DNA of 64,000 bases from Bacteroidota bacterium (GTDB lineage Bacteria > Bacteroidota > JABWAT01), in assembly GCA_023151185.1 (NCBI GenBank), contig JAKLJL010000005.1, positions 1 through 64,000 of the forward strand, given 5' to 3'. Numbering within the stretch: position 1 is the first letter of the stretch; each line of letters begins with the position of its first letter. The position numbers and the translations under genes were made by a program. Positions 1-64,000 of this stretch are shown one piece after another. The notes below the pieces were generated by a model. The model was not told the origin of the DNA. It was given only the letters and a program-made list of their open reading frames with translations, and ran no database searches.

Positions 1-290
1 TCTAAAGGAGGGGTTAGGGGTGGTTTGGCTGTTTTCTCAGAACCAAAAGAAAACTGCCCAGTCAGGCACCCAAAGTTTGCAGTTTTAATTAGCAGAATCG
101 CGCCGTGCAGCGTGGGAGACGTTTCGTGTGTTTCAGATCCTGACCGAAAAACCACAGAACCCGGGAGTGTGGAACAAGCCATCCGGTCAGGATGTGGGGG
201 CAGGCGGGAAAAGGCAAGGAAACGGCGGGTTCGATTCTGCACAGGATTTTTGGGTACTTTTTATCCGTAAAAAGGACCTCCCCGAAGGGA
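1..290. repeat. Dispersed structured repeat, copy A (cut by window edge)
   Basis: First of three copies of a long repeat (others near 5338-5640 and 5890-6150). It is built from nested inverted repeats: GCAGAATCG at 92-100 pairs with CGATTCTGC at 232-240, ATCCTGACCG at 137-146 pairs with CGGTCAGGAT at 184-193, and CCACA at 152-156 pairs with TGTGG at 168-172. Downstream is a near-perfect hairpin, GGTACTTTTT/GTAAAAAG, at about 250-276. The distance across the outer stem is exactly 149 bases in all three copies. An open frame of 81 codons crosses it but is probably not a gene. Confidence 0.85.
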
Positions 291-666
291 AAGAGAGTAT
301 GAGATTGCCGGTCCGGCGTTTCGCCGGATGGATGGGGACTTTTTTAAAAAAGTCCCGCAAAAACTTAACCGCCCAGCCGCTCTATGACTTGTGACTGGCG
401 CTCCGGTCCTGAAAAAATCAAAACAAGAACGATGATCTGAAGTATTAATTCCCGCTCACAGACACTGATTTTTTATAACCGGACACTTCGCTGGTCACTG
501 CGTCGACCCCAAGACTTCGTCGCGGGCAAGCGGCTGACGGCGGAATAAAAAATTCTAACTTCGAGAGCCTCAATGTACGGGGTTTTAGTGTCCGGAAACT
601 ACGCAAAATCCCGCTCTGCAACTTTACTGGGACAAATCCGTACTGACGCAGGCTCCGCCTGCCCGG
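291..666. other. Intergenic region with palindromes
   Basis: No gene is supported here. It holds a CCGGCGTTTCGCCGG hairpin at about 313-327. A perfect 22-base palindrome lies at 335-356: GGGAC, six T, six A, GTCCC. A phrase beginning acttcgagagcctca near 558 recurs at about 5314 and 6212. A GCAGGC/GCCTGC hairpin is at about 647-661. These are the same kinds of short repeats as in the 5.0-6.6 kb block, so both stretches belong to one repeat-rich class of intergenic DNA flanking the two secreted hydrolase genes. Confidence 0.7.
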
Positions 667-697
667 TTGGTTGCCGGACGGGGACGGATTATTTTTG
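667..697 (+). promoter_or_regulatory. Bacteroidota-type promoter for the M16 peptidase
   Basis: TTG at 667-669, 20 bases, then TATTTTTG at 690-697, which matches the TAnnTTTG minus-7 element. Transcription is predicted to start near 703, giving a leader of about 22 bases that contains the ribosome binding site GGAAGGA. Confidence 0.65.
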
Positions 698-724
698 CCA
701 AACACCAATCCGGAAGGAAATGAA

Positions 725-3601
725 ATGAAATCTGTTCTCCTGCTTCCGGTAGCCCTCTCTCTTTCGGCTGCTCTGGTTTCTGCCCAGACCCGTCTGATCG
801 AAAAGGTTACCAAAACCGGCGATGAAATTGTCATCCCGTACGAAAAATATGAACTGTCCAACGGACTGACCCTGATTATCCATGAAGATCATTCGGATCC
901 CGTCGTTCACGTCGATGTGACCTACCATGTCGGGTCTGCCCGTGAGGAAGTCGGCAAATCGGGTTTTGCCCATTTCTTTGAACATATGATGTTTCAGGGA
1001 TCGGATCATGTGGGGGATGACCAGCATTTTAAAATTGTTTCTGAAGCCGGCGGAACCCTGAACGGAACGACCAACTCTGACCGGACGAATTACTTTGAAA
1101 CACTTCCCTCCAATCAGCTTGAAACAGCTCTCTGGCTTGAAGCAGACCGGATGGGTTTTCTTCTGGATGCCGTAACCCAGCAGAAATTTGAAATCCAGCG
1201 GTCCACCGTTAAAAATGAACGGGGGCAGAATTATGACAACCGGGCTTACGGAACGGTTTATGAACGGATTGCCAAAGCCATGTACCCGGTGGGTCATCCG
1301 TATTCCTGGTCCACCATCGGCGATATTGAAGACCTGAACCGGTCGGATGTGAATGACCTGAAACGGTTTTTCCTTCGGTGGTACGGACCGAATAATGCAA
1401 CACTGACCGTTGGCGGAGATGTCAATCCAAAAACTGTTATCGCCATGGCTGAGAAATACTTCGGTCCGATTCCAAAAGGTCCGGAAGTGAAGCCCCAGCC
1501 GTATCAGAAAATCACTCTCGACAAGGACCGGTATATTTCCTACACGGATCCGTTTATCCGGTTCCCGGCACTGGTGATCACCTTCCCGTCGGTTCCGAAC
1601 CGCCATCCGGATGAGGCTCCGCTGGATATGCTGGCGGATATTCTCGGCGGCGGAAACAATTCCATTTTCTATAAAAACTTCGTTAAAACCCAAAAAGCCG
1701 TTTTTGCCTCTGTGCAGAATCCCTGCCAGGAACTGGGCGGCCAGTTCATGATTCAGGTCTTTGCCATGCCGGTTCCGGGTCTGTCGCTTGCCCAGCTTGA
1801 AAAAGACATCCGGGCTTCGATTGACGAATTTGAAACCCGGGGTGTGACCGATGAAGACCTCATCCGGTACCGGAATCAATATGAATCCCAAACGGTCAAC
1901 GGACTGACTTCTGTGGCCGGAAAAGTCTCCCAGTTGGCAGCCTATCAGACCTTTACCGGGAATCCGAACGGAATCCAGAAGGAATTGAAACGGTATGCCT
2001 CGATTACCCGTGAGGATGTAATGCGGGTGTACCGTGAGTACATCAAGGGACAGAAGGGAGTGGTGCTTTCTGTTTTAACGCCCACTATGGAAGGGCAGGC
2101 TGCTGCAGCTGATAACTTTACCGTTTCCCGTGACGGCTATGTTCAGCCGGTTGATCCGGCTTACACCGGTCTGACCTACAAAAAACCGGTCAATGAATCT
2201 TTTGACCGCAGCAAACAGCCGGTCCCTTCGAAAGCACCGCTGGTTCCGGTTCCCGAAATCTGGCAGCATTCCTACACCAACGGGATGGAAATCATCGGAA
2301 CGGTTGCACCCGAAGTTCCGGTTGTCACGATTACCCTTACGCTGGACGGCGGTCATAAACTCGATGCGTTAGCTCCCGAAAAGTCGGGTCTGGCTGTTCT
2401 CACTGCAGCCCTGATGAATGAATCCACCCAAAATTATACGACTGAAAAACTCTCGGTTGAACTGGAAAAGTTAGGCAGCAGCATCACGTTTTCTGCCGGA
2501 ACCAAGTCTACCGTCATCACGGTAAACAGTCTGAAGAAAAACCTGGATGCAACCCTGGCCCTGCTGAATGAAAAACTCTTCTCGCCGCTTTTTTCTGAAG
2601 ACGATTTTGCCCGTGTGAAACAGCAGCAGATCGAAGGAATCAAAGCTGCCGCCAAACAGCCGGCGACGATTGCCTCTCAGGCTTTTGCCCGCCTGACCTA
2701 CGGGGATGGCAGCATTTACGCTGTTCCGGATGCGGGATATCAGGAAACAGCCGAAGCCATTCAACTGGCTGATGTGAAGGCGTTTTATCAGAAATGGTTT
2801 GCGCCTGAACTGACCGATGTGGTCGTGGTTGGTGACATCACCCAGAAGGAATTCATCCAAAAAACCGGTTTCCTGGCCAACTGGAAAAAGAAAAAAGTGA
2901 AACTTCCGGAGATTCCTGTTGCGGCAAAGTCAGAAAAGACCAAAGTTTTTCTGATGGATAAACCCAAAACACCCCAATCTGAAATCCGGATCGGATATCT
3001 GACGGATATGCCGTGGGATGCAACCGGCGAGTATTACAAATCCACCCTGATGAACTATCAGCTTGGAGCAGCCTTCAACAGCCGGATCAATATGAATCTG
3101 CGGGAGGATAAAGGCTGGACGTACGGTGCCCGGTCTTATTTCACTGCAGATGAAGATCCCGGGTATTTCGTGGCCGCTGCCGGTGTCCGTGCGGATGCAA
3201 CCGACAGTTCCGTTGCTGAGTTTATGAAGGAAATTTCGGGGTATGCAGCCGGTGGTCCGACTCAGGAAGAACTGGTGTTTACTAAAAATTCCATTGGTCA
3301 GGGGGATGCCCGTAAGTATGAAACACCGGATCAGAAAGCAGGTTTCATCGGCCGGATTCTCAAGTACAAACTGACTCCGGATTACGTGAAAAAGCAGAAC
3401 CAGATTCTGGAATCGATGACAGCCGGTGAAGCGGCAGCCCTGGCAAAGAAGAACCTGCCGGCTGATAAGCTGCGGATCGTGGTGGTTGGCGATAAGGAAC
3501 TTGTAAAACCCGGACTTGAAAAACTGGGTTATGAAATCGTCGAAATTGATGAACGGGGAAAAGTCATTTCCTACGACGTTCAGAAAGACAAAACGAAATG
3601 A
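725..3601 (+). CDS. M16 family zinc peptidase, two-repeat, exported
   Basis: 958 residues. A signal peptide (residues 1-20, ending LVSAQ) is followed by two pitrilysin-like halves. The first half has the inverted zinc motif HFFEH at 83-87, with the expected downstream Glu in the segment VKNERGQNYDN; the second half lacks HxxEH, as is normal for fused M16 proteins. The likely role is degrading peptides in the periplasm or at the outer membrane. The start at 725 was chosen because it has GGAAGGA six bases upstream and yields a clean signal peptide; an upstream TTG at 671 falls inside the promoter. The gene is monocistronic, with a promoter in front and a terminator behind. Family assignment is firm; substrate unknown. 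Confidence 0.93.
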   Translation: MKSVLLLPVALSLSAALVSAQTRLIEKVTKTGDEIVIPYEKYELSNGLTLIIHEDHSDPVVHVDVTYHVGSAREEVGKSGFAHFFEHMMFQGSDHVGDDQHFKIVSEAGGTLNGTTNSDRTNYFETLPSNQLETALWLEADRMGFLLDAVTQQKFEIQRSTVKNERGQNYDNRAYGTVYERIAKAMYPVGHPYSWSTIGDIEDLNRSDVNDLKRFFLRWYGPNNATLTVGGDVNPKTVIAMAEKYFGPIPKGPEVKPQPYQKITLDKDRYISYTDPFIRFPALVITFPSVPNRHPDEAPLDMLADILGGGNNSIFYKNFVKTQKAVFASVQNPCQELGGQFMIQVFAMPVPGLSLAQLEKDIRASIDEFETRGVTDEDLIRYRNQYESQTVNGLTSVAGKVSQLAAYQTFTGNPNGIQKELKRYASITREDVMRVYREYIKGQKGVVLSVLTPTMEGQAAAADNFTVSRDGYVQPVDPAYTGLTYKKPVNESFDRSKQPVPSKAPLVPVPEIWQHSYTNGMEIIGTVAPEVPVVTITLTLDGGHKLDALAPEKSGLAVLTAALMNESTQNYTTEKLSVELEKLGSSITFSAGTKSTVITVNSLKKNLDATLALLNEKLFSPLFSEDDFARVKQQQIEGIKAAAKQPATIASQAFARLTYGDGSIYAVPDAGYQETAEAIQLADVKAFYQKWFAPELTDVVVVGDITQKEFIQKTGFLANWKKKKVKLPEIPVAAKSEKTKVFLMDKPKTPQSEIRIGYLTDMPWDATGEYYKSTLMNYQLGAAFNSRINMNLREDKGWTYGARSYFTADEDPGYFVAAAGVRADATDSSVAEFMKEISGYAAGGPTQEELVFTKNSIGQGDARKYETPDQKAGFIGRILKYKLTPDYVKKQNQILESMTAGEAAALAKKNLPADKLRIVVVGDKELVKPGLEKLGYEIVEIDERGKVISYDVQKDKTK

Positions 3602-3665
3602 TTGTCCGGGGTTCCCGGTTGCAGGTACCCTGACTGTACTGTGACCCCGTAACGAGTCTTCAGAT

Positions 3666-3698
3666 TCCCGGCGGCAGGTTAGCTGCCGGGAGTTTTTT
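3666..3698 (+). terminator. Rho-independent terminator after the M16 gene
   Basis: TCCCGGC..GCAG pairs with CTGCCGGGA across a short loop, with a small bulge, followed by AGTTTTTT. It ends the M16 transcript. Confidence 0.8.
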
Positions 3699-3737
3699 CC
3701 ATCCTTTTTTGTCCCCGTCCGATTCCTTCAGCCTTCG

Positions 3738-3768
3738 TTGAAACTTGTTTTTCGTCCTGCTATCTTCA
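3738..3768 (+). promoter_or_regulatory. Bacteroidota-type promoter for the GH5 gene
   Basis: TTG at 3738-3740, 20 bases, then TATCTTCA at 3761-3768, a near match to TAnnTTTG. The predicted start near 3774 gives a leader of about 45 bases. Confidence 0.55.
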
Positions 3769-3818
3769 GCAGGCAATCAACTTGCTTTTTCCACCATTCC
3801 ATCCGAAAGGACACGTCC

Positions 3819-5021
3819 ATGAAACTCCTGATTATGCTGATACTTTGTCTTTTTACCGCCTCGGTTTCGCCGGCACAGTATATTTCCGTCAAGGGAAAAT
3901 CGTTCCTCGATCCGGCCGGAAAACCAATCCTGCTGAAAGGCACCAATCTGGGAAACTGGCTGGTTCCTGAAGGTTATATGTTTAAATTCAAGGATACCTC
4001 TTCACCCCGGATGATCGGTCAGGTTATTACCGAACTGGTCGGCCCGGAAGAAGCAGAAAAATTCTGGAACGCGTATTACGGGACGTACATTACAGAAGGG
4101 GATATCCGGCAGATCCGTGCACTGGGATTTAACCACATCCGGGTGCCGTTCAACTTCCGTCTGGTGATGGAGGAAACCGGACCCAAAACACTCAAGCCGG
4201 AGTTTTTCGGGCTGATGGACCGTCTTCTTGGCTGGTGTGAAAAGGAAAATCTGTACGTGGTTTTCGATATGCACTGTGCCCCCGGCGGACAGACCGGCGA
4301 CAATATTGATGACAGTCACGGATTTCCCTGGCTGTTCGATTCACCTGACCAGCAGGACCGGGCAATCCTGATCTGGGAAGAATTTGCCCGCCGGTATCAG
4401 GACCGGAAAATCGTTATCGGGTATGATCTGCTGAATGAACCGATCGCCCATTATTTCAATGCGGATACATTGAACCCGAAACTCGAGCCCCTGTACAAAA
4501 AAATGACCGCCGGAATCCGGAAATATGATAAAAACCATCTGATTTTCCTGGGCGGGGCCCAATGGGACAGTAATTTCAAGCCGTTCGGACCACCGTTTGA
4601 TGATAAACTCGTGTACACTTTCCACAAATACTGGACCGCAACGGATGTTTCAGTCATTCAGGATTATCTTGATTTCTCTGAAAAATATCAGGTTCCGCTG
4701 TGGATGGGGGAATCCGGTGAGAATACCGATGAGTGGATTACCGAATTCCGGAAAACGCTGGAGGCAAATTCGGTAAGCTGGTGTTTCTGGCCCTACAAAA
4801 AGATGGATGCGACCTCGTCACCGGCAACCTTTAAAAAACCGGCTGACTGGGATTTACTGGTCACCTACGCCGAATCTGACCGGTCGAATTACGGAAAAAT
4901 CCGGGAGAAGCGACCGGATCCGGCCAGGGTGAGGAAAATTCTGGCAGAACTTCTGGAAAACTGCAAAGCCGACCACTCGACGGTCAATGAGGGGTACCTA
5001 AAGGCTCTTGGGCTGAAGTAA
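3819..5021 (+). CDS. Secreted glycoside hydrolase family 5 (cellulase-like)
   Basis: 400 residues with a signal peptide (MKLLIMLILC...SPAQ, about 20 residues). GH5 landmarks are all present: NWL near 46-48, HIRVPFNF at 106-113, the general acid/base Glu207 in LLNEP, H269 and Y271 in FHKYW, and the nucleophile Glu298 in WMGESGE. It should hydrolyse beta-linked glucans or mannans outside the cytoplasm; the exact substrate cannot be read from the sequence. The start was set by CGAAAGGA 8 bases upstream and the signal peptide. No carbohydrate-binding module is visible, and the protein is about the size of a lone catalytic domain. It has its own promoter and is followed by a repeat block. Confidence 0.93.
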   Translation: MKLLIMLILCLFTASVSPAQYISVKGKSFLDPAGKPILLKGTNLGNWLVPEGYMFKFKDTSSPRMIGQVITELVGPEEAEKFWNAYYGTYITEGDIRQIRALGFNHIRVPFNFRLVMEETGPKTLKPEFFGLMDRLLGWCEKENLYVVFDMHCAPGGQTGDNIDDSHGFPWLFDSPDQQDRAILIWEEFARRYQDRKIVIGYDLLNEPIAHYFNADTLNPKLEPLYKKMTAGIRKYDKNHLIFLGGAQWDSNFKPFGPPFDDKLVYTFHKYWTATDVSVIQDYLDFSEKYQVPLWMGESGENTDEWITEFRKTLEANSVSWCFWPYKKMDATSSPATFKKPADWDLLVTYAESDRSNYGKIREKRPDPARVRKILAELLENCKADHSTVNEGYLKALGLK

Positions 5022-5042
5022 CAGCCGGCGGGAAGGGAAATT

Positions 5043-5215
5043 CAGAAGGCAGAAGACAGGAGTCAGAAGACAGGAGTCAGAAGACAGGAGTCAGAAGACA
5101 GGAGTCAGAAGACAGGAGTCAGAAGTCAGAAGACAGGAGTCAGAAGTCAGAAGACAGGAGTCAGGAGTCAGAAGACGGTAGACAGGAGACAGTAGGTGGT
5201 AGACAGTAGATAGTA
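5043..5215. repeat. Heptad tandem repeat (CAGRAGN)n
   Basis: About 170 bases built from a 7-base unit, CAGAAGA alternating with CAGGAGT, so most of it repeats every 14 bases, drifting at the right end into gacagtagg-type units. There are no unique spacers, so it is not a CRISPR array. A degenerate stretch of the same unit recurs at about 6161-6207. Runs like this are prone to slippage and to assembly errors. Confidence 0.9.
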
Positions 5216-5244
5216 GGCAGTAGGTGGTTCTGGTGGCTGTCCTT

Positions 5245-5280
5245 CGGCAGGCTTGGTCCCTGAGCTGGGTCGAAGGGCAG
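5245..5280. repeat. Short dispersed repeat of the CCCTGAG...TCGAAGGG type
   Basis: CCCTGAG and TCGAAGGG separated by a few bases, preceded by a ccttcggcaggcttggt phrase; a second copy is at about 6342-6360. Similar intergenic repeats are, from memory, common in environmental genomes; function unknown. Confidence 0.6.
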
Positions 5281-5337
5281 GAACCGCTCAAAGCCACCAT
5301 TAGTAACCGGGCACTTCGAGAGCCTCAGTGTCCTTTT

Positions 5338-5640
5338 CCCCTCCTTTTCTAAAGGAGGGGTTAGGGGTGGTTTGGCTGTTTTCTCAGAACCCAAAGAAAA
5401 CCACCCCATCAATCGTCCAAAGTTTGCAGTTTTAATTAGCAGAATCGCGCCGTGCAGCGTGGGAGACGTTTCGTGCGTTTCAGATCCTGACCGAAAAACC
5501 ACAGAACCCATGAGTGTGGAGCAAGCCATCCGGTCAGGATGTGGGGGCAGGCGGGCAAAGGCAAGGAAACGGCGGGTTCGATTCTGCGCGGGATTTTTGG
5601 GTACTTTTTATCCGTAAAAAGTACCTCCCCGAAGGGAAAA
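5338..5640. repeat. Dispersed structured repeat, copy B (complete)
   Basis: This copy begins with a perfect 10-bp hairpin, CCCCTCCTTT/AAAGGAGGGG (5338-5360). The nested stems follow: outer GCAGAATCG/CGATTCTGC at 5439-5447 and 5579-5587, then inner ATCCTGACCG/CGGTCAGGAT and CCACA../TGTGG. It ends with the perfect hairpin GGTACTTTTT..AAAAAGTACC. It differs from copy A only by substitutions across the 149-base core. A CCGGCGTTTCGCCGG hairpin follows near 5663-5677. Confidence 0.88.
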
Positions 5641-5887
5641 GGTGGTTTTGAATGTTAGGTCCGGCGTTTCGCCGGAAGGATGACGAATGAATACCTATTC
5701 GAATTTGGCGGTTGCATTTCCGCACGGAAGAACGGCATTGGCATAACCGGAAATTTGTAGCCGTGCGGATTTTGTGATTTTATTCTTTCCCCCGGGGCTG
5801 ACGCCCCGGGCTACCAGGATGTCACCCCTCCGGGGCTGAGGGCACTGTTGCGTCGGGGCTGAGGTTGCAGGTCCGGCGTTTTGCCGG
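5641..5887. other. Intergenic, short repeats only
   Basis: No gene supported. A GGGGCTGACGCCCC-type palindrome with the tail GGGCTACCAGGATGTC is at about 5793-5825, followed by CCCCTCCGGGG. I recognise this as a recurrent intergenic repeat style of environmental genomes. Another CCGGCGTTTTGCCGG hairpin is at about 5873-5887. Confidence 0.6.
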
Positions 5888-6150
5888 TTTGTTGCCAAAC
5901 CCAAAGAAAACCACTTCATCCGTCGCCCAAAGTTTGCAGCCGAATTAGCAGAATCGCGCCGTGCAGCGTGGGAAACGTTTCGTGCGTTTCAGATCCTGAC
6001 CGAAAAACCACAGAACCCGTGAGAATGGAACAATCCATCCGGTCAGGATGTGGGGGCAGGCGGGCAAAGGCAAGGAAACGGCGGGTTCGATTCTGCACAG
6101 GGTTTTTGGGTACTTTTTATCCGTAAAAAGTACCTCCCCGAAGGGAAAAG
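5888..6150. repeat. Dispersed structured repeat, copy C
   Basis: The third copy lacks the CCCCTCC hairpin seen in copy B. Its outer stem is at 5948-5956 and 6088-6096, again spanning exactly 149 bases. The apical stem is weakened (CCACA now faces AATGG), while the longer inner stem and the GGTACTTTTT..AAAAAGTACC hairpin are intact. Confidence 0.87.
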
Positions 6151-6644
6151 AAATTTAAAAGGCAGGAGTTAGGAGACAGAAATCAGGAGACAGAAGTCAG
6201 GAGAAATCCGAACACTTCGAGAGCCTCAGTATCCGGGGTTTTTGTTAAAGGTACTTAGATATCGTGTCATCTCGATACGACTCACTATGTTCGTCACTCG
6301 GTGACCGGGGTTTTCAGTCATTAGATGACTGGGCTACCCGGTCCCTGAGTTTATCGAAGGGTGGGTACTTTTTATCCGTAAAAAGTACCTCCCCGAAGGG
6401 AAAAGGAGTTTTTGAGAGTTATCGGTCCGGCGTTTTGCCGGCCTGCAATCTGGCAGTTTAACGGAATCAGAATTTACGCTTAATGGAGCACAGAAGAACG
6501 GATTCAACTGCTGGAAGTCAGGTAAAGGGAAATCTTCTGGTGGCGGTCGGCGATCATCACGGAAAGGCATTTATTTTCATGGGAAAAGTGCCAATTAAGA
6601 ACCCGTCCGTTCAGGTCAAAACACCGTCAACTGCAACTGCTGAA
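6151..6644. other. Intergenic with degenerate repeats and a lone terminal hairpin module
   Basis: No gene supported. It holds degenerate heptads (6161-6207), another acttcgagagcctca phrase (about 6212), a CCCTGAG/TCGAAGGG repeat and a fourth copy of the GGTACTTTTT..AAAAAGTACC hairpin (about 6365-6390) with its CCCCGAAGGG follow-on and CCGGCGTTTTGCCGG. The hairpin module therefore moves or survives separately from the 149-base core. Short frames here have no recognisable similarity. Confidence 0.65.
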
Positions 6645-6675
6645 ATAAAAAAAGGCTGCCATCCGGCAGCCTTTT
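6645..6675 (-). terminator. Terminator of the patatin-recO-htrA operon
   Basis: AAAGGCTGCC (6651-6660) pairs perfectly with GGCAGCCTTT (6665-6674) across a 4-base loop. On the minus strand it is followed by a T tract, 24 bases beyond the htrA stop. Confidence 0.88.
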
Positions 6676-6699
6676 GGGTGTCAGCCAAAGACGGTCACG

Positions 6700-8238
6700 T
6701 TACAGAATCGTGACGCCGATATATTGTGCCTGTCCGTCGGGAGTTTTGACCTTGAGCAGAACGGCATCTCCCTTTTCTTTTTTCGACAGAGCCGAATTGA
6801 CATCGTCCACCGATCTGACTTCCCGGCGGTCAACTTCAACAATGACAAGACCGGGCGCAAGATCCGAAAACCCGTTCTGTTTTGTTTTATTTACCATCAG
6901 GCCGGTTTCGGTTTTGTACTTGGTCATTTCAGCTTTGGTCAAGGGTCTCAGGTCAACTCCCAGTTTGCTCACCGAGGCATTCTGGGCGACGGCTTCATCC
7001 TCACTGTCCAGACCGGATTCACCCACCGAGGCCAGCGAGCCAAGTGAGTTGCGTTCAACCAGTGTCAGGGTGAAGGAACTTTCCTTCCCGTCCCGCCAGA
7101 TGACCATTTTTACTGCATCACCAGGGCGCTTCGAAGCTACAATTGCCTGAACCTGACTTCCCGAGGAAACGTCGGTCCCGTCAACTTTTAGAATCACATC
7201 TCCCTGTTTGATGCCGGCCTTTTCAGCAGGACCGTCGGCGACCACTTCCTGAACCAGCACCCCTTTTCCTGCAGCCAGCCCCAGCGCCTTGCTCAGTGTT
7301 CCGTCCATTTCCCTCATGCTAACGCCAACGAATCCACGCTTAACCTTTCCGTCCAGAATCAGATCTGTGGCGACTTTTTTAGCCAGATTCACCGGAATCG
7401 CAAATCCATATCCCTGATAACCGCCGGTGCTCGAAGCAATTGCCGAATTGATCCCGATGACAGCACCGTTCATGGCAATCAGCGGTCCACCTGAATTCCC
7501 GGGATTGATTGCAGCATCCGTCTGGATGAAGTTCTCAATTCCGTACCGGTCGCCGATGATGCCGATGTTTCTTCCGAGGGCAGAAATGATCCCGGCTGTG
7601 ACCGTTGAACTGAGGTTTTGGGAAAGCGGGGTTCCGATGGCAATGACCCAGTCACCCACCTCCAGTTTATCCGAATCGCCAAGCGGCGCAACTTCCAGAT
7701 CTTTGGCGTCGATTTTAATCACGGCAAGATCCGTTTGCGGATCCCGCCCGATCAGTTTGGCTGGGAATTCACGCTTATCAAATAAAATAACCTTCAACCC
7801 GTCTTCATCGGCCGATTCGACGACGTGGTTATTGGTCAGGATGTACCCTTCATCCGAGACGATCACCCCGCTTCCCGATCCGACAACCCGCTGGCCGCCG
7901 CCATTGGGCTGTTCGTTTTGCGGATAGTCCGGAAAAAACCGTTTAAAGAATTCGTCATTCCGGAACGGATTTCCGTTGGTTTTTGCTGTGCCTGAGACCT
8001 GGATGTAAACCACTGTCGGCAGCATTTCTTTCGAAACGGCCCGAAATCTGGGACTCGGATCAGGGATGTTGTCAAATTGCTTCAGATCAAAATTCCGGTT
8101 ACCGAGAAGAATCGTTTTCCTGTCGTCACCGAGGGCTGCCAGTCCGGCAGGCACCCAGTCCATTTTCATAAAGAACAGGGCGCCGATCAGAACCCCGGTG
8201 AGGATCAGGGTCATGTTTTTGAACAGAGACTTTTTCAT
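6700..8238 (-). CDS. degQ: HtrA/Deg family periplasmic serine protease
   Basis: 512 residues. An uncleaved anchor or signal (residues 8-24) is followed by a trypsin-like domain with the full triad: His138 in TNNHVV, Asp170 in TDLAV, and Ser249 in GNSGGP. Two PDZ domains follow (about 290-390 and 415-512). It acts as a periplasmic quality-control protease/chaperone. AAGGAAA lies upstream of the ATG. It is the last gene of a three-gene operon, 13 bases after recO. The Deg family is certain; which paralogue (DegP, DegQ or DegS) is not. Confidence 0.95.
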   Translation of the reverse strand: MKKSLFKNMTLILTGVLIGALFFMKMDWVPAGLAALGDDRKTILLGNRNFDLKQFDNIPDPSPRFRAVSKEMLPTVVYIQVSGTAKTNGNPFRNDEFFKRFFPDYPQNEQPNGGGQRVVGSGSGVIVSDEGYILTNNHVVESADEDGLKVILFDKREFPAKLIGRDPQTDLAVIKIDAKDLEVAPLGDSDKLEVGDWVIAIGTPLSQNLSSTVTAGIISALGRNIGIIGDRYGIENFIQTDAAINPGNSGGPLIAMNGAVIGINSAIASSTGGYQGYGFAIPVNLAKKVATDLILDGKVKRGFVGVSMREMDGTLSKALGLAAGKGVLVQEVVADGPAEKAGIKQGDVILKVDGTDVSSGSQVQAIVASKRPGDAVKMVIWRDGKESSFTLTLVERNSLGSLASVGESGLDSEDEAVAQNASVSKLGVDLRPLTKAEMTKYKTETGLMVNKTKQNGFSDLAPGLVIVEVDRREVRSVDDVNSALSKKEKGDAVLLKVKTPDGQAQYIGVTIL

Positions 8239-8251
8239 GGTGGATGTTTCC

Positions 8252-8983
8252 TTATAAATCTAAATGATACCTGAGATGTTTTTCCATCAAATGTTCAAGT
8301 GATTCATACTGAAGGCGGTCCGGTTCCGAGGCAGGCGGGGAGATCTGTCCGGGGTAAAGCCAATGACCGATCAGTTCAATCACGGGCGTTTCGACGGCAG
8401 CATCGGTTTTCATGTTCCGCCTGCAGTCTTCACAGTAAATCTGCCCGGTCGCAGTCGAAAATCCAACCGGCTGCTGAGGGTCAAACTGCCCGAAGGGTTT
8501 GGAACAGGAACCGCATTCGAATGTGTTGGGTTCCGTCCCGTTCAATTGGGAGAGTCTCAGGTAAAATTTGGCAAACAGGGCAGGGTGAAGGGTTTCAGCG
8601 GAGCCCAGTACCGAAAGGACCCGGACGGCCAGAGAAAAATAAGCCCCGGCATCCGGATGCGGAATCTGGATTTTCAGCAGCCAGTCCAGAATCCGGAATC
8701 CGGCCATCATCCGGTCATAATCGGTCAGAAGCAACCGCCGGTGACCCGAAAGACTGGCCTGGGATAAATTCTGCAGGTCACGGCCGGGTTTAAAATGAAG
8801 AATCACTTCAAGTTCGGCAAGGGGTTGAAGCAGGTTTCCGTATTTCGAGGATCTGGACCGGGCTCCTTTGGCAATCACCGAGACTTTTCCGTGATCAGGC
8901 GTCAGCAGAGTGGCAATTTTGGATGTATCCGAGTAGGGAATTGTCCTCAGTACCAGAGCCTGGGTTTTTACCGGTTCACTCAT
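8252..8983 (-). CDS. recO: DNA repair protein RecO
   Basis: 243 residues. An N-terminal OB fold (residues 1-80, KTQALVLRTIPYSDTSKIATLLT) is followed by a helical domain with the zinc site Cys157, Cys160, Cys184 and Cys187 typical of the family. RecO loads RecA on gaps together with RecR and anneals single strands. It lies 18 bases downstream of the patatin gene and 13 bases upstream of htrA on the same strand. No strong ribosome binding site is visible next to its ATG, so it may rely on translation of the upstream gene. Confidence 0.93.
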   Translation of the reverse strand: MSEPVKTQALVLRTIPYSDTSKIATLLTPDHGKVSVIAKGARSRSSKYGNLLQPLAELEVILHFKPGRDLQNLSQASLSGHRRLLLTDYDRMMAGFRILDWLLKIQIPHPDAGAYFSLAVRVLSVLGSAETLHPALFAKFYLRLSQLNGTEPNTFECGSCSKPFGQFDPQQPVGFSTATGQIYCEDCRRNMKTDAAVETPVIELIGHWLYPGQISPPASEPDRLQYESLEHLMEKHLRYHLDL

Positions 8984-9001
8984 ACGATCGGTCCATGCCG
9001 G

Positions 9002-9961
9002 TTACTCCCACCGGAGCAGGGTGGTTTCTTCCGGATGAATCCAGTCGTGCGAGTCCGGCCGGAGAAGTGCTGAAATGCGGCGGTTAACGGATGTTTTCTG
9101 ACGGAGGGCAGCCCGGATTGCATCCAACTGCCGCCAGGTTTCCTGATAACCGGCCCGGATAAGCTGGTCAAACTGGGCATAGTCCGTCCAGTCGGCATCC
9201 TGAACGGCAGGCCGGATCGTCAGGTCAGCTTCAGAAGTCAGAACCGACTTATAATTCGACTGAAGCAGGTCATCCTTCCTCATGATAACTTCAAGTCCGG
9301 TTGCAGGCGGTTTTGCCAGAATTCCGGGATCCTTCGAAACATCCACTGCCAGAATCAGATTCATTCCGTGGTGGCAGAGAGACCGGGCAGGAATCAGGTC
9401 GGTTACTTCACCATCAACCAGAAGCAGATTCCGGTACCTGACCGGTGGCATCATGCCGGTGATCGAGGCACTGGCAACAACAGCCGGAACAACCTGGCCG
9501 GATGTTACCGCAATGGAACTGCCCGAAATCAGATCGGTGGTGAAGGCGGCAAACGGAAGTTTCAGGTCTTCAAACCGGTCATCAGCCGGGAAGAAAAACC
9601 GGATCAGGTCTTCAAATCCATCCCCGTTGTAATAAAAGGGTTTGGTGAAAAAGTTTCCCTTCATCGTCAGCGACCGCACGGCTGACTTCAGGTTTGACCA
9701 TAACGATTCGTCCTGTTTTCCAAAGGTGGAAATGAAGGCGTTTTCCCTGAATCCCGGCCAGTTAAATAATTCCTGAAAGGCTTTTTCGGTTGATGCTGCC
9801 GATCCGGTTTTGGCATATATGGAGCCGACAAATGCCCCCATACTGGTGCCGGCAATATGGGTTGGCCGGATTCCTGCCTGTTCCAGGGCTTTCAGTACGC
9901 CGATGTGGGCAAAGCCCCGTGCGCCACCGCCGCCAAGGGCAAGAATGATCCGTTGTTTCAT
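9002..9961 (-). CDS. Patatin-like phospholipase (RssA type)
   Basis: 319 residues from the chosen start. The oxyanion-hole motif is GGGGARGFAH (10-19). The nucleophile is Ser40 in GTSMG, and the catalytic partner is Asp183 in VDGE, so the Ser-Asp dyad is intact. It is a predicted cytoplasmic or membrane-associated acyl hydrolase. The start at 9961 gives the usual short N-terminus (MKQRIILALGGGG); an in-frame start at 10024 would add 21 residues and include the promoter. It has no ribosome binding site. A minus-7 element ends 5 bases before the ATG, so the message may be leaderless. Confidence 0.9.
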   Translation of the reverse strand: MKQRIILALGGGGARGFAHIGVLKALEQAGIRPTHIAGTSMGAFVGSIYAKTGSAASTEKAFQELFNWPGFRENAFISTFGKQDESLWSNLKSAVRSLTMKGNFFTKPFYYNGDGFEDLIRFFFPADDRFEDLKLPFAAFTTDLISGSSIAVTSGQVVPAVVASASITGMMPPVRYRNLLLVDGEVTDLIPARSLCHHGMNLILAVDVSKDPGILAKPPATGLEVIMRKDDLLQSNYKSVLTSEADLTIRPAVQDADWTDYAQFDQLIRAGYQETWRQLDAIRAALRQKTSVNRRISALLRPDSHDWIHPEETTLLRWE

Positions 9962-9966
9962 GCCGG

Positions 9967-9998
9967 TGAAGATACGGAAAAACACGTCCGGCCGGAAA
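9967..9998 (-). promoter_or_regulatory. Promoter of the patatin operon, abutting the start codon
   Basis: Minus strand: TTTC, 20 bases, TATCTTCA, then five bases, then ATG. With the five-base spacing seen at rnpB, transcription would begin exactly on the A of the start codon. Confidence 0.5.
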
Positions 9999-10035
9999 TG
10001 ATTTCCGCCGCCTCCTGCCTTCATCCGGCGGAATC

Positions 10036-10067
10036 TTTCGGATACTCTGCGGGAAATCGTATCTTTA
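10036..10067 (+). promoter_or_regulatory. Possible promoter for the 10.1 kb membrane protein
   Basis: TTTC (10036-10039), 20 bases, TATCTTTA (10060-10067), a 7/8 match to TAnnTTTG. The predicted leader is about 37 bases. Confidence 0.45.
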
Positions 10068-10109
10068 TCAGGTAACTCTGGTCACTGCCTGAATGTTCGT
10101 GAGGATTTT

Positions 10110-11012
10110 ATGACACTTCCCGATCTGCCGGTTGACTCTCTTTTCTCACAGGTTTTTTCTTCAGCCTGGCGCAACCGGATTGAAAAATTTTTTCTGGTCT
10201 TTGCAGTCGTCGGCTTTTTGATCCACCTGGGACTTATTTACCTGAATCTTACAGGACTTGTTCCGTTTCCTGAACCGGTAAAATCGGTTTTCCATGACCC
10301 GATCTCGTCTTTGTATACCCCCTTTTCGTTTATTCTGGCCTGGGAAGTTTATCTGCTGGTTTATTACCTTCCCGAATCTCTCACCATTTCCATCGGGAAA
10401 CTGTATGAAATCACGGCTCTGATTGTAATCCGCCGGATTTTTAAAGACATTTCTCACCTGACGCTGACCGAAGACTGGTTTTCAGTCAGGGAGAATGGTC
10501 TGTTAACCGCAGATCTTGGCGGAATTCTGGTTCTGCTGCTGCTGATCTTTTACTACTACCGCCTGCAGAAAGCCAAACCCAAACTCCCGGCCGGAGAGGC
10601 CTTCGCCAAATTTATCCGGTTGAAAAAGGCATTCAGCATTCTGTTGCTGCCGGTTCTGGCGGTTTTGTTTCTCTGGAGTTTCTGGAATTGGGGAACTCTT
10701 GCCGCTGACTATATCCGGAACCCGTCTGTGATTCTCCCGGATGTAAATTATGTCTTTTATCACGATTTCTTTACCCTGCTGATCTGTGTGGATGTGCTGC
10801 TGCTGATTATCTCCTTCCGGTACATTGAACGGTTCAGTCAGCTGATCCGGAATTCGGGGTTTATTATTTCCTCGGTCCTGATCCGGATATCCTTCAGTTC
10901 TGACGGATTTCTGACTATTATCCTTACCGTAACTGGTGTCGCATTCGGTGTAGCCATCCTCCAGATCTTTAATCTGATGGAGAAACCCGGGCCTTCACCG
11001 GCAGGGAAGTGA
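10110..11012 (+). CDS. Polytopic membrane protein of unknown function
   Basis: 300 residues with about six hydrophobic segments: near 28-48, 72-88, 136-148, 172-192, 222-238 and 262-285. The segment between the second and third (SIGKLYEITALIVIRRIFKDISH) is amphipathic and basic. I do not recognise the family and see no catalytic motif. The next gene starts 5 bases downstream and encodes a PAP2-like membrane protein, so the two are likely co-transcribed and may work together on a lipid-linked substrate, though that is only inference from position. The gene diverges from the patatin operon. Confidence 0.8.
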   Translation: MTLPDLPVDSLFSQVFSSAWRNRIEKFFLVFAVVGFLIHLGLIYLNLTGLVPFPEPVKSVFHDPISSLYTPFSFILAWEVYLLVYYLPESLTISIGKLYEITALIVIRRIFKDISHLTLTEDWFSVRENGLLTADLGGILVLLLLIFYYYRLQKAKPKLPAGEAFAKFIRLKKAFSILLLPVLAVLFLWSFWNWGTLAADYIRNPSVILPDVNYVFYHDFFTLLICVDVLLLIISFRYIERFSQLIRNSGFIISSVLIRISFSSDGFLTIILTVTGVAFGVAILQIFNLMEKPGPSPAGK

Positions 11013-11017
11013 CCTGA

Positions 11018-11602
11018 ATGACCTCCTCTCCCCGGCTTATCACCCTTGCATCCCGGATTTCGGCGGCCGGTCACCCGCTTGTTACGTCATCCCTGTTTAT
11101 ACTGGTAGTTTGTCTCCGGTCAGTTCCCTGGCCCGATGCTTTCCTGCTGGCCTTTTCAGTGCTTGCTGCAATCAACCTTCCGGTTGCTGTATTCACCTGG
11201 ATTCAGATCCGGAGAAAAAAATATTCCGATTTTGACGTTTCTGACCGCAGAAGCCGGAATGGATTTTATCTCTTTCTGCTGGGTGTTCTGGGAGTTGCTG
11301 TTCTGATATTAATTCTGACCGGTCAGCCCGCTGATCTCACCCGGGGAGTCGGTGGGTTCACGCTTCTGATGGCCGTTTCGGCGATCCTGAATTTCAGGAT
11401 GAAGGTTTCGATGCACACCGGCATTTCGTTTTATTTTGGGGTGATTTTAACCGGGTGGAGCTGGGGTGCAGGAATCGGTTTCCTGGTTTTTGCCGGTCTT
11501 GTGGGTCTGTCGAGGCGGATTACCAGAAGGCACACCGGTGCCGAAATTCTGCTTGGGATGGCGCTGGGAATTGCTGCCGGGGTGGGGATTCTGCTGAACT
11601 GA
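11018..11602 (+). CDS. PAP2-like membrane phosphatase, divergent motifs
   Basis: 194 residues, about five membrane segments. The C-terminal half resembles the PAP2 (phosphatidic acid phosphatase type 2) fold. SMHTG (about 130-134) stands where PSGHT is usual, and SRRITRRHTGAEILLG (about 167-182) matches the third motif SR-x5-H-x3-D with Asp replaced by Glu. The first motif (K-x6-RP) is not clearly present. It may therefore bind or act on a lipid phosphate with altered chemistry, or be inactive. It is translated 5 bases after the previous gene. Confidence 0.65.
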   Translation: MTSSPRLITLASRISAAGHPLVTSSLFILVVCLRSVPWPDAFLLAFSVLAAINLPVAVFTWIQIRRKKYSDFDVSDRRSRNGFYLFLLGVLGVAVLILILTGQPADLTRGVGGFTLLMAVSAILNFRMKVSMHTGISFYFGVILTGWSWGAGIGFLVFAGLVGLSRRITRRHTGAEILLGMALGIAAGVGILLN

Positions 11603-11632
11603 CCGGCCGGCAGATGGTAATAACTAACTGAA

Positions 11633-11660
11633 CGGAACCGGAAGCAGACTTCCGGTTCCG
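11633..11660. terminator. Hairpin between convergent genes
   Basis: A perfect 12-bp stem (CGGAACCGGAAG / CTTCCGGTTCCG, loop CAGA) sits midway between the PAP2-like gene and trpB2. There is no long T tract on either side, so it may act as a weak bidirectional terminator or a 3'-end stabiliser. Confidence 0.6.
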
Positions 11661-11667
11661 GCAAAGG

Positions 11668-13035
11668 TCAGATTTTTGGAAAATCGGCCAGGTCTTTGAT
11701 CCCGGATTTCAAATCTTCAGGTGTCAGGTAGTGATCTTGAAGTTTCCCGTCAAAATAATCCTGATAGGCCTGCATGTCGAGAAACCCATGTCCGCACAGG
11801 TTGAACAGAATAGTTTTCGACTGTCCTTCCTCCCTGGCTTTCCGGGCTTCACGGATCACCTGGGCAATCCCGTGAGTGGCTTCCGGAGCAGGAATAATGC
11901 CTTCAGCCTTTGCAAAGGCTATACCCGCCTGAAAACATTCCAGTTGCTGAAGGGCAACTGCTTCGACCAGATTGTCCCGAAGAAGCTGGCTGATCAGTAC
12001 ACTGGCCCCGTGATACCTGAGTCCGCCGGCATGAATCGCCGCCGGGCGGAAGTTATGCCCGAGGGTGTACATGGGCAGAAGAGGGGTATACCCGGCTGAA
12101 TCACCAAAGTCGTACCGGAATTCCCCCTGTGTCAGTTTCGGGCAGGAAGCCGGTTCAACCGCAATTGCCCTGACTTTTTTGCCGTGAAGCAGATTCTGAC
12201 GGAGAAAGGGAAAAGAAATTCCGGCAAAGTTGGAACCGCCGCCCAGTGGCGCAATAACGATATCAGGGAAATCACCGGCCTTTTCCATTTGCAGCAGACA
12301 TTCTTCGCCGATAATGGTTTGGTGCAGAAGCACATGATTTAAGACAGATCCCAGAGCATATTTGGTATCGGGATCCTGAACGGCCATTTCAATAGCTTCA
12401 GAAATGGCAATTCCAAGGCTGCCGGCTGTTTCCGGATCACTGGCCAGTATCGTCCGCCCGGCTTGTGTGCGGTCAGAAGGTGATGCATAGACGTTGGCAC
12501 CGTACGAGTTCATAATTGCTTTTCGGTAGGGCTTCTGCTGGAAACTGATCCTGACCATGTAAACATCACATTCCATTCCGAACATACTGCAGGCAAAGCT
12601 CAGAGCCGTTCCCCATTGACCGGCTCCGGTTTCAGTGGTGATTTTTTTTACCCCTTCCATTTTATTGTAATAGGCCTGGGCAACTGCCGTATTGGTTTTA
12701 TGGGATCCGCTGGGACTTACACCTTCATACTTATAATAAATTTTGGCCGGTGTGTCGAGCAATTTTTCAAGACGGTGGGCACGGAACATGGGAGTAGGCC
12801 GCCAGATTTTATAAATTTCCCTGACCTCTTCTGGAATTTCGATGAACCGCTCCTTCGATACTTCCTGCTTAATCAGTTCCATCGGGAAAATCGGGGATAA
12901 ATCGGCAGGACCCACCGGTTGCCGGGTTCCCGGATGCAGAGGTGGCAGAGTTGGATTCGGCATATCAGCCTGAATGTTGTACCAGTTACGGGGAATTTCA
13001 TTTTCAGAAAGCAGGATTTTATTGGGTGCTGACAT
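11668..13035 (-). CDS. trpB2: TrpB2-type tryptophan synthase beta chain
   Basis: 455 residues, longer than classical TrpB (about 400), with the N-terminal extension typical of the TrpB2 branch ([21 protein letters not shown]). The PLP lysine is Lys113 in GSHKTNTA, and the phosphate-binding loop GGGSN is present. TrpB2 enzymes condense indole with serine, often without TrpA. No trpA or other trp gene is next to it, which fits a salvage role. There is no ribosome binding site directly before the ATG. It has a leader of about 109 bases containing a terminator-like hairpin (13090-13124). Confidence 0.92.
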
Positions 13036-13089
13036 GGAAAATAATCCGAAATAAGTGAAATAATGATGATTGGCGATGGATCTGCCGAA

Positions 13090-13124
13090 GAAAAACAGGA
13101 TTTCTCCGGTTTGAGACTATCCTG
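13090..13124 (-). promoter_or_regulatory. Attenuator-like hairpin in the trpB2 leader
   Basis: Minus strand: CAGGAT, a small internal loop, TCTC, a six-base loop, GAGA, then ATCCTG, followed directly by TTTTTC. It sits between the predicted trpB2 promoter and the trpB2 start, and no other minus-strand gene lies upstream, so it can only act on trpB2 transcripts from that promoter. Confidence 0.5.
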
Positions 13125-13149
13125 TACGGTTTTATCCCGCAGAATTCTA

Positions 13150-13180
13150 TAAATATACCTTTTCTGAAGTAAAACTGAAA
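13150..13180 (-). promoter_or_regulatory. Predicted trpB2 promoter
   Basis: Minus strand: TTT, 20 bases, TATATTTA (7/8 match to TAnnTTTG). The predicted start is near 13144, about 109 bases before the ATG. Confidence 0.45.
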
Positions 13181-13283
13181 CTTTCTAATGAAAATCACCT
13201 GTTTTTCTGCGGGAGGGAAGAGAAAACAAAGCAGAGCCAGAAAAAAATTAAATAAGTAATCTCAGAAAAAATATGTATAATGC

Positions 13284-13314
13284 TTGCACATACAAATATT
13301 AATACTTACATTTG
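13284..13314 (+). promoter_or_regulatory. marR promoter with overlapping operator
   Basis: TTG (13284-13286), 20 bases, TACATTTG (13307-13314), a full TAnnTTTG match only 3 bases before the ATG. The 20-base segment TTGCACATACAAATATTAAT at 13284-13303 lies across the minus-33 element and recurs, inverted and with 16 of 20 identities, upstream of the next gene (13759-13778). It is a candidate MarR operator for autorepression. Confidence 0.65.
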
Positions 13315-13317
13315 TCC

Positions 13318-13752
13318 ATGAATGAGATAAAAAGCAGTTACTGCAGGTGTTTATATTACTCGGCAAATGCCCTTGCCCGGTCTATGTCGCGCATGGCCGA
13401 TGAGGCTTTTGCCAAAACAGGCATTGCACCTTCTTATGCTTTTTTGCTCATGGCAGTGAACCGGAAACCCGGTGTTCAGCCCGGCGAACTGGCAGAAACC
13501 ATGATGCTGAGTCCGTCAACCGTCACCCGGCTGATCGAGAAACTGGAAGCTAAAGGCTTTTTAGTCCGCCGTCAGGAGGGGAAGTCGGTTTTTGTCAGTC
13601 CAACACTCAGTGCTCAGGAACTGAATCAGGACCTCATGACTGCCTGGCAGGGGCTATACGACCGGTATGTTTCAGTTCTCGGCGAAGAGACAGCCCGTCA
13701 GTTAACCACGGATATTTTTTCTGCCACCGAAAAACTCGATACCTCAGACTGA
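13318..13752 (+). CDS. MarR family transcriptional regulator
   Basis: 144 residues: a helical N-terminus, then a winged helix (about 45-110) with PGVQPGELAETMMLSPSTVTRLIEKLEAKG-type spacing of recognition helix and wing, then a helical dimerisation tail. MarR proteins are usually repressors relieved by small molecules or oxidants; two Cys residues (10 and 12, YCRCLYY) near the N-terminus could be redox sensors. There is no ribosome binding site, and the minus-7 element abuts the ATG, so the message is probably leaderless. It is first in an operon with an NADP-binding oxidoreductase and an SDR, which suggests control of a response to electrophiles or quinones. Confidence 0.88.
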   Translation: MNEIKSSYCRCLYYSANALARSMSRMADEAFAKTGIAPSYAFLLMAVNRKPGVQPGELAETMMLSPSTVTRLIEKLEAKGFLVRRQEGKSVFVSPTLSAQELNQDLMTAWQGLYDRYVSVLGEETARQLTTDIFSATEKLDTSD

Positions 13753-13758
13753 TTGATT

Positions 13759-13778
13759 ATTTATAAATGTATGTACAA
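13759..13778. promoter_or_regulatory. Second candidate MarR operator
   Basis: The reverse complement reads TTGTACATACATTTATAAAT, 16 of 20 identical to the site in the marR promoter. Its core TGTACATACA is a TGTA-NN-TACA inverted repeat. It lies between marR and the next gene, 24 bases before its GTG start. Confidence 0.6.
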
Positions 13779-13801
13779 ACAATAAAAAAGGAGAAAGAAA
13801 A

Positions 13802-14443
13802 GTGAAAGTAGGAATTATCGGATCCGGCGTTGTCGGACAGCAATTGGGACTGGGATTTCTGAGTCTGGGATACGAGGTCAGAATCGGAACCCGGAATCCG
13901 GAAAAATTAGCTGACTGGCTGTCGAAGGCCGGGAAAAATGCCTCGGTCGGGTCGGTTCATGAAGCAGCAGCTTTTGGCGACCTTCTGGTTCTGGCAACCA
14001 AATGGCAGGGAACTGAAATCGTGCTTCAGTCATTGCCGGTTTCGTCTTACCGGGATAAAATTGTCATTGATGTAACCAATCCGCTTGATTCAAGTCAGGG
14101 TGGTGTGCCGCGTCTTGATGCAACCGAGGATCTCCCCGGCGGACTGAAAGTTCAGAACTATCTGCCAGAGGCAAAAGTGGTGAAGGCATTTAATCACATC
14201 AGCGCCTATATCATGATTCAGGCTCCCCGTGAAGAGGGTGTTCCCGATCTGTTTATCGCCGGAAATGACCCCGAAGCCAAGAAAGCGGTTTCAGAGATTG
14301 CAGAAAAGTGGGGATGGAACAGTGTGGTGGATATGGGTGATATTCACTCGTCCTTCTGGCTCGAAACCTTTGCTATGCTGTGGATTCAGTTCGGATTCAG
14401 GTACAATAACTGGACCCATGCGTTTAAACTTCTGAGAAAATGA
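13802..14443 (+). CDS. NADP-binding oxidoreductase of the F420-dependent NADP reductase family
   Basis: 213 residues. An N-terminal Rossmann fold carries GIIGSGVVGQQLGLGF (residues 4-19), followed by GTRNPEKL, where the Arg after the second strand favours NADP. It belongs to the F420_oxidored domain family; in bacteria without F420 these proteins are NADP-dependent oxidoreductases of unknown substrate. The start is GTG, chosen because AAAAAAGGAG ends 8 bases upstream. Its stop overlaps the next start (ATGA), so translation is coupled to the SDR. A candidate MarR operator precedes it. Confidence 0.85.
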   Translation: MKVGIIGSGVVGQQLGLGFLSLGYEVRIGTRNPEKLADWLSKAGKNASVGSVHEAAAFGDLLVLATKWQGTEIVLQSLPVSSYRDKIVIDVTNPLDSSQGGVPRLDATEDLPGGLKVQNYLPEAKVVKAFNHISAYIMIQAPREEGVPDLFIAGNDPEAKKAVSEIAEKWGWNSVVDMGDIHSSFWLETFAMLWIQFGFRYNNWTHAFKLLRK

Positions 14444-15129
14444 TGGCAAGGATTGCAGCAGTAACCGGTGCCGGAAAAGGCATCGGTCTTGAAATTGCCA
14501 GACAACTGGCGGCCCTTAAATTTACTGTTATCCTGACGGCACGGAATGAGGGACAGGGAAAGACTGCGGCGGCCGGTCTGACCGGAGATGTTCACTTCAT
14601 ACCGCTGGATGTGACGGATGATGCTTCCATCAGCCGGTTTGCTTCACGGGTTGAGGCAGATTTCGGACGCCTGGATGTTCTGGTCAATAATGCCGGAATC
14701 ATCAGCACACCGGCCGGATTCAGTTCTTCTTCCACCCAGGAAATCCTGAAGGTGATGGAAACCAATCTGTCCGGACCGGTCAGGGTGACCAAATCGGTTC
14801 TTCACCTGCTGAAAAAAAGCAGCGATGGACGGGTGATTCACCTCTCAAGCGGAATGGGATCCCAAAAAGATCTCCAAACCGGTGGATACACGGGTTACCG
14901 CCTGTCGAAGTGGAGTCTGAACGGACTGACCCAACTCATGGCGGCTGACCTGAAACCGGACCGGATTCAGGTTTTTTCCATGTGCCCGGGATGGGTGAAA
15001 ACGGATATGGGCGGCAGTGCAGCACCCCGTAGTGTAGAACAGGGTGCTGATACGGCAATCTGGCTGGCAACTTCATCCGAGCCGGTATCCGGCGGGTTTT
15101 ACCGGGACCGAAAACCGATATCCTGGTAA
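14440..15129 (+). CDS. Short-chain dehydrogenase/reductase, carbonyl reductase-like
   Basis: 229 residues, classical SDR layout: TGAGKGIGLEIA (cofactor glycine motif, about 9-20), TARN, NNAGI (about 83-87), catalytic Ser in HLSSGMG and YTGYRLSK (Tyr-x3-Lys, with the Ser and Tyr in place), then CPGWVKTDMGG. The last segment and the overall look resemble eukaryotic-type carbonyl reductases that reduce quinones and aldehydes. Overlap of 4 bases with the preceding gene indicates coupling. Together with the MarR regulator this suggests a carbonyl or quinone detoxification operon; substrate unproven. Confidence 0.9.
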   Translation: MMARIAAVTGAGKGIGLEIARQLAALKFTVILTARNEGQGKTAAAGLTGDVHFIPLDVTDDASISRFASRVEADFGRLDVLVNNAGIISTPAGFSSSSTQEILKVMETNLSGPVRVTKSVLHLLKKSSDGRVIHLSSGMGSQKDLQTGGYTGYRLSKWSLNGLTQLMAADLKPDRIQVFSMCPGWVKTDMGGSAAPRSVEQGADTAIWLATSSEPVSGGFYRDRKPISW

Positions 15130-15136
15130 CCGGCCT

Positions 15137-15643
15137 TTACCGGATGACTTCCGGGAGTGGCTGTCCTTCGGGAACGAACTTCATTGAAATGGAATTGACG
15201 CAGTGGCGGGTATTTTTGGCGGTAAAGCGTTCCCCAAGGAATACATGACCCAGATGCCCGCCACAGTTTCTGCATAAAATCTCCGTCCGGTATCCGTCAG
15301 CATCAGTTTTTCTTTCAACGGCTCCTTTGATTTCATCGTCAAAACTCGGCCATCCGCATTCTGAGTTGAATTTATCTTTCGACAGATACAACGGTGCATT
15401 GCACTGACGGCAGATATAGGTTCCGGGCTGCTTGTTGTCGGTAAACTCACCGGTAAAAGCCCGTTCGGTTCCTTTGTTTAGTATCACCCGTGATTCCTCT
15501 GGAGTCAACGGGTTGTATCTGGGTTTTTGCACTGGCATAGACTGATCCTTTTTTTCCTGAAGCCGGCCTGTGAATTCAGCCTCCGGTTGCGGAAGTTTTG
15601 CACAGGAAACGGCCAGAATGACAAGCAGGCTGGTGTAAGTCAT
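15137..15643 (-). CDS. msrB: Methionine-R-sulfoxide reductase MsrB, lipoprotein form
   Basis: 168 residues. The N-terminus [14 protein letters not shown] is a lipoprotein signal with Cys14 as the lipidated residue, so the enzyme is probably anchored on the periplasmic side. The MsrB domain has the structural zinc Cys pairs 78/81 and 124/127 and the catalytic Cys148 in RHCVNSISM. It repairs the R form of oxidised methionine. The start at 15643 was preferred to one 21 codons upstream because GAGGA precedes it and it gives the lipobox. It converges on the SDR gene with only 7 bases between stops. Confidence 0.92.
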
Positions 15644-15757
15644 TTTATCCTCATTTAAAACACGAACCGGTATAGTTCTGTATCTGTTTGGTCGTTCAAA
15701 CACCAAAAACCTTACAGATCCGGTCGGGTAATTCTGGAGATTGGCGGGACAATCGGG

Positions 15758-15765
15758 TATTTTTG
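15758..15765 (+). promoter_or_regulatory. Minus-7 element abutting the meaB start
   Basis: TATTTTTG followed by five bases and then the ATG of meaB. No clear TTG lies 20 bases upstream. With the five-base spacing of rnpB, transcription would start on the A of the start codon. Confidence 0.45.
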
Positions 15766-15770
15766 CAGAT

Positions 15771-16931
15771 ATGAAAAAGAAACCGAACCCAGCACTCCCA
15801 GAAAGCTATAAACCGGATTGGGCTCCGGAAAATTCCAATGACGCCTTTGCCGTCCGGGTGGTAACCGGCCGTGAAAGCCACCATGACGGTTTGCCCGGAC
15901 AGTCCCGGACTGTTTCCGGTCACCCGTCAAAAAAACGACCGGAACTCTCGGTTGATGACCATGTGGCCGGTGTACTTGCCAATGACCGGACTGTCCTTGC
16001 CAGAACCATCACCCTGATCGAAAGTTCTTCTCCATCTCATACCCAGAAGGCACAGGAAGTCCTGAACCGGTTACTGCCCCGAGCCGGAAAGTCTCTCCGA
16101 ATCGGGATTTCAGGCGTCCCGGGTGCCGGAAAGTCAACTTTTATCGAAGCGTTCGGGCTTTATCTTATCAGCCAGGGGCACAAAGTTGCCGTACTGGCAG
16201 TAGATCCGTCTTCATCAGTAACCCGGGGCAGCATTCTGGGGGATAAAACCCGGATGGAACGTCTCAGCCGTGAATCCTCAGCCTTTATCCGCCCGTCGCC
16301 GTCCTCCGGGACATTGGGCGGTGTTACCCGGAAAAGCAGGGAAACCATTCTGGCTTGTGAAGCTGCTGGATATGACGTGATTCTGATCGAAACGGTCGGT
16401 GTTGGCCAGAGTGAAATTACCGTCCGGTCGATGGTGGATTTTTTTCTTCTGGTTATGCTGGCCGGCGCCGGCGATGAACTGCAGGGAATCAAGAAAGGCA
16501 TTATCGAAATTGCGGATGCGCTGATTATTAATAAAGCGGATGGCGACAATGAAACAAAGGCAAAAGTTGCCCGTGCTGACTATTCAAGAGTGCTTCATTT
16601 CCTGACTCCGGCAACCCGTGGCTGGAAGACAGAAGCCTATACCTGTTCTGCCTTAACCGGTGCCGGAATTCCGGAAATCTGGCAGGTCATATCAGAATTT
16701 GCAGGTGTGACGGGGCAAAACGGCAGCTTTGATAACCGACGCCGTGAACAGGCACTTTCCTGGGTGATGCAGATGATAGAAGAAACCCTGAAGGAAAGGT
16801 TTTACCAGCATCCGGGGGTTAAGCAGGCTGTTGCCGGGATTGAGCATGAGATTCTGCAGGAAAAAATTCTGCCAACTGCGGCCGTCGACCGCTTGCTCGG
16901 AATTTTTGACGGATCACAGAAAAACCAGTGA
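15771..16931 (+). CDS. meaB: MeaB/ArgK-type G3E GTPase (methylmalonyl-CoA mutase chaperone family)
   Basis: 386 residues. Walker [10 protein letters not shown] (115-123), switch region [19 protein letters not shown], Walker B-like [13 protein letters not shown], and base specificity NKAD are all present. The family protects and reloads the B12-dependent methylmalonyl-CoA mutase. An extra N-terminal stretch of about 60 residues (Pro-, Ser- and charge-rich) precedes the conserved core and is longer than usual. The start at 15771 (MKKKPNP) has no ribosome binding site but sits right behind a minus-7 element. No mutase gene is in view. Confidence 0.9.
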
Positions 16932-16937
16932 ATCCGG

Positions 16938-17141
16938 TTAGTCCTGTCCCTTCCGGCTGCTGAATTCTCTTCTCAGTTCATCCTTTAAACTGAAATCTAC
17001 AGAGAAAGCCTGATTTCCTTCCTTTGCAGGAAACCAGGCTTTTTTCTGAACTTCACACCCTTTTCTTCCCGGATCACAGGGGTCCGTCAGTTTAAGACAG
17101 TCTTTCCCGTTCAGATCCAGATGCGGGCAGGTAAATGTCAT
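16938..17141 (-). CDS. Small Cys-containing protein coupled to the GH13 gene
   Basis: 67 residues with Cys5, Cys15, Cys22 and Cys29 in the N-terminal half (FTCPHLDLNGKDCLKL..CDPGRKGC) and a charged C-terminus. Its ATG overlaps the TGA of the GH13 gene (ATGA), which argues that it is real and translationally coupled. Four cysteines could bind a metal or an iron-sulphur cluster. I do not recognise the family. Confidence 0.65.
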   Translation of the reverse strand: MTFTCPHLDLNGKDCLKLTDPCDPGRKGCEVQKKAWFPAKEGNQAFSVDFSLKDELRREFSSRKGQD

Positions 17142-20100
17142 GATTTCTTCTTCTTACCTTCAGTGGGTTTCTTTGAGGTCCTGGCTTTTTTTTCTGTTTT
17201 CTTTTGATCTTTGCCGGTTTCCTTTTTCTTCCCGTCCGTCTTTTTCTTTCCGGCTGGTTTTTTGGAGGAAGCGGTTTTTTTTGTTTTTTCAGAAGCAGTC
17301 AGATTCTGAACCAAAACCTGATACCTGAATCCGGATTTGGAAATCAGGAGAAAACCAGCCTGAAGATCCTTTTCAATGGCTGCAACCAGTGCAACCGGTA
17401 AAACTTCGGAAGGATGATCGGCTGCCTCGGCAAGCAGCCTTACAACCTCGAGCCAGGTTACCACTTCTTCGGCAGCTTCTTTGTTAAACCAAAGAACATC
17501 CTCATGAAGATTGATCTGAAGAAGGGGTCTTACTGAGTCAAGTGTAAGAGCAGCAGGCAGGCTTTCTTTTGCAGGTACCGCCGGTTTTTGGACCAGCCGG
17601 TGAGTAAAGGCCGAAATCGTTTTCAAAAGCTGGGACAGTTTCCAGACCTCATGGTCCCCGAAACCGGCCTCCCTGAGACTCCTCACAAAAACTTTATCAA
17701 GGTGGAAGGCTTCAAGCGAGGGCTGCCCGTCTGATTCTCTAATTTTCAGAAGATCAAGGCCGTAACTGTAGGTCCAGGAAAGGAAAACGGGCCAGAACTG
17801 TCTGCGGGTAATCTGGTCGGAAACAAATCCGGCCAGTGTTTGGGTACCGGCACCCGGTTTCAGGTGCGAAAGATCGATCAGTTTTCTGAACAGGCCCGAA
17901 AGAGTTTCATAAAATCCGGCGGGCAGGGTATGTTTTCCAAACAGGAAATCGGCACCGTCCACCAGATGGCTCAACTTTTCAGTGAAAGCCCGTAAAATAG
18001 CCGATGCCGGCTCCATGGTTGCGGCACCCTGAGCCAGATAGGCAATGCTTCCCGGATTAACAGCCTGCCAGTATGATTCAAATATGGGTTTCAGTTTCAT
18101 TTCGATAAGGGCATCTTCAATTGAATGAACACCCTTGCCGGCAAGGTAGTTACAGATATCCCGGTAGGGCATGGTTTCTGAGTGGGTGACGGTTCGGAAT
18201 TCCCAGAAAACATGGTATTCGTAGGCACCAAGTTCAAAGTAAAGTCCCCGTTCCCAGATTTCCCGTGTTGGCCGGATAAATTCGAGCCGGCTGATCTGAT
18301 CCCGATAAACGGTAAAACTGTCATCCGAACCAACCGGTAGCCCAAGCCCCTGCCCCAACACCCGCTGAGTCATGTTTCCGTGATGATCCAGAAATGCTGC
18401 AGATGACCGGATCCATCCGGAAACCGTACTGTATTTGTTGTGGTAAACTACCAGGGCTTTTTCGTAGCCGAACTGGTTGCTGAAGGCAAAAACGTCCTCA
18501 GAAACGCCGTGGCTGGTGAAAAAGTCATACAGCAGAAAATGGTCTACTTCGGCAAAGAGATACCGCTTTTTCAGCACGGGGACAAGTTCACGGTAGTGAC
18601 GGTCAATCAGCCACTGGTCCGGTGATTCATCCTTGTAAGCCTTCCGGTATTCCATACCGTACTTTTCGGCAAACCCTTCAAACTGTCCGTGCCCGAACAT
18701 GGGCAACCCGGGAAGGGTCGCCATCATGAGGGCAACTCCGAAATATTTATCCCCTTTGCCAAACTGATTGACGGCTGTTTCTTCATCCGGGTTGTTCATG
18801 AAGTTAACATACCGTTTCAGAATCTGCGGGTTAAATTCCAGTGTATTCTTGATGAGGTACCGGTAATTCTGGTTATCCTCTTTTTTGAACATGTGCATAA
18901 AAGCCGAGTTGTAAACCCGGTGCATGCCCAGCGTTCTTACAAAATAGCCTTCCATCATCCAGAATGCTTCTGCCAGCAGAAGGGTGTTGGGGACTTCAAC
19001 CGCAACACGGTCAACAACTTCCCGCCAGAATTCCACAGGGAAAACCCGGTCAAAGTCCTCTTTCGACATGGCATGTTCTGAACGGGAGGGAATATCGCCG
19101 CCGGTACCCGGCAGCGGAAACCATAACCGCTGGTAATGTCTTTTTGCCAAAGTCATGGCAGCATCAAACCGGATAACAGGAAACATCCTGGCTACATGGA
19201 GAATTGTCTGAATGACCTGTTCCCGAACCTCGGGCAGCAGGTAGTTCAATTGTGCAGTATCATTCCAGGGAAAGCTGGTTCCATCGTTTCCGTGAAGAAT
19301 GTACCGAACGTCTCCTGTCCAGCGGTCGACCCGTTTAAAGCAAACCGCAGCATCCGTCCGGTCCCAGTAACCGTCTTCAATATATAACCCCACACGGGGG
19401 TCGTTACTCAGGTCAGTTCCGGTAAATTTGTAGTTTGGATAAGGCGGGTAAGGGAGTGAAACAAACCATTCCGGATGGTTGATCACCCAGGTCGAGTCGA
19501 TGCCCATATGATTGGGTACCATATCACTGGCCAGCCGGATTCCTCTGGCGGCACACCGGTTTCTGAGGTTTTCATAAGCACCGTAACCGCCAAGGTCCCA
19601 GGCAATTTCGTAGTCATAAAGGGAATAGGCCGAGGCAACTGCCTCCGGATTTCCGTTGATCTGCTTGATCCGGGCAGAGGCAATCGACCGCTGCCACAGC
19701 CCGATGAGCCAAAGTGCAGTAATTCCCTTTGATGCCAGACTGTCGAGTTCCTCATCCGGGATATCGGCAAGTGTAGTTATGGGCCGCTGATAACTTTTGG
19801 TAAGCTGATCCAGCCAGACAAATGAGGATTTGGCAATCATAACCACCCTGGGCATCCAGTCCTTGTCAGGCGAAAAGGCCTCGGGCTCATGTTCGTAAAG
19901 ATCCCCCGAAAACTGAGGTGCAGAAACGTCAATATCCTTGCTGACATTCCAGCCACCCTGTTTAAACAGAAACCATTTACCTTCTTCCTTGATGTAATCC
20001 ATGCTCACCAGCAACCGGGTCCAGAATGGTGAGCTTGCCAGAATACTTCCCCAGAATTGTTTGATGAACTCAAGCTGATCCATCAGGGAATTGGGAGACC

Positions 20101-20740
20101 GGCGGATGGGTTCGTACAGCAGATCGATCAGGTTCTGGTTAGACGGACCGAATTTTGGCTGGGACTCAAAAAATTCCTTTACCGACCCGATCACGGTAAG
20201 GTAGGCGGTGTTTTTTTTCAGTTCAGTGTCATGGATGATTTCAGAAATGGGCTGATAACCGGGGTTTTCATTATTAAGCCAAAGCAGAATGATTTCTTCG
20301 GTAAGCCACTGCCGGTTCGGTATTCCTTCGGTCTTCCCGGAAAGGAATTTTTCTTTGGTAACTTTCCCGGATGCCACGGCCGGTGGCGGAAAATGATCGA
20401 TAAAGACAGACAGCAGGCGGGTAGTTTCGTCCTCGCCATGTTTTTGGTCGAGATACCCGACCAGATCTTTAAAGGAGCCGGGAGCCAGTTCCTGGCGGTA
20501 AACCTCCAGGACAAAGTGAAGGATCTCGTGTATCAGCCCCATGGCATTCAGTTCTGACGGATTGACAAACTTTTCTCCCTGGCGCCGGGTATTCAGTTTC
20601 TCGGCCAGAAGTCTGGATTGCTGGAAATTGAGGAAAATGACATCTCCCCTGACCGAAAACAGATCATCCGGAATTTCATATTTTTTTCGGGATTCTTTCC
20701 GGGTGTGGAAGTAAAAAACCGGCTGAGAAAGTTTGCGCAT
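17138..20740 (-). CDS. Very large GH13 (alpha-amylase family) protein with lysine-rich tail
   Basis: 1200 residues, no signal peptide, so cytoplasmic. An N-terminal region of about 330 residues of unknown fold precedes a GH13 barrel. The barrel has region I DMVPNH (406-411), nucleophile Asp526 in IRFDAA, acid/base Glu591 in LLAEAFW, and Asp652 in NNPDEE, where the usual His of NHD is replaced by Pro. A helical C-terminal region follows. The last about 50 residues are nearly all Lys, Ser, Thr, Ala and Gly, like a histone H1 or AlgP tail. It probably acts on alpha-glucans; the specific reaction is not clear. A good promoter and the site AAAGGAG precede the ATG. A small Cys protein is coupled behind it. 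Confidence 0.88.
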   Translation of the reverse strand: MRKLSQPVFYFHTRKESRKKYEIPDDLFSVRGDVIFLNFQQSRLLAEKLNTRRQGEKFVNPSELNAMGLIHEILHFVLEVYRQELAPGSFKDLVGYLDQKHGEDETTRLLSVFIDHFPPPAVASGKVTKEKFLSGKTEGIPNRQWLTEEIILLWLNNENPGYQPISEIIHDTELKKNTAYLTVIGSVKEFFESQPKFGPSNQNLIDLLYEPIRRSPNSLMDQLEFIKQFWGSILASSPFWTRLLVSMDYIKEEGKWFLFKQGGWNVSKDIDVSAPQFSGDLYEHEPEAFSPDKDWMPRVVMIAKSSFVWLDQLTKSYQRPITTLADIPDEELDSLASKGITALWLIGLWQRSIASARIKQINGNPEAVASAYSLYDYEIAWDLGGYGAYENLRNRCAARGIRLASDMVPNHMGIDSTWVINHPEWFVSLPYPPYPNYKFTGTDLSNDPRVGLYIEDGYWDRTDAAVCFKRVDRWTGDVRYILHGNDGTSFPWNDTAQLNYLLPEVREQVIQTILHVARMFPVIRFDAAMTLAKRHYQRLWFPLPGTGGDIPSRSEHAMSKEDFDRVFPVEFWREVVDRVAVEVPNTLLLAEAFWMMEGYFVRTLGMHRVYNSAFMHMFKKEDNQNYRYLIKNTLEFNPQILKRYVNFMNNPDEETAVNQFGKGDKYFGVALMMATLPGLPMFGHGQFEGFAEKYGMEYRKAYKDESPDQWLIDRHYRELVPVLKKRYLFAEVDHFLLYDFFTSHGVSEDVFAFSNQFGYEKALVVYHNKYSTVSGWIRSSAAFLDHHGNMTQRVLGQGLGLPVGSDDSFTVYRDQISRLEFIRPTREIWERGLYFELGAYEYHVFWEFRTVTHSETMPYRDICNYLAGKGVHSIEDALIEMKLKPIFESYWQAVNPGSIAYLAQGAATMEPASAILRAFTEKLSHLVDGADFLFGKHTLPAGFYETLSGLFRKLIDLSHLKPGAGTQTLAGFVSDQITRRQFWPVFLSWTYSYGLDLLKIRESDGQPSLEAFHLDKVFVRSLREAGFGDHEVWKLSQLLKTISAFTHRLVQKPAVPAKESLPAALTLDSVRPLLQINLHEDVLWFNKEAAEEVVTWLEVVRLLAEAADHPSEVLPVALVAAIEKDLQAGFLLISKSGFRYQVLVQNLTASEKTKKTASSKKPAGKKKTDGKKKETGKDQKKTEKKARTSKKPTEGKKKKS

Positions 20741-20762
20741 AACGGCTCCTTTAACCTGTCCC

Positions 20763-20793
20763 TAAAGATAACGATGGTTACAGGATGGGTCAA
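20763..20793 (-). promoter_or_regulatory. Promoter of the GH13 gene
   Basis: Minus strand: TTG, 20 bases, TATCTTTA (7/8 of TAnnTTTG). The predicted start near 20757 leaves a 17-base leader with TTAAAGGAG. Confidence 0.7.
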
Positions 20794-20970
20794 CCTGAAA
20801 ATACAAGACAATGGAATCGGTTTTCGGGAAGGTTGTTCATCCGGATGCAGCAAATAAGGTTCGGCAGGGACCTGATTCAGGGTTTCAGGTTGGTCCAGAA
20901 ATACAAAACGGTCGGGATGAAGAATCCGGAAGTGAAAGCTGAGCCGGCCAAAAGGAATCAGTGAAGCAAA

Positions 20971-22467
20971 TCAATCTTCCAGGTCGGGAAGGGCATTCTC
21001 AAGCCCCGTTCCTTTTTCCCAGTCAAATAAACTTGCCTTGTTTAATGCAGCAATCGAAAGTTGGTAATCCATTCTGGCAGAGAGAACACTTGTTTTGGCC
21101 TCGGTTAGCCGCCGTTGGGCTTGTGCAAGATCTTCTGAACTTAACGAGCCTGACCGGAATTTCTGATAGGAGATATCATAGGATTTTTGCGCAAGTTCAA
21201 CCGTTTTTTCCAGAATCTTTAGCCGGTCAGCCGATTGCCGGTAAGATTCCGTCAGAAGTCTGATTTCAGTGGAAATACTTCGTTCTGTTTCCCGCTGGTC
21301 AATCTGTTCCATTTCAAGTCCGGCAGCCTGGCCAGCAGTTGAAGCCCGGTTCTGACCCCAGTCAAAAATAGGAATGGTCAGGTTCAGCGATACCTGCCGG
21401 GTTTTGTCCGGATCCAGAAAAGCTTCTCCCAAAACCGGGTCCTGCCGTTTTAACCCGATTTCAAAATTCAGGTCAGCTCTGAATTCCCGCTGGGCATCTG
21501 TTTCCTCAACAGCCATTTCCTGCAGGCGGACCTGGCGCCGGGCATTTTCAATTTCCGGGCGGTTTTTCAGTGCGGTTGGTAAAATCCGGTCAACCGGAAT
21601 GTCTATGGTTTTGGTATCAAACCCGCCGGGGAGGGTTAACTTGTCGTCAAGTGGCAGACCCAATATCAGCTTGACCTGGTTTTCGGCCTGGTTGGCTTCG
21701 GTTTTTCTTTGAAGAACCGAGTTCCTTGCCGATGCAAAATCCACTTCCAGTTTCAGTTTGTCGACTTCTGCAATGATCCCTGCATCATATTTTTTCTGGG
21801 CAAGTTCCCAGGAGGCCTGGGTTTGCGATAGTTCAGACTCGGCAATCAGAACAGTTTGTTCTGCCCGGTACCAGTTAAACCAGGCCTGTTTGGCCCGGTA
21901 AAGCACATCCTGCTGGGCGGTCAGGTATTGCTTTTTCGCCATTTCGAGAGTCAGTTCGGCACGTTCCAGCCCAAATCCCCGGCGGTTGTAGGTAAAAAGA
22001 GGTTGTGAAATCCGGAGTCGGAGGTCAGACAGGTAATTGGTCTGGGCCGTTCCGTTATAGGTTTGTCTGAACTGACTGAGTCCGCCAACCAGGGAAACAT
22101 CGGCATCCGTCCAGATAATGGGCTGGGTTAGAGTCAGCTCTGAGCTGTAGGTGACATAATTCTGACGAACGAAGGTATATTTCCCGGTTTGGGGATCACT
22201 TACCCGGTTAATGTCGTTGCTGATATAAGGTACTGTGCTTTTCAGGTCAAGGGTGCTCCAGAACTGCAGGCGGGCACTTTCGTACGAAAACCAGGACTGG
22301 CGGAGCTGAAGAAGGGCCTTTTGCATGGCCGGTGATTGTTTTTCGGCCAGACTGACTGATTCCTCAAGAGTTAACACTGTTTGACTTTGAGCCTGAAGCC
22401 AGACAGGTAAGCCGAAGATCAGAGTAAGGAAAAGTCTTGAGTTCAAACGGGAATGTACCTTATTCAT
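20971..22467 (-). CDS. TolC-type outer membrane efflux protein
   Basis: 498 residues. A signal peptide (ending WLQAQS) and two OEP repeats with the coiled-coil pattern of TolC proteins (for example ESVSLAEKQSPAMQKALLQL and ENARRQVRLQEMAVEET). It forms the outer-membrane channel of a tripartite pump. Its ATG overlaps the end of the upstream permease by 8 bases. It is last in the operon flavin reductase - membrane fusion protein - permease - TolC. Confidence 0.92.
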   Translation of the reverse strand: MNKVHSRLNSRLFLTLIFGLPVWLQAQSQTVLTLEESVSLAEKQSPAMQKALLQLRQSWFSYESARLQFWSTLDLKSTVPYISNDINRVSDPQTGKYTFVRQNYVTYSSELTLTQPIIWTDADVSLVGGLSQFRQTYNGTAQTNYLSDLRLRISQPLFTYNRRGFGLERAELTLEMAKKQYLTAQQDVLYRAKQAWFNWYRAEQTVLIAESELSQTQASWELAQKKYDAGIIAEVDKLKLEVDFASARNSVLQRKTEANQAENQVKLILGLPLDDKLTLPGGFDTKTIDIPVDRILPTALKNRPEIENARRQVRLQEMAVEETDAQREFRADLNFEIGLKRQDPVLGEAFLDPDKTRQVSLNLTIPIFDWGQNRASTAGQAAGLEMEQIDQRETERSISTEIRLLTESYRQSADRLKILEKTVELAQKSYDISYQKFRSGSLSSEDLAQAQRRLTEAKTSVLSARMDYQLSIAALNKASLFDWEKGTGLENALPDLED

Positions 22468-23761
22468 ACCTGAGGCTTTCTACGGGGTCTTTTTCTGCTG
22501 CCGTTTTAGCCGGGTACCAGCCAAACACAACTCCGGTCAGACAGGCAACAGAAAACGAAATGAAGATTGAAGAAAATGTAACAATGGAATCTATTCCGCC
22601 ATAAACCGAAATCAGAAAGGAAATCAGATAACCAAACAGAATTCCCAGAATTCCGCCAACCAGACAGAGAACCAGGGCCTCGATCAGAAATTGCCCCACA
22701 ATGTCCTTCCGGGTTGCACCGATTGCCCGCCTGATCCCGATTTCACGGGTTCTTTCAGTAACCGAGGCCAGCATAATATTCATGATGCCGATTCCGCCAA
22801 CCAGAAGGGAAATTCCCCCGATTGCCCCCAGAACAATATTGAAAATCTGCCTGGTTTTCTGCTGCTGGTGGATGAGATCCAGCGGAACAATGATTTCAAA
22901 ATCCTTGCTGCCGTAATGCAGCCGGTTCATTACCCGGGTTACCAGGTCCCGCACAGGTTTCAGGAATTCTGCCGATTGAACCTGAAGGGTGATCTTATCC
23001 AGTTGACTTTGCTTGCCGCCTGCCTGGCCATCCTGATTTTGTCCTCTCCGGTTATCTTCATCCTGCCGGTTCAGAGACGGGTTCTGATACCTGAGCATGA
23101 AGGAGGTGACGGGGATGTAAATATCCATGGTCGGATTCCGGACACCCAGGTCGGGTGCCTTCTGGCCGGAACTGACTGTAACCGGAGCCGTAACCCCGAT
23201 TATTTCGAACCAGACACTACCTGCTTTCAGCTTTTTCCCGATTGGGTTTTCGGTTTTAAACAGCTTGATTTTGACGTCTTCCCCGATCACCGCAACCGGA
23301 GCATGGGTGAGCAGATGGTGATCCGAAAAAAAACGGCCGGCGGTTAGTTTCAGGTTAAACATGCGGGCATAGTCAGGACCTGTTCCGACGAGTTTGACTT
23401 TCCCGTGATTCAGCCGGTAAATGGCTTCGGTTTCTGTTTCGGTTTCGGGTGTGATTTTCTGGAGACCGGGAACCGTTTTTTGAAGTATTTCAAGATCTTT
23501 CAGGGTTAAACCAGATGAAAAATTGGTGGTTTCGGTTCCGGATTCCGGATTTGACTGAATGGTTTTGTTGCGGATGATGAGGTTATTAACACCGGTAAGT
23601 GCCAGTTGGTTCATGATTTCCTTCTGGGCACCTTCTCCGATAGCCAGCATTGCAATGACCGCACCCACACCGAATACAATCCCCAGAATGGTCAGTAGGG
23701 ACCGAAGTGCATTGGCTGAAAGGGCATCCAGCCCAACCTGAAGGCTTTCCTGAATCTGCAT
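22460..23761 (-). CDS. MacB-like ABC permease (MacB_PCD + FtsX), no ATPase domain
   Basis: 433 residues. One N-terminal membrane helix (about 20-40, LLTILGIVFGVGAVIAM) is followed by a large periplasmic domain (about 45-310) and three C-terminal helices of the FtsX type, with the conserved RTREIGIRRAIGAT loop. It ends in SLRYE, the common end of this family. It needs a separate ATPase, but none is encoded in this operon. The start lies 1 base after the membrane fusion gene. Confidence 0.92.
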   Translation of the reverse strand: MQIQESLQVGLDALSANALRSLLTILGIVFGVGAVIAMLAIGEGAQKEIMNQLALTGVNNLIIRNKTIQSNPESGTETTNFSSGLTLKDLEILQKTVPGLQKITPETETETEAIYRLNHGKVKLVGTGPDYARMFNLKLTAGRFFSDHHLLTHAPVAVIGEDVKIKLFKTENPIGKKLKAGSVWFEIIGVTAPVTVSSGQKAPDLGVRNPTMDIYIPVTSFMLRYQNPSLNRQDEDNRRGQNQDGQAGGKQSQLDKITLQVQSAEFLKPVRDLVTRVMNRLHYGSKDFEIIVPLDLIHQQQKTRQIFNIVLGAIGGISLLVGGIGIMNIMLASVTERTREIGIRRAIGATRKDIVGQFLIEALVLCLVGGILGILFGYLISFLISVYGGIDSIVTFSSIFISFSVACLTGVVFGWYPAKTAAEKDPVESLRYE

Positions 23762-23762
23762 C

Positions 23763-25049
23763 TCAGTTAACCTGGGATCCGGTTTGCTCCGGATTGCTGA
23801 GGGCTACCTCATCTCCTTCCTGAAGTCCGTCTGTTATGACGATATGAGTATCATTTTTTGATCCGGTTTTAACTTCAGTGCGTGAAAAACCAAATGCTGT
23901 CTTTTTGAAAACAAAAAACTTCCCGCCTTCTTCGAAAACTGATTCAATCGGGATGAAGAGTGCAGACTTTAGCGTTTCAATGACGATTTCATTCGAAGTC
24001 GTCATTCCCGGTTTCATGACCGAATCCTGTTTTGCAATTGAAATAACCACATCAAAAACCTTGGCACTTGAGTTATTTCCTTTGGGTTTGCCGACCGAGG
24101 CTACTTCAATCACATCTCCATTGTAAGAAAACTGGGGGAATGCATCCAGTTTAACGTTGACTTTCTGGGCTTTCTTGATGCGTGAAATATCCACCTCGTT
24201 AATCTGGGTGGTCGACTGCATGGCACTGAGGTCGGGAATCTGCATGATGGGCTGATTGGGCCAGAGCTGGCTTCCTTTTTCAATTTTCCTGCCGTTGGAC
24301 CAGTTTTCTTCATACACCACCAGGCCGGGAATCGGGGCTTTGACGGAAAGCTTTTCCAGTTCCTGATTCGTGGAATTCAGGGCATTCTGTGCCTGCATGA
24401 TTTTCAGCCGAAGCTGGGAAAGATCGCTTTGTCCGACGATTTCTTTCGACTTTTGGTTTTGGCGGGCCCGTTCAAGAGCAATGGAATCCTGCTGGAATTT
24501 TAAAGCAGCCGATCTGCGTTCCATTTCTGCGTCAAATTTGGACCTTTCGAGCTGAAGTTTGGAAAGTTCAAAAGCCAGAATCTGGCTTTCAAGGTTGGCA
24601 CGGGCTTCTTCCCTGTTCGATTCATCCTGAGCCAGAGCCTTTTCCATATCGGCTTTCAGAATGTTGAGTTGTGCATCATTATCCTGCTGCCGTTTCAGAA
24701 CTTCACCCGGTTCAAAAACGGCAACGAGATCACCTGCCATTACCGTACTTCCTTCCGGGACCAGGTAAGTCAGGGTCATTGCCCCCCAGCCAACTCTGGG
24801 CGTGACAACTGTGGTAGCATTGGCAGCTCTGATTTCACCAGGCTCAGTGACTGAAACCCGGAATTCCCCTTTTTGAACAGTTCCTGTCAGGATTACCGTT
24901 TCCTCCTCCATTAAAAACGGGTAAATAAGCAGGGAAATCAGGCCTGCCGCAGCGGCAATCAGGTACCATCGTCTGACCGGGTGGGTCCAGTTTCTTAATA
25001 TCCAGGGGGAAATGAGGGTTCGAAGAACGGTCAGTACAGAGGTCAGCAT
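23763..25049 (-). CDS. HlyD/MacA-type membrane fusion protein
   Basis: 428 residues. One N-terminal membrane anchor (about 28-46), a split lipoyl domain (PEGSTVMAGDLVAVFEPGEV and VKAPIPGLVVYEENW), a long charged coiled coil (about 120-230) between the halves, then a beta-barrel domain. It bridges the inner-membrane permease and TolC. It starts 2 bases after the flavin reductase stop, so all four genes look co-transcribed. Confidence 0.9.
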   Translation of the reverse strand: MLTSVLTVLRTLISPWILRNWTHPVRRWYLIAAAAGLISLLIYPFLMEEETVILTGTVQKGEFRVSVTEPGEIRAANATTVVTPRVGWGAMTLTYLVPEGSTVMAGDLVAVFEPGEVLKRQQDNDAQLNILKADMEKALAQDESNREEARANLESQILAFELSKLQLERSKFDAEMERRSAALKFQQDSIALERARQNQKSKEIVGQSDLSQLRLKIMQAQNALNSTNQELEKLSVKAPIPGLVVYEENWSNGRKIEKGSQLWPNQPIMQIPDLSAMQSTTQINEVDISRIKKAQKVNVKLDAFPQFSYNGDVIEVASVGKPKGNNSSAKVFDVVISIAKQDSVMKPGMTTSNEIVIETLKSALFIPIESVFEEGGKFFVFKKTAFGFSRTEVKTGSKNDTHIVITDGLQEGDEVALSNPEQTGSQVN

Positions 25050-25051
25050 GG

Positions 25052-25663
25052 TTATTCCGGTCGGTTCAGTTCAAATAAATCAGTAACACGGCAATAAAAA
25101 TTGCCGGCCAGGCGGCCGAGAGGCTTTACTTTTTCGACATTAATCCGGAAGTTGGAAATAACATCTTCCCGGATATGGGCCATGACAACTTCGCCGATAA
25201 TCAGGGAGCCGCCGCCGGGCCCGTCGTTTCCTGCAGGTACAATTCCGGTTAACCGGCATTCGAAGGAAATTGGTGATTCAAGCACACGTTTGGGTTTTAC
25301 CACTGATGAATCGGCAGGGGTGAGTCCAGAAAGCAGAAATTCATCCTCCTCCGGCGGAACGTCAGCAGAGGTCCGGTTCATCTGCTCAACAAAAGATTCG
25401 CTGACAATATTGACGACATATTCACCCGTTGCCTCAATATTTCGCAGAGTGTCCTTTTTTTCACCCAGCGGACCCCGTCTGAGCGGGCAGAAAACCAGTG
25501 TAGGCGGCAGAGTGGCAGCAATGGTAAAAAAGGAAAATGGAGCCAGATTCAGCCGGCCTTTTTCATCCTGGGTAGAAACAAAAGCAATTGGTCTGGGAAG
25601 GATGCTTCCTGTCAGAATTTTATAGGATTCAAGCTGGGTCAGATTTTTTGGATCAAGTTGCAT
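25052..25663 (-). CDS. Flavin reductase-like FMN-binding split-barrel protein
   Basis: 203 residues of the flavin reductase domain family: LTGSILPRPIAFVSTQDEKGRLNLAPFSFFT (first strands and FMN contacts), PPTLVFCP, then NFRINVEKVKPLGRLAGNFYC at the end. It probably binds FMN and may reduce flavin or an unknown substrate with NAD(P)H. First gene of the operon with an ABC-type exporter, which hints that the exported or modified compound is redox-active, but this is inference. Confidence 0.87.
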   Translation of the reverse strand: MQLDPKNLTQLESYKILTGSILPRPIAFVSTQDEKGRLNLAPFSFFTIAATLPPTLVFCPLRRGPLGEKKDTLRNIEATGEYVVNIVSESFVEQMNRTSADVPPEEDEFLLSGLTPADSSVVKPKRVLESPISFECRLTGIVPAGNDGPGGGSLIIGEVVMAHIREDVISNFRINVEKVKPLGRLAGNFYCRVTDLFELNRPE

Positions 25664-25685
25664 ATCGGCTGGATTTTGTAAAAAT

Positions 25686-25717
25686 TAAACTTATCATTCC
25701 TTTCACTGAATTACAAA
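25686..25717 (-). promoter_or_regulatory. Promoter of the flavin reductase-exporter operon
   Basis: Minus strand: TTTG (25717-25714), 20 bases, TAAGTTTA (25693-25686), a 7/8 match. The predicted leader is 17 bases. Confidence 0.65.
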
Positions 25718-25831
25718 CCGGGCTGACACAGATTACATTTTTTGACTACCTGTAACTGTTTTACTCAGACTCCCGTAAACTTTCCTGGGTGCGGTTGCAT
25801 CCAAACTGTCAATTTTTAAAAGGAGTTTTCT

Positions 25832-26452
25832 ATGAAACGATTTTTTATCCTGATTGCAGCAGCCTTGATTTTTTCGGCTGAATCAGACGCACAGGTCCTG
25901 AAACTGGTCGCAACCGACACCTTTCATGGTGCAGGCCTGGGCGGTTTGCTCTGGACAGGGTCTGCAGCACTTGGCGGCGTTGATAATCTGGATGGGCTCG
26001 GCCCGAGTGTGGGTGCTGGAATTCTGATCGGGACCGGTATGGGGGTATTTGATTCCTGGCTGGTACTGAATAACGGGAATCCGTACCGGAACGGGATTCT
26101 GAAAAGTACCGGAACGTCCATGGAAATTGTAACTATGGATAGTTTTTACGGCGGTCTCATTGGTGGAATGGTGGGTGTAGCAGCCGGACTTATCAATTCA
26201 GATTCCAAATTTCTGAATAATGTCACAACAGGATATGGATACGGGGTTTGGGCCGGGATGGCATTCGGGATCGTGGATGCAGTTGCGCTTGCATCTCCCA
26301 GCCGGAATTCTGGTGCAGTAATTGAATATCAAACAGACGGAATCCGGATCGCAGGAATTGCCCCGGCTGCAACCGTAGTCCCCGTTTTATCTCCCTCTGG
26401 CCCCAGAGCAGAGGTTGTTCCTTCCCTCAGCCTTCTTTCTGTCACTTTTTAA
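25832..26452 (+). CDS. Exported glycine-rich hypothetical protein
   Basis: 206 residues with a signal peptide (MKRFFILIAAALIFSAESDAQ) and AAAAGGAG upstream. The mature part is Gly-rich, with short hydrophobic stretches such as GLGGLLWTGSAALGGV and GGLIGGMVGVAAGL. GxxxG spacing suggests membrane insertion or a small glycine-zipper-like protein in the outer membrane. I do not recognise the family. The gene ends only 8 bases from the 3' end of the convergent RNase P RNA gene, with no terminator between. Confidence 0.75.
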   Translation: MKRFFILIAAALIFSAESDAQVLKLVATDTFHGAGLGGLLWTGSAALGGVDNLDGLGPSVGAGILIGTGMGVFDSWLVLNNGNPYRNGILKSTGTSMEIVTMDSFYGGLIGGMVGVAAGLINSDSKFLNNVTTGYGYGVWAGMAFGIVDAVALASPSRNSGAVIEYQTDGIRIAGIAPAATVVPVLSPSGPRAEVVPSLSLLSVTF

Positions 26453-26460
26453 ATCAGGAC

Positions 26461-26835
26461 GGAAGTGCGCCTGTAAGCCGAATTCTGTTCATCCTGCCGG
26501 TTGCCCTCCGGCCGGCAGGTTTGGTTATCATTGATCTGTTCACGGCATTGCTGCCGGAATCAAGCGGCCTACCCGGAAGCAGAGACGAGCAGCCCCGTTG
26601 CTTCCCTACATGGCCTTGCTTCTGCCGGGGTTTACCAAGCTGACCCTGTTACCAGAGTCACTGGTGGTCTCTTACACCGCCGTTTCACCCTTACCCCGGT
26701 TTTCACCGGGGCGGTCTGTTTTCTGTGGCACTTTCCATGGCGTCACCGCCTCCCTGCCGTTAGCAGGGCGGCATGCTCTGTGAAGTTCGGACTTTCCTCC
26801 CATTTTGAAAATGAGCGATAACCCGGCGCACTTCC
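26461..26835 (-). ncRNA. rnpB: RNase P RNA (bacterial type A)
   Basis: The catalytic RNA of RNase P, which trims tRNA 5' ends. The terminal P1 stem GGAAGTGCGCC/GGCGCACTTCC closes the molecule at both ends, fixing a length of about 375 bases. The conserved block GAGGAAAGTCCGAAC appears near the 5' end and an ACAGAA-type conserved segment near the 3' end. TATTTTTG lies 5 bases before its first base, which is useful for calibrating where transcription starts in this genome. Confidence 0.96.
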
Positions 26836-26840
26836 GGTTG

Positions 26841-26848
26841 CAAAAATA
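26841..26848 (-). promoter_or_regulatory. Minus-7 element of rnpB
   Basis: TATTTTTG on the minus strand, five bases before the 5' end of rnpB. No TTG is found 19-21 bases upstream, so the minus-33 element is weak. Confidence 0.6.
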
Positions 26849-26931
26849 CAAAAACGAATTTGGGATCGGGCAGGAAAGCAGGAAAAAGAAAAATCCGGCA
26901 GATGCAGAACCGATCTGCCGGATTGGGAAAG

Positions 26932-27669
26932 TTATTTCGCGGGTGTTCCGTTAATGAAGGAATCGTAAAGGGTTTCAGAAATCAAAAAACGGCCGCAATG
27001 CTCACAATGAAAAATTTTATTGCTCTTTTTGATTTCGGCCTGGCGCTGAAGCGGGATTACTTTAAAACAGCCGCCACAGGCACCACGGTTAATCTTCACC
27101 ACAACTTTCCCGTCACGGGCAGACCGGATTCTTTCATACTGATCGATCATTTTCTTTTCAGTTTTTTCAATCAGTTTCTTCCGGTCGGAAAGCAGAATCC
27201 GTTCTTCATCAAGAGTATCCCGGGTGATGTCTTCAAGCTGAGCCCGGCGGTCGGCAAGTTCCTGTTCCAGATGGGCAATTTTCGGATCGGCCACATGGCT
27301 CACTTTTGAAGATTCTTCCTTGTGGTTTCTGATCTGTTCGATCTTCTTTTCCATTTCTTCAATCTGCCGCCCGATGGAGTCAATTTCTTTGGTCAGGGCA
27401 TCATATTCCCGGTTGTTTCTGACTTCGAACTGCTGGGCTTTATACTTGGCAGTCTTTTCCCTGGCGGCATCAATCTCAATCCTGAGGGTATCAATCTGAA
27501 AATCTGCATCTTTCAGAAATTTATCGGCCGATGTCAGGGACGTCCGGATGCCTTCCAATTCAGCTTCAAGATCCTCGATTTGTTCGGGAAGGTCCCCTCT
27601 TAAAATTGTAAGTTCATCTAACTGCTGATCTAACCGCTGCAGCAATACGAGTGTTTTCAGATTTTCCAC
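26932..27669 (-). CDS. Coiled-coil zinc-ribbon protein (COG1579 family)
   Basis: 245 residues. Residues 1-185 form a long charged coiled coil; the end is a C4 zinc ribbon with CGGCFKVIP and CEHCGRFLI. Proteins of this family bind nucleic acid and are often next to the NIF3 gene, as here; their exact role is not settled. The start overlaps the end of the NIF3 gene by 13 bases, which indicates coupled translation. Confidence 0.88.
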   Translation of the reverse strand: MENLKTLVLLQRLDQQLDELTILRGDLPEQIEDLEAELEGIRTSLTSADKFLKDADFQIDTLRIEIDAAREKTAKYKAQQFEVRNNREYDALTKEIDSIGRQIEEMEKKIEQIRNHKEESSKVSHVADPKIAHLEQELADRRAQLEDITRDTLDEERILLSDRKKLIEKTEKKMIDQYERIRSARDGKVVVKINRGACGGCFKVIPLQRQAEIKKSNKIFHCEHCGRFLISETLYDSFINGTPAK

Positions 27670-28784
27670 TTTGGCTCCCCCTGACTGAAATGATAATGAA
27701 TCGGATTGGTGTTAATTTCTGTGATATCTGCCGGAATCTCCGGGAAATGGATTTGCAGGTAGTCCCTGACTGCACCCAGCGCCGGGACCTCTGTTTCGTA
27801 ATGGCCTGCGTCCAGAATGCCGAATGACTCATCGGCGAGGAAAAACTGGTGGTACCGGATGTCAGCAGTAACCAGGCAGTCTGCACCCGCAGCCCGGGCC
27901 TTTCCGATCAGGTCAGATCCGGCCCCGCCGCAAACGGCTGCTTTCCGGATATGCTGGTCCGGGTTTCCTGAAAACCGGATCCCTTTTGCCTGAAGCTGCC
28001 GGCCGGTGAATTCAGCCCATTCTTCAAGGCGCATGGGTGCTGGCAGAGTCCCGATGCAGCCGGCCCCAAAACCTGTTGACTGATTTTCGGTCTGCAGGAT
28101 CTGATAAGCAATTTCTTCATAGGGATGCGAAGCCCTGAGGGCACGCAATACCTGGTTTTCTGCCCAGAATGGATAAATCATTTCAAGCTTGGCTTCATCC
28201 GTTTTTTCCAGATTAAGCGGGGACCCGGTCACCGGTGAAGAAAGTGCATTACCCCGAAAGGTTCCGGTTCCGCTGTGACTGAATGAACAGTGGGTGTAAT
28301 TCCCAATTATTCCGGCGCCGGCATCCGAAAGCGCTTTATGTACCGAGTCAAGATTTTCTTTCGGAACGTAGACTTCAAGCTTTCGTTCTGTTTTTTTATG
28401 CGGATCCAGAATTGAAATTCCGGTTAGACCGAGTGCCCGGGCCAGAACTGTGCTGACGCCGCCGAAAATAAAATCCAGGTTGGTGTGAGCAGAATAGACG
28501 GTAATGTTATGTCTGACGGCTTCGTAAATAAGAGTTCCGGTGGGGGTATCCGGGCTGATTTTGGTTACTGGATGAAAGAGAAGGGGGTGGTGAGAAATAA
28601 TCAGGTTGGAGTGGGTTACCAGGGCTTCCTGAAGGACTTTGGGGGTTAGATCCAGACAGATCAGAATTTTCCTGATTTCCTGTCCGGTATCCCCGATCTG
28701 AAATCCGGTGTTGTCTTTATCCCAACCGGCTTCAGCGGGTATCCATCGGTCTAGTTGTTTGATTACATCCCTGATTTTGATCAT
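27657..28784 (-). CDS. NIF3/YqfO-type dinuclear metal protein (DUF34)
   Basis: 375 residues, the long form with an inserted PII-like middle domain (about 125-230, ERKLEVYVPKENLDSVHKAL). Metal-binding motifs of the NIF3 family are present: NLIISHHPLLFHP, YSAHTNLDF and, near the end, DAGHYETE. The family was once called GTP cyclohydrolase I type 2, but this is unproven. There is no ribosome binding site, and a strong terminator hairpin ends about 13 bases before the ATG. Confidence 0.9.
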   Translation of the reverse strand: MIKIRDVIKQLDRWIPAEAGWDKDNTGFQIGDTGQEIRKILICLDLTPKVLQEALVTHSNLIISHHPLLFHPVTKISPDTPTGTLIYEAVRHNITVYSAHTNLDFIFGGVSTVLARALGLTGISILDPHKKTERKLEVYVPKENLDSVHKALSDAGAGIIGNYTHCSFSHSGTGTFRGNALSSPVTGSPLNLEKTDEAKLEMIYPFWAENQVLRALRASHPYEEIAYQILQTENQSTGFGAGCIGTLPAPMRLEEWAEFTGRQLQAKGIRFSGNPDQHIRKAAVCGGAGSDLIGKARAAGADCLVTADIRYHQFFLADESFGILDAGHYETEVPALGAVRDYLQIHFPEIPADITEINTNPIHYHFSQGEPKWKI

Positions 28785-28790
28785 TTAACA

Positions 28791-28820
28791 GAAAAAAAAT
28801 GCACGGTTTAGGCGTGCATT
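28791..28820 (-). terminator. Terminator between tRNA-Leu and the NIF3 gene
   Basis: AATGCACG (8 bases) pairs perfectly with CGTGCATT over a 7-base loop, followed on the minus strand by a run of T. It ends the tRNA-Leu transcript just before the NIF3 start. Confidence 0.85.
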
Positions 28821-28847
28821 CTGAAAATCTGGCCTTGCAGCCTTGAG

Positions 28848-28931
28848 TGCCCAAGAAGGGATTCGAACCCTTACACCGGAACCGGCACTAGACCCTGAAT
28901 CTAGCGTGTCTACCAATTTCACCACCTGGGC
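28848..28931 (-). tRNA. tRNA-Leu (CAG anticodon)
   Basis: 84 bases. The acceptor stem GCCCAGG pairs with CTTGGGC, with discriminator A. The anticodon arm CTAGA-TTCAGGG-TCTAG gives CAG. A long variable arm follows, and the T arm has GGTTCGAATCC. The CCA end is not encoded (CTC follows), so a CCA-adding enzyme is needed. Confidence 0.96.
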
Positions 28932-28944
28932 GGTTTAGAGATTA

Positions 28945-28975
28945 CAAAGTTACAATCCGATTTGGCCTCAGTCAA
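28945..28975 (-). promoter_or_regulatory. Promoter of tRNA-Leu
   Basis: Minus strand: TTG, 20 bases, TAACTTTG, a full match to the Bacteroidota pattern, 13 bases before the tRNA. One of the best promoter examples in the window. Confidence 0.75.
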
Positions 28976-29256
28976 GATTTAAACAGAACAAAAACAATCC
29001 GTTAATCAGAGTTCTGAGTTAGGACAGGGACCAGTTTTAAAAATAAAAATAAGCCTTTTCGGTAAAAAAGTAATGAATTCTGGTTCGGGTTGTTACTATT
29101 TTACCTGCCGGGTTTCGGGGGTGAAAACCCGAATGATCCCCAAATCTGGTTTATACCTCTATTATTACGGTATCTACCGCAAAAGACTTTATCCAATCAC
29201 CATAGCGGGTGATCCAGGACCCAATCCGGCCTGGCCGAATTTCTGAAAAATTTAAG
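28976..29256. other. Intergenic region of unknown content
   Basis: About 280 bases without a convincing gene. Several small inverted repeats are visible: CGGGTTT/AAACCCG (about 29107-29130), CGGTA-TC-TACCG (about 29168-29179) and ATCACC/GGTGAT (about 29197-29213). They lie upstream of the small RNA promoter and could include an enhancer or regulator site, but no function can be assigned. Confidence 0.5.
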
Positions 29257-29288
29257 TTGATTTTTTGGCACAGGCATTGCTACCTTTG
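29257..29288 (+). promoter_or_regulatory. Overlapping sigma-54-like and Bacteroidota-type promoters
   Basis: TGGCAC (29266-29271), 5 bases, TTGCT (29277-29281): GG and GC are exactly 10 bases apart, matching the sigma-54 minus-24/minus-12 pattern at all but one position. Starting at the last T of that site is TACCTTTG (29281-29288), a full TAnnTTTG element, with TTG at 29257-29259 21 bases upstream. Both predict starts at 29292-29294. Confidence 0.6.
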
Positions 29289-29291
29289 TAT

Positions 29292-29408
29292 CGCTAGCCG
29301 ACGGTAGTTCTTCATACGTCGGTTATCACACCTAAAAAAGCCTCGTTTTAAAAGCCTACCTTATACTCGGGATCAAAGCCGGGCTGTGCAATGCAGTCCG
29401 GCTTTTTA
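29292..29408 (+). ncRNA. Candidate small RNA
   Basis: About 115 bases from the predicted start to the end of an intrinsic terminator, with no open frame of note. The first stem pairs TAGCCGACG (29295-29303) with CGTCGGTTA (29317-29325) over a 13-base loop. A single-stranded linker of about 50 bases follows, with three CCT motifs and a direct repeat AAAAGCCT (29336-29343 and 29350-29357). A 12-bp terminator stem closes it. CCT motifs could pair with AGGAG ribosome binding sites. I cannot match it to a known RNA family from memory. Confidence 0.6.
29375..29408 (+). terminator. Terminator of the candidate small RNA
   Basis: AAAGCCGG-G-CTG pairs with CAG-T-CCGGCTTT (12 bp including one G-T) over a 7-base loop, followed by TTTTTATTTT. 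It lies well upstream of gltA, so it does not end a protein gene. Confidence 0.85.
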
Positions 29409-29551
29409 TTTTCCGGAAAATTGAACTCAACACCCGGTACGAATGTTATCGAAAAAAGCAATCCATCACTTTCTTTTTAATCTGATTTTCATGATTTTGC
29501 AGTGATGCAATCAGAGTCAGCAGAATAGATTCAGAAAAGGAATTCAGTTTT

Positions 29552-30844
29552 ATGTCAGAAACAGCCTCCCTTATCCTCGGAGACAAAACGTACAGCCTGC
29601 CTGTTGTAACCGGAACAGAAAATGAGAAAGCCATCGATGTTACTTCCCTGAGAAATACCACGGGGTTTATCACCCTGGATTCCGGGTACATGAATACCGG
29701 TGCAGCCATCTCAAATATTACCTATCTGGATGGTGAAAACGGGATTCTGAGATACCGGGGGATCCCGATTGAACAGCTTGCTGAAAAATCAACATTCGTT
29801 GAAACTGCCTATCTGCTGATTTACGGAAAACTTCCAAACCGGGAAGAACTCTCCAAATGGTCTCAGGCACTGACCGAGCATTCGTACATCCATGAGGATA
29901 TGAAACACTTTTTCGACGGGTATCCGTCGACTGCCCACCCGATGGCTATTCTGTCATCAATGGTGAGTACACTTTCAATCCACTATCCCTGGGCGCTTAA
30001 ATCTACTTTAAATGCTGAGGAAAAATACCGGATTTTTGTTCTCCTTCTTGCAAAAATGAGAACAATTGCAGCTTACTCATACAAAAAATCAATCGGTGAA
30101 CCCTATATCTATCCGACCGATGATTTCAGCTACTGCGCCAATTTCATGAATATGATGTTTGCCCACCCAAGCCGCCGGTATCAGGTCAATGAAACTCTGG
30201 TTAAAGCGCTTAACCTTATTTTTGTCCTTCATGCAGATCATGAACAGAACTGCTCAACCTCTACAGTTCGGCTTGTTGGAAGTTCACGTGCGAATCTGTT
30301 TGCCACTATCTCTGCTGCAATCGGGGCACTCTGGGGACCGCTGCACGGGGGTGCCAACCAGGAAGTAATTGAAATGCTGGAACAGATCCGGGATGATGGC
30401 GGAAATGTTAAAAAATGGGTTGAAAAGGCTAAGGACAAAGATTCCGGATTTCGGTTGTATGGGTTTGGGCACCGGGTTTATAAAAACTTTGACCCCAGAG
30501 CCAATATTATTAAAAAATCGGCCGATGAAGTTTTAAATGCGTTGGGCATTAACGACCCACTTCTTGAAATTGCCAAGAAACTGGAAGAAGCGGCCCTTCA
30601 TGATCAGTACTTTATTGATAAAAAGCTGTATCCGAATGTGGATTTTTATTCCGGAATTATCCTGAAGGCAATGGGAATTCCGGTTAATATGTTTACTGTG
30701 ATGTTTGCCATCGGCAGGTTGCCCGGTTGGCTGGCTCACTGGAAGGAAATGGTCGAAGCTCCTGACTTTAAAATCGGGCGGCCGCGTCAGGTCTATAACG
30801 GCCCGGCATTGAACAGCTACATTCCGCTTGATCTCAGAAAGTAA
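29552..30844 (+). CDS. gltA: Citrate synthase
   Basis: 430 residues, the long hexameric-type form. Active-site motifs: HADHEQNCSTSTVRLVGSS (catalytic His in the first part), GPLHGGANQ and GFGHRVYKNFDPRA, with an Asp later for the third catalytic position. It condenses acetyl-CoA and oxaloacetate to start the TCA cycle. AAAAGGA lies 10 bases before the ATG. A weak minus-7 match (TGATTTTG at 29492-29499) may be its promoter. The small RNA gene sits directly upstream and a strong terminator downstream. Confidence 0.96.
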   Translation: MSETASLILGDKTYSLPVVTGTENEKAIDVTSLRNTTGFITLDSGYMNTGAAISNITYLDGENGILRYRGIPIEQLAEKSTFVETAYLLIYGKLPNREELSKWSQALTEHSYIHEDMKHFFDGYPSTAHPMAILSSMVSTLSIHYPWALKSTLNAEEKYRIFVLLLAKMRTIAAYSYKKSIGEPYIYPTDDFSYCANFMNMMFAHPSRRYQVNETLVKALNLIFVLHADHEQNCSTSTVRLVGSSRANLFATISAAIGALWGPLHGGANQEVIEMLEQIRDDGGNVKKWVEKAKDKDSGFRLYGFGHRVYKNFDPRANIIKKSADEVLNALGINDPLLEIAKKLEEAALHDQYFIDKKLYPNVDFYSGIILKAMGIPVNMFTVMFAIGRLPGWLAHWKEMVEAPDFKIGRPRQVYNGPALNSYIPLDLRK

Positions 30845-30875
30845 AAAAAAGGCCGGTTAAACCGGCCTTTTTTTT
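30843..30875. terminator. Bidirectional terminator between gltA and the MacB-type operon
   Basis: GGCCGGT and ACCGGCC pair over a 3-base loop, flanked by a run of A before and T after, so it works in both directions for the convergent genes. Confidence 0.9.
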
Positions 30876-32124
30876 ACTCATACCTGAGTGCAGATATCGG
30901 ATCCAGATTTGCTGCTTTGTAGGCTGGGTACGATCCGAATAAAATCCCGACCAGACTGCAGATGACCACCCCGATAAAAGCCCAGAACCAGGGGAAATAA
31001 GCAGGAACATCAATCAGAAGAGAAACCAGATTTCCGGTTATGGCACCAAAGGCAATACCGGCAATTCCGCCAATCTGGCAAATAATAATCGCCTCAGAGA
31101 CAAATTGAAACAGGATATTGGGCCGGGTTGCACCAACCGCCTTCCTGATCCCGATTTCTTTCGTCCGTTCGGTTACCGAAACCAGCATAATGTTCATAAT
31201 TCCGATTCCGGCAGCAAGCAGTGCAATGAACGAAATAGCAGCCGCAGCCAGTTTAAAGGTACCGGTAAACTGGTTGAAGTTTTCAATCAGAGAATCGTTG
31301 CTGAAAACCGAAAAATCGTGGTCGTCGCCAGGCTCAAGGCCACGTGCAGCTCTTAACAGCCCGAAGCATTCATCCATGGTGGCTTCCATCAGATCCGAGG
31401 ATTCTGCCATAATGGTGATATGGAGGTCGGGAACGTTTCGACCGTAAACTTTAAAAAAGGCGGTGATCGGGATTACGACCAGATTATCCTGGCTTTGCCC
31501 AAAACTGGATCCTCTTGCCTCCATGACACCGGCAACCAGGAATTTTTGCCCCTTCAGCACCACGATTTCGCCAATCGGGTCTGAAGCCGGGAATAGTTTA
31601 TCCGCAACATCATGACCGAGAATGATAATCTGGCGTTCCAGCCGGACATCTTCTTCTGTAATAGACCGGCCGCCTTCAATGTTGTAGCTGTTATTCGGGA
31701 AAAAGGCATAATCTCCGCCGGCAATCTGAACATCTGGCTTGGTGTCCTCGAACCGGGATTTTACTTTATCTCCGAAGCTCCAGGCTTCCAGGCCAACAAA
31801 CTTAGCAAGACGGCTTCCTTCCTTGACAGCTTTTCCCTGTTCGTAGGTAATTGGCCGGCGTTTCGAAAGATCCCGGTTGTTGGTGTTGATACCCGAATCA
31901 TATTTCTGAATCTGGAAGGTATTGGCCCCAAGCTGGTTCAGGCCCGATTCGATGGATTGCTGAAGAACACCAATTGCGGTCATGACTGCAATGATTGAAA
32001 AAACCCCGATTGAAATTCCGGTAAGGGTTAGTATGGATCTGAGTTTATTGGCTCTGACACTGTCGAGTGCAACTGACAGGAGTTCTTTGGCATTGTTGAT
32101 CCGGTTTTCCAGATTTTTATTCAT
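30874..32124 (-). CDS. MacB-like ABC permease, second of a pair
   Basis: 416 residues with the MacB_PCD plus FtsX layout: first helix about 28-48 (ILTLTGISIGVFSIIAVM), a periplasmic domain, then three C-terminal helices with RTKEIGIRKAVGAT and the end ALRYE. The start at 32124 (MNKNLENR) overlaps the previous permease by 8 bases; an upstream in-frame start would lie inside that gene. It probably forms a heterodimer with the neighbour and uses the ATPase encoded upstream. Last gene of the operon. Confidence 0.92.
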   Translation of the reverse strand: MNKNLENRINNAKELLSVALDSVRANKLRSILTLTGISIGVFSIIAVMTAIGVLQQSIESGLNQLGANTFQIQKYDSGINTNNRDLSKRRPITYEQGKAVKEGSRLAKFVGLEAWSFGDKVKSRFEDTKPDVQIAGGDYAFFPNNSYNIEGGRSITEEDVRLERQIIILGHDVADKLFPASDPIGEIVVLKGQKFLVAGVMEARGSSFGQSQDNLVVIPITAFFKVYGRNVPDLHITIMAESSDLMEATMDECFGLLRAARGLEPGDDHDFSVFSNDSLIENFNQFTGTFKLAAAAISFIALLAAGIGIMNIMLVSVTERTKEIGIRKAVGATRPNILFQFVSEAIIICQIGGIAGIAFGAITGNLVSLLIDVPAYFPWFWAFIGVVICSLVGILFGSYPAYKAANLDPISALRYE

Positions 32125-33346
32125 ATCTGAGGGCCTCAATGGGGTCTTGCTTGGCAGCAGAGTTGGCAGGAAGAATTCCGGCAATCAACCCGACAACCAG
32201 AGATAAAAAGAGAGAAACCAGAACCACTCCAAGTGGCATTTCGGCTACAAAAACTGAACTGATGGCAAACTTCAGGACGGCGGAGATGGAAAGTCCGATC
32301 AAACCGCCAATCAGGGAAATGGTCATCGCTTCGATGAGAAACTGAACCAAAAGAATCTTTCTGGTAGCCCCAAGTGCTTTCCTGATACCGATTTCTCTGG
32401 TTCGTTCTTTAACCGAAACAAACATGATATTCATTACCCCGATCATCCCTACGATCAGGGAAAGACCGGTAATAAAGATACCAACTCCATAAATTCCTGC
32501 ACTGATCCCGTCAAGCTGCTGTTTAAAGGCTTCCTGCTGGTTAATGGCAAAATTATCCTCTTCTGCAGGACCCAGCCGTCTGAGTTTGCGCATGATGTAA
32601 GTCAGTTCGCCCTTGGCGTCTTCAATTTTCTGTTCATTCTTGACCTTAACCGAAATGGTGATGCCCCGGCGGATTCCAAAATACTTTTTGAACGTTCCGA
32701 AGGGAATCATGACCTGGTTATCCCGGCTGAACAGCCCAAGGAATTTCCCCTGTTTGGCCAGGACTCCGATAACAGAATAGGGCTGTCCGTTCAGAACAAC
32801 CTTTTTCCCGATGGGATCATCCCGGTCGAAAAGAGATTTGGCAACTTCAGAGCCCAGGACGATGACACTTCTTCCTGCTGCATTTTCCAGTTCGGTGAAA
32901 AAACGGCCTTCAGCCAGGTCTGATCCGGAAACCTTGAGTTCGTCTTCAACCACACCGTTGACAAAGACACCGCTGACACTGTTTTCATTAAACTTGACAT
33001 CACCGCCTGCACCTGCTCGGGGAACCACAAAAAGGGCGTGCTGTGATTGTTCCCTGATCTGGGTTATATAAGACTCCTGAAGCTCAGGCCGGTTTCTGAA
33101 GGACCACCAGTCATCCCGGTTGGCGAACCAGGGAAACTTCTGGATGTATAATACATCGTTACCGATCATCGTCAGGGAAGATTGAAACGCATTGTCGATA
33201 CCGCTCATCATCATGTTCATTGAGGTGACCGAGACAATACCAATCACGATACCCAGTGTAGTAAGAAGAGACCTGAGTTTATTTGCCCGGATGGATTGGA
33301 GGGCAATCAGGACACTTTCCTTCAGTTGAAGCAGAAATAGATTCAT
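32117..33346 (-). CDS. MacB-like ABC permease, first of a pair
   Basis: 409 residues, same architecture as its neighbour but clearly diverged: LLTTLGIVIGIVSVTSM first helix, periplasmic domain, RTREIGIRKALGAT loop, final helices, end ALRYE. It starts 19 bases after the ATPase gene. Two different permeases next to one ATPase suggest a heterodimeric exporter. Confidence 0.92.
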   Translation of the reverse strand: MNLFLLQLKESVLIALQSIRANKLRSLLTTLGIVIGIVSVTSMNMMMSGIDNAFQSSLTMIGNDVLYIQKFPWFANRDDWWSFRNRPELQESYITQIREQSQHALFVVPRAGAGGDVKFNENSVSGVFVNGVVEDELKVSGSDLAEGRFFTELENAAGRSVIVLGSEVAKSLFDRDDPIGKKVVLNGQPYSVIGVLAKQGKFLGLFSRDNQVMIPFGTFKKYFGIRRGITISVKVKNEQKIEDAKGELTYIMRKLRRLGPAEEDNFAINQQEAFKQQLDGISAGIYGVGIFITGLSLIVGMIGVMNIMFVSVKERTREIGIRKALGATRKILLVQFLIEAMTISLIGGLIGLSISAVLKFAISSVFVAEMPLGVVLVSLFLSLVVGLIAGILPANSAAKQDPIEALRYE

Positions 33347-33365
33347 TCAGCCGGCTTTCAGTAAA

Positions 33366-34079
33366 TCAGGAGTGGGCCAGTTCGAGGTGTCCCTTCTGGA
33401 CATCATCAGTTTCAATTAGACCGTCTTTTAACCGGATAATCCGGCGGGCATGGCGGGCAATATCTTCTTCGTGGGTGACCAGAATGATGGTATTGCCTGC
33501 TTTGTACAGATCTTCAAAAAGGAGCATGATTTCTTCACCGGTTCTGGAATCAAGTGCCCCTGTTGGTTCATCAGCCAGAATAATGGCCGGTTTGGTGACC
33601 AGTGCTCTGGCAATGGCGACACGTTGGCGCTGACCACCCGAAAGTTCGTTTGGCTTGTGGTGAACCCGGTCACCCAACCCAACATTGGTCAGAGCATCCA
33701 TAGCCCGTTCCTTCCGTTCAGAAGCAGAAATTCCGGCATAAATCAGCGGAAGTTCAACATTGTGAAGTGCATTTGAACGGGGAAGCAGGTTGAAGGACTG
33801 GAACACAAACCCGATTTCCTTGTTCCGGATTCTGGCCAGTTCATTGTCCGTCATTGCAGAAACATCGTGCCCCTTAAAGTGATAAATCCCCGAGGTCGGT
33901 GTATCCAGGCATCCGAACATATTCATCAGAGTAGATTTTCCTGATCCTGACGGACCCATGACCGCAACGTATTCATTTTCGTGAATGTCGAGGCTTACAC
34001 CCCTCAGGGCATGAACTTCCTGAGTTCCCATGACATACACTTTGGTCATGCTTTCGATGTGAATGAGAGTTTCTTTCAT
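33366..34079 (-). CDS. MacB/LolD-type ABC ATPase
   Basis: 237 residues. Walker [10 protein letters not shown] (42-50), Q-loop QSFNLLP, signature [15 protein letters not shown], Walker [14 protein letters not shown], and H-loop VTHEED are all present. It powers the two permeases that follow, working as a mechanotransducer rather than a classical importer. It is the only ATPase of this class in the window, so it might also serve the ATPase-less exporter at 21-25 kb. Confidence 0.95.
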
Positions 34080-34091
34080 AGGGGGATTCCG

Positions 34092-35375
34092 TTATTCTTT
34101 CTCGCCGGAGTCAGCCGGTTTCTTTTTGGGGTCTTCGACCTGGATTTTGCTCTTGTCGTTCAGTTCTCTTGAAATGGCACGGTAAGATCCGGTAATGACA
34201 GACTCCGTTCCGGTGAGTCCTGTTTTGATTTCAATAAACCGGTCATCGCTGATCCCGGTTGTGACCTCAACCGATTTTGCCAGGCCATTATCTGAAATGA
34301 AAATGATCTTTGGCGGATCCTTCATTGGCTTTTCTGCTTTCTTCTCGGCAGACTCTTCTTTGGGTTCAGAATCAGAGGATTTGATTTCTTTCCGGATGGT
34401 TACGGCCTGAATCGGTACTGCCAGAACCTGATTTACCCGGTCGGTCTCTATATCGGCGGTGGCAGAAAGCCCGGATCTGAACTCCTTCGACGGATTCAGG
34501 ATTTTGATTTTGACAGGAAAATTGGTGACCTCTTCCTGAGTGCCAAGTCCGGAAGTGACCGGCGTATGGGCAATTTCAGTCACGATCCCGTTAAAGGTTT
34601 TTCCCTTGAACGCATCAACAGAAATCCGGGCTGTGTCGCCAAGCGTGACATTGACGACGTCATTTTCATTCACATCCACCCGGATTTCCATCTTGCTGAA
34701 ATCGGCTATCCGCATAATTTCTGTGCCGGCAAACTGGGAAGTTCCCACAACCCGTTCTCCTTTTTCGACCAGAAGACTCGAAATGATTCCGTCAATCGGG
34801 GAATAAAGGCTGGTTTTGTTCAGGCTTTCCTGAGCCTGATCAACTGTTGCCCGGGACCGCTTTATGTCAGCCTGTGCTGCCAGATTGGTTTGTTCAGCAA
34901 CTTCAAAGCTGGTTTTTGCTGCTTCCAGTTCAGAGTCGGAAACCAGTTTTTTTGCAAACATTTCCTTTACCCGCTGATATTCCTGGCGTGCTTTATCGAA
35001 CTGCGATTTGGCCGAATTTGCCTGAGACTCAGCAGCAGTCAGGCCGGCTTCACTCTGGGCCATCTGGAACTTGTAAAAATCGGGTTTTATCCGGGCAAGA
35101 AACTGTCCTTTTTTAACTTCCTGCCCTTCAGTAACTGCCAGTTCAATGACCTCTCCCGAAACATCCGGAGAGATTTTGACCTCGATCTCAGGATAAATTT
35201 TCCCGGATGCAGTCACAATCTGGGTAATATCTTTTTTAGTTACCGGTTCAGCGGTAACAACAATTCCCTTATCCTTTTTCCCGAAAACCGCAAACAGAAC
35301 TGCAATCAGGATCACGGCTCCGAGAATGGAGAAAATGATAATTTTTTTCTTTGTGGAACTCATGGGCTGGCTCAT
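34092..35375 (-). CDS. MacA-type membrane fusion protein
   Basis: 427 residues. An N-terminal anchor (about 12-28, IFSILGAVILIAVLFAVFG), lipoyl halves around a coiled coil (about 105-180), a beta-barrel domain, and a membrane-proximal domain with an acidic/lysine insert (SSDSEPKEESAEKKAEK). The C-terminus is charged. It joins the inner-membrane complex to TolC and lies between the ATPase gene and the TolC gene of the same operon. Confidence 0.92.
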   Translation of the reverse strand: MSQPMSSTKKKIIIFSILGAVILIAVLFAVFGKKDKGIVVTAEPVTKKDITQIVTASGKIYPEIEVKISPDVSGEVIELAVTEGQEVKKGQFLARIKPDFYKFQMAQSEAGLTAAESQANSAKSQFDKARQEYQRVKEMFAKKLVSDSELEAAKTSFEVAEQTNLAAQADIKRSRATVDQAQESLNKTSLYSPIDGIISSLLVEKGERVVGTSQFAGTEIMRIADFSKMEIRVDVNENDVVNVTLGDTARISVDAFKGKTFNGIVTEIAHTPVTSGLGTQEEVTNFPVKIKILNPSKEFRSGLSATADIETDRVNQVLAVPIQAVTIRKEIKSSDSEPKEESAEKKAEKPMKDPPKIIFISDNGLAKSVEVTTGISDDRFIEIKTGLTGTESVITGSYRAISRELNDKSKIQVEDPKKKPADSGEKE

Positions 35376-35397
35376 CGATCTTTTTTCTCCTTCAGGT

Positions 35398-36744
35398 TCA
35401 GCGGATGGTGACGTAATCTTCTGGGTTCAGGCTGCCGATGTAAAACTCGAGCACCTTTTTCTGGAATTCCAGTTGGAATTTGCTGGTTGCCAGATTACTG
35501 GCAGCCGAAATGAAATCTTTGGTGGCACTGGCCAGTTCCAGATAACTTCCGGCTCCGACATTGTATCTTTCCTGGGCAGTTTCTTTAAGCAGTCCGGCAG
35601 CTTTGTATTGTGCTTCTGAGGCTTCATAGGCTTTTTTGTAGGATTTGTAATCCAGCCAGGCCTGCTTAACTCCGATCTGAATTGTCTTTTCGAGTTTTTC
35701 CAGGTCATATTGTGCGTTTGACAGGCTCACATTGGCTTGTTCGACCATATAATTGGTTTGGAACCGGTCGAAAAGCGGAATCGAAAGCGTTAGACCAACA
35801 CTGTAAGCTCTTTGATCCTGAAGCTGTTTGGAAACCTCAATATCCAGAGAACTGGGTGAGGTCCCGTTCGCACCCCAATTCCAGGAAAGGTCCAGAGACG
35901 GGCCATAACCGGACCATGCCTGCCAGACTGCATTCTCTCTGGATTTGATTCCGACTTTGGCAGCCTGAAAGTCAGGGCGTTGATTCAGTGCGGTAGAAAG
36001 AAGTCCTGCCAGGGAGTTAAACTGATCGTCGTTTTTCATTCCCTCAAGCTGCGGAGTTTCTATATCATATTCCTGGATTGGATCAAGTGCAAGCAGGGCA
36101 ACCAGATCACTTTTTGCAAGATCAAAATTCTTCTGTGCATTGATGAGATTCAGCTCGGCGTTTGATTTTGCATATTGCTGGTTGTACAGGTCAACCATCG
36201 GCCGGGATCCGAGGCGGGTCATTTCCTGAATTTTCTTCAGTTGTTCCTCCTGAAAGGAAAGGTCCTCTTTCGCTATTTTTAACAGTTCCTGACGTTGAAG
36301 GACTAAAAGGAAATTGCTGGTTACGTCCAAAACAGTTGTCTGAACATTCCGGCCCAGTTGCAGCTTGGCTGATTCAAGGTTGTATTCTGCATTTTCAAAA
36401 CCTTTCCAGTCACTCAGGCTGTTGAAAAGATTCAGATTTGAACTGAGTCCCCACCGGTAACTTCTGGTTTCCTGATCCTGAACCGGAAGTGTTGAAGCAA
36501 TAAACTGGGACCCATTTGAGTAAGTTGCACCCACAGAAGCACCAAGTGACGGCAGAAATGCGCCTACAGACCGCAAATAATCGGCTTTGGCTAGACTTAC
36601 ATTCTGCTTAATTTTCTGGAGATCCGGGTTTTTGTCAACAGCAAGCTGAACGGCCTGATGAAGGCTGATTTTGGTAGGTGCGGTTTGGGCTCCTGCAAGT
36701 CCGGCTATCAGCAGGAAAAGGGAAAGAAAAGCGGTAGATTTCAT
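35398..36744 (-). CDS. TolC-type outer membrane efflux protein
   Basis: 448 residues. A signal peptide (MKSTAFLSLFLLIAGLAGAQ) and two OEP repeats with TolC helical pattern (ISLHQAVQLAVDKNPDLQKIKQ at the start). First gene of a five-gene operon: TolC, fusion protein, ATPase, two permeases. No convincing promoter was found in the 190 bases upstream. Confidence 0.92.
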   Translation of the reverse strand: MKSTAFLSLFLLIAGLAGAQTAPTKISLHQAVQLAVDKNPDLQKIKQNVSLAKADYLRSVGAFLPSLGASVGATYSNGSQFIASTLPVQDQETRSYRWGLSSNLNLFNSLSDWKGFENAEYNLESAKLQLGRNVQTTVLDVTSNFLLVLQRQELLKIAKEDLSFQEEQLKKIQEMTRLGSRPMVDLYNQQYAKSNAELNLINAQKNFDLAKSDLVALLALDPIQEYDIETPQLEGMKNDDQFNSLAGLLSTALNQRPDFQAAKVGIKSRENAVWQAWSGYGPSLDLSWNWGANGTSPSSLDIEVSKQLQDQRAYSVGLTLSIPLFDRFQTNYMVEQANVSLSNAQYDLEKLEKTIQIGVKQAWLDYKSYKKAYEASEAQYKAAGLLKETAQERYNVGAGSYLELASATKDFISAASNLATSKFQLEFQKKVLEFYIGSLNPEDYVTIR

Positions 36745-36908
36745 GGAGTCAGATCCTGATGCTTTTAAGTGATAGAATAAAACAGTTGGCTTTAACGGAG
36801 ACAGAAACTGAAAGTTTCATTCCTGAGTAAAATCGGACAACGATCGGATATCTACAACAAACCCGGAAAGAAAACCGTTTGCAACTCACCGATTTTTTTT
36901 TCATTTTT

Positions 36909-36916
36909 TAAGTTTA
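36909..36916 (+). promoter_or_regulatory. Possible minus-7 element of fabI
   Basis: TAAGTTTA, 7/8 of TAnnTTTG, 20 bases before the fabI ATG. No TTG is at the right distance, so support is weak. Confidence 0.3.
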
Positions 36917-36935
36917 CAGTAAAACAGGAGAACAC

Positions 36936-37766
36936 ATGTCCACATCATACGGACTGCTTAAGGGGAAAAAGGGAATTGTTTTCGGTCCGCTGAATGAAGA
37001 AAGCATCGGCTGGAAAATTGCTGAATCCATTTACAGGGAAGGCGGTAAACTGGCCATATCCAATATTGCAACTGCCCTCAAGTTGGGAAATACGGCTGCA
37101 CTTGCCGAAAAATGCGGCAACGCACCGCTGCTTATTGCAGATGCGACCAATGATGAAGAGCTTAAAAAATTATACACCGACTTAAAATCTCAGTTCGGAA
37201 AGATTGACTTTCTTGTTCATTCGGTGGGAATGAGTGTAAATATCCGTAAAAATATTCCCTACGAAGAAACCAATTACGGGTTTTATTCAAAGGCACTTGA
37301 AGTTTCTGCAATTTCACTGCATAAAGTTGTCAGGTATGCACTTGAAGCTGATATTCTGAATCCCGGGGCCAGTGTGGTTTCCCTGACTTACATCGGGGCA
37401 CAACGGATTTTTTCAAAATATAATGACATGAATGATGCCAAAGCACTTCTTGAATCAATTGCGAGAAATTTTGGCAGCCGGTTGGGCGAGCAGGGCATCC
37501 GGATCAATACGGTTTCCCAATCACCAACCCGGACTTCAGCGGGATCGGGAATTGCCGGGTTCGACGGAATGTATGAATTTGCCAATATGGTTGCACCATT
37601 GGGAAATGCGACCGCCGAAGAATGTGCAGATTATGTTGTTACTCTGCTTTCTGACCTCACGAAAAAGGTAACCATGCAGAATCTGTTCCATGACGGAGGG
37701 TTCTCAACGATGGGGATTTCGGATAAACTTTTCGAAGTTCTTGAAAAATCGATGAAAAGAGAATAA
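36936..37766 (+). CDS. fabI: Enoyl-[acyl-carrier-protein] reductase FabI
   Basis: 276 residues of the SDR fold with the FabI active site: Tyr152 (LTYIGA) and Tyr162-x6-Lys169 (KYNDMNDAK), plus the N-terminal cofactor loop GPLNEESIGW. It reduces the enoyl-ACP double bond in the last step of each fatty-acid elongation round. CAGGAG lies just before the ATG. Monocistronic, with a strong terminator behind. Confidence 0.95.
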   Translation: MSTSYGLLKGKKGIVFGPLNEESIGWKIAESIYREGGKLAISNIATALKLGNTAALAEKCGNAPLLIADATNDEELKKLYTDLKSQFGKIDFLVHSVGMSVNIRKNIPYEETNYGFYSKALEVSAISLHKVVRYALEADILNPGASVVSLTYIGAQRIFSKYNDMNDAKALLESIARNFGSRLGEQGIRINTVSQSPTRTSAGSGIAGFDGMYEFANMVAPLGNATAEECADYVVTLLSDLTKKVTMQNLFHDGGFSTMGISDKLFEVLEKSMKRE

Positions 37767-37799
37767 AAAAAAGGCCGTTCACTGAACGGCCTTTTTTTT
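37765..37799. terminator. Bidirectional terminator between fabI and the RND operon
   Basis: AAGGCCGTTC pairs with GAACGGCCTT over a 3-base loop, with A runs before and T runs after; it serves both converging transcripts. Confidence 0.9.
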
Positions 37800-37804
37800 G
37801 GTTT

Positions 37805-40800
37805 CTATTCCTGCCCGGATTCGGAAATCCCTTTTTCCGGCTCTTCCTCAATCACATAGTTCTGCCGGCCGATTTTCTTTCCAAACCAGATTGAAAAATC
37901 ATCCAGCAACGAATAAACCACCGGCACAACCAGCAGGGTCAGCATGGTTGAGGTGATCAATCCGCCAATAATAGCCTGCCCCAGAGGTGCCCTGCCTTCT
38001 GATCCCTCACTTACCGCAAGTGCGACTGGCAGCATTCCGAAAATCATCGCCAGTGTGGTCATCATAATCGGGCGCAGCCTGATTGGTCCGGCTTTCAGAA
38101 GAGCTTCGGTCCGTGAATATCCTTCATGTCTCAATTGATTGGTAAAATCAATCAGCAGAATGGCATTTTTGGTTACCAGCCCGAACAGCATGATAATTCC
38201 GATCATTGACATGATGGAAATTGTACTGTTAAAGGCAAGCAGTCCCAGGAACGCACCAATCAGAGAAAGCGGAAGCGAAATCATAATTGACACCGGCTGG
38301 ATAAAGCTCTCGAACTGGGATGCCAGAATCAAATAAACAAATACGATGGCAAGAACCAGAGCGATGAGCATGTTTCCGAATGATTCCTTCATCATTTCAG
38401 CCATACCGATGGAGCCGACAAAATAACCAGGCGGGATTTCACCGGCGGCCTTCATACTGTCAATTTTGGCTTTCAGAAATCCGTCTGCCTTCCCCAGATA
38501 TGTCCCTGCAAGGTTGGCAGAAACCAGCACCTGGCGCTGGCGGTCATACCTGGTAATTTTTGAAGGACCGTAACCTTCCCGGATTTCGGCAACAGTAGAC
38601 AGGGGAATAAACATATCCTGACCCTGGGCATTTTTGTTTTTTGATTTGATCATGACCTGAGATAGTTCATGATAATTTTTCCGGTCTTCCGGACGAAGCT
38701 GCAGGCGGACTTCATACTGCTGGTCTCCTTCCTGAAAGTCTGAAACCTTAACGCCGTCGACCATTTGCTGGATGGACTGGGCAACTGCAGCAACATCCAC
38801 ACCGGCATTGGCTGCGGCATCGCGTTTCAGGTAAATCTGAATTTCAGGTTTATTCGGTTCATAACTGGTTTCCAGGTCCACAAGTCCGGGAGCATTTTTG
38901 AACTGCTCCATGACCTTGTCGCCAAGTTTCTGGGAAACCTGGATGTCGGGACCCTGAATCGAAATCTGCATCATTTTCTGGGGAGGTCCAACGTTTGACG
39001 GGAGCCCGAACCAAAGGGCAACCCCAGAAATATCCCTGATTTCATTTCTCATTTTGTAAATGAGGTTAAAGACATCAATATTCCGTTCTGCCTTGGGTTT
39101 AAGTAAAACCAATACCGAAGCCACATTAACTGGCTGGTTGGATCCGCCGATTGTGGTATAAATATTTTGCACTTCAGGATACTCGCGGAGTTTTGCTTCG
39201 AGTTCAACCGTTTTGGCAATTGTTTCCTGTATGCTGGTTCCCGGAGGGGCTTTGATGGTCACAGTAAATTTGCCCTGATCCTGATTCGGCATAAACTCTG
39301 AGTTTACAAAAAAAGCGGAGGCGATGCCCAGAATAAATGCCACAGTTGCCACAATCATCGTTAAAATTTTATGATTCAGGGCCCAGAGAAGGGTTGCCTT
39401 ATATTTAACGTTCAGCCAATCGAATACCACATTGAAATAGTAATTGAATTTCCAGTACCATTTTGAGTCTTTGGTCAGGTGAACTTCCTTACCGAGCAGC
39501 CTTGACGACAACATGGGGGTAAGGGTAAAAGCAACAAACAGAGAAACCAGCACAGCAACAGAAACCGTTATCCCGAAGGGGAAGAAAAACCGTCCGACGA
39601 TACCTTCCATGGTGGCTACCGGGAAGAAAACAGCTACGAGTGAAAACGTTGTAGCCATTACTGCCAGAGCAATTTCCTTCGAGGCGCTGATGGCTGCTTT
39701 AACCCGACCTTCGCCGTGATCAAGGTGCCGGTAAATATTTTCAATCACCACAATTGCATCATCAATCAAAATTCCGACGGCGAGTGAGAGAGCCAGCAGG
39801 GTCATGAAATTCAGCGAAAATCCAAACAGGTTCATAAAACCAAAAGAGGCAATGATCGAGGTTGGGATGGCCAGTGCAGAAATCAGGGTCGAAGCCCCGT
39901 TCGAAAGAAAGAAGAAAATAATGACCACTGCCAGAATCCCGCCGACCACGATATCTTCTTCTACGGCATGAACTGAATTTTTGATGTATTTTGATGTATC
40001 CTCAACCAAATCAATTTTGACCCCGTCACGAACCAGGGCATCCTGAATCTGAGCCAGAATTTTGGTGACTTCGGTGGCAGCTTCAACCGTGTTGGCATCC
40101 GATTGTTTGATAATGTTGATTCCGATTGCCGCTTTTCCGTTATAGGCAGAATACGTTCTCTTTTCAACGCTGCCATCTTCAACTTCGGCAACATCACCCA
40201 GTCTCACAACCCGGGTCCCGATGTTTTTAATTACTAATTGCTTCATCTCTTCGGGGGTCGCAAACCGGCCGGCAGTTCGTACAAGAAGTTCTCTTTGCCC
40301 TTCATTGATCCGGCCGCCGGGGAATTCCATGTTGCCAGCCTGAACTTTCAGCGCAACATCCTGCATTGATAAACCGAATCCGTTAAGTTTGGTCAGATCC
40401 ACTTTTATATTAATCTGCCGGGCACTCCCCCCTAAAAGATCAACCTGCCCCACCCCTTTGGCGGTTTCAAAGCGAGGTTTAACTATTCTTTTTACATATT
40501 CGGTCAAAGCCTGCTGGTCAAGAACATCAGAGGATACCACCATGCTCACGATCGGGGCCGCACCCAGATCAACCCGGAGAACTACGGGATCTTCGACATC
40601 TTTCGGTAATTTGTTTTTAACCAATGCAACCTTTTCCCTGACGTCCTGCGAAGCCGTCACTGATTCAACTTCAAGTTCAAACTGAATCACGATCTGGGAA
40701 ACACCTTCCTGTGAGGTGGAGGTGATGTGCCGGATTCCCGAAATGGAGTTGACAGATTCTTCGATGATGGCGGTTACCTGGGTTTCGACCTGTTCCGGCC

Positions 40801-40963
40801 CGGCACCGGGATAAACCGTTGTTACGACCACAATCGGGAAGTCGACTTTCGGGAACAGTTCCATTTTCATTTTGGAAATTCCCAGAAGCCCGACAACCAC
40901 CAGGGCCAATGTGACCATCGTAATAAATACGGGTCGTTTTATTGATAATTCGGCTAAGTTCAT
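37805..40963 (-). CDS. RND efflux transporter (HAE1/AcrB family)
   Basis: 1052 residues, the usual length of AcrB. Twelve membrane helices in two halves with two large periplasmic loops each. Helix 4 carries the proton-relay aspartate pair in LAVGILIDDAIVVIENIYRHL. It exports hydrophobic compounds using the proton gradient, together with the fusion protein and TolC encoded upstream. Last gene of the tetR-tolC-mfp-rnd operon. The C-terminus is acidic (VIEEEPEKGISESGQE). Confidence 0.95.
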   Translation of the reverse strand: MNLAELSIKRPVFITMVTLALVVVGLLGISKMKMELFPKVDFPIVVVTTVYPGAGPEQVETQVTAIIEESVNSISGIRHITSTSQEGVSQIVIQFELEVESVTASQDVREKVALVKNKLPKDVEDPVVLRVDLGAAPIVSMVVSSDVLDQQALTEYVKRIVKPRFETAKGVGQVDLLGGSARQINIKVDLTKLNGFGLSMQDVALKVQAGNMEFPGGRINEGQRELLVRTAGRFATPEEMKQLVIKNIGTRVVRLGDVAEVEDGSVEKRTYSAYNGKAAIGINIIKQSDANTVEAATEVTKILAQIQDALVRDGVKIDLVEDTSKYIKNSVHAVEEDIVVGGILAVVIIFFFLSNGASTLISALAIPTSIIASFGFMNLFGFSLNFMTLLALSLAVGILIDDAIVVIENIYRHLDHGEGRVKAAISASKEIALAVMATTFSLVAVFFPVATMEGIVGRFFFPFGITVSVAVLVSLFVAFTLTPMLSSRLLGKEVHLTKDSKWYWKFNYYFNVVFDWLNVKYKATLLWALNHKILTMIVATVAFILGIASAFFVNSEFMPNQDQGKFTVTIKAPPGTSIQETIAKTVELEAKLREYPEVQNIYTTIGGSNQPVNVASVLVLLKPKAERNIDVFNLIYKMRNEIRDISGVALWFGLPSNVGPPQKMMQISIQGPDIQVSQKLGDKVMEQFKNAPGLVDLETSYEPNKPEIQIYLKRDAAANAGVDVAAVAQSIQQMVDGVKVSDFQEGDQQYEVRLQLRPEDRKNYHELSQVMIKSKNKNAQGQDMFIPLSTVAEIREGYGPSKITRYDRQRQVLVSANLAGTYLGKADGFLKAKIDSMKAAGEIPPGYFVGSIGMAEMMKESFGNMLIALVLAIVFVYLILASQFESFIQPVSIMISLPLSLIGAFLGLLAFNSTISIMSMIGIIMLFGLVTKNAILLIDFTNQLRHEGYSRTEALLKAGPIRLRPIMMTTLAMIFGMLPVALAVSEGSEGRAPLGQAIIGGLITSTMLTLLVVPVVYSLLDDFSIWFGKKIGRQNYVIEEEPEKGISESGQE

Positions 40964-40988
40964 TTTTTAATCCTTAAAAAAGGTTCGG

Positions 40989-42029
40989 TCAGTTTTTTAC
41001 TGCAGGGCTGACTTTATCGCCGTCTTTCAGCAAAAGAGTTCCGGTCGTTACAACCAGATCGTCCGGCTTAATACCTGACAGAACGGTTACTTTTTCGGTG
41101 GTCCGGTAACCGGTTTTAATGTTGACAGAATAAACAGAGGAATCCGGTTTCATAATAAACACCGATGGTTTGCCAAGTTTGGCTCCTAAGGCAGAAACCG
41201 GAAGAATTAAGGCGGGTTCTGTAGTTTTGTGCAGAATATTCACGTTTACATACAAACCGCTGCTGAAGTTCTGGGTTGAATTCAGACGGATTTTAGCTTC
41301 GAACGTCCGGGTTGCCGGATCGGCAGACCGGGCGATCTCAGTGATTCTGCCGGATGTTTTTACCTCCGGATTGTCGGCGAGGCTAACCTGAACCTCTGTG
41401 CCTGTTTTAACTTTTGGCAGGTCAGTACTGGTCAGCGAAACAGAGGTTTTCAGTGATGAGATTTTTGAAACGGTGACCAATGAAGCGCCCGCCGTGACAA
41501 AGTCACCCTCATTAACAGAAACTGCTGTTACAGTTCCGTCGATCGGAGATTCAACCTGAACCATATTCTTGACATTGTCAAAATTGGCTTTTGCCACATC
41601 AAGCTGGGTTTTGGTTTGGTCCAATGCCTGTTGGGAAATGGCTCCGGCAGCCAGCAGATTTGCATTCCGCTCATACGTTTTCTGGGCAAGTTCAAAACTG
41701 GATCTTGCCTGCTCGAACTGAACCGAAGCAGTTGCCAGGTCGAACCGGATCAGCACGTCACCTTTTTTTACCTGCTGACCGATAGTAACCGGAATGGAGA
41801 CAACCGTTTCTGAAACTTTTGCCCGCAGAACAGTTTCTTCTTCACCCGAAAGGGAGCCGGAATAGGAAAGAACTTCGGTCAGTTCACCGGTAACGGGTTT
41901 TTCAACATCAACCCGTAATTCAGTATTTTTCTGTGGTGTAACCGTTTCAGATTGGCCTTTTTTACCGCATCCCCATAAGGTCAGACCAGAAATCAGAGCC
42001 GTAAGTAAAATGAGTGTCAGGTTTTTCAT
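40989..42029 (-). CDS. RND membrane fusion protein (AcrA family), lipoprotein
   Basis: 346 residues. The N-terminus MKNLTLILLTALISGLTLWGC has a lipobox ending at Cys21, so it is probably a lipoprotein. The lipoyl halves (VVSIPVTIGQQVKKGDVLIRF and VESPIDGTVTAVSVNEGDFV) flank a short hairpin; a beta-barrel follows. It lies 25 bases upstream of the RND gene. Confidence 0.93.
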   Translation of the reverse strand: MKNLTLILLTALISGLTLWGCGKKGQSETVTPQKNTELRVDVEKPVTGELTEVLSYSGSLSGEEETVLRAKVSETVVSIPVTIGQQVKKGDVLIRFDLATASVQFEQARSSFELAQKTYERNANLLAAGAISQQALDQTKTQLDVAKANFDNVKNMVQVESPIDGTVTAVSVNEGDFVTAGASLVTVSKISSLKTSVSLTSTDLPKVKTGTEVQVSLADNPEVKTSGRITEIARSADPATRTFEAKIRLNSTQNFSSGLYVNVNILHKTTEPALILPVSALGAKLGKPSVFIMKPDSSVYSVNIKTGYRTTEKVTVLSGIKPDDLVVTTGTLLLKDGDKVSPAVKN

Positions 42030-42054
42030 GTGTGTTTCTTTCAGTTAAAGGTGA

Positions 42055-43389
42055 TTATTCCATTCCGGTCAGGTTTTGCCATTCCGCTTTGGCAACCAGG
42101 TACTCATAAATTGCCTGAGCCTGGTTATTAAGTGTCTGATTCAAGGCCAGTTGGGCATCAAGGATTTCAAGCTGCAGGCCGACTCCGTTCTTAAACCGGA
42201 TCTCAGCAATTGACAGGGCTTTTTCGGCCTGGGTTACTGCCTTTGTCTGGGCTTCATAGCGTTCTCTCGATTCTTTCAGCTTTAAGGCAGACTGTTCAGA
42301 AGCAAGAACGAGGGCTTTTTGGATATCAGTGCGCTGAAGGTCAATTTTCCGGACATCCAGTTCTGCCTGCTGAACCTGATAATACGTCTGGAATCCAGAA
42401 AAAATCGGGACGGACAGGGTTAGTCCGACAGCTGCCGAATTAACCCAGTTATAACTATTAAATTTAAAATCATTTGCCTGGGTTTGCCGGCTGAGTGATC
42501 CGAATGCATAGAGACTTGGCCAGAAATTGGCTTCTTTGATCGCAACATTCAGCTCAAGCAGGTTTTTTTGGATTTCAAGCTGTTTTAAGGCAGGGTTGTT
42601 CTGGGTTACAAAATCAGACCCTCTTAAAATCTCACTTTCCGGAATAATCTCCAGTCTGAATTCATCCGACGGGAATAGATCCTGATTACTTCCGGTAATA
42701 TTTTTCAGATTCAGAAGAGCTAACTTCAATCCGTTCTGGGCCTGAGTTACCTGGGGTCTGATGTTGGATAACTGAACACTCATTCTCAGTTCATCAAATT
42801 CACTGGCAACCCCTTCCTTATACATAGCCTGAACGTTTTTATAATTGGCCTCAGTAAGAGCCAGCATTTTTTCAGCCACTTCGGAGTATTTTTTTGCCAG
42901 AAGAACTGAGTAATATGCTTTCTTAACATCCAGGATAGTTTTCAGCTTTGAACTTCTAACCCCTTCGGCACTGTAGTTCTGATAGACCTCGGCAACTTCG
43001 AGTGCGGTTCCGACGGTTCTGGAAAATAAAGGCTGATTCAGGGAAACAGAACCGACAAAGGTATTGTCTGAGCCGATTTCGATCGGATTTGTTTTTCCGC
43101 TTGACGGGTTTGAGAAATCCGGTAAATAAAAAACAGGTTTCTTCAGATTCCGGGTATATTGAACAGAACCGGTAATGGAGGGCATTGCCAGGCCGTAAGC
43201 TTCACTGATCTGGTAATCAGCCTTTTCCAGATCAGACTCAGCCAGTTTGTAGGCATTGTTATTGTTCAGGGCAAGGTCAATGGCTTCACTCAGGGTCACC
43301 TTTTTAGGTGTCTGAGCCTGTGTTGAAGAAATCCCGGCAATAATCAGGACCGGCAGAATGCCGGCGGCCAGGATTCGGTTAAACATCAT
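42055..43389 (-). CDS. TolC-type outer membrane efflux protein (RND-linked)
   Basis: 444 residues. A signal peptide (ending SSTQAQ) and two OEP repeats, beginning VTLSEAIDLALNNNNAYKLAESDLEKA. It provides the outer-membrane channel for the RND pump encoded downstream. It is 12 bases after tetR and 25 bases before the fusion protein gene. Confidence 0.92.
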   Translation of the reverse strand: MMFNRILAAGILPVLIIAGISSTQAQTPKKVTLSEAIDLALNNNNAYKLAESDLEKADYQISEAYGLAMPSITGSVQYTRNLKKPVFYLPDFSNPSSGKTNPIEIGSDNTFVGSVSLNQPLFSRTVGTALEVAEVYQNYSAEGVRSSKLKTILDVKKAYYSVLLAKKYSEVAEKMLALTEANYKNVQAMYKEGVASEFDELRMSVQLSNIRPQVTQAQNGLKLALLNLKNITGSNQDLFPSDEFRLEIIPESEILRGSDFVTQNNPALKQLEIQKNLLELNVAIKEANFWPSLYAFGSLSRQTQANDFKFNSYNWVNSAAVGLTLSVPIFSGFQTYYQVQQAELDVRKIDLQRTDIQKALVLASEQSALKLKESRERYEAQTKAVTQAEKALSIAEIRFKNGVGLQLEILDAQLALNQTLNNQAQAIYEYLVAKAEWQNLTGME

Positions 43390-43401
43390 AGGGATAGTCT
43401 C

Positions 43402-44004
43402 CTATTTTTTTTGAGTGGGTTTAATTCCGTTCAGCAGGACGCTTGCAAACAGCTTGCTGTTTGCTTCTGCAACATCGAGATCCGGTTTGGTAAAACCGTC
43501 GATGCAGCTTTTCCGGTAAACTGAGTACTGCATTCCCCAGAAATACGTCATCATCATCGCAGACAGTTTCAATGGATCCATTTGGGTAAATTCCCCGGTC
43601 GTCATCCCGCCGACAAAGACCGAGGCCAGAATTTCTGCTTCCTTTTGCCCGAACCGCATGATGACAGTATGATAATGATCACCAAGTTCTTTCCAGAGAT
43701 GAAACGGCAGGTTGGACTGGTGATACCGTCTGATCCGGTCGAATTTGACAGTCAGATAGGCGAATAATTTATCCTCTGCAGCTTTGTGTTTTTTCAGTTC
43801 TGCCAGCAGTTCGGTTTCCATATCCTCAATTTCAAAGGTGATCACTTCATTAAAAAGATCTTCCTTGCTGGAGAAATAATGGTAAATTGAGGCTTTTCCC
43901 ATGTTACTTTTTTTGGCAACATCCTCCATTGAGGTAGAGGCATAACCCTGCTCAAGAAAGACGGATCTGGCAGAAAGGGTTAATTGTCTTTTTTTATCGT
44001 CCAT
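43402..44004 (-). CDS. TetR family repressor of the RND operon
   Basis: 200 residues. A TetR helix-turn-helix at the N-terminus (about 8-55: LSARSVFLEQGYASTSMEDV...MGKASIYHYFSSKEDLF), then a helical ligand domain. It probably represses its own operon, which includes the TolC, fusion protein and RND pump, until a pump substrate binds. TTCGAA-centred sites lie between its promoter and start. Confidence 0.92.
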   Translation of the reverse strand: MDDKKRQLTLSARSVFLEQGYASTSMEDVAKKSNMGKASIYHYFSSKEDLFNEVITFEIEDMETELLAELKKHKAAEDKLFAYLTVKFDRIRRYHQSNLPFHLWKELGDHYHTVIMRFGQKEAEILASVFVGGMTTGEFTQMDPLKLSAMMMTYFWGMQYSVYRKSCIDGFTKPDLDVAEANSKLFASVLLNGIKPTQKK

Positions 44005-44025
44005 TAGTTTCGACTGAAATTTAAA

Positions 44026-44095
44026 AATATTCGAACATTTTACGGCTGCAATTCAAACTTGTTGCAAAGTTACCGGATGTTTTTTATAGAAAAAA
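44026..44095 (-). promoter_or_regulatory. tetR operon promoter and candidate operator
   Basis: Minus strand: TTT (44095-44093), 20 bases, TAACTTTG (44072-44065), predicted start near 44059. ATATTCGAACA at 44027-44037 lies between that start and the ATG, in the usual place for an autorepressor site. The same sequence recurs inverted at 44157-44168 (TGTTCGAATAT) and again as TATTCGAAC near 44179-44187. Confidence 0.55.
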
Positions 44096-44231
44096 ATACA
44101 AAATGCAGATTAATGTACTGAATTGTGTGAAAAATTGTCAGAAAAGTTAAGGAAGTGTGTTCGAATATATTTGTGTTTTATTCGAACCTGAACAAAGGCG
44201 GGAATTAATAATCGTGAAGAAAAGTTCCGGA

Positions 44232-44714
44232 TTAGCGGGAAAGCCAGGAAATCAGGTTCCGGTTGCAGGTTTCCAGAATCTGGTGAACCAAATGAAAGCC
44301 GTCAACCCCGCCGTAATACGGATCGGGGACTTCTTCGGCATTTTTTACATCGCAGGGTTCCGGGCCGGATTCCCATTGGCGCATCAGGAAAACCTTTGCT
44401 TTTTCTTCGGGGGTGGCGGCTTCTCTGAGAACATGGGTATAATTACCGCGGTCCATACAGACAATGATGTCAAAATCAGCAAAATCAGTTCTTGAAAATT
44501 GCCGGGCACGATGATTAAGGGTGACGCCGTATGAGGCTGCAACTGAAGCGGAAGTTGTGTGGGGTTTTTCACCAATATGATAGCCGGCTGTCCCTGCACT
44601 GTCAGACTGGAGTGCGCCGGTCAGTTTCAGATTCCGGATCTGGTGGTTGAAAACCCCCTCAGCAACCGGCGACCGGCAGATATTTCCCAAACACACAAAA
44701 AGCACTTTTTTCAT
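44232..44714 (-). CDS. Low-molecular-weight protein tyrosine phosphatase
   Basis: 160 residues. The P-loop is Cys8-x5-Arg14-Ser15 (CLGNICRS), with the general acid Asp131 in VPDPYYG. It dephosphorylates tyrosine-phosphorylated proteins or acts in capsule control or, in some relatives, as an arsenate reductase, but the P-loop and DP motif favour the phosphatase. It is 4 bases after the TPR-like gene and ends the lptE-TPR-phosphatase run. Confidence 0.93.
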   Translation of the reverse strand: MKKVLFVCLGNICRSPVAEGVFNHQIRNLKLTGALQSDSAGTAGYHIGEKPHTTSASVAASYGVTLNHRARQFSRTDFADFDIIVCMDRGNYTHVLREAATPEEKAKVFLMRQWESGPEPCDVKNAEEVPDPYYGGVDGFHLVHQILETCNRNLISWLSR

Positions 44715-44718
44715 GAGC

Positions 44719-45504
44719 TTATCCCTGAAGTTTCTGCTGCTGCTGAAGTTCCTGAATCCGGTTCAGGTAATGGTCCATCGATTCAGGTTCCTCTTCCATC
44801 AGCATCCGGTAGACTTTAATGGCCTTTTCAAATTTTCCCTGCTGGGCAAAAATTCCGGCCATGGTTTCGCTGGCAATCAGGATTTCATCGTCCTGGTCTT
44901 CGGTAGCTTCGAATTCCTGATGAAAATCTGCCCCGAAAGGATTTTCTGCCGGTTCAGCTTCTTCAAAATTGTACTCAATGGTTTCTTCCTGCGGTGATTC
45001 GGAATGGGAAAAGTCAACTGCCACAGGGTCATCTTCCTCGACCAGAGAATGCGGATCGATCAGGTGAACAGGTTCTTCAGCCTCATCTTCGATAGGGGCA
45101 GGTGTTGGCAGCAGTTCATCCAGTGTCTCTGCAGACGGTACTTCAGGTCCGGCCGGGTTCACGGGTGTTTCCTGAAAACCAGAATCTACAGACTGGGCAA
45201 TGTCCTCAGGTTCCGGGCCGACCAGGATGGCACCGGGCGACAGGCGGCTGTACCAGTCGGGTGCAGTTTCTTCGGGAAAATATCCAAGCTGGTTATACCG
45301 CCGGGAAATTCCAAGCAATTTGTCATAAAGAGGGTGGTCGGTACTTAACGAGGGCAGAAGCCGGGCATACATCAGCAGGGGAGTTTCGTAGTCGGGAAAG
45401 GAATCAAGGAAACTGACCATAATTTCCTCAGCTTCACCGTAATTCTGATTTCGCAGGCTGTCCTGCAACTGACGGATTTTTATCTGTACTTCAGAAACTT
45501 CCAT
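44719..45504 (-). CDS. Acidic protein with C-terminal TPR-like repeat
   Basis: 261 residues. The N-terminal about 85 residues form a helical, TPR-like segment (QLQDSLRNQNYGEAEEIMVSFLDSF). A long acidic, Pro/Glu-rich linker (about 95-205) follows. The end has one clear TPR (AGIFAQQGKFEKAIKVYRMLMEEEPE) and a Gln-rich tail. It is a likely scaffold or interaction protein; I do not recognise its partner. It lies between lptE and the phosphatase gene, with short gaps on each side. Confidence 0.8.
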   Translation of the reverse strand: MEVSEVQIKIRQLQDSLRNQNYGEAEEIMVSFLDSFPDYETPLLMYARLLPSLSTDHPLYDKLLGISRRYNQLGYFPEETAPDWYSRLSPGAILVGPEPEDIAQSVDSGFQETPVNPAGPEVPSAETLDELLPTPAPIEDEAEEPVHLIDPHSLVEEDDPVAVDFSHSESPQEETIEYNFEEAEPAENPFGADFHQEFEATEDQDDEILIASETMAGIFAQQGKFEKAIKVYRMLMEEEPESMDHYLNRIQELQQQQKLQG

Positions 45505-45533
45505 GTTGTCCTCTTCCTGAATTTATCGCCGGG

Positions 45534-46040
45534 TTACCAGTTGGAAACCACTTTTGAGAAAATATCATCTGCCAGTTTGGTGATGACTTCCTTTAACGCT
45601 TCCTGTTCTGCAGTCTGGTCACCAATGGTATAGTCTGACCAATTTTCAAAACTGTTTTCCCAGATTGTTTCTTTTTTAACCAGATCCCGGTAAATAACCG
45701 TTACCCGAACGGATATCCGGTTTGATTTGACTGACTGTCCCTGGGAAATTATATACGGCTGGTTGCTGTAAACAAGAACAGATCCTTCCAGACGGCAGTC
45801 GGCAACCTGCTGGGTTCCCAGTTCAAAGGAAGACTGCGTTGTCAGGCGGGTTGTGACTTCATTGGTAAGGTCATCCTTCAAAGTGACCAGACCTGAAGAA
45901 CTTTTGTCCTGAAAAGTTGGAATGTAGATCCGCTTTAAATGCGGGGGGATCGATGCCCCGGTAAACGAATAGATTCCGCAGCCTGTGACCAGTGCTATGC
46001 CCACTGCCGCAGCCAGAATGAAGTAAAAAAACTTTTTCAT
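45534..46040 (-). CDS. lptE: LPS assembly lipoprotein LptE
   Basis: 168 residues. The lipobox is ALVTGC with Cys at about 21, followed by GIYSFTGASIPPHLKRIYIP, typical of LptE in Bacteroidota. It plugs LptD in the outer membrane during LPS insertion. The start at 46040 (MKKFFYFI) has no ribosome binding site; an in-frame ATG 7 codons upstream would lie inside the minus-7 element (TATTTTTG), which ends 4 bases before the chosen ATG. This suggests a leaderless start. Confidence 0.88.
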   Translation of the reverse strand: MKKFFYFILAAAVGIALVTGCGIYSFTGASIPPHLKRIYIPTFQDKSSSGLVTLKDDLTNEVTTRLTTQSSFELGTQQVADCRLEGSVLVYSNQPYIISQGQSVKSNRISVRVTVIYRDLVKKETIWENSFENWSDYTIGDQTAEQEALKEVITKLADDIFSKVVSNW

Positions 46041-46044
46041 CCTG

Positions 46045-46052
46045 CAAAAATA
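46045..46052 (-). promoter_or_regulatory. Minus-7 element abutting the lptE start
   Basis: TATTTTTG on the minus strand, 4 bases before the lptE ATG. No TTG is at the right distance upstream, so this relies on the minus-7 element alone. Confidence 0.4.
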
Positions 46053-46105
46053 ACCATTCAAAATCTGAATTCACTTTGCCCGAAGGTATTTTAAGTCACA
46101 CATGG

Positions 46106-47995
46106 TTACCGGATACCCAATTCTGGCCATATTCCGTCAATTTTTTTGATTACCGCCGGATCGTTGACCACTTTCCAGGGCCAGTCTCTTGTGAAGCCGC
46201 CGTCTGCCGTTTTGGTGGTTGAATCCCATAACATTCTGCTTTCCTTCCAGGAGTAGCCGTAAACTCCCGGTGGGGAAAACGGTATTTTCCTGATCCTGAT
46301 ATCCCGGACCGGATCAAGATGATTTAAGGCAATCCACCAGCAGTGAAACGGCGAATTCAGGTTTTCACCGTCATCAAGCAGAATCACCCATTTATTCCAT
46401 CCGTCCAGATCTGAATTGAGGATTTCTTCTGACAACCGCTGTTTTTCACCGGGTGAAGCAGTGTTAACCGAGATAAAAACCGGCGAGTAAACGCCATCAT
46501 CTCCGGTTTCAAAATAAGGGACTGAAACTCCGGTTACTCCCGGGAGAGACCAAAACCTGTTTTTTGCACGTTCAAGTGACTCTGCAACTTTTTCGGGGCT
46601 GACTCCCGGATTTTGCGGAAGATTCCGGCCTTCACCCGGCCATTTCGTGGTAGCATCGATGAGTAACTTTCCTGCCCAGGTGAAAAACTGGGACGCATGA
46701 TCCAGAGCATCAACAGGCCCCCGGGTTTCAGCCAGGTCAAGGCCAAAATCGGCCTGTTTCATGACTTCACGCCAGCAGGCGCCCGAATTCCCAACTGGTG
46801 CTTTTTCGTCCAGAACAATAACGACTTTTGAAAGCATCATCAACCCGAGTCCGACAGATCCGTGAAGAATTTTCCAGGCATGTCCGGGATACATTTTTTT
46901 TGCGGATAGGAAGACCAGGTTATGGAATACCCCTTCAGGTGGCAGTGCATAATCAGTTACTTCCGGCAAAACCACCTGCATCAGCGGAAGAAAAGCCCGT
47001 TCAGTAATTTTTCCCAGCCAGACATCTTCGACAGGCGGAATGCCAACAATGGTTGTCGGGTAAATTGCATCCTTCCGCATGGTAATGGCGGTGACATGGA
47101 GTGCCGGGTAAAGATCAGCCAGAGAGTAAAAGCCGGTGTGATCGCCGAACGGACCTTCCACCCGGAGCGGTTCATTCAGATCCACAAATCCCTCAATCAC
47201 AATTTCTGCATGGGCCGGGACCTCAAGATCGACTGTTTTGCATTTGACCAGGTCAACAGCTTTTCCTCTTAAAAACCCCGAAAAAAACCATTCATCGACA
47301 TTGGGCGGAAGCGGTGCGGATGCTGAATATAGTGTTGCCGGATCACCGCCGAGAACGATTGCCACCTCCATTTTCCCGCCGGATTTTTTGAATTTCTCAT
47401 GATGGGCAGCCCCGCCTTTGTGCCGTTGCCAATGCAATCCGGCGGTTTGTCCGTCGAACACCTGAACCCGGTACATCCCGATGTTCCGCATCCCGGTATC
47501 GGGGTCCCGGCTAACAACGGCGGTAAGGGTTATAAATCTGCCGCCGTCATCCGGCCAGCACTTCAGAACCGGTAGCCGGGTCAGGTCAGCCTTACTCCCG
47601 GTTAAAACCACCTCCTGAACCGGAGCCTTTTTAACCAGTTTGGGTGCGTATTTCCGGATTTTAGCAAACTGCAGAACTTTTTTGATTTTCTGGTTAAGGG
47701 TTTTCGGCGGGTCAAGCCGGGTAAATTCCCGGATCCGGTCTCCGATTTCATCCAGTGATTTTACCCCAAGTGCCCGGGCTGTTCTTTCTTCGGTACCAAA
47801 CAGATTGATAACCAGGGGAAATCCGTTCCCGTCAGGATTTGTAAACAGCAGAGTAGGAGAGGTTTCTGTGTTTTTAAAGCTGCGGTCAGCTATTTCCGTA
47901 ATCTCCAGTTCAGTACTGACTGGGGTGCTGATTTCCTTCAGTTCACCGCTTTTTTTCAGGTCCTGAAGATAATCTCTTAAATCTTGATAGGGCAT
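46106..47995 (-). CDS. UbiD family decarboxylase
   Basis: 629 residues, the long form of UbiD seen in Bacteroidota. The UbiD domain binds prenylated FMN; the central E-x2-R-x-E-type active-site region falls around EPLRVEGPFGDHTGFYS. It decarboxylates an aromatic acid, often in menaquinone or ubiquinone synthesis; the substrate here is not certain. The start at 47995 was chosen because CCGGAG lies in front of it; the in-frame start at 48028 would include the minus-7 element. Confidence 0.9.
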   Translation of the reverse strand: MPYQDLRDYLQDLKKSGELKEISTPVSTELEITEIADRSFKNTETSPTLLFTNPDGNGFPLVINLFGTEERTARALGVKSLDEIGDRIREFTRLDPPKTLNQKIKKVLQFAKIRKYAPKLVKKAPVQEVVLTGSKADLTRLPVLKCWPDDGGRFITLTAVVSRDPDTGMRNIGMYRVQVFDGQTAGLHWQRHKGGAAHHEKFKKSGGKMEVAIVLGGDPATLYSASAPLPPNVDEWFFSGFLRGKAVDLVKCKTVDLEVPAHAEIVIEGFVDLNEPLRVEGPFGDHTGFYSLADLYPALHVTAITMRKDAIYPTTIVGIPPVEDVWLGKITERAFLPLMQVVLPEVTDYALPPEGVFHNLVFLSAKKMYPGHAWKILHGSVGLGLMMLSKVVIVLDEKAPVGNSGACWREVMKQADFGLDLAETRGPVDALDHASQFFTWAGKLLIDATTKWPGEGRNLPQNPGVSPEKVAESLERAKNRFWSLPGVTGVSVPYFETGDDGVYSPVFISVNTASPGEKQRLSEEILNSDLDGWNKWVILLDDGENLNSPFHCWWIALNHLDPVRDIRIRKIPFSPPGVYGYSWKESRMLWDSTTKTADGGFTRDWPWKVVNDPAVIKKIDGIWPELGIR

Positions 47996-48012
47996 AAGGC
48001 TCCGGATTTTTC

Positions 48013-48043
48013 CAAAAATAAACAGCAAGAGCCGGGACTTCAG
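48013..48043 (-). promoter_or_regulatory. Promoter of ubiD
   Basis: Minus strand: CTG, 20 bases, TATTTTTG. The predicted start near 48007 gives a 12-base leader that contains CCGGAG. Confidence 0.5.
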
Positions 48044-48357
48044 TTTCCGGAAAGAAAAAATTGGTCATGAGACTCCCGGGCTGAACGCAGTTGAAAGGCT
48101 GAAGGGGTCAGGCAGGTTAGAGAAAAATTAGTGATAAAATACTCCGTAATCCTTAATTGGGTGGATTTTTATGCCTGAACTGCTCTTTTTCCGGAATTCT
48201 TAGAACCTGATTAGAAAAGAGGACCAAAAAGTCATTAACAGATAAAAGAGTATTTTGTCGCGACTCGTGTTGCAACATATATCTAAGTTAGGGATTAACC
48301 CCCGGCCTTCAAAAAATGCCGGAACTTTGTATCGTCAAAGGAAAAAAGGAGACACCC
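48044..48357. other. Intergenic region upstream of the YceI gene
   Basis: About 310 bases between divergent genes, without a supported gene. CCGGC/GCCGG (about 48303-48321) can form a hairpin just before GAACTTTG (48322-48329), a 7/8 minus-7 match followed by tatcg, the same five bases that follow the small RNA minus-7 element. This is the likely YceI promoter. Confidence 0.45.
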
Positions 48358-48924
48358 ATGTTACTGAATCTGTTACTTATCCTTGTTATCGGCAGCGGAA
48401 GTGCCGTTGAATCCAAGCTGGATTTTGTAGCAAAACCCACCAGTGTGATGATCATCAAAGGAACCTCGACTTTGCATGACTGGGAAATGAAATCAACCAA
48501 TGTTGCAGCAGATGCCACAATTTCTGTTGACGGCAATCTGGTAACCAATATATCCAGGTTCAACGGCAGTCTCCCGGTTGAATCTTTGAAAAGCGGGAAA
48601 ATGGGAATGGACGGAAATGCCTATGATGCCTTAAAGTCTGAAGACCATCCCCGAATTGATTTTTCGATGAAACAACTGGACCAGATCGATCCGAAAACAA
48701 AAACCATTACAGCCCTGTTTAAAGTTACCATTGCCGGTGTTACCCGTGAAATGATTGTGAAGGGTGTTCTTGCAGAAATCAATGATAGTTTTCTGAGAAT
48801 CAAAGGGGAGCAGTCCCTTCTGATGACTGACTTTAAAGTTGAACCACCGTCATTTGCTTTCGGCACTGTGACTACCGGCGATAAAATTGTTCTGGCTTTT
48901 GATCTGGTTCTTGCAAAAAAATAG
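48358..48924 (+). CDS. YceI family periplasmic lipid-binding-like protein
   Basis: 188 residues with a short signal-like N-terminus (MLLNLLLILVIGSGSAV). The body is a YceI-type lipocalin-like barrel (for example GTSTLHDWEM and FKVTIAGVTREM). Such proteins bind isoprenoids or fatty acids. The start at 48358 has AAAAAAGGAG in front of it; a longer upstream frame would run through the promoter. The next gene, an outer-membrane barrel, follows after 64 bases. Confidence 0.87.
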   Translation: MLLNLLLILVIGSGSAVESKLDFVAKPTSVMIIKGTSTLHDWEMKSTNVAADATISVDGNLVTNISRFNGSLPVESLKSGKMGMDGNAYDALKSEDHPRIDFSMKQLDQIDPKTKTITALFKVTIAGVTREMIVKGVLAEINDSFLRIKGEQSLLMTDFKVEPPSFAFGTVTTGDKIVLAFDLVLAKK

Positions 48925-48988
48925 CATTCAACTCAAACCGCCCGGGAGAATACCCCCGGGCATCAACAACAACAAGGAAGGTATAACC

Positions 48989-50377
48989 ATGAAACGTTCG
49001 CAACTGACCACCCTTGCAATTGCTGCAATGGTAAGTATTCCGGCACTGGCTTTTGCACAGGGCCAACCTAAGATTGATAACATGAGATCGTATGATCAGG
49101 ACGGCATCAACGTATTTGAAGCTCCAAAAGACAATTCCACTTTTGATGGCCTGAAATACCGTTTCGGATTCAGTTTTGTTCAGCCATTTCAGATGCTCAG
49201 TCATAAAAACTCAGTATCCAAAATTGACTCGATTAAAACAGGTGCTACCTATACAAAATATGATGTCTTGAAGCTTCGGGATATCGGTGCAGATTTTAAC
49301 AATGCCGTTGCCAACATGAACATTGACGTTCAAATGGCAGAAGGGGTCAGACTTTCCCTTATTTCTTATATGTCTGCCCGGCACCACCAGGAAACCTGGG
49401 TAAAAGGCGGTTATATCCAGTTCGACAAACTTCCTTTCCTCCCATTTGATATTTTCGATGATCTGATGAATTACACGACGATCCGTGTTGGTCACATGGA
49501 AATTAACTATGGTGATGCTCACTTCCGCAGAAGTGACAACGGAAATGCCCTTTACAATCCATTTATTGAAAACTACCTGCTGGATGCATTCTCAACTGAA
49601 ATCGGCGGTGAAATTCTGGTTCGTCATGAAGGTTTTCTCGGTTTGATCGGGATTACCAACGGTGAAATCAAAGGGGATGTTACAACTCCTGATTACAAAG
49701 CCCCAACTTATTACTTTAAAGGTGGTTGGGATGGAAAATTGGATGAAGACTTACGTGTTCGTTTAACCGGTTCCCTTTACACCACAGATAAATCTGCAAA
49801 CGCCACTCTTTATGATGGTGACCGTGGCGGCTCACACTACTACTATGTCATGGAAGCTGAAAACATTCTGGACAAAACTGCCAATACCAAAACTTCTGCA
49901 TCTGCTACTTCCCAATTTACCTCCGGCCGTATCAACCCAGGTCTTGACAGCAAGATATTTGCCTGGGTAATCAACCCTTATGTGGAGTTTATGGGCCTTG
50001 AATTATTTGCAAATTATGAAGTTGCTAAAGGAACCTTAAAATCAGATGAATCAGCATCAACTGTTGCAGCAACCCGTGCACTTCAGCTTGAGGAGAGAGA
50101 GTGGACCCAAATCGGCTTTGATGTGGTCTACCGTTTTGGAGAAGCCAAGAATTTCTGGGTTGGAAGCCGGTATAACACTGTAACCGGAAAACCTTATGGG
50201 TTTACTGATGATATAACTGTTGACCGTATTGCCGGTTCATGCGGCTGGTTCATGACCAAGTCGATTATGGCAAAACTTGAATATGTTCAACAGACCTATT
50301 CTGATTATCCTGCCAACAGCATTCTGAATGGCGGTGAATTCAGTGGATTGATGCTTGAAGCCGTGATTGGGTTCTGA
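48989..50377 (+). CDS. Outer-membrane beta-barrel protein
   Basis: 462 residues. The start at 48989 has AAGGAAGG before it, and the signal peptide is MKRSQLTTLAIAAMVSIPALAFAQ. The mature part alternates polar and hydrophobic residues in many predicted beta strands and ends in the aromatic signature GGEFSGLMLEAVIGF, as outer-membrane barrels do. The codons here are richer in CGT and other preferred codons than those of neighbours, which suggests high expression. It may be a porin; the substrate is unknown. It probably shares a transcript with the YceI gene. Confidence 0.82.
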   Translation: MKRSQLTTLAIAAMVSIPALAFAQGQPKIDNMRSYDQDGINVFEAPKDNSTFDGLKYRFGFSFVQPFQMLSHKNSVSKIDSIKTGATYTKYDVLKLRDIGADFNNAVANMNIDVQMAEGVRLSLISYMSARHHQETWVKGGYIQFDKLPFLPFDIFDDLMNYTTIRVGHMEINYGDAHFRRSDNGNALYNPFIENYLLDAFSTEIGGEILVRHEGFLGLIGITNGEIKGDVTTPDYKAPTYYFKGGWDGKLDEDLRVRLTGSLYTTDKSANATLYDGDRGGSHYYYVMEAENILDKTANTKTSASATSQFTSGRINPGLDSKIFAWVINPYVEFMGLELFANYEVAKGTLKSDESASTVAATRALQLEEREWTQIGFDVVYRFGEAKNFWVGSRYNTVTGKPYGFTDDITVDRIAGSCGWFMTKSIMAKLEYVQQTYSDYPANSILNGGEFSGLMLEAVIGF

Positions 50378-50406
50378 TCTTCCTTTGACACGAAGCTGAC
50401 CCATTT

Positions 50407-50437
50407 AAAAGGGCTGCCCATCCAGGCAGCCCTTTTT
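50407..50437 (+). terminator. Terminator after the barrel gene
   Basis: AAAAGGGCTGCC pairs with GGCAGCCCTTTT over a 6-base loop, followed by T residues. It ends the YceI-barrel transcript. Confidence 0.9.
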
Positions 50438-50455
50438 GTTTTGTGACAGGTCCGG

Positions 50456-50487
50456 TTGCGATACGGCCAGAAAATTCCGTATATTTA
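50456..50487 (+). promoter_or_regulatory. Candidate promoter of the RNase E/G gene
   Basis: TTG (50456-50458), 21 bases, TATATTTA (50480-50487), a 7/8 match. It predicts a start near 50493 and thus a leader of about 514 bases. Confidence 0.45.
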
Positions 50488-50492
50488 TCCGA

Positions 50493-51006
50493 TTTTTTTT
50501 AGGAAAACGATCAGAGAAAAACAGTCCTTTACTTCCGGCTCCAGATTTCCTACCGGGTTTACCCGGATCCTGTTTCCGACTTTTATCCAGTCAGCCGGGT
50601 GTTGAAAGACCTGTTTTGCAGCAAATGACTGCCAGTGCCTCTTCCTTCGTTGTTCCTTTTACAGGCCGCACCAGACTGACAGGCATGAATCAAATTCTTT
50701 TGCCCGGGAACCGATGATTTCCCGGAGAAAAGCCGGACTTTTACCCAGTTGATTTTACGAATATTTCTGACAAGTACTGATTCTCCTTTCTGCCTCTGAC
50801 TGATGCCTGCCGGAAACAGCCCCGGTTCTGACCGGAATTCTGTTTCCAAAATCCCTCCGGACTGGTTTTCCTGACCGATTTCCGCCGGAGTCTAACCAAC
50901 CGGAGTGGTGATTGCATCGCTTCCGGCATAAAAAACCCGCAGGTTTCCCTGCTCAACCCTTTGCCGGTTGCGGTCTTCCGATCCGGCTGCAGTATTGGAG
51001 AATAAT
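50493..51006 (+). other. Long untranslated region before the RNase E/G gene
   Basis: About 510 bases with no supported gene on either strand. Two overlapping minus-strand frames (near 50583-50849 and 50741-51016) show no recognisable similarity. If the promoter at 50456 is right, this whole stretch is a 5' leader, as E. coli rne has a long leader used for self-control. Confidence 0.5.
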
Positions 51007-52692
51007 ATGAATTCACCTCAAAATAAACCGGCGCCTCCCCCGGCGGTTAACCGTTTTAAAGTCAAAAAAGAAATTTTCATCAATGTCAACGAGAACGAAA
51101 TGCGGATTGCCATTACCGAAGACAACCGGATGGCAGAGCTTTACGTCGAAACTCCTGATAAAGTCAGAACCGTTGGGGATATCTATCTTGGAAGAGTTCA
51201 AAAGGTCATGCCGGGAATCCGGGCTGCTTTTGTAGATATCGGCCAGCCGATCGACGGGTTCCTTCACTTTTCTGATGTTGCCAACAATACCAGCGAATTT
51301 TCTGCCCTCATCGGTGATGAAGAAGGAGATTATGACACCTCCGATTCAGACTCGGATGACGAGTCTGACGGAAGTAAACCCCAGGACCGTCAGAGGCAGG
51401 GAAGGCCCAAAGACAATCCGGACTTCATTCCTGACCTCGAACGGGATCAGGAAATACTGGTTCAGATTGTCAAAGAACCCATTGCAAAAAAAGGCTCCCG
51501 GATTACCACAAATCTGACACTGGCCGGACGGTTTGTGGTTCTGATGCCCTTCTCGAAAACCATTGGGGTTTCCAAGAAAATCTACAATTACAAGGAAAAA
51601 CGCCGGCTCAGAAGAATTGTTTCTGAGATGCTGACATCTGACCTTGGCGCCATTATCCGGACCAATGCGGAAAACGTTGAGGAGGAGATCATCCGGAAGG
51701 ATATTACCATCCTCATCAACAAGTGGAAGGGAATTCAGGACGAACTGAAGGACGCCAAACCTCCGAAACTGGTTTATAAGGATGCAACCATGATTTCATC
51801 GGTCATGCGGGACCTTCTGAATGACCAGGTCGACCGGATCGTGATTGATGACAAGAAAACCTACAAGCAAATCAAATCCTACATTTCCTGGACCGCCCCG
51901 CATCTGGAAGAATGTGTATATTATTACAAAGGCCGGGAACCCATTTTTGACGCCGCCGGAATTGAAAAGGACGTTGAAAGTGCCTTTTCCAGAAAAGTCT
52001 GGCTGAAATCCGGCGGTTACATCATTATCGAGCAGACAGAAGCTATGGTGGTAATTGATGTAAACAGCGGCCGGTATGCAGCTAAAAAAGAACAGGAAAT
52101 GAACTCGCTGAAAACCAATCTGGAGGCTGCGCGGGAAATTTGTCATCAGCTCAGACTCCGGGATATCGGCGGAATTATTGTGGTGGATTTTATTGATCTT
52201 CAGGATGAGAAGAACAAGAAAAAAATCTACGATGAACTGAAAAAGGAATTTAAAAAGGACAGGGCGAAATCAAATGTCGTTCCGATGACAGAATTCGGTC
52301 TGATCCAGATTACCCGCCAGAGAATCCGTCCTTCGGTTCTTGCAACCATTTCAGAAGCCTGCCCGATGTGTGCGGGCACCGGACTTGTTCAGGCCAAGTC
52401 TAATACCATCACCAGTATCGAACGCTGGATTCAGCGGTTTATGGCAGCAACCGGTGAACGGAAGCTCGAGGTGAAAGTGCACCCGACAATGGCCGGAATT
52501 CTGAATGCCGGATACATCTTCTCAACCCGGTATAAATGGATGTTCCGCTACCGGATGCTGATCCGGATCGAGCAGGATCCCGCCATCCACCTGAACGATT
52601 TCAGAGCTTTTTCTGTAGCAAGAAACCTGGATGTAACCGATGAGTTTATGACTGAATCGGGCGATGACCATGAGGATCACCGGCACGACTGA
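51007..52692 (+). CDS. rng: Ribonuclease E/G family protein
   Basis: 561 residues. An S1 domain (about 55-175) is interrupted by an acidic insert (about 104-135: GDEEGDYDTSDSDSDDESDG). The catalytic aspartates are Asp351 in VVIDVNSGR and Asp394 in IIVVDFIDL. The zinc-link pair is Cys452 and Cys455 (CPMC). It cuts single-stranded RNA in rRNA maturation and mRNA decay. TTGGAG precedes the ATG; an in-frame start 13 codons upstream is less likely. It ends in a GC-rich terminator. Confidence 0.94.
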   Translation: MNSPQNKPAPPPAVNRFKVKKEIFINVNENEMRIAITEDNRMAELYVETPDKVRTVGDIYLGRVQKVMPGIRAAFVDIGQPIDGFLHFSDVANNTSEFSALIGDEEGDYDTSDSDSDDESDGSKPQDRQRQGRPKDNPDFIPDLERDQEILVQIVKEPIAKKGSRITTNLTLAGRFVVLMPFSKTIGVSKKIYNYKEKRRLRRIVSEMLTSDLGAIIRTNAENVEEEIIRKDITILINKWKGIQDELKDAKPPKLVYKDATMISSVMRDLLNDQVDRIVIDDKKTYKQIKSYISWTAPHLEECVYYYKGREPIFDAAGIEKDVESAFSRKVWLKSGGYIIIEQTEAMVVIDVNSGRYAAKKEQEMNSLKTNLEAAREICHQLRLRDIGGIIVVDFIDLQDEKNKKKIYDELKKEFKKDRAKSNVVPMTEFGLIQITRQRIRPSVLATISEACPMCAGTGLVQAKSNTITSIERWIQRFMAATGERKLEVKVHPTMAGILNAGYIFSTRYKWMFRYRMLIRIEQDPAIHLNDFRAFSVARNLDVTDEFMTESGDDHEDHRHD

Positions 52693-52698
52693 GAATAA

Positions 52699-52720
52699 GG
52701 GGCTTTCGGGCCCCTTTTTT
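52699..52720 (+). terminator. Terminator after the RNase E/G gene
   Basis: GGGGC (52699-52703) pairs with GCCCC (52710-52714) over a 6-base loop, followed by six T. It overlaps the stop codon of the convergent dehydratase gene by two bases. Confidence 0.85.
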
Positions 52721-53675
52721 ATGCCCAGATTTCAGGAAAACGGTTTTCATCCACATTCCCTCCTGAAAGAATGATTCCCGTCTTTTTTCCCCGGAACAGG
52801 TCGGGGTATTTCAAAACAGCAGCAAAGGGTACTGCCGATGAGGGTTCAATACTCTGATTCAGGTTCACGGCAAGCAGATAAAGTGCCCTTCTTATTTCTT
52901 CTTCTGTAACCAGCAGAATATCCGCAGCCTGATCCCGGATGACGGGGAAGGTTTCTGACCCCAGCGAGGTCATCAGTCCGTCTGCGAGAGTTGGGTTCCC
53001 GGTTGGTGGCTGAATGAATCCTTTCTGAATTGACAGCCATGCGTCATTAACAGCCAGGGGCTCGGCTCCGTAAATTTTTAATCCGGGGTTAATACCATGT
53101 CCTGCCAGAAGGGATCCGGAAAGAAGACCACCACCGCCGACCGGTGTCAGAAGGCATTCCAGATCCGGGACTTCCTGAAGCAGTTCAAGTGCTGCCGTTC
53201 CCTGGCCGGCAATCACCATTGGGTCATTTGACGGGTGAACGAAAGCAGCACCGGTTTGGGCAATCACCTCCTTCAGTACCCGTTCCCGATCTTCCTGCCT
53301 GGGCGAGCTGAATGTGATTTTCCCTCCCGCCTCTCTGACGTTTTTTATTTTGACTTCAGGTGCGGTTTCGGGCATGACAATGTAGGCCGGGATTTTTAAA
53401 CTGGCCGCGGCAAGGGCAAGTGCTGTGCCATGATTTCCGGAGGAATGAGTAGCCACTCCCTTTGCCCTTGCGGAGTCCGGCAAAGTCAGGATGGCGTTGA
53501 GTGCACCTCTGTATTTGAATGAACCGCCTGTCTGGAGGTTTTCGCATTTAAATACCAGACTGGATTTTGCCACTTTATCTATATGCTGATTCGAATAAAC
53601 CGGTGTTCTCATTATTTGAATCGATATCCGGTTCAGGGCATTCTGAATTTCCTGAAAATTAAATTCTGAATTCAT
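52719..53675 (-). CDS. PLP-dependent serine/threonine dehydratase family protein
   Basis: 318 residues of the fold-type II family. The PLP lysine is in GSFKYRGA, and GGGGLLSGS is the phosphate loop. Size and sequence are close to serine racemase / catabolic threonine dehydratase proteins, which lack the regulatory domain of IlvA. Product could be 2-oxobutanoate or D-serine. AGGAAAA precedes the ATG. It has no obvious operon partner; the broken SGNH gene lies upstream. Confidence 0.9.
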   Translation of the reverse strand: MNSEFNFQEIQNALNRISIQIMRTPVYSNQHIDKVAKSSLVFKCENLQTGGSFKYRGALNAILTLPDSARAKGVATHSSGNHGTALALAAASLKIPAYIVMPETAPEVKIKNVREAGGKITFSSPRQEDRERVLKEVIAQTGAAFVHPSNDPMVIAGQGTAALELLQEVPDLECLLTPVGGGGLLSGSLLAGHGINPGLKIYGAEPLAVNDAWLSIQKGFIQPPTGNPTLADGLMTSLGSETFPVIRDQAADILLVTEEEIRRALYLLAVNLNQSIEPSSAVPFAAVLKYPDLFRGKKTGIILSGGNVDENRFPEIWA

Positions 53676-53692
53676 TTTTCCTAAAAGTTAAT

Positions 53693-54337
53693 TTAAAGCA
53701 CCGGTTTCAGTTTGCCGATCAGGATTTCATAGCCCATACGTGACAAATGAAGGTGATCTTCCAGATACAATTCCCGGTGGGGAGTGCCGTCAGCGGATAA
53801 AAAGTCGGTCCAGACAGGAATGAACAAAACATCTCCCGGTAGCCGGTTTTTCAAAAGACCAATAAACGTTTCATATCCGCTACGCCTATCCCACCGGGAA
53901 GGACTGGGTTTTGGTGACAGAATAACGATTCGGATTTAAGGAAAATCGGATTTCAGCCGGTTCACCAGCCTGACCGCTTCAGAGGCGACGGAATCGGGAA
54001 ATTCCCCTTCTGCCAAATCATTGTCTCCTTCATAAATTACGATGGTACCCGGTTTGTAGGGTTTAATAACCGTGCTGTACCAATACAATAAGTCTGAATA
54101 TTGAGACCCCCCAAAGGCTGTATTGAACACCAGCCGACCCGGGAAGTCATCCTGAACGTTTTTCCAGAGAGTAAACGTTGAACTTCCGGTAAAAAGAATC
54201 AGGGAATCTGCGGACTCTGGCGGCAGTACCGTCCGGCTCAGAAGGTCGATATCGGCCCGGAAGCGTTCAGGATCCTGTGCGGAAACAGAAACTGTGTAAA
54301 AAAGGGAAATAGAAAAGAACAAACTGAATGGTTTCAT
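53693..54337 (-). pseudogene. SGNH/GDSL hydrolase with an in-frame TAA stop
   Basis: From the ATG at 54337 the frame has a signal peptide (MKPFSLFFSISLFYTVSVSAQ), then GSSTFTLWKN (nucleophile block GSS), AFGGSQYSDLLYWY (oxyanion Gly) and EGDNDLAEG (oxyanion Asn). At 53936-53938 a TAA ends it after DFP. In the same frame the missing part continues at once: IRIVILSPKPSPSRW, then DHLHLS, which holds the catalytic Asp and His of the family, to a stop at 53693. A single base change of AAA to TAA would explain it. No frameshift is needed. It is probably a recent pseudogene; sequencing error or readthrough are alternatives. Confidence 0.8.
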
Positions 54338-54381
54338 AACCTGTCCGGATTTTCTGGCAAGGTCCGAAAAAAATGGGAATA

Positions 54382-55182
54382 TCAAAAGTGAACCTTCTGT
54401 TCCCCGTTGTTAAAATCCGGAAAAACCAGAACCCGGTCCCCGTCCTTAAACACCCGGAAGGGAATTCCAAAACAGGTTTGAAGGAAAGCGGGTGAGAATG
54501 AAGTTTCCCGGGATCCGCCATCCAAAACCTTTCCACCTGTTACAAAATAGAAATGATCTCCCCAAACTGAGGCGAGATTCAGGTCATGAAGAACTGCAAC
54601 AATGGAAAACTGACCGGTTGACAATGATTTAAGACGGCTCAAAAGGTGATTTTGAAAAATCAGGTCAAGATGGGCTGTTGGTTCATCCAGAAAAAGAACG
54701 GCAGGTTTCTGTGCCAACACCCGGGCTGCCATGACCAATTGCTGCTCACCGCCGGAGAGGCGGGTAAACTGCTTATCGGCAAGATGACCAATATCCAGAT
54801 CTCTGATAGCCGACTCTGCCAGTTCTGCATCCTCAGCAGAGGGGGAAAACCCAGCCTGACCAGTTCTGCCGGTCAGAACAACCTCCCGGACTGTGAAAGG
54901 GAAAACCGGCTGGTGAAATTGAGGAAGGTAGCCAATCCGTCTGGATTTCTCCTTTCCGGAAAGGTCCGAATGGGAAGTTCCGTGGATTAAAAGAGTCCCT
55001 GCTGATGGCTGAAGAAGCCCGGAAAGCAGTTTGAGCAGGGTGGATTTCCCTGATCCGTTTCTTCCGAGAATGACCGAAAACCGGTGGGAAGGTATTTCGA
55101 GAGAACATCCTGTAAAAACCGGTTTTTCCTGATAGCTGAATGAGATGTTTTCAACCGATACGGCAGGAATACCTAAACCCAT
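54382..55182 (-). CDS. ABC transporter ATPase (FecE/BtuD type), metal uptake
   Basis: 266 residues. Walker A GRNGSGKST, signature LSGGEQQLVMAARVL, Walker B VLFLDEPTAHLD and H-loop VLHDLN are present. It couples ATP use to import through the FecCD-type permease encoded just upstream, which it overlaps by 10 bases. Part of a NikR-linked operon, so nickel or cobalt complexes are the likely substrate rather than iron. Confidence 0.92.
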   Translation of the reverse strand: MGLGIPAVSVENISFSYQEKPVFTGCSLEIPSHRFSVILGRNGSGKSTLLKLLSGLLQPSAGTLLIHGTSHSDLSGKEKSRRIGYLPQFHQPVFPFTVREVVLTGRTGQAGFSPSAEDAELAESAIRDLDIGHLADKQFTRLSGGEQQLVMAARVLAQKPAVLFLDEPTAHLDLIFQNHLLSRLKSLSTGQFSIVAVLHDLNLASVWGDHFYFVTGGKVLDGGSRETSFSPAFLQTCFGIPFRVFKDGDRVLVFPDFNNGEQKVHF

Positions 55183-56180
55183 CCTGTACTTCCTTTCCTG
55201 ATCAGCCAGAGGAAAACCGGAGCACCCAGAATCATGGTGAAAATTCCGATCGGGACCTCGAAGGGAAATAAACTTCGGGAGGCGGTGTCAATTATAACCA
55301 GAAAGGTGCCGCCGAGTGTAAAGCTTGCCGGAATCAGTTTTCTGTTGTCCGGTCCGGAAACCATCCGGATCATGTGCGGAATAAAAAGACCGAAAAGGCC
55401 GATTATTCCCGCAACTGAAACAACCGAAGCCGTAACGAGGGTCGAGAAAATCAGAATAATCCGTTTCTCCCGTTCGGGGGATAACCCTGCCGACCAGGCT
55501 TCGTCATCCCCAAGAGCCAGTGCATTCAGGCGCCAGCGGTACAGAATGAGACCCAAAACACCTGCAGATACGGGAAGGACAATGAGTCTGACCTGTTCCC
55601 AGGAGCTTTGGTGAAGGTTTCCCATCGTCCAGTGAACGATGGTCTGAAGTCTGAACGGATCGGTGAGAAATTGAATCAAAGTTAAAAAGGCAGTAAATAC
55701 CCCGGAAATGATTATTCCTGAGAGGACCAGAGCAACCGGTTGGATTGTATTGTTTCGGGTTGCCAGCCTGACACTTGTCCAAACTGCAAGAAAGGCAAAC
55801 AGAAATGCCGAAGCCGTAACCGGAATCCAGGGAAAGGCGAGACCAAGTGCAGCACCAAATGCGCCGCCAGAGGCAATTCCCAGCAGATACGGATCAACCA
55901 GGGGGTTTTTAAAAATGGCCTGAAGGCTGGCACCCGAAATAGCAAGTGCGCCGCCTGTAAAGAATGCCAGCAGAACACGAGGTATTCTGACGTCGGTTAA
56001 AATGGACTGATATAATGCAAAATCAGCCGTTACTCCGGAGCTGGTATCCCACCAGCCGGTCCAGTTGCCCAAAAATTCTACAGGCGTCAGGATGGACGAG
56101 GGTCCGGTAAAAACTGCCAGCGGCAGAATGATCACCGGAAGAAGATTAATCCAAAGGAAGGTTTTTACCTGCCGGGCCAT
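55173..56180 (-). CDS. FecCD/BtuC-type ABC permease, metal uptake
   Basis: 335 residues from the chosen start, with about ten membrane helices. Family motifs: GGALAISGASLQAIFKNPL..PYLLGIASGGAFGA, and GLFGLFIPHMIRM near the end. The start is uncertain: an ATG at 56180 (MARQVKTFLW) puts the first helix right after the N-terminus, which is usual; ATG 56237 or a TTG at 56273 would add 19 or 31 residues and overlap further into the binding-protein gene. It lets metal complexes cross the inner membrane with the ATPase and binding protein. Confidence 0.88.
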   Translation of the reverse strand: MARQVKTFLWINLLPVIILPLAVFTGPSSILTPVEFLGNWTGWWDTSSGVTADFALYQSILTDVRIPRVLLAFFTGGALAISGASLQAIFKNPLVDPYLLGIASGGAFGAALGLAFPWIPVTASAFLFAFLAVWTSVRLATRNNTIQPVALVLSGIIISGVFTAFLTLIQFLTDPFRLQTIVHWTMGNLHQSSWEQVRLIVLPVSAGVLGLILYRWRLNALALGDDEAWSAGLSPEREKRIILIFSTLVTASVVSVAGIIGLFGLFIPHMIRMVSGPDNRKLIPASFTLGGTFLVIIDTASRSLFPFEVPIGIFTMILGAPVFLWLIRKGSTGWV

Positions 56181-57180
56181 AAAATCGGGTGTTAAAGGTG
56201 GATATCCAGGAATCAGAAAGTGCCGGATTCTTTTCATCAGAATGAAGAAAGGAAGCAGTAAACTGGACGGCAAGATGATATTTCAAGGTCCAGAAATCAC
56301 AGTAAAAGGGAGAAGGCAACTCATAAACTGCCCTATTCTGAACAGCCTTTACTTTCCTGATTTCGGGAAGGGAGAGAACGGTTTCAGGATCCCGGTTAGG
56401 ATCTGACCACATCAGAATAACATCCGGATTTTCGACAAGCAGGGTTTCAAGGGAAATGACGGTATGTTCCAGGTTGACTGAAATGCAATTTTCACCTCCT
56501 GCAAGTTCGATCAGATCTGTTACTGCCCCGGGACGGCCCGAGGTTTCGAGTAAGCCCTGATTCCAGGTAAAATAAACCTTCGGAACCGGTTCATTTTTCG
56601 TTCGAACCTGTGCAGTTGCCTGCTGGTCAGACCATTTTAGCAAAGAATCTGCACGTGCCACCCGCCCGGTCAGAAGGCCAAAGTCCCGGATTTCCTTTTC
56701 AATATCCTGAAAGGAGGAAATAAAAACTCCGTATACCGGAACGGACTGACTTTCGAGCAGGGAAATGGCTTCTTTTTGCTCCCGCCAAATGACGACCAGA
56801 TCCGGTTTAAGTGCCAGTACAGATTCCAGACTGATGAAATCCCAGTTTCCGGGAGCGGGGAGTGAGTTTTGGCTGATTCTGGGGTCCAATACAGAATAGT
56901 ACTTTTTCAGCGGATCCTGAACTGCAGACAGCGGAACCGCAGCAATCTGAGGCTGGGCTTCAAGCATGTAAAAGCCGGTTAAAGCGCTTTCGATGAGACA
57001 GACAATGCGTTCGGCCGGTTTTTCCAGCCGGATCGCCTTATTCCTGAAATCCGTCACCTGAATTGCCGAAGAAGTGTAGCCCGGGTGTTCCGGCGGAGAG
57101 GGGTTTCCCCATTTTCCGAGAAAGGTCAGTCCGATCAGAACCACCCCAAGGACTAAATACAACCCGCCGGATTTTTTCAT
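56146..57180 (-). CDS. ABC substrate-binding protein (BtuF/FepB type), metal uptake
   Basis: 344 residues. A signal or anchor segment (about 8-22, LYLVLGVVLIGLTFLG) precedes a class III binding fold in two lobes: AERIVCLIESALTGFYML, LKPDLVVIWREQ, and VENPDVILMWSDPN. It has no lipobox, so it may be membrane-anchored by the N-terminal helix. It passes a metal complex to the permease. The gene overlaps the permease gene at its end and sits 3 bases after the TonB receptor stop. Confidence 0.9.
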   Translation of the reverse strand: MKKSGGLYLVLGVVLIGLTFLGKWGNPSPPEHPGYTSSAIQVTDFRNKAIRLEKPAERIVCLIESALTGFYMLEAQPQIAAVPLSAVQDPLKKYYSVLDPRISQNSLPAPGNWDFISLESVLALKPDLVVIWREQKEAISLLESQSVPVYGVFISSFQDIEKEIRDFGLLTGRVARADSLLKWSDQQATAQVRTKNEPVPKVYFTWNQGLLETSGRPGAVTDLIELAGGENCISVNLEHTVISLETLLVENPDVILMWSDPNRDPETVLSLPEIRKVKAVQNRAVYELPSPFYCDFWTLKYHLAVQFTASFLHSDEKNPALSDSWISTFNTRFYGPAGKNLPLD

Positions 57181-57183
57181 AAG

Positions 57184-59226
57184 CTAAAATGTTAGCTGAA
57201 GACCTGCTGTCAGTGCACGGCCAGTATCTTTAAACTGCCAGGGCATGTCAAACTGATTATCGGTCAGATTATAAACGGAACCGGTCAGATTTAACCGGGA
57301 TTTTTCCGCACGGAAAACCGTCCATTCCCCTGACAAAGATACAACCAGTCCCTGATCATAGGATTGCCTGTCTTTTTTGGAAAGACTGTCAACTATTTTC
57401 CCGGAATAATGAACCACTCCGGTCAGTATCAGATTCAAGGGTTCCAGGTTAACGGTTGCACCGCCGTTCATCGTCAGGTCGGGAACAAACGGAACATCAG
57501 ACCCATCCTGATCCGGATTTCTGGGGTTTTCAACGGTTGTCTCCGTCCAGGTGAGGGTTGAAAAAACAGTCACCTCCTGAATGGGCATCACCCTGATTTC
57601 AGCTTCCACGCCACGTGCAGTGGTCGTCCCGGCATTTACAGACTGACTTCTGGATGGATTTTGGCTGACCGAATTTTCGACAATGGCATCAGTTACGGTA
57701 GTATAAAATCCTCTGATGGATGTGAAAACTTCGGGCATAATCTGCAGGTTCATCCCTCCGTCAATCCCAATACCTGATTCCGGTTTCAGGTTTTTGTTGG
57801 GAACCTGACCATTTGAACTGCTGTCAGTGAGCTGAACTGCAGTTAGCGTTCCGCCAACCGATTTCAGCCCGGGTGCCATGAAGGAACTCCCGGCGTTGGC
57901 AAAAACCGAAGCATTTTCTGAAAGATTTACTTTCATCCCTGCTGACCATAAGACGGGAGTCCAGGATTTTTCTTTTTCACCTGGAATTCCGCCTTCAAGG
58001 CGGTCGATTAAATATCCTGTATGGTTAATCCTGATCCCGCCACGGAAAACCAGATTATCTGCCTGAACTTCTTCCTGAGCATAAAATCCAACCTGATAAC
58101 CTTCGGCTTTATTACCTGTAGAACGGGTGGCTCCGGGTTTTTTTGACCAGGTTTGGTAGTCGGCCAACTGGAAATCGGCTCCGGCGGAAAGCGTGTATCC
58201 GTGAAAATGTTCCCATGAAAGGGTGTTCTCTGCCAGAATGAAATGCTGGTCCACTCCGTTCTCAGAATCCAGATTCCGGATCCCGGTAACCGGGTCTGCC
58301 TTGTCTTCCTGTCCCTTTCTTTCAGTATATCTGATGCCGGTGTTTATCTGATAAAACAACCCCTCATTAAGTTGGACAGAATATCCGGCGTTGATGAGGT
58401 CGTATTGATTCTCAAACTTGCGGTGTTCACGCCCTGCGTCGCCTGAATGGTTGGCCCGGTTGGCGAAGAAGGTTACTTTTTTGTTTTCGAAAGGCAGTGT
58501 CAGACCGCCATACCAGATTTCTTTGCGGTATTCAGGATCTTTGGTCATGTTCAGCCAGGAGCCAGGCGATCCGTAATTGGTATAATCTGATGATTCAAAA
58601 AAACCACCGGCGATTACAGAAGCTGACAGCAGATTTTGCTCAGTAGAAAAACCACGTGAAAGGGTGTTGAAAGAACCAAATGAACCGGCAAGAACTGTCC
58701 TGGGCTCGCTGACTACTTCCTTCAGAATCAGATTAACGGTTCCGGTAAGCGGACTTTGATTTCCGGCAAAATCCTGGGATAAATAATTCGGATAGAGGAC
58801 TGAGGCCGGTCCCCTCTGAATTTCGATCCGGTCAATGGCAGAAAGTCTGAGGGCCTGCACATCGGTAAAGGCATCAATCGGAAGTCCTCCCAGCATAAAA
58901 GTGGAATATTTCGGACCGATTCCGCCGTAGGCGCCCCAGTTGGCATCATTTCTGGACAACACTTTTACCGAGTTACCCGGGACAAATTGCAAAGCCTCAG
59001 CAAGATTACCTGTCAGGGCCGGAATGGCCTGAAGCCCTTCAGGGGAAAGAACATCGATTTGCTGAGTCACATTTCCCCGTGATTCAGGAATTTTTGAGGC
59101 GGTTACGACCACCTTTTGACTGTAGATTCCGGCATCTAAGGTATCACCGGCAGTTTGAGCAGATGCAAACCCTGAAGATCCCAACAAGCCTGAGAAAATC
59201 AGTGAAAACCGGGTTAACTTTTCCAT
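57184..59226 (-). CDS. TonB-dependent outer-membrane receptor, NikR-linked
   Basis: 680 residues. A signal peptide (ending FASAQ) is followed by a TonB box-like stretch (KVVVTASKIPE, about 38-48). The plug domain (about 50-165) has the usual IDRIEIQRGPASVLY motif. A 22-strand barrel ends in a C-terminal LTAGLQLTF with the aromatic end. Being next to NikR and an ABC importer, it likely takes up nickel or a nickel-chelator complex. The NikR operator lies just before it. Confidence 0.93.
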   Translation of the reverse strand: MEKLTRFSLIFSGLLGSSGFASAQTAGDTLDAGIYSQKVVVTASKIPESRGNVTQQIDVLSPEGLQAIPALTGNLAEALQFVPGNSVKVLSRNDANWGAYGGIGPKYSTFMLGGLPIDAFTDVQALRLSAIDRIEIQRGPASVLYPNYLSQDFAGNQSPLTGTVNLILKEVVSEPRTVLAGSFGSFNTLSRGFSTEQNLLSASVIAGGFFESSDYTNYGSPGSWLNMTKDPEYRKEIWYGGLTLPFENKKVTFFANRANHSGDAGREHRKFENQYDLINAGYSVQLNEGLFYQINTGIRYTERKGQEDKADPVTGIRNLDSENGVDQHFILAENTLSWEHFHGYTLSAGADFQLADYQTWSKKPGATRSTGNKAEGYQVGFYAQEEVQADNLVFRGGIRINHTGYLIDRLEGGIPGEKEKSWTPVLWSAGMKVNLSENASVFANAGSSFMAPGLKSVGGTLTAVQLTDSSSNGQVPNKNLKPESGIGIDGGMNLQIMPEVFTSIRGFYTTVTDAIVENSVSQNPSRSQSVNAGTTTARGVEAEIRVMPIQEVTVFSTLTWTETTVENPRNPDQDGSDVPFVPDLTMNGGATVNLEPLNLILTGVVHYSGKIVDSLSKKDRQSYDQGLVVSLSGEWTVFRAEKSRLNLTGSVYNLTDNQFDMPWQFKDTGRALTAGLQLTF

Positions 59227-59243
59227 GAGGGTTTTCCTTCTGG

Positions 59244-59269
59244 TATTACGAAATGATAAAAAAGTGTGA
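59244..59269. promoter_or_regulatory. Candidate NikR operator before the TonB receptor
   Basis: TATTAC, 14 bases, GTGTGA, in the gap between nikR and the receptor gene. The site upstream of nikR reads TAACAC, 14 bases, GTGTGA on the other strand, so half-sites and spacing agree. Confidence 0.6.
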
Positions 59270-59286
59270 TTTGGGTATAAAAAATA

Positions 59287-59688
59287 TCAGCCGGGTTCCG
59301 TCATGACCAGTTTCCCATGAGTAATTCCTTTGATGGCCAGTATTCCATCGGCAAGCTGCCTGAGCTCAGTTGCATTTCCTTTCAGTGAAATTGTTTCAAG
59401 GCAGGCATGGTGCGAAAGGTGAATGTGCTGGGTAGCCAGAATCAGGTGGTGAAAATCATGCTGAACGTGGGTCAGTTTTTTGGATAAATCCCGTTTGTGA
59501 TGATCGTAGACCAGCACAAGAGCACCGGCAACAAGTTTATCCTGATCCCAGCTTTCCTGTACCAGTGATTCGGTTACCAGGCTTCTGATTGCCTGTGACC
59601 GGTTGGGGAATTTTCTCTCGGCAACAAACCGGTCGAGAGCAGTAAGCAGGTTTTCCTCGAGAGATACACTGAATCTTTTTGTTTTCAT
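59287..59688 (-). CDS. nikR: Nickel-responsive regulator NikR
   Basis: 133 residues: an N-terminal ribbon-helix-helix DNA-binding domain (KRFSVSLEENLLTALDRFV) followed by an ACT-like metal domain. The nickel ligands match the E. coli pattern: His77, His88, His90 and Cys96 in the stretch QHDFHHLILATQHIHLSHHAC. It probably represses the uptake genes when nickel is plentiful. The ATG at 59688 was used; a GTG two codons earlier is also possible. The operator is just upstream. Confidence 0.93.
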   Translation of the reverse strand: MKTKRFSVSLEENLLTALDRFVAERKFPNRSQAIRSLVTESLVQESWDQDKLVAGALVLVYDHHKRDLSKKLTHVQHDFHHLILATQHIHLSHHACLETISLKGNATELRQLADGILAIKGITHGKLVMTEPG

Positions 59689-59690
59689 GC

Positions 59691-59716
59691 TCACACAAAA
59701 GTTTAGTTTTGTGTTA
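59691..59716. promoter_or_regulatory. Candidate NikR operator before nikR
   Basis: Plus strand: TCACAC (59691-59696), 14 bases, GTGTTA (59711-59716). A tighter inverted repeat ACACAAAA/TTTTGTGT lies within it. It overlaps the predicted nikR promoter (AACTTTTG on the minus strand), as expected for autorepression. Confidence 0.62.
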
Positions 59717-59784
59717 CGAACTTCAGGGAAATTACAGGAAAGATCAAGAAGGGAAGGGAAGCCTAATTCAATTTTAATCCCGGA

Positions 59785-60759
59785 TCAGGACTTTCCGGCG
59801 GCACGGCGCAGACGGTCATTTATTGCCCTGCCCAGCCCGGTATCAGGAACCGGTTCTGCGTAGATAATGGAAAGGTTTTTCCCGTCCAGTTCATAAAGTC
59901 CCTGGAAAAGACGGCTGGCACCTTCAATCAGAGATTGTGATTCACTCAGACGATAAGTGACAACCTCCGGATCTTCAGGGACGTGGGTCCAGGAAATAAA
60001 ACCGGTTCGCGGTCCGCTTAGGTCCTCGCCATTCCAGAGTTTAAACCGGGTTCCCGGACTGTAATGAACAGCAAGCTGGCCGGGTGCATCAGGCGACTCA
60101 TGAAGGATGGAAGTCCGTTCTGTAAGGCCCGGCAGGACGGCTTCAAGGTCTTCGAAAGATAACCCGCCATGACGAAGCAGAACCGGTGTTTTTTCTGCAA
60201 GCGAAATAACGGTGGATTCAACCCCAACGGTACAGGGTCCGCCATCCAGAATGAAATCAATTTTGCCGGAAAGCTGAGCCTGAACATGGTAGGCAGTTGT
60301 TGGTGAAATGTAATTGAACGGGTTGGCAGACGGTGCAGCCAGATACTTTCCGCTGGCCCGGATCAGGTTCCGGGCGATGGGATGTGCCGGCAGGCGGATG
60401 GCGACGGAATCTTTTCCCCCCGTTGTCAGATCAGGAACTTCCTTCCTCTTCGGGAGGACCAGTGTCAGCGGACCCGGCCAGAATTTGTTGATCAGCAGTT
60501 CTGCTTTTTCAATGGGATAAACGGTCAGATAGTGCAGATCTTCCGGCTCTGCAATATGGATAATCAGCGGATTGAAAGTCGGGCGGTTTTTTGCTTCGAA
60601 GATCCGGCTGACGGCAGTTGGGTTCAGTGCATCACCGGCAAGACCATAAACAGTCTCAGTTGGCATGGCGCCGATACCGCCTTCGGATAGAATGCTGCCC
60701 GCCTTTCGGATCGTGACGTCGTCTGGTGTCCAGACAGGGGTAAGTGCCGGCAGGTTCAT
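59785..60759 (-). CDS. Threonylcarbamoyl-AMP synthase (Sua5/TsaC2, long form)
   Basis: 324 residues: an N-terminal YrdC domain (PTETVYGLAGDA, KNRPTFNPLIIHI, VAIRLPAHP, PSANPFNYISPTTA, GGPCTVGVESTVI) and a C-terminal Sua5 domain. It makes threonylcarbamoyl-AMP for the t6A base in tRNA. Its start overlaps the stop of the upstream membrane protein gene by one base (TGATG), so the two are coupled. Confidence 0.94.
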   Translation of the reverse strand: MNLPALTPVWTPDDVTIRKAGSILSEGGIGAMPTETVYGLAGDALNPTAVSRIFEAKNRPTFNPLIIHIAEPEDLHYLTVYPIEKAELLINKFWPGPLTLVLPKRKEVPDLTTGGKDSVAIRLPAHPIARNLIRASGKYLAAPSANPFNYISPTTAYHVQAQLSGKIDFILDGGPCTVGVESTVISLAEKTPVLLRHGGLSFEDLEAVLPGLTERTSILHESPDAPGQLAVHYSPGTRFKLWNGEDLSGPRTGFISWTHVPEDPEVVTYRLSESQSLIEGASRLFQGLYELDGKNLSIIYAEPVPDTGLGRAINDRLRRAAGKS

Positions 60760-62252
60760 CAGTGAAAATTTCCGATCCGTCTGGTCCAGTTAATAAATCC
60801 GGTATGTGTATCCGATTTCAAAACCCCGAAGTAGGCAATGAGGATCAGATAAGTTCCGAAATAAATCCCAAAAATCCATCCCATTTTATTCAGGGTTTCA
60901 ACGGGAATGAAAATTAAAAGCAATCCGGCTGTTAGCGAAAACACCGAGGCAATCAGAATCCGGATGAGTTTTTTAGTAGGAAAAAGAAAGTGGTAATCAC
61001 AACTGAGCAGTTGCTGAATCAGGATGTTGATTCCTGCCCAATAAAAAAAACCGGAAAAAATCAGGGCAAAGGAAAAGCCCCACGGGCCGGTCAGGCTGGT
61101 AAAAAAAACTGAGGCCAGAATGAAACCGGCGGCAGAGGAAACAGTGATCCAGGCAAGTTCCTTTTTTCTTCCCAGAAGAACCAGCAGTTCCGCCATCGGG
61201 TTTGTCAGGAAATAACTTCCGATTGCCAGAAACGACATGGAAACCAGCAGGAAAATCCAGTTAAATCCTGCCGGAAGCCGGGGAAATTCAAATTCGACCA
61301 GCGGAGTCAGGATGAGCAGAAGAAACGGTACAAAGGAAAAGAAGGTCATGATATGCCAGACATTGAGGTGACGGGCATATAAAATAAATTGATCGGGCAG
61401 ATTTAACCGGATGAAATTCTTGAAGATGAGGCTCCAGAGTGCCATTAACTGGGTTAAACCGGTAAGAATTACCAGAAAAAGGAAACTTCCCAGTGTCCAG
61501 ATGAGGCGGTCGTACTGATCCAGAAAAAGCCAGGGAATCCAAAATACAGAAAGCAGAAACAGCCAGTAAACCGCATCAGCCTTAAACAGATTCAGGTACC
61601 CGGTAAAATTTCTGAAAAAGTTCTCTCTTCCTGGAAGGAAAAGATCGAGCAGTTGAGAATCGAGCAGGAAAAAAATAAACAAAATCAGCCTGATCACTGC
61701 CGAAAGAAAAAGAAGTTTGGCAATCATCAGAAAATCGGGATGAAAAGTCAGCGGAAAAAGAAAGGATGACACAAAAGTAACGGCAGAAAGTACCCTGATT
61801 GCTGCCGGCATACCCGATCGGCTGACATGGGCAGATGCGGTTTCAAATAAAAGGGATGGAATCAGCAGAGCCGTAAATCCGGCTGTCCAGAATAAAGAAG
61901 GAACCTGGAGAGTTTTGGTACCGGTAATCAAAATGACCAGATAAATCCCCAAAAACAGACACAAAACAGCAACCGAAAAAATCCAGGAGAATAGAAATGC
62001 CGAAGTTAGGCTCCCCGGTGTTTTATACTCAGAAAGAGGGGTGTGGTGGATGAAAAAAATGCGGCGGAGGACGGCTTTTACTGATAGAATCAGGATAAAG
62101 GAAGTGAACAGAAGTCCGGTAATCCCGGAAGCTTCCTCCGGCGGAAATAATTTAAAAACAGCAAGTGCTGCCGCCGTCCAGAGAAGGGATAGGAAGACAT
62201 AGTCCAGAATTTCTCTTCTGACCCAGGTCAGATAGTGGCGGGCATGCAGCAT
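60759..62252 (-). CDS. Polytopic membrane protein, about 12-14 helices
   Basis: 497 residues, nearly all hydrophobic, with about 12-14 predicted helices. The repeated helix pairs and the FFYWAGINILIQQLL-type segments near the C-terminus resemble MOP-superfamily flippases or polysaccharide transporters, but no motif is decisive. It is coupled to the Sua5 gene and follows the GNAT gene by about 30 bases. Function uncertain. Confidence 0.75.
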   Translation of the reverse strand: MLHARHYLTWVRREILDYVFLSLLWTAAALAVFKLFPPEEASGITGLLFTSFILILSVKAVLRRIFFIHHTPLSEYKTPGSLTSAFLFSWIFSVAVLCLFLGIYLVILITGTKTLQVPSLFWTAGFTALLIPSLLFETASAHVSRSGMPAAIRVLSAVTFVSSFLFPLTFHPDFLMIAKLLFLSAVIRLILFIFFLLDSQLLDLFLPGRENFFRNFTGYLNLFKADAVYWLFLLSVFWIPWLFLDQYDRLIWTLGSFLFLVILTGLTQLMALWSLIFKNFIRLNLPDQFILYARHLNVWHIMTFFSFVPFLLLILTPLVEFEFPRLPAGFNWIFLLVSMSFLAIGSYFLTNPMAELLVLLGRKKELAWITVSSAAGFILASVFFTSLTGPWGFSFALIFSGFFYWAGINILIQQLLSCDYHFLFPTKKLIRILIASVFSLTAGLLLIFIPVETLNKMGWIFGIYFGTYLILIAYFGVLKSDTHTGFINWTRRIGNFH

Positions 62253-62282
62253 TGGTAATTCAATCCGGAAAAGTTCTTCAGG

Positions 62283-62792
62283 TCAGAACGGTTTAATAAT
62301 TTCCCAGGTTTCCCAAAGTCCGTGGTCATCAAGGGACTGGCCCTTGCGGGTCATTCCCGATTTTTCAAGAACCCGTGATGAGGCCGGATTACCCTGGAGG
62401 GCCCTGCCGGTAATCTGGAAAAGGCCAAGAGTCCCGAATCCGTATTCCAGACAGGCTTTTGCGGCTTCGGTGGCATAACCGGATCCCCAGTGTTTTTTTA
62501 AGAAGCGGAATCCGAGATCAACCATTCCGGTTTCGGGGTGGAATTTTAATCCGCACCAGCCCAGCGGGGCGCCGGTTTCTTTTAAAATAACCAGCCACCT
62601 GCCCATTCCGAAGTCCTGATATCCCGTATATCCCTCTAAAAACGTTTCAGCTTCACTAACCGAAGCGAATGGGACGTCGCCGGTGAACAGGAGTACTTCC
62701 GGATCCAGATTCAGTTCAAACAGAAATCCGGCATCAGCAGGAACCATTTCCCTGATTATCAGCCGGGATGTTTCAGCAATCTGGTTTCCCAC
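62283..62792 (-). CDS. GNAT N-acetyltransferase (RimJ/RimL type)
   Basis: 169 residues with the GNAT pattern: TSRLIIREMVPAD at the start, LGFRFLKKHWGSGYATEAAKACLEYGF (acetyl-CoA loop, GSGYAT), and NPASSRVLEKSGM near the end. It probably acetylates an amine, perhaps a protein N-terminus. The start is GTG at 62792, set by a perfect GGAGG a few bases upstream; a longer frame from 62810 would run through that ribosome binding site. Confidence 0.88.
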   Translation of the reverse strand: MGNQIAETSRLIIREMVPADAGFLFELNLDPEVLLFTGDVPFASVSEAETFLEGYTGYQDFGMGRWLVILKETGAPLGWCGLKFHPETGMVDLGFRFLKKHWGSGYATEAAKACLEYGFGTLGLFQITGRALQGNPASSRVLEKSGMTRKGQSLDDHGLWETWEIIKPF

Positions 62793-62810
62793 TTGTCCTC
62801 CGGGGGGCAA

Positions 62811-64000
62811 TTATTCAAATAAGCCTATCTGGTCCTTCTCGTCCGGGTTTTCTGCCTCCGGACCGGCAGACTCGCCGGTTTCTGCAGATGCATCAGGTTC
62901 AGCAGGTTCTGCAAGATCATCGGCCGGACTCAGCATCCTGACTGAAATAACCGGAAACTGACTCAGCCGGTTCCCAAGAGCTTTCCACCCTTTCACATCC
63001 ATCAGGTCGGCCAAACCCAGTTCTTCGGTGATTTGTTCCTTTGATTTTCCTTTTTCGTAAGTCAGCGAAATCTGGGGTTCTGAAACAACCGTTACCGCAA
63101 TCAGTTTCGATTTTTTGTCATCACCGATAAAGGAAAACCGTTTATCCTGAGTCTGGGTTTCGATCTGAAACCGTTTTACGAAGTAATTTTCCTGTGCGCC
63201 TTCGTAATAAACACAGGAAATAATGGTTTCGGCATGGAATTTCCGGATAATTAAAACCTGTTCCGGCTCATACCGGTTGGTGACTTCATGCGAAGTCAGT
63301 TCATATGACCCATCTTTATAAATGACGAGAATGGAATCATTCGTATTGTAATTACCTATCCATTTTCCGCGGCCATCCAGATTCAATCTGCCAACGACGG
63401 CATCATACCAGACTTTTCTTGCGCCGAACGAGGAGGGGCCTACTGATTTCCGTATGATTTTTTTTACCGGCCAACGGGTAAGAATATTCCCCATCGACTG
63501 CCGTCCCTTGATGCTCAGGTCACCGAAATCATAGTCAAAGACCTTGATTTTCGCCCTGCACCCCTGCGATAAATTCACATTGACAATTTCGGATTCCCCG
63601 TTTGGATTCGAAGTAAAGTACAGAATTCTGGAATCCTTGGTTCCTTTTGTAACCGGATATTCCCGGTCGCGGGTAATGGCTGTGACCGCAAACCGTTTGG
63701 CAAAGGCAAACCCGGTTTCACCATCCAGATAAACAATATTGTAAATCCGGCGTTCATCGTTTTTCTTCCAGACATCAACATGAATGATGTCCTTTCCGAC
63801 AAATTTTTTGTCTTCGATCCGGGTAACCTGCATGGTTCCGTTCTTCAGAAAAACAATAATATCATCCATATCTGAGCAGTCACAGATATATTCGTCCTTT
63901 TTCAGGCCGTATCCAACGAAACCATCTTCCCGGTTAACATATAATTTCTGATTGGCAATGACCACCTGGCGGGCTGCAATGGTATCAAAAGTCCTGATTT
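62811..64000 (-). CDS. DNA gyrase/topoisomerase IV subunit A, C-terminal part (5' end outside the window)
   Basis: Partial: the frame stays open past 63965 to the window edge (RTFDTIAARQVV precedes the visible part), so only the last about 396 residues are seen. This is the C-terminal pinwheel region typical of the long GyrA/ParC proteins of Bacteroidota, not the catalytic part. The tail is acidic (EPAEPDASAETGESAGPEAE). The subunit wraps and passes DNA strands. GyrA or ParC cannot be settled from this part. Confidence 0.85.
   Translation of the reverse strand, partial: IRTFDTIAARQVVIANQKLYVNREDGFVGYGLKKDEYICDCSDMDDIIVFLKNGTMQVTRIEDKKFVGKDIIHVDVWKKNDERRIYNIVYLDGETGFAFAKRFAVTAITRDREYPVTKGTKDSRILYFTSNPNGESEIVNVNLSQGCRAKIKVFDYDFGDLSIKGRQSMGNILTRWPVKKIIRKSVGPSSFGARKVWYDAVVGRLNLDGRGKWIGNYNTNDSILVIYKDGSYELTSHEVTNRYEPEQVLIIRKFHAETIISCVYYEGAQENYFVKRFQIETQTQDKRFSFIGDDKKSKLIAVTVVSEPQISLTYEKGKSKEQITEELGLADLMDVKGWKALGNRLSQFPVISVRMLSPADDLAEPAEPDASAETGESAGPEAENPDEKDQIGLFE

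Follow-up and report, generated by a model that had tools for sequence, protein, structure and literature searches.

Within the 64,000-nucleotide stretch of Bacteroidota DNA analysed here (the window) there is a short element lying between the tRNA-Leu/nif3 genes and gltA, and judging from its layout and conservation this element is almost certainly a regulatory RNA (Table 1). The predicted transcript is about 117 nt long, with a 5' hairpin and an intrinsic terminator separated by a single-stranded linker, and the 5' arm of the terminator forms part of the main pairing element. The fold has z = -3.84, and none of 200 shuffles was equally stable. Nearby on the other strand is a class A RNase P RNA (26458-26834(-), 307 bits), close to genes for a C4 zinc-ribbon protein and nif3.

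Table 1. Features of the sRNA locus and its neighbour, in window coordinates.
Feature	Position	Strand	Remarks
-33-like TTG, Bacteroidota-type housekeeping promoter	29257..29259	+	TTG-N21-TACCTTTG here; TTG-N19-TATCTTTG in G003
sigma-54-like TGGCAC-N5-TTGC	29266..29280	+	TGGCAC and CATTG invariant in four genomes
-7 box TACCTTTG (TAnnTTTG)	29281..29288	+	kept in 4/4 genomes
sRNA gene, predicted transcript	29292..29408	+	syntenic and conserved in 4/4 class genomes; covariance model 158-176 bits
5' hairpin, 9 bp	29295..29325	+	arms 29295-29303/29317-29325; three stem pairs changed on both sides, pairing kept
linker, single-stranded, near-invariant, ~50 nt	29326..29374	+	between 5' hairpin and terminator
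second pairing element CCTCGTTTT	29341..29349	+	complement of AACGAGG at the RHS-gene RBS (G001/G002)
main pairing element TTATACTCGGGATCAAAGCCGGG	29361..29383	+	22/23 bases complementary to the RHS leader in G000; covaries in G003
intrinsic terminator	29375..29408	+	stem 29375-29405 plus T tract; two pairs changed on both sides, pairing kept
gltA, citrate synthase	29552..30844	+	downstream neighbour in 4/4 genomes; not a predicted pairing target

An earlier note on this DNA had proposed an undescribed sRNA gene with no protein gene between its promoter and terminator, and this is borne out. There is no ORF of at least 40 amino acids within the predicted transcript, and no family of Rfam 15 matches it at gathering score, RNase P and tRNA being the only hits in the window; readings of the element as protein-coding or as a known RNA family were dropped on these grounds. 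The 9-bp hairpin is found by direct reading just as described. The terminator is likewise present, with a stem of 13-14 bp where the note had given 12, and the linker does contain a repeated motif (AAAAGCCT, twice) but four CCT motifs instead of three.

We have compared all four available genomes of the class, namely its own (G000), two of the same genus, g1 (G001 and G002), and one of another genus in the same family (G003). Upstream of the RNA two promoter-like elements overlap and share one T, a claim of the earlier note that the letters confirm. One is of the Bacteroidota housekeeping type, with a predicted transcription start at 29292-29293 and the TAnnTTTG -7 consensus at -12 to -5, as in the flavobacterial promoter map (PMC9723704). 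TTG-N19/21-TAnnTTTG with legal spacing is found in all four genomes. Strings of the form TTG-N19-21-TAnnTTTG are not rare on their own (four in the window, about one per strand in shuffles), so that it is the conservation that counts.

The second element is sigma-54-like, with TGGCAC at 29266-29271 and TTGCT at 29277-29281, and 10 bases between the GG (29267-8) and the GC (29279-80). The last T of TTGCT is the first T of the -7 box TACCTTTG. The sRNA is perhaps also transcribed by sigma-54, to go by this motif, as the note had proposed. TGGCAC-N5-TTG is kept in all four genomes, with substitutions confined to the spacer, and rpoN, which the note had named as a gene to look for, is present (G000 C26:92631-93104, 184 bits); but only G000 has GC at the -12 position, where G001-G003 have GT. 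It is conceivable, though doubtful, that sigma-54 is the main sigma factor, placing the RNA under nitrogen- or stress-type control. This would concern the promoter only and is compatible with our preferred explanation of the RNA. The conserved core and the rpoN gene speak for it; against it stand the replacement of the -12 C by T in three genomes, and the occurrence of exact TGGCAC-N5-TTGC only four times in G000, two of them within genes; no activator site was recognised. The note had regarded a dual start at one position as unusual, but there is a precedent for overlapping promoters on an sRNA in enterobacterial GlmY, whose sigma-54 promoter perfectly overlaps its housekeeping promoter according to the account in PMC6075780 (citing Reichenbach et al. 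2009).

All four class genomes have the gene, each time with tRNA-Leu/nif3 on one side and gltA on the other. Covariance-model scores are 158-176 bits in these four and at most 38.6 elsewhere among the 296 phylum genomes searched; by this search the RNA is absent from the 292 phylum genomes outside the class, where scores reach up to 33 bits and are probably terminator matches. Viral contigs and plasmids were also searched and contained no match. From this distribution the sRNA appears to be a lineage-specific RNA family. A weak match on contig C43 of G001 was set aside as a terminator match only. Elsewhere in G001 (C105, L157:1696-1818(-), 38.6 bits) there is a diverged sRNA copy that has CCTTATACTCGGGATC and ends in another kind of terminator-like hairpin, and G002 contains a shorter sibling-like RNA (L217, C36:77415-77529, +) with a TATTTTTG box and ACTCGGGATC directly before the terminator, lacking the 5' hairpin.

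Related genomes also uphold the hairpins and terminator that the note had predicted, with five pairs changed on both sides and pairing kept (three in the 5' hairpin and two in the terminator, among only four sequences). It is this conservation with compensatory changes in every class genome that decisively marks the unit as more than chance. The linker by comparison is almost fixed, as CACACCTAAAAAArCCTCGyTyTAAAA(G)CCTACCTTATACTCGGGATCAAA in the four genomes, a pattern typical of RNAs acting via their unpaired part. Promoter and terminator are kept in all four genomes around a predicted transcript with no internal ORF, as in an independent short non-coding gene, and we consider it likely that the element is such a gene, presumably expressed, encoding a trans-acting base-pairing sRNA.

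The constant position immediately before gltA, with matching orientation, raises the alternative that the RNA is the gltA 5' leader, terminating by default with conditional read-through in the manner of an attenuator or riboswitch. Between the terminator and gltA (29409-29551) there is no recognisable TTG/TAnnTTTG promoter in G000 or G003, which leaves room for read-through. However, the terminator is strong in all four genomes, and in G003 its arms have changed while the linker has not, so the linker would form no antiterminator with them. This independence makes attenuation less likely, and such a leader would moreover leave unexplained why a distant RHS leader, described below, matches the RNA and covaries with it; we regard this explanation as improbable. 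The note had mentioned regulation of gltA as an inference; direct regulation by pairing finds no support and was dropped, gltA ranking last of 64 ORF starts. In the interval between terminator and gltA, G000 shares a T-rich stretch CTTTCTTTTT..TTTTCATGATTTT with G001 and G002.

When each class genome is searched with the linker, its best antisense match falls in the 5' leader of a gene for an RHS protein. The E values are 7.3e-4 in G000, 1.6e-3 in G001 and 1.6e-3 at two places in G002; in G003, with its own sRNA as query, E is 1.2e-4 and the next match 1.5. After the RHS leaders comes the diverged sRNA copy in G001 (0.04) and then noise, other antisense matches in G000-G002 having E values of 0.4 or worse. 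Searched genome-wide, antisense matches revealed no further conserved target. In this RNA a conserved single-stranded seed finds its complement in the leader of a distantly encoded mRNA. Exact intergenic copies of the site occur only at the sRNA gene and the RHS loci. Copies with one mismatch are many and lie mostly inside genes, so their excess over a reversed-pattern control is a coding effect, the exact RHS-locus matches apart.

The predicted target codes for a secreted protein that is 2,402-2,528 residues long and contains RHS/YD repeats together with an RHS-associated core domain. The leader of this gene, taken as the stretch between a TAnnTTTG-type promoter and the start codon with start sites placed from the promoter boxes, is 147-156 nt long in g1 and 239 nt in G003, and the pairing site falls within this stretch. 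In g1 the site is CCGGCUUUGAUCCCGAGUAU, 40-66 nt upstream of the start codon; in G000 it has been kept while the rest of the leader diverged. The G003 gene and its site are at another chromosomal place, with two sites in tandem in the leader, some 200 nt upstream of the start codon. One of the two best matches in G002 has the RHS leader and first codons placed before an unrelated short ORF.

Several further features of these islands were observed. The G002 locus just mentioned (C6, L155:10416-11099(+)) carries an unrelated 227-aa ORF joined to the RHS leader and signal-peptide start, with several short ORFs for secreted proteins after it, and looks like a displaced RHS cassette array. A perfect palindrome GTAAACGTTTAC of the LacI-family/cre operator type lies upstream of each g1 RHS leader promoter (L126, L127, L129, L155) and not upstream of the G003 RHS leader; it suggests carbon-related transcription control. 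Downstream of RHS genes there are leader-like repeats (L152:~7400-7650(-), L154:~5100-5430(-), L174:1115-1560(+)) carrying a promoter TTGACnTTGGAAGCGCTT..TAnTnTTGTCAC, hairpins, GATCCCGAGT or CCGGCTTTGGTTCCGA and then a strong GC hairpin. They are possible sponge RNAs or cassette leaders.

The sRNA and the RHS leader can form 17-20 contiguous base pairs, whereas none of 751 background tiles (170 bases each, on both strands of the window) exceeds 14. The main pairing element of the sRNA is UACUCGGGAUCAAAGCCGG, and the g1 site makes 20 contiguous pairs with the sRNA, with one mismatch in G000. No pairing is obtained (z +1.5) for an RHS homologue, at G001 C117, that lacks the site. Whole-duplex energies discriminate poorly, the RHS target at -48.0 being only modestly separated from the next of 64 gene starts at -44.9, and contiguous-helix counts were used in their place. 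A second stretch, CCTCGTT, lies opposite the RBS of the RHS gene in g1, where the RBS is AACGAGG in G001 and G002 and AAAACAAGG, with one mismatch to CCUCGUU, in G000. The note had proposed that the CCT motifs pair with AGG ribosome binding sites, and this holds for CCUCGUU at the RHS RBS, more weakly and in g1 only; the main element is however UACUCGGGAUCAAAGCCGG, and its site lies upstream.

The two partners have changed together between the genera, as AAAGCCGG/CCGGCTTT vs AAAAGTCG/CGACTTTT, G003 having AUCAAAAGUCG in the sRNA and CGACUUUUGAU in the RHS leader. The compensation across species amounts to just one substituted pair and one paired insertion among only four genomes. Each leader prefers its own sRNA, the G003 leader giving -44.5 kcal/mol with its own and -35.8 with that of G000, and the G000 leader -40.7 kcal/mol with its own and -33.8 with that of G003. 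The seed UACUCGGGAUCAAA, which includes UACUCGGGAUC, is open in the sRNA; its opening costs 4.4-5.3 kcal/mol, and alone it gives -18 to -23. For the terminator arm the opening cost is 15-21 kcal/mol, so that the net energy is about -12 to -19. The predicted pairing of sRNA and RHS leader is well supported, and for a purely comparative analysis the RHS target is unusually clear.

Could the common sequence instead be a DNA-level element, a recombination or protein-binding site of the RHS islands, with the RNA match incidental? The islands rearrange, related sequences recur in them, and terminators in these genomes often contain CCGGCTTT. Yet the match is always antisense, falls between promoter and start codon and stops at the end of the pairing element, the hairpins of the sRNA covary as RNA, and the duplex itself has a compensatory change in G003. 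We consider a DNA element very improbable.

We conclude that the RNA beside gltA is probably a new regulatory RNA controlling a giant secreted RHS-repeat protein. It would be read from the TTG/TAnnTTTG promoter, perhaps also by sigma-54, and the exposed UACUCGGGAUCAAA would pair with the 5' leader of the RHS mRNA, the duplex then extending into the 5' arm of the sRNA's own terminator. In g1 CCUCGUU would also cover the RBS of the RHS mRNA and block ribosomes. The outcome would be repression of RHS translation, probably with lowered mRNA stability, without Hfq. By Pfam search Hfq is absent from G000-G003, with control genomes positive, so this would not be an Hfq-dependent sRNA. Repression is the most likely sign, because the g1 RBS element would block ribosomes and long RNA duplexes usually make mRNAs accessible to RNases. 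G000 has a weaker form of the RBS element and G003 no evident one; in G003 the site is moreover distant from the start codon. Occlusion of the RBS would therefore not be the whole mechanism in G003; binding near the 5' end of the leader is what is left there, and the effect would have to come from mRNA decay or from refolding of the leader.

The relation might also be reversed: RHS leaders and leader-like RNAs would titrate the sRNA as sponges or open it as activators, and its main targets would be other mRNAs. What makes a sponge relation possible is that downstream of RHS genes in G000, G001 and G002 there are recurring leader-like repeats, some ending in terminator-like hairpins, whose site is identical or wobble-compatible (GATCCCGAGT or CCGGCTTTGGTTCCGA). 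Pairing would also dismantle the sRNA terminator. The linker is conserved beyond the parts that pair with RHS, including CACACCUAAAAAA, which has no explained pairing role, so that the RNA may have further targets or a partner protein. On the other side, the genome-wide search found no other conserved target, and the RBS complementarity in g1 marks the RHS mRNA as the target; the reversed relation is unlikely. We likewise give little chance to a wider scheme in which one sRNA from an overlapping sigma-54/housekeeping promoter controls polymorphic-toxin-like RHS islands by opening its own terminator on the target, the leader destroying or opening the sRNA, possibly with read-through into gltA, and the island leader copies serving as sponges.

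Giant RHS proteins in other bacteria serve competition between cells. Beyond the well-studied Proteobacteria and Firmicutes, few sRNAs have identified targets to our knowledge, and the number is smaller still in lineages lacking Hfq; sRNA control of RHS genes did not turn up in our literature searches. In the present case a candidate sRNA gene, its seed and its target come from comparative sequence alone, in a barely studied class. If the proposed repression is correct, a housekeeping locus in the gltA neighbourhood, possibly with sigma-54, is tied to production of a giant RHS protein.

By analogy the sRNA would work like known base-pairing sRNAs such as GibS, with no kinship seen. GibS of Bacteroides thetaiotaomicron is an intergenic sRNA of ~145 nt that pairs with translation initiation regions (PMC7366714), and like the RNA here it has a long conserved single-stranded seed and a Rho-independent terminator in a lineage without Hfq. 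Its seed is however at the 5' end, whereas here it is in the 3' half next to the terminator, and its targets are metabolic enzymes and not an RHS protein (PMC7366714). GlmY shares the overlapping sigma-54/housekeeping promoter, where sigma-54 use by the present RNA is putative, but acts as a decoy for RapZ and is not known to pair with mRNA in a comparable way (PMC6075780). The Qrr sRNAs of Vibrio also pair with 5' leaders, and their target genes function in interbacterial antagonism (T6SS); unlike our RNA, with its RHS target and absence of Hfq, they have several stem-loops, depend on Hfq and belong to quorum sensing (PMC11443567). Rfp18 of Flavobacterium psychrophilum is likewise an sRNA of a bacterium with TAnnTTTG promoters and affects secreted proteins; it differs in its predicted pairing with protease mRNAs via a third stem-loop, and no relation to it is apparent (PMC9723704).
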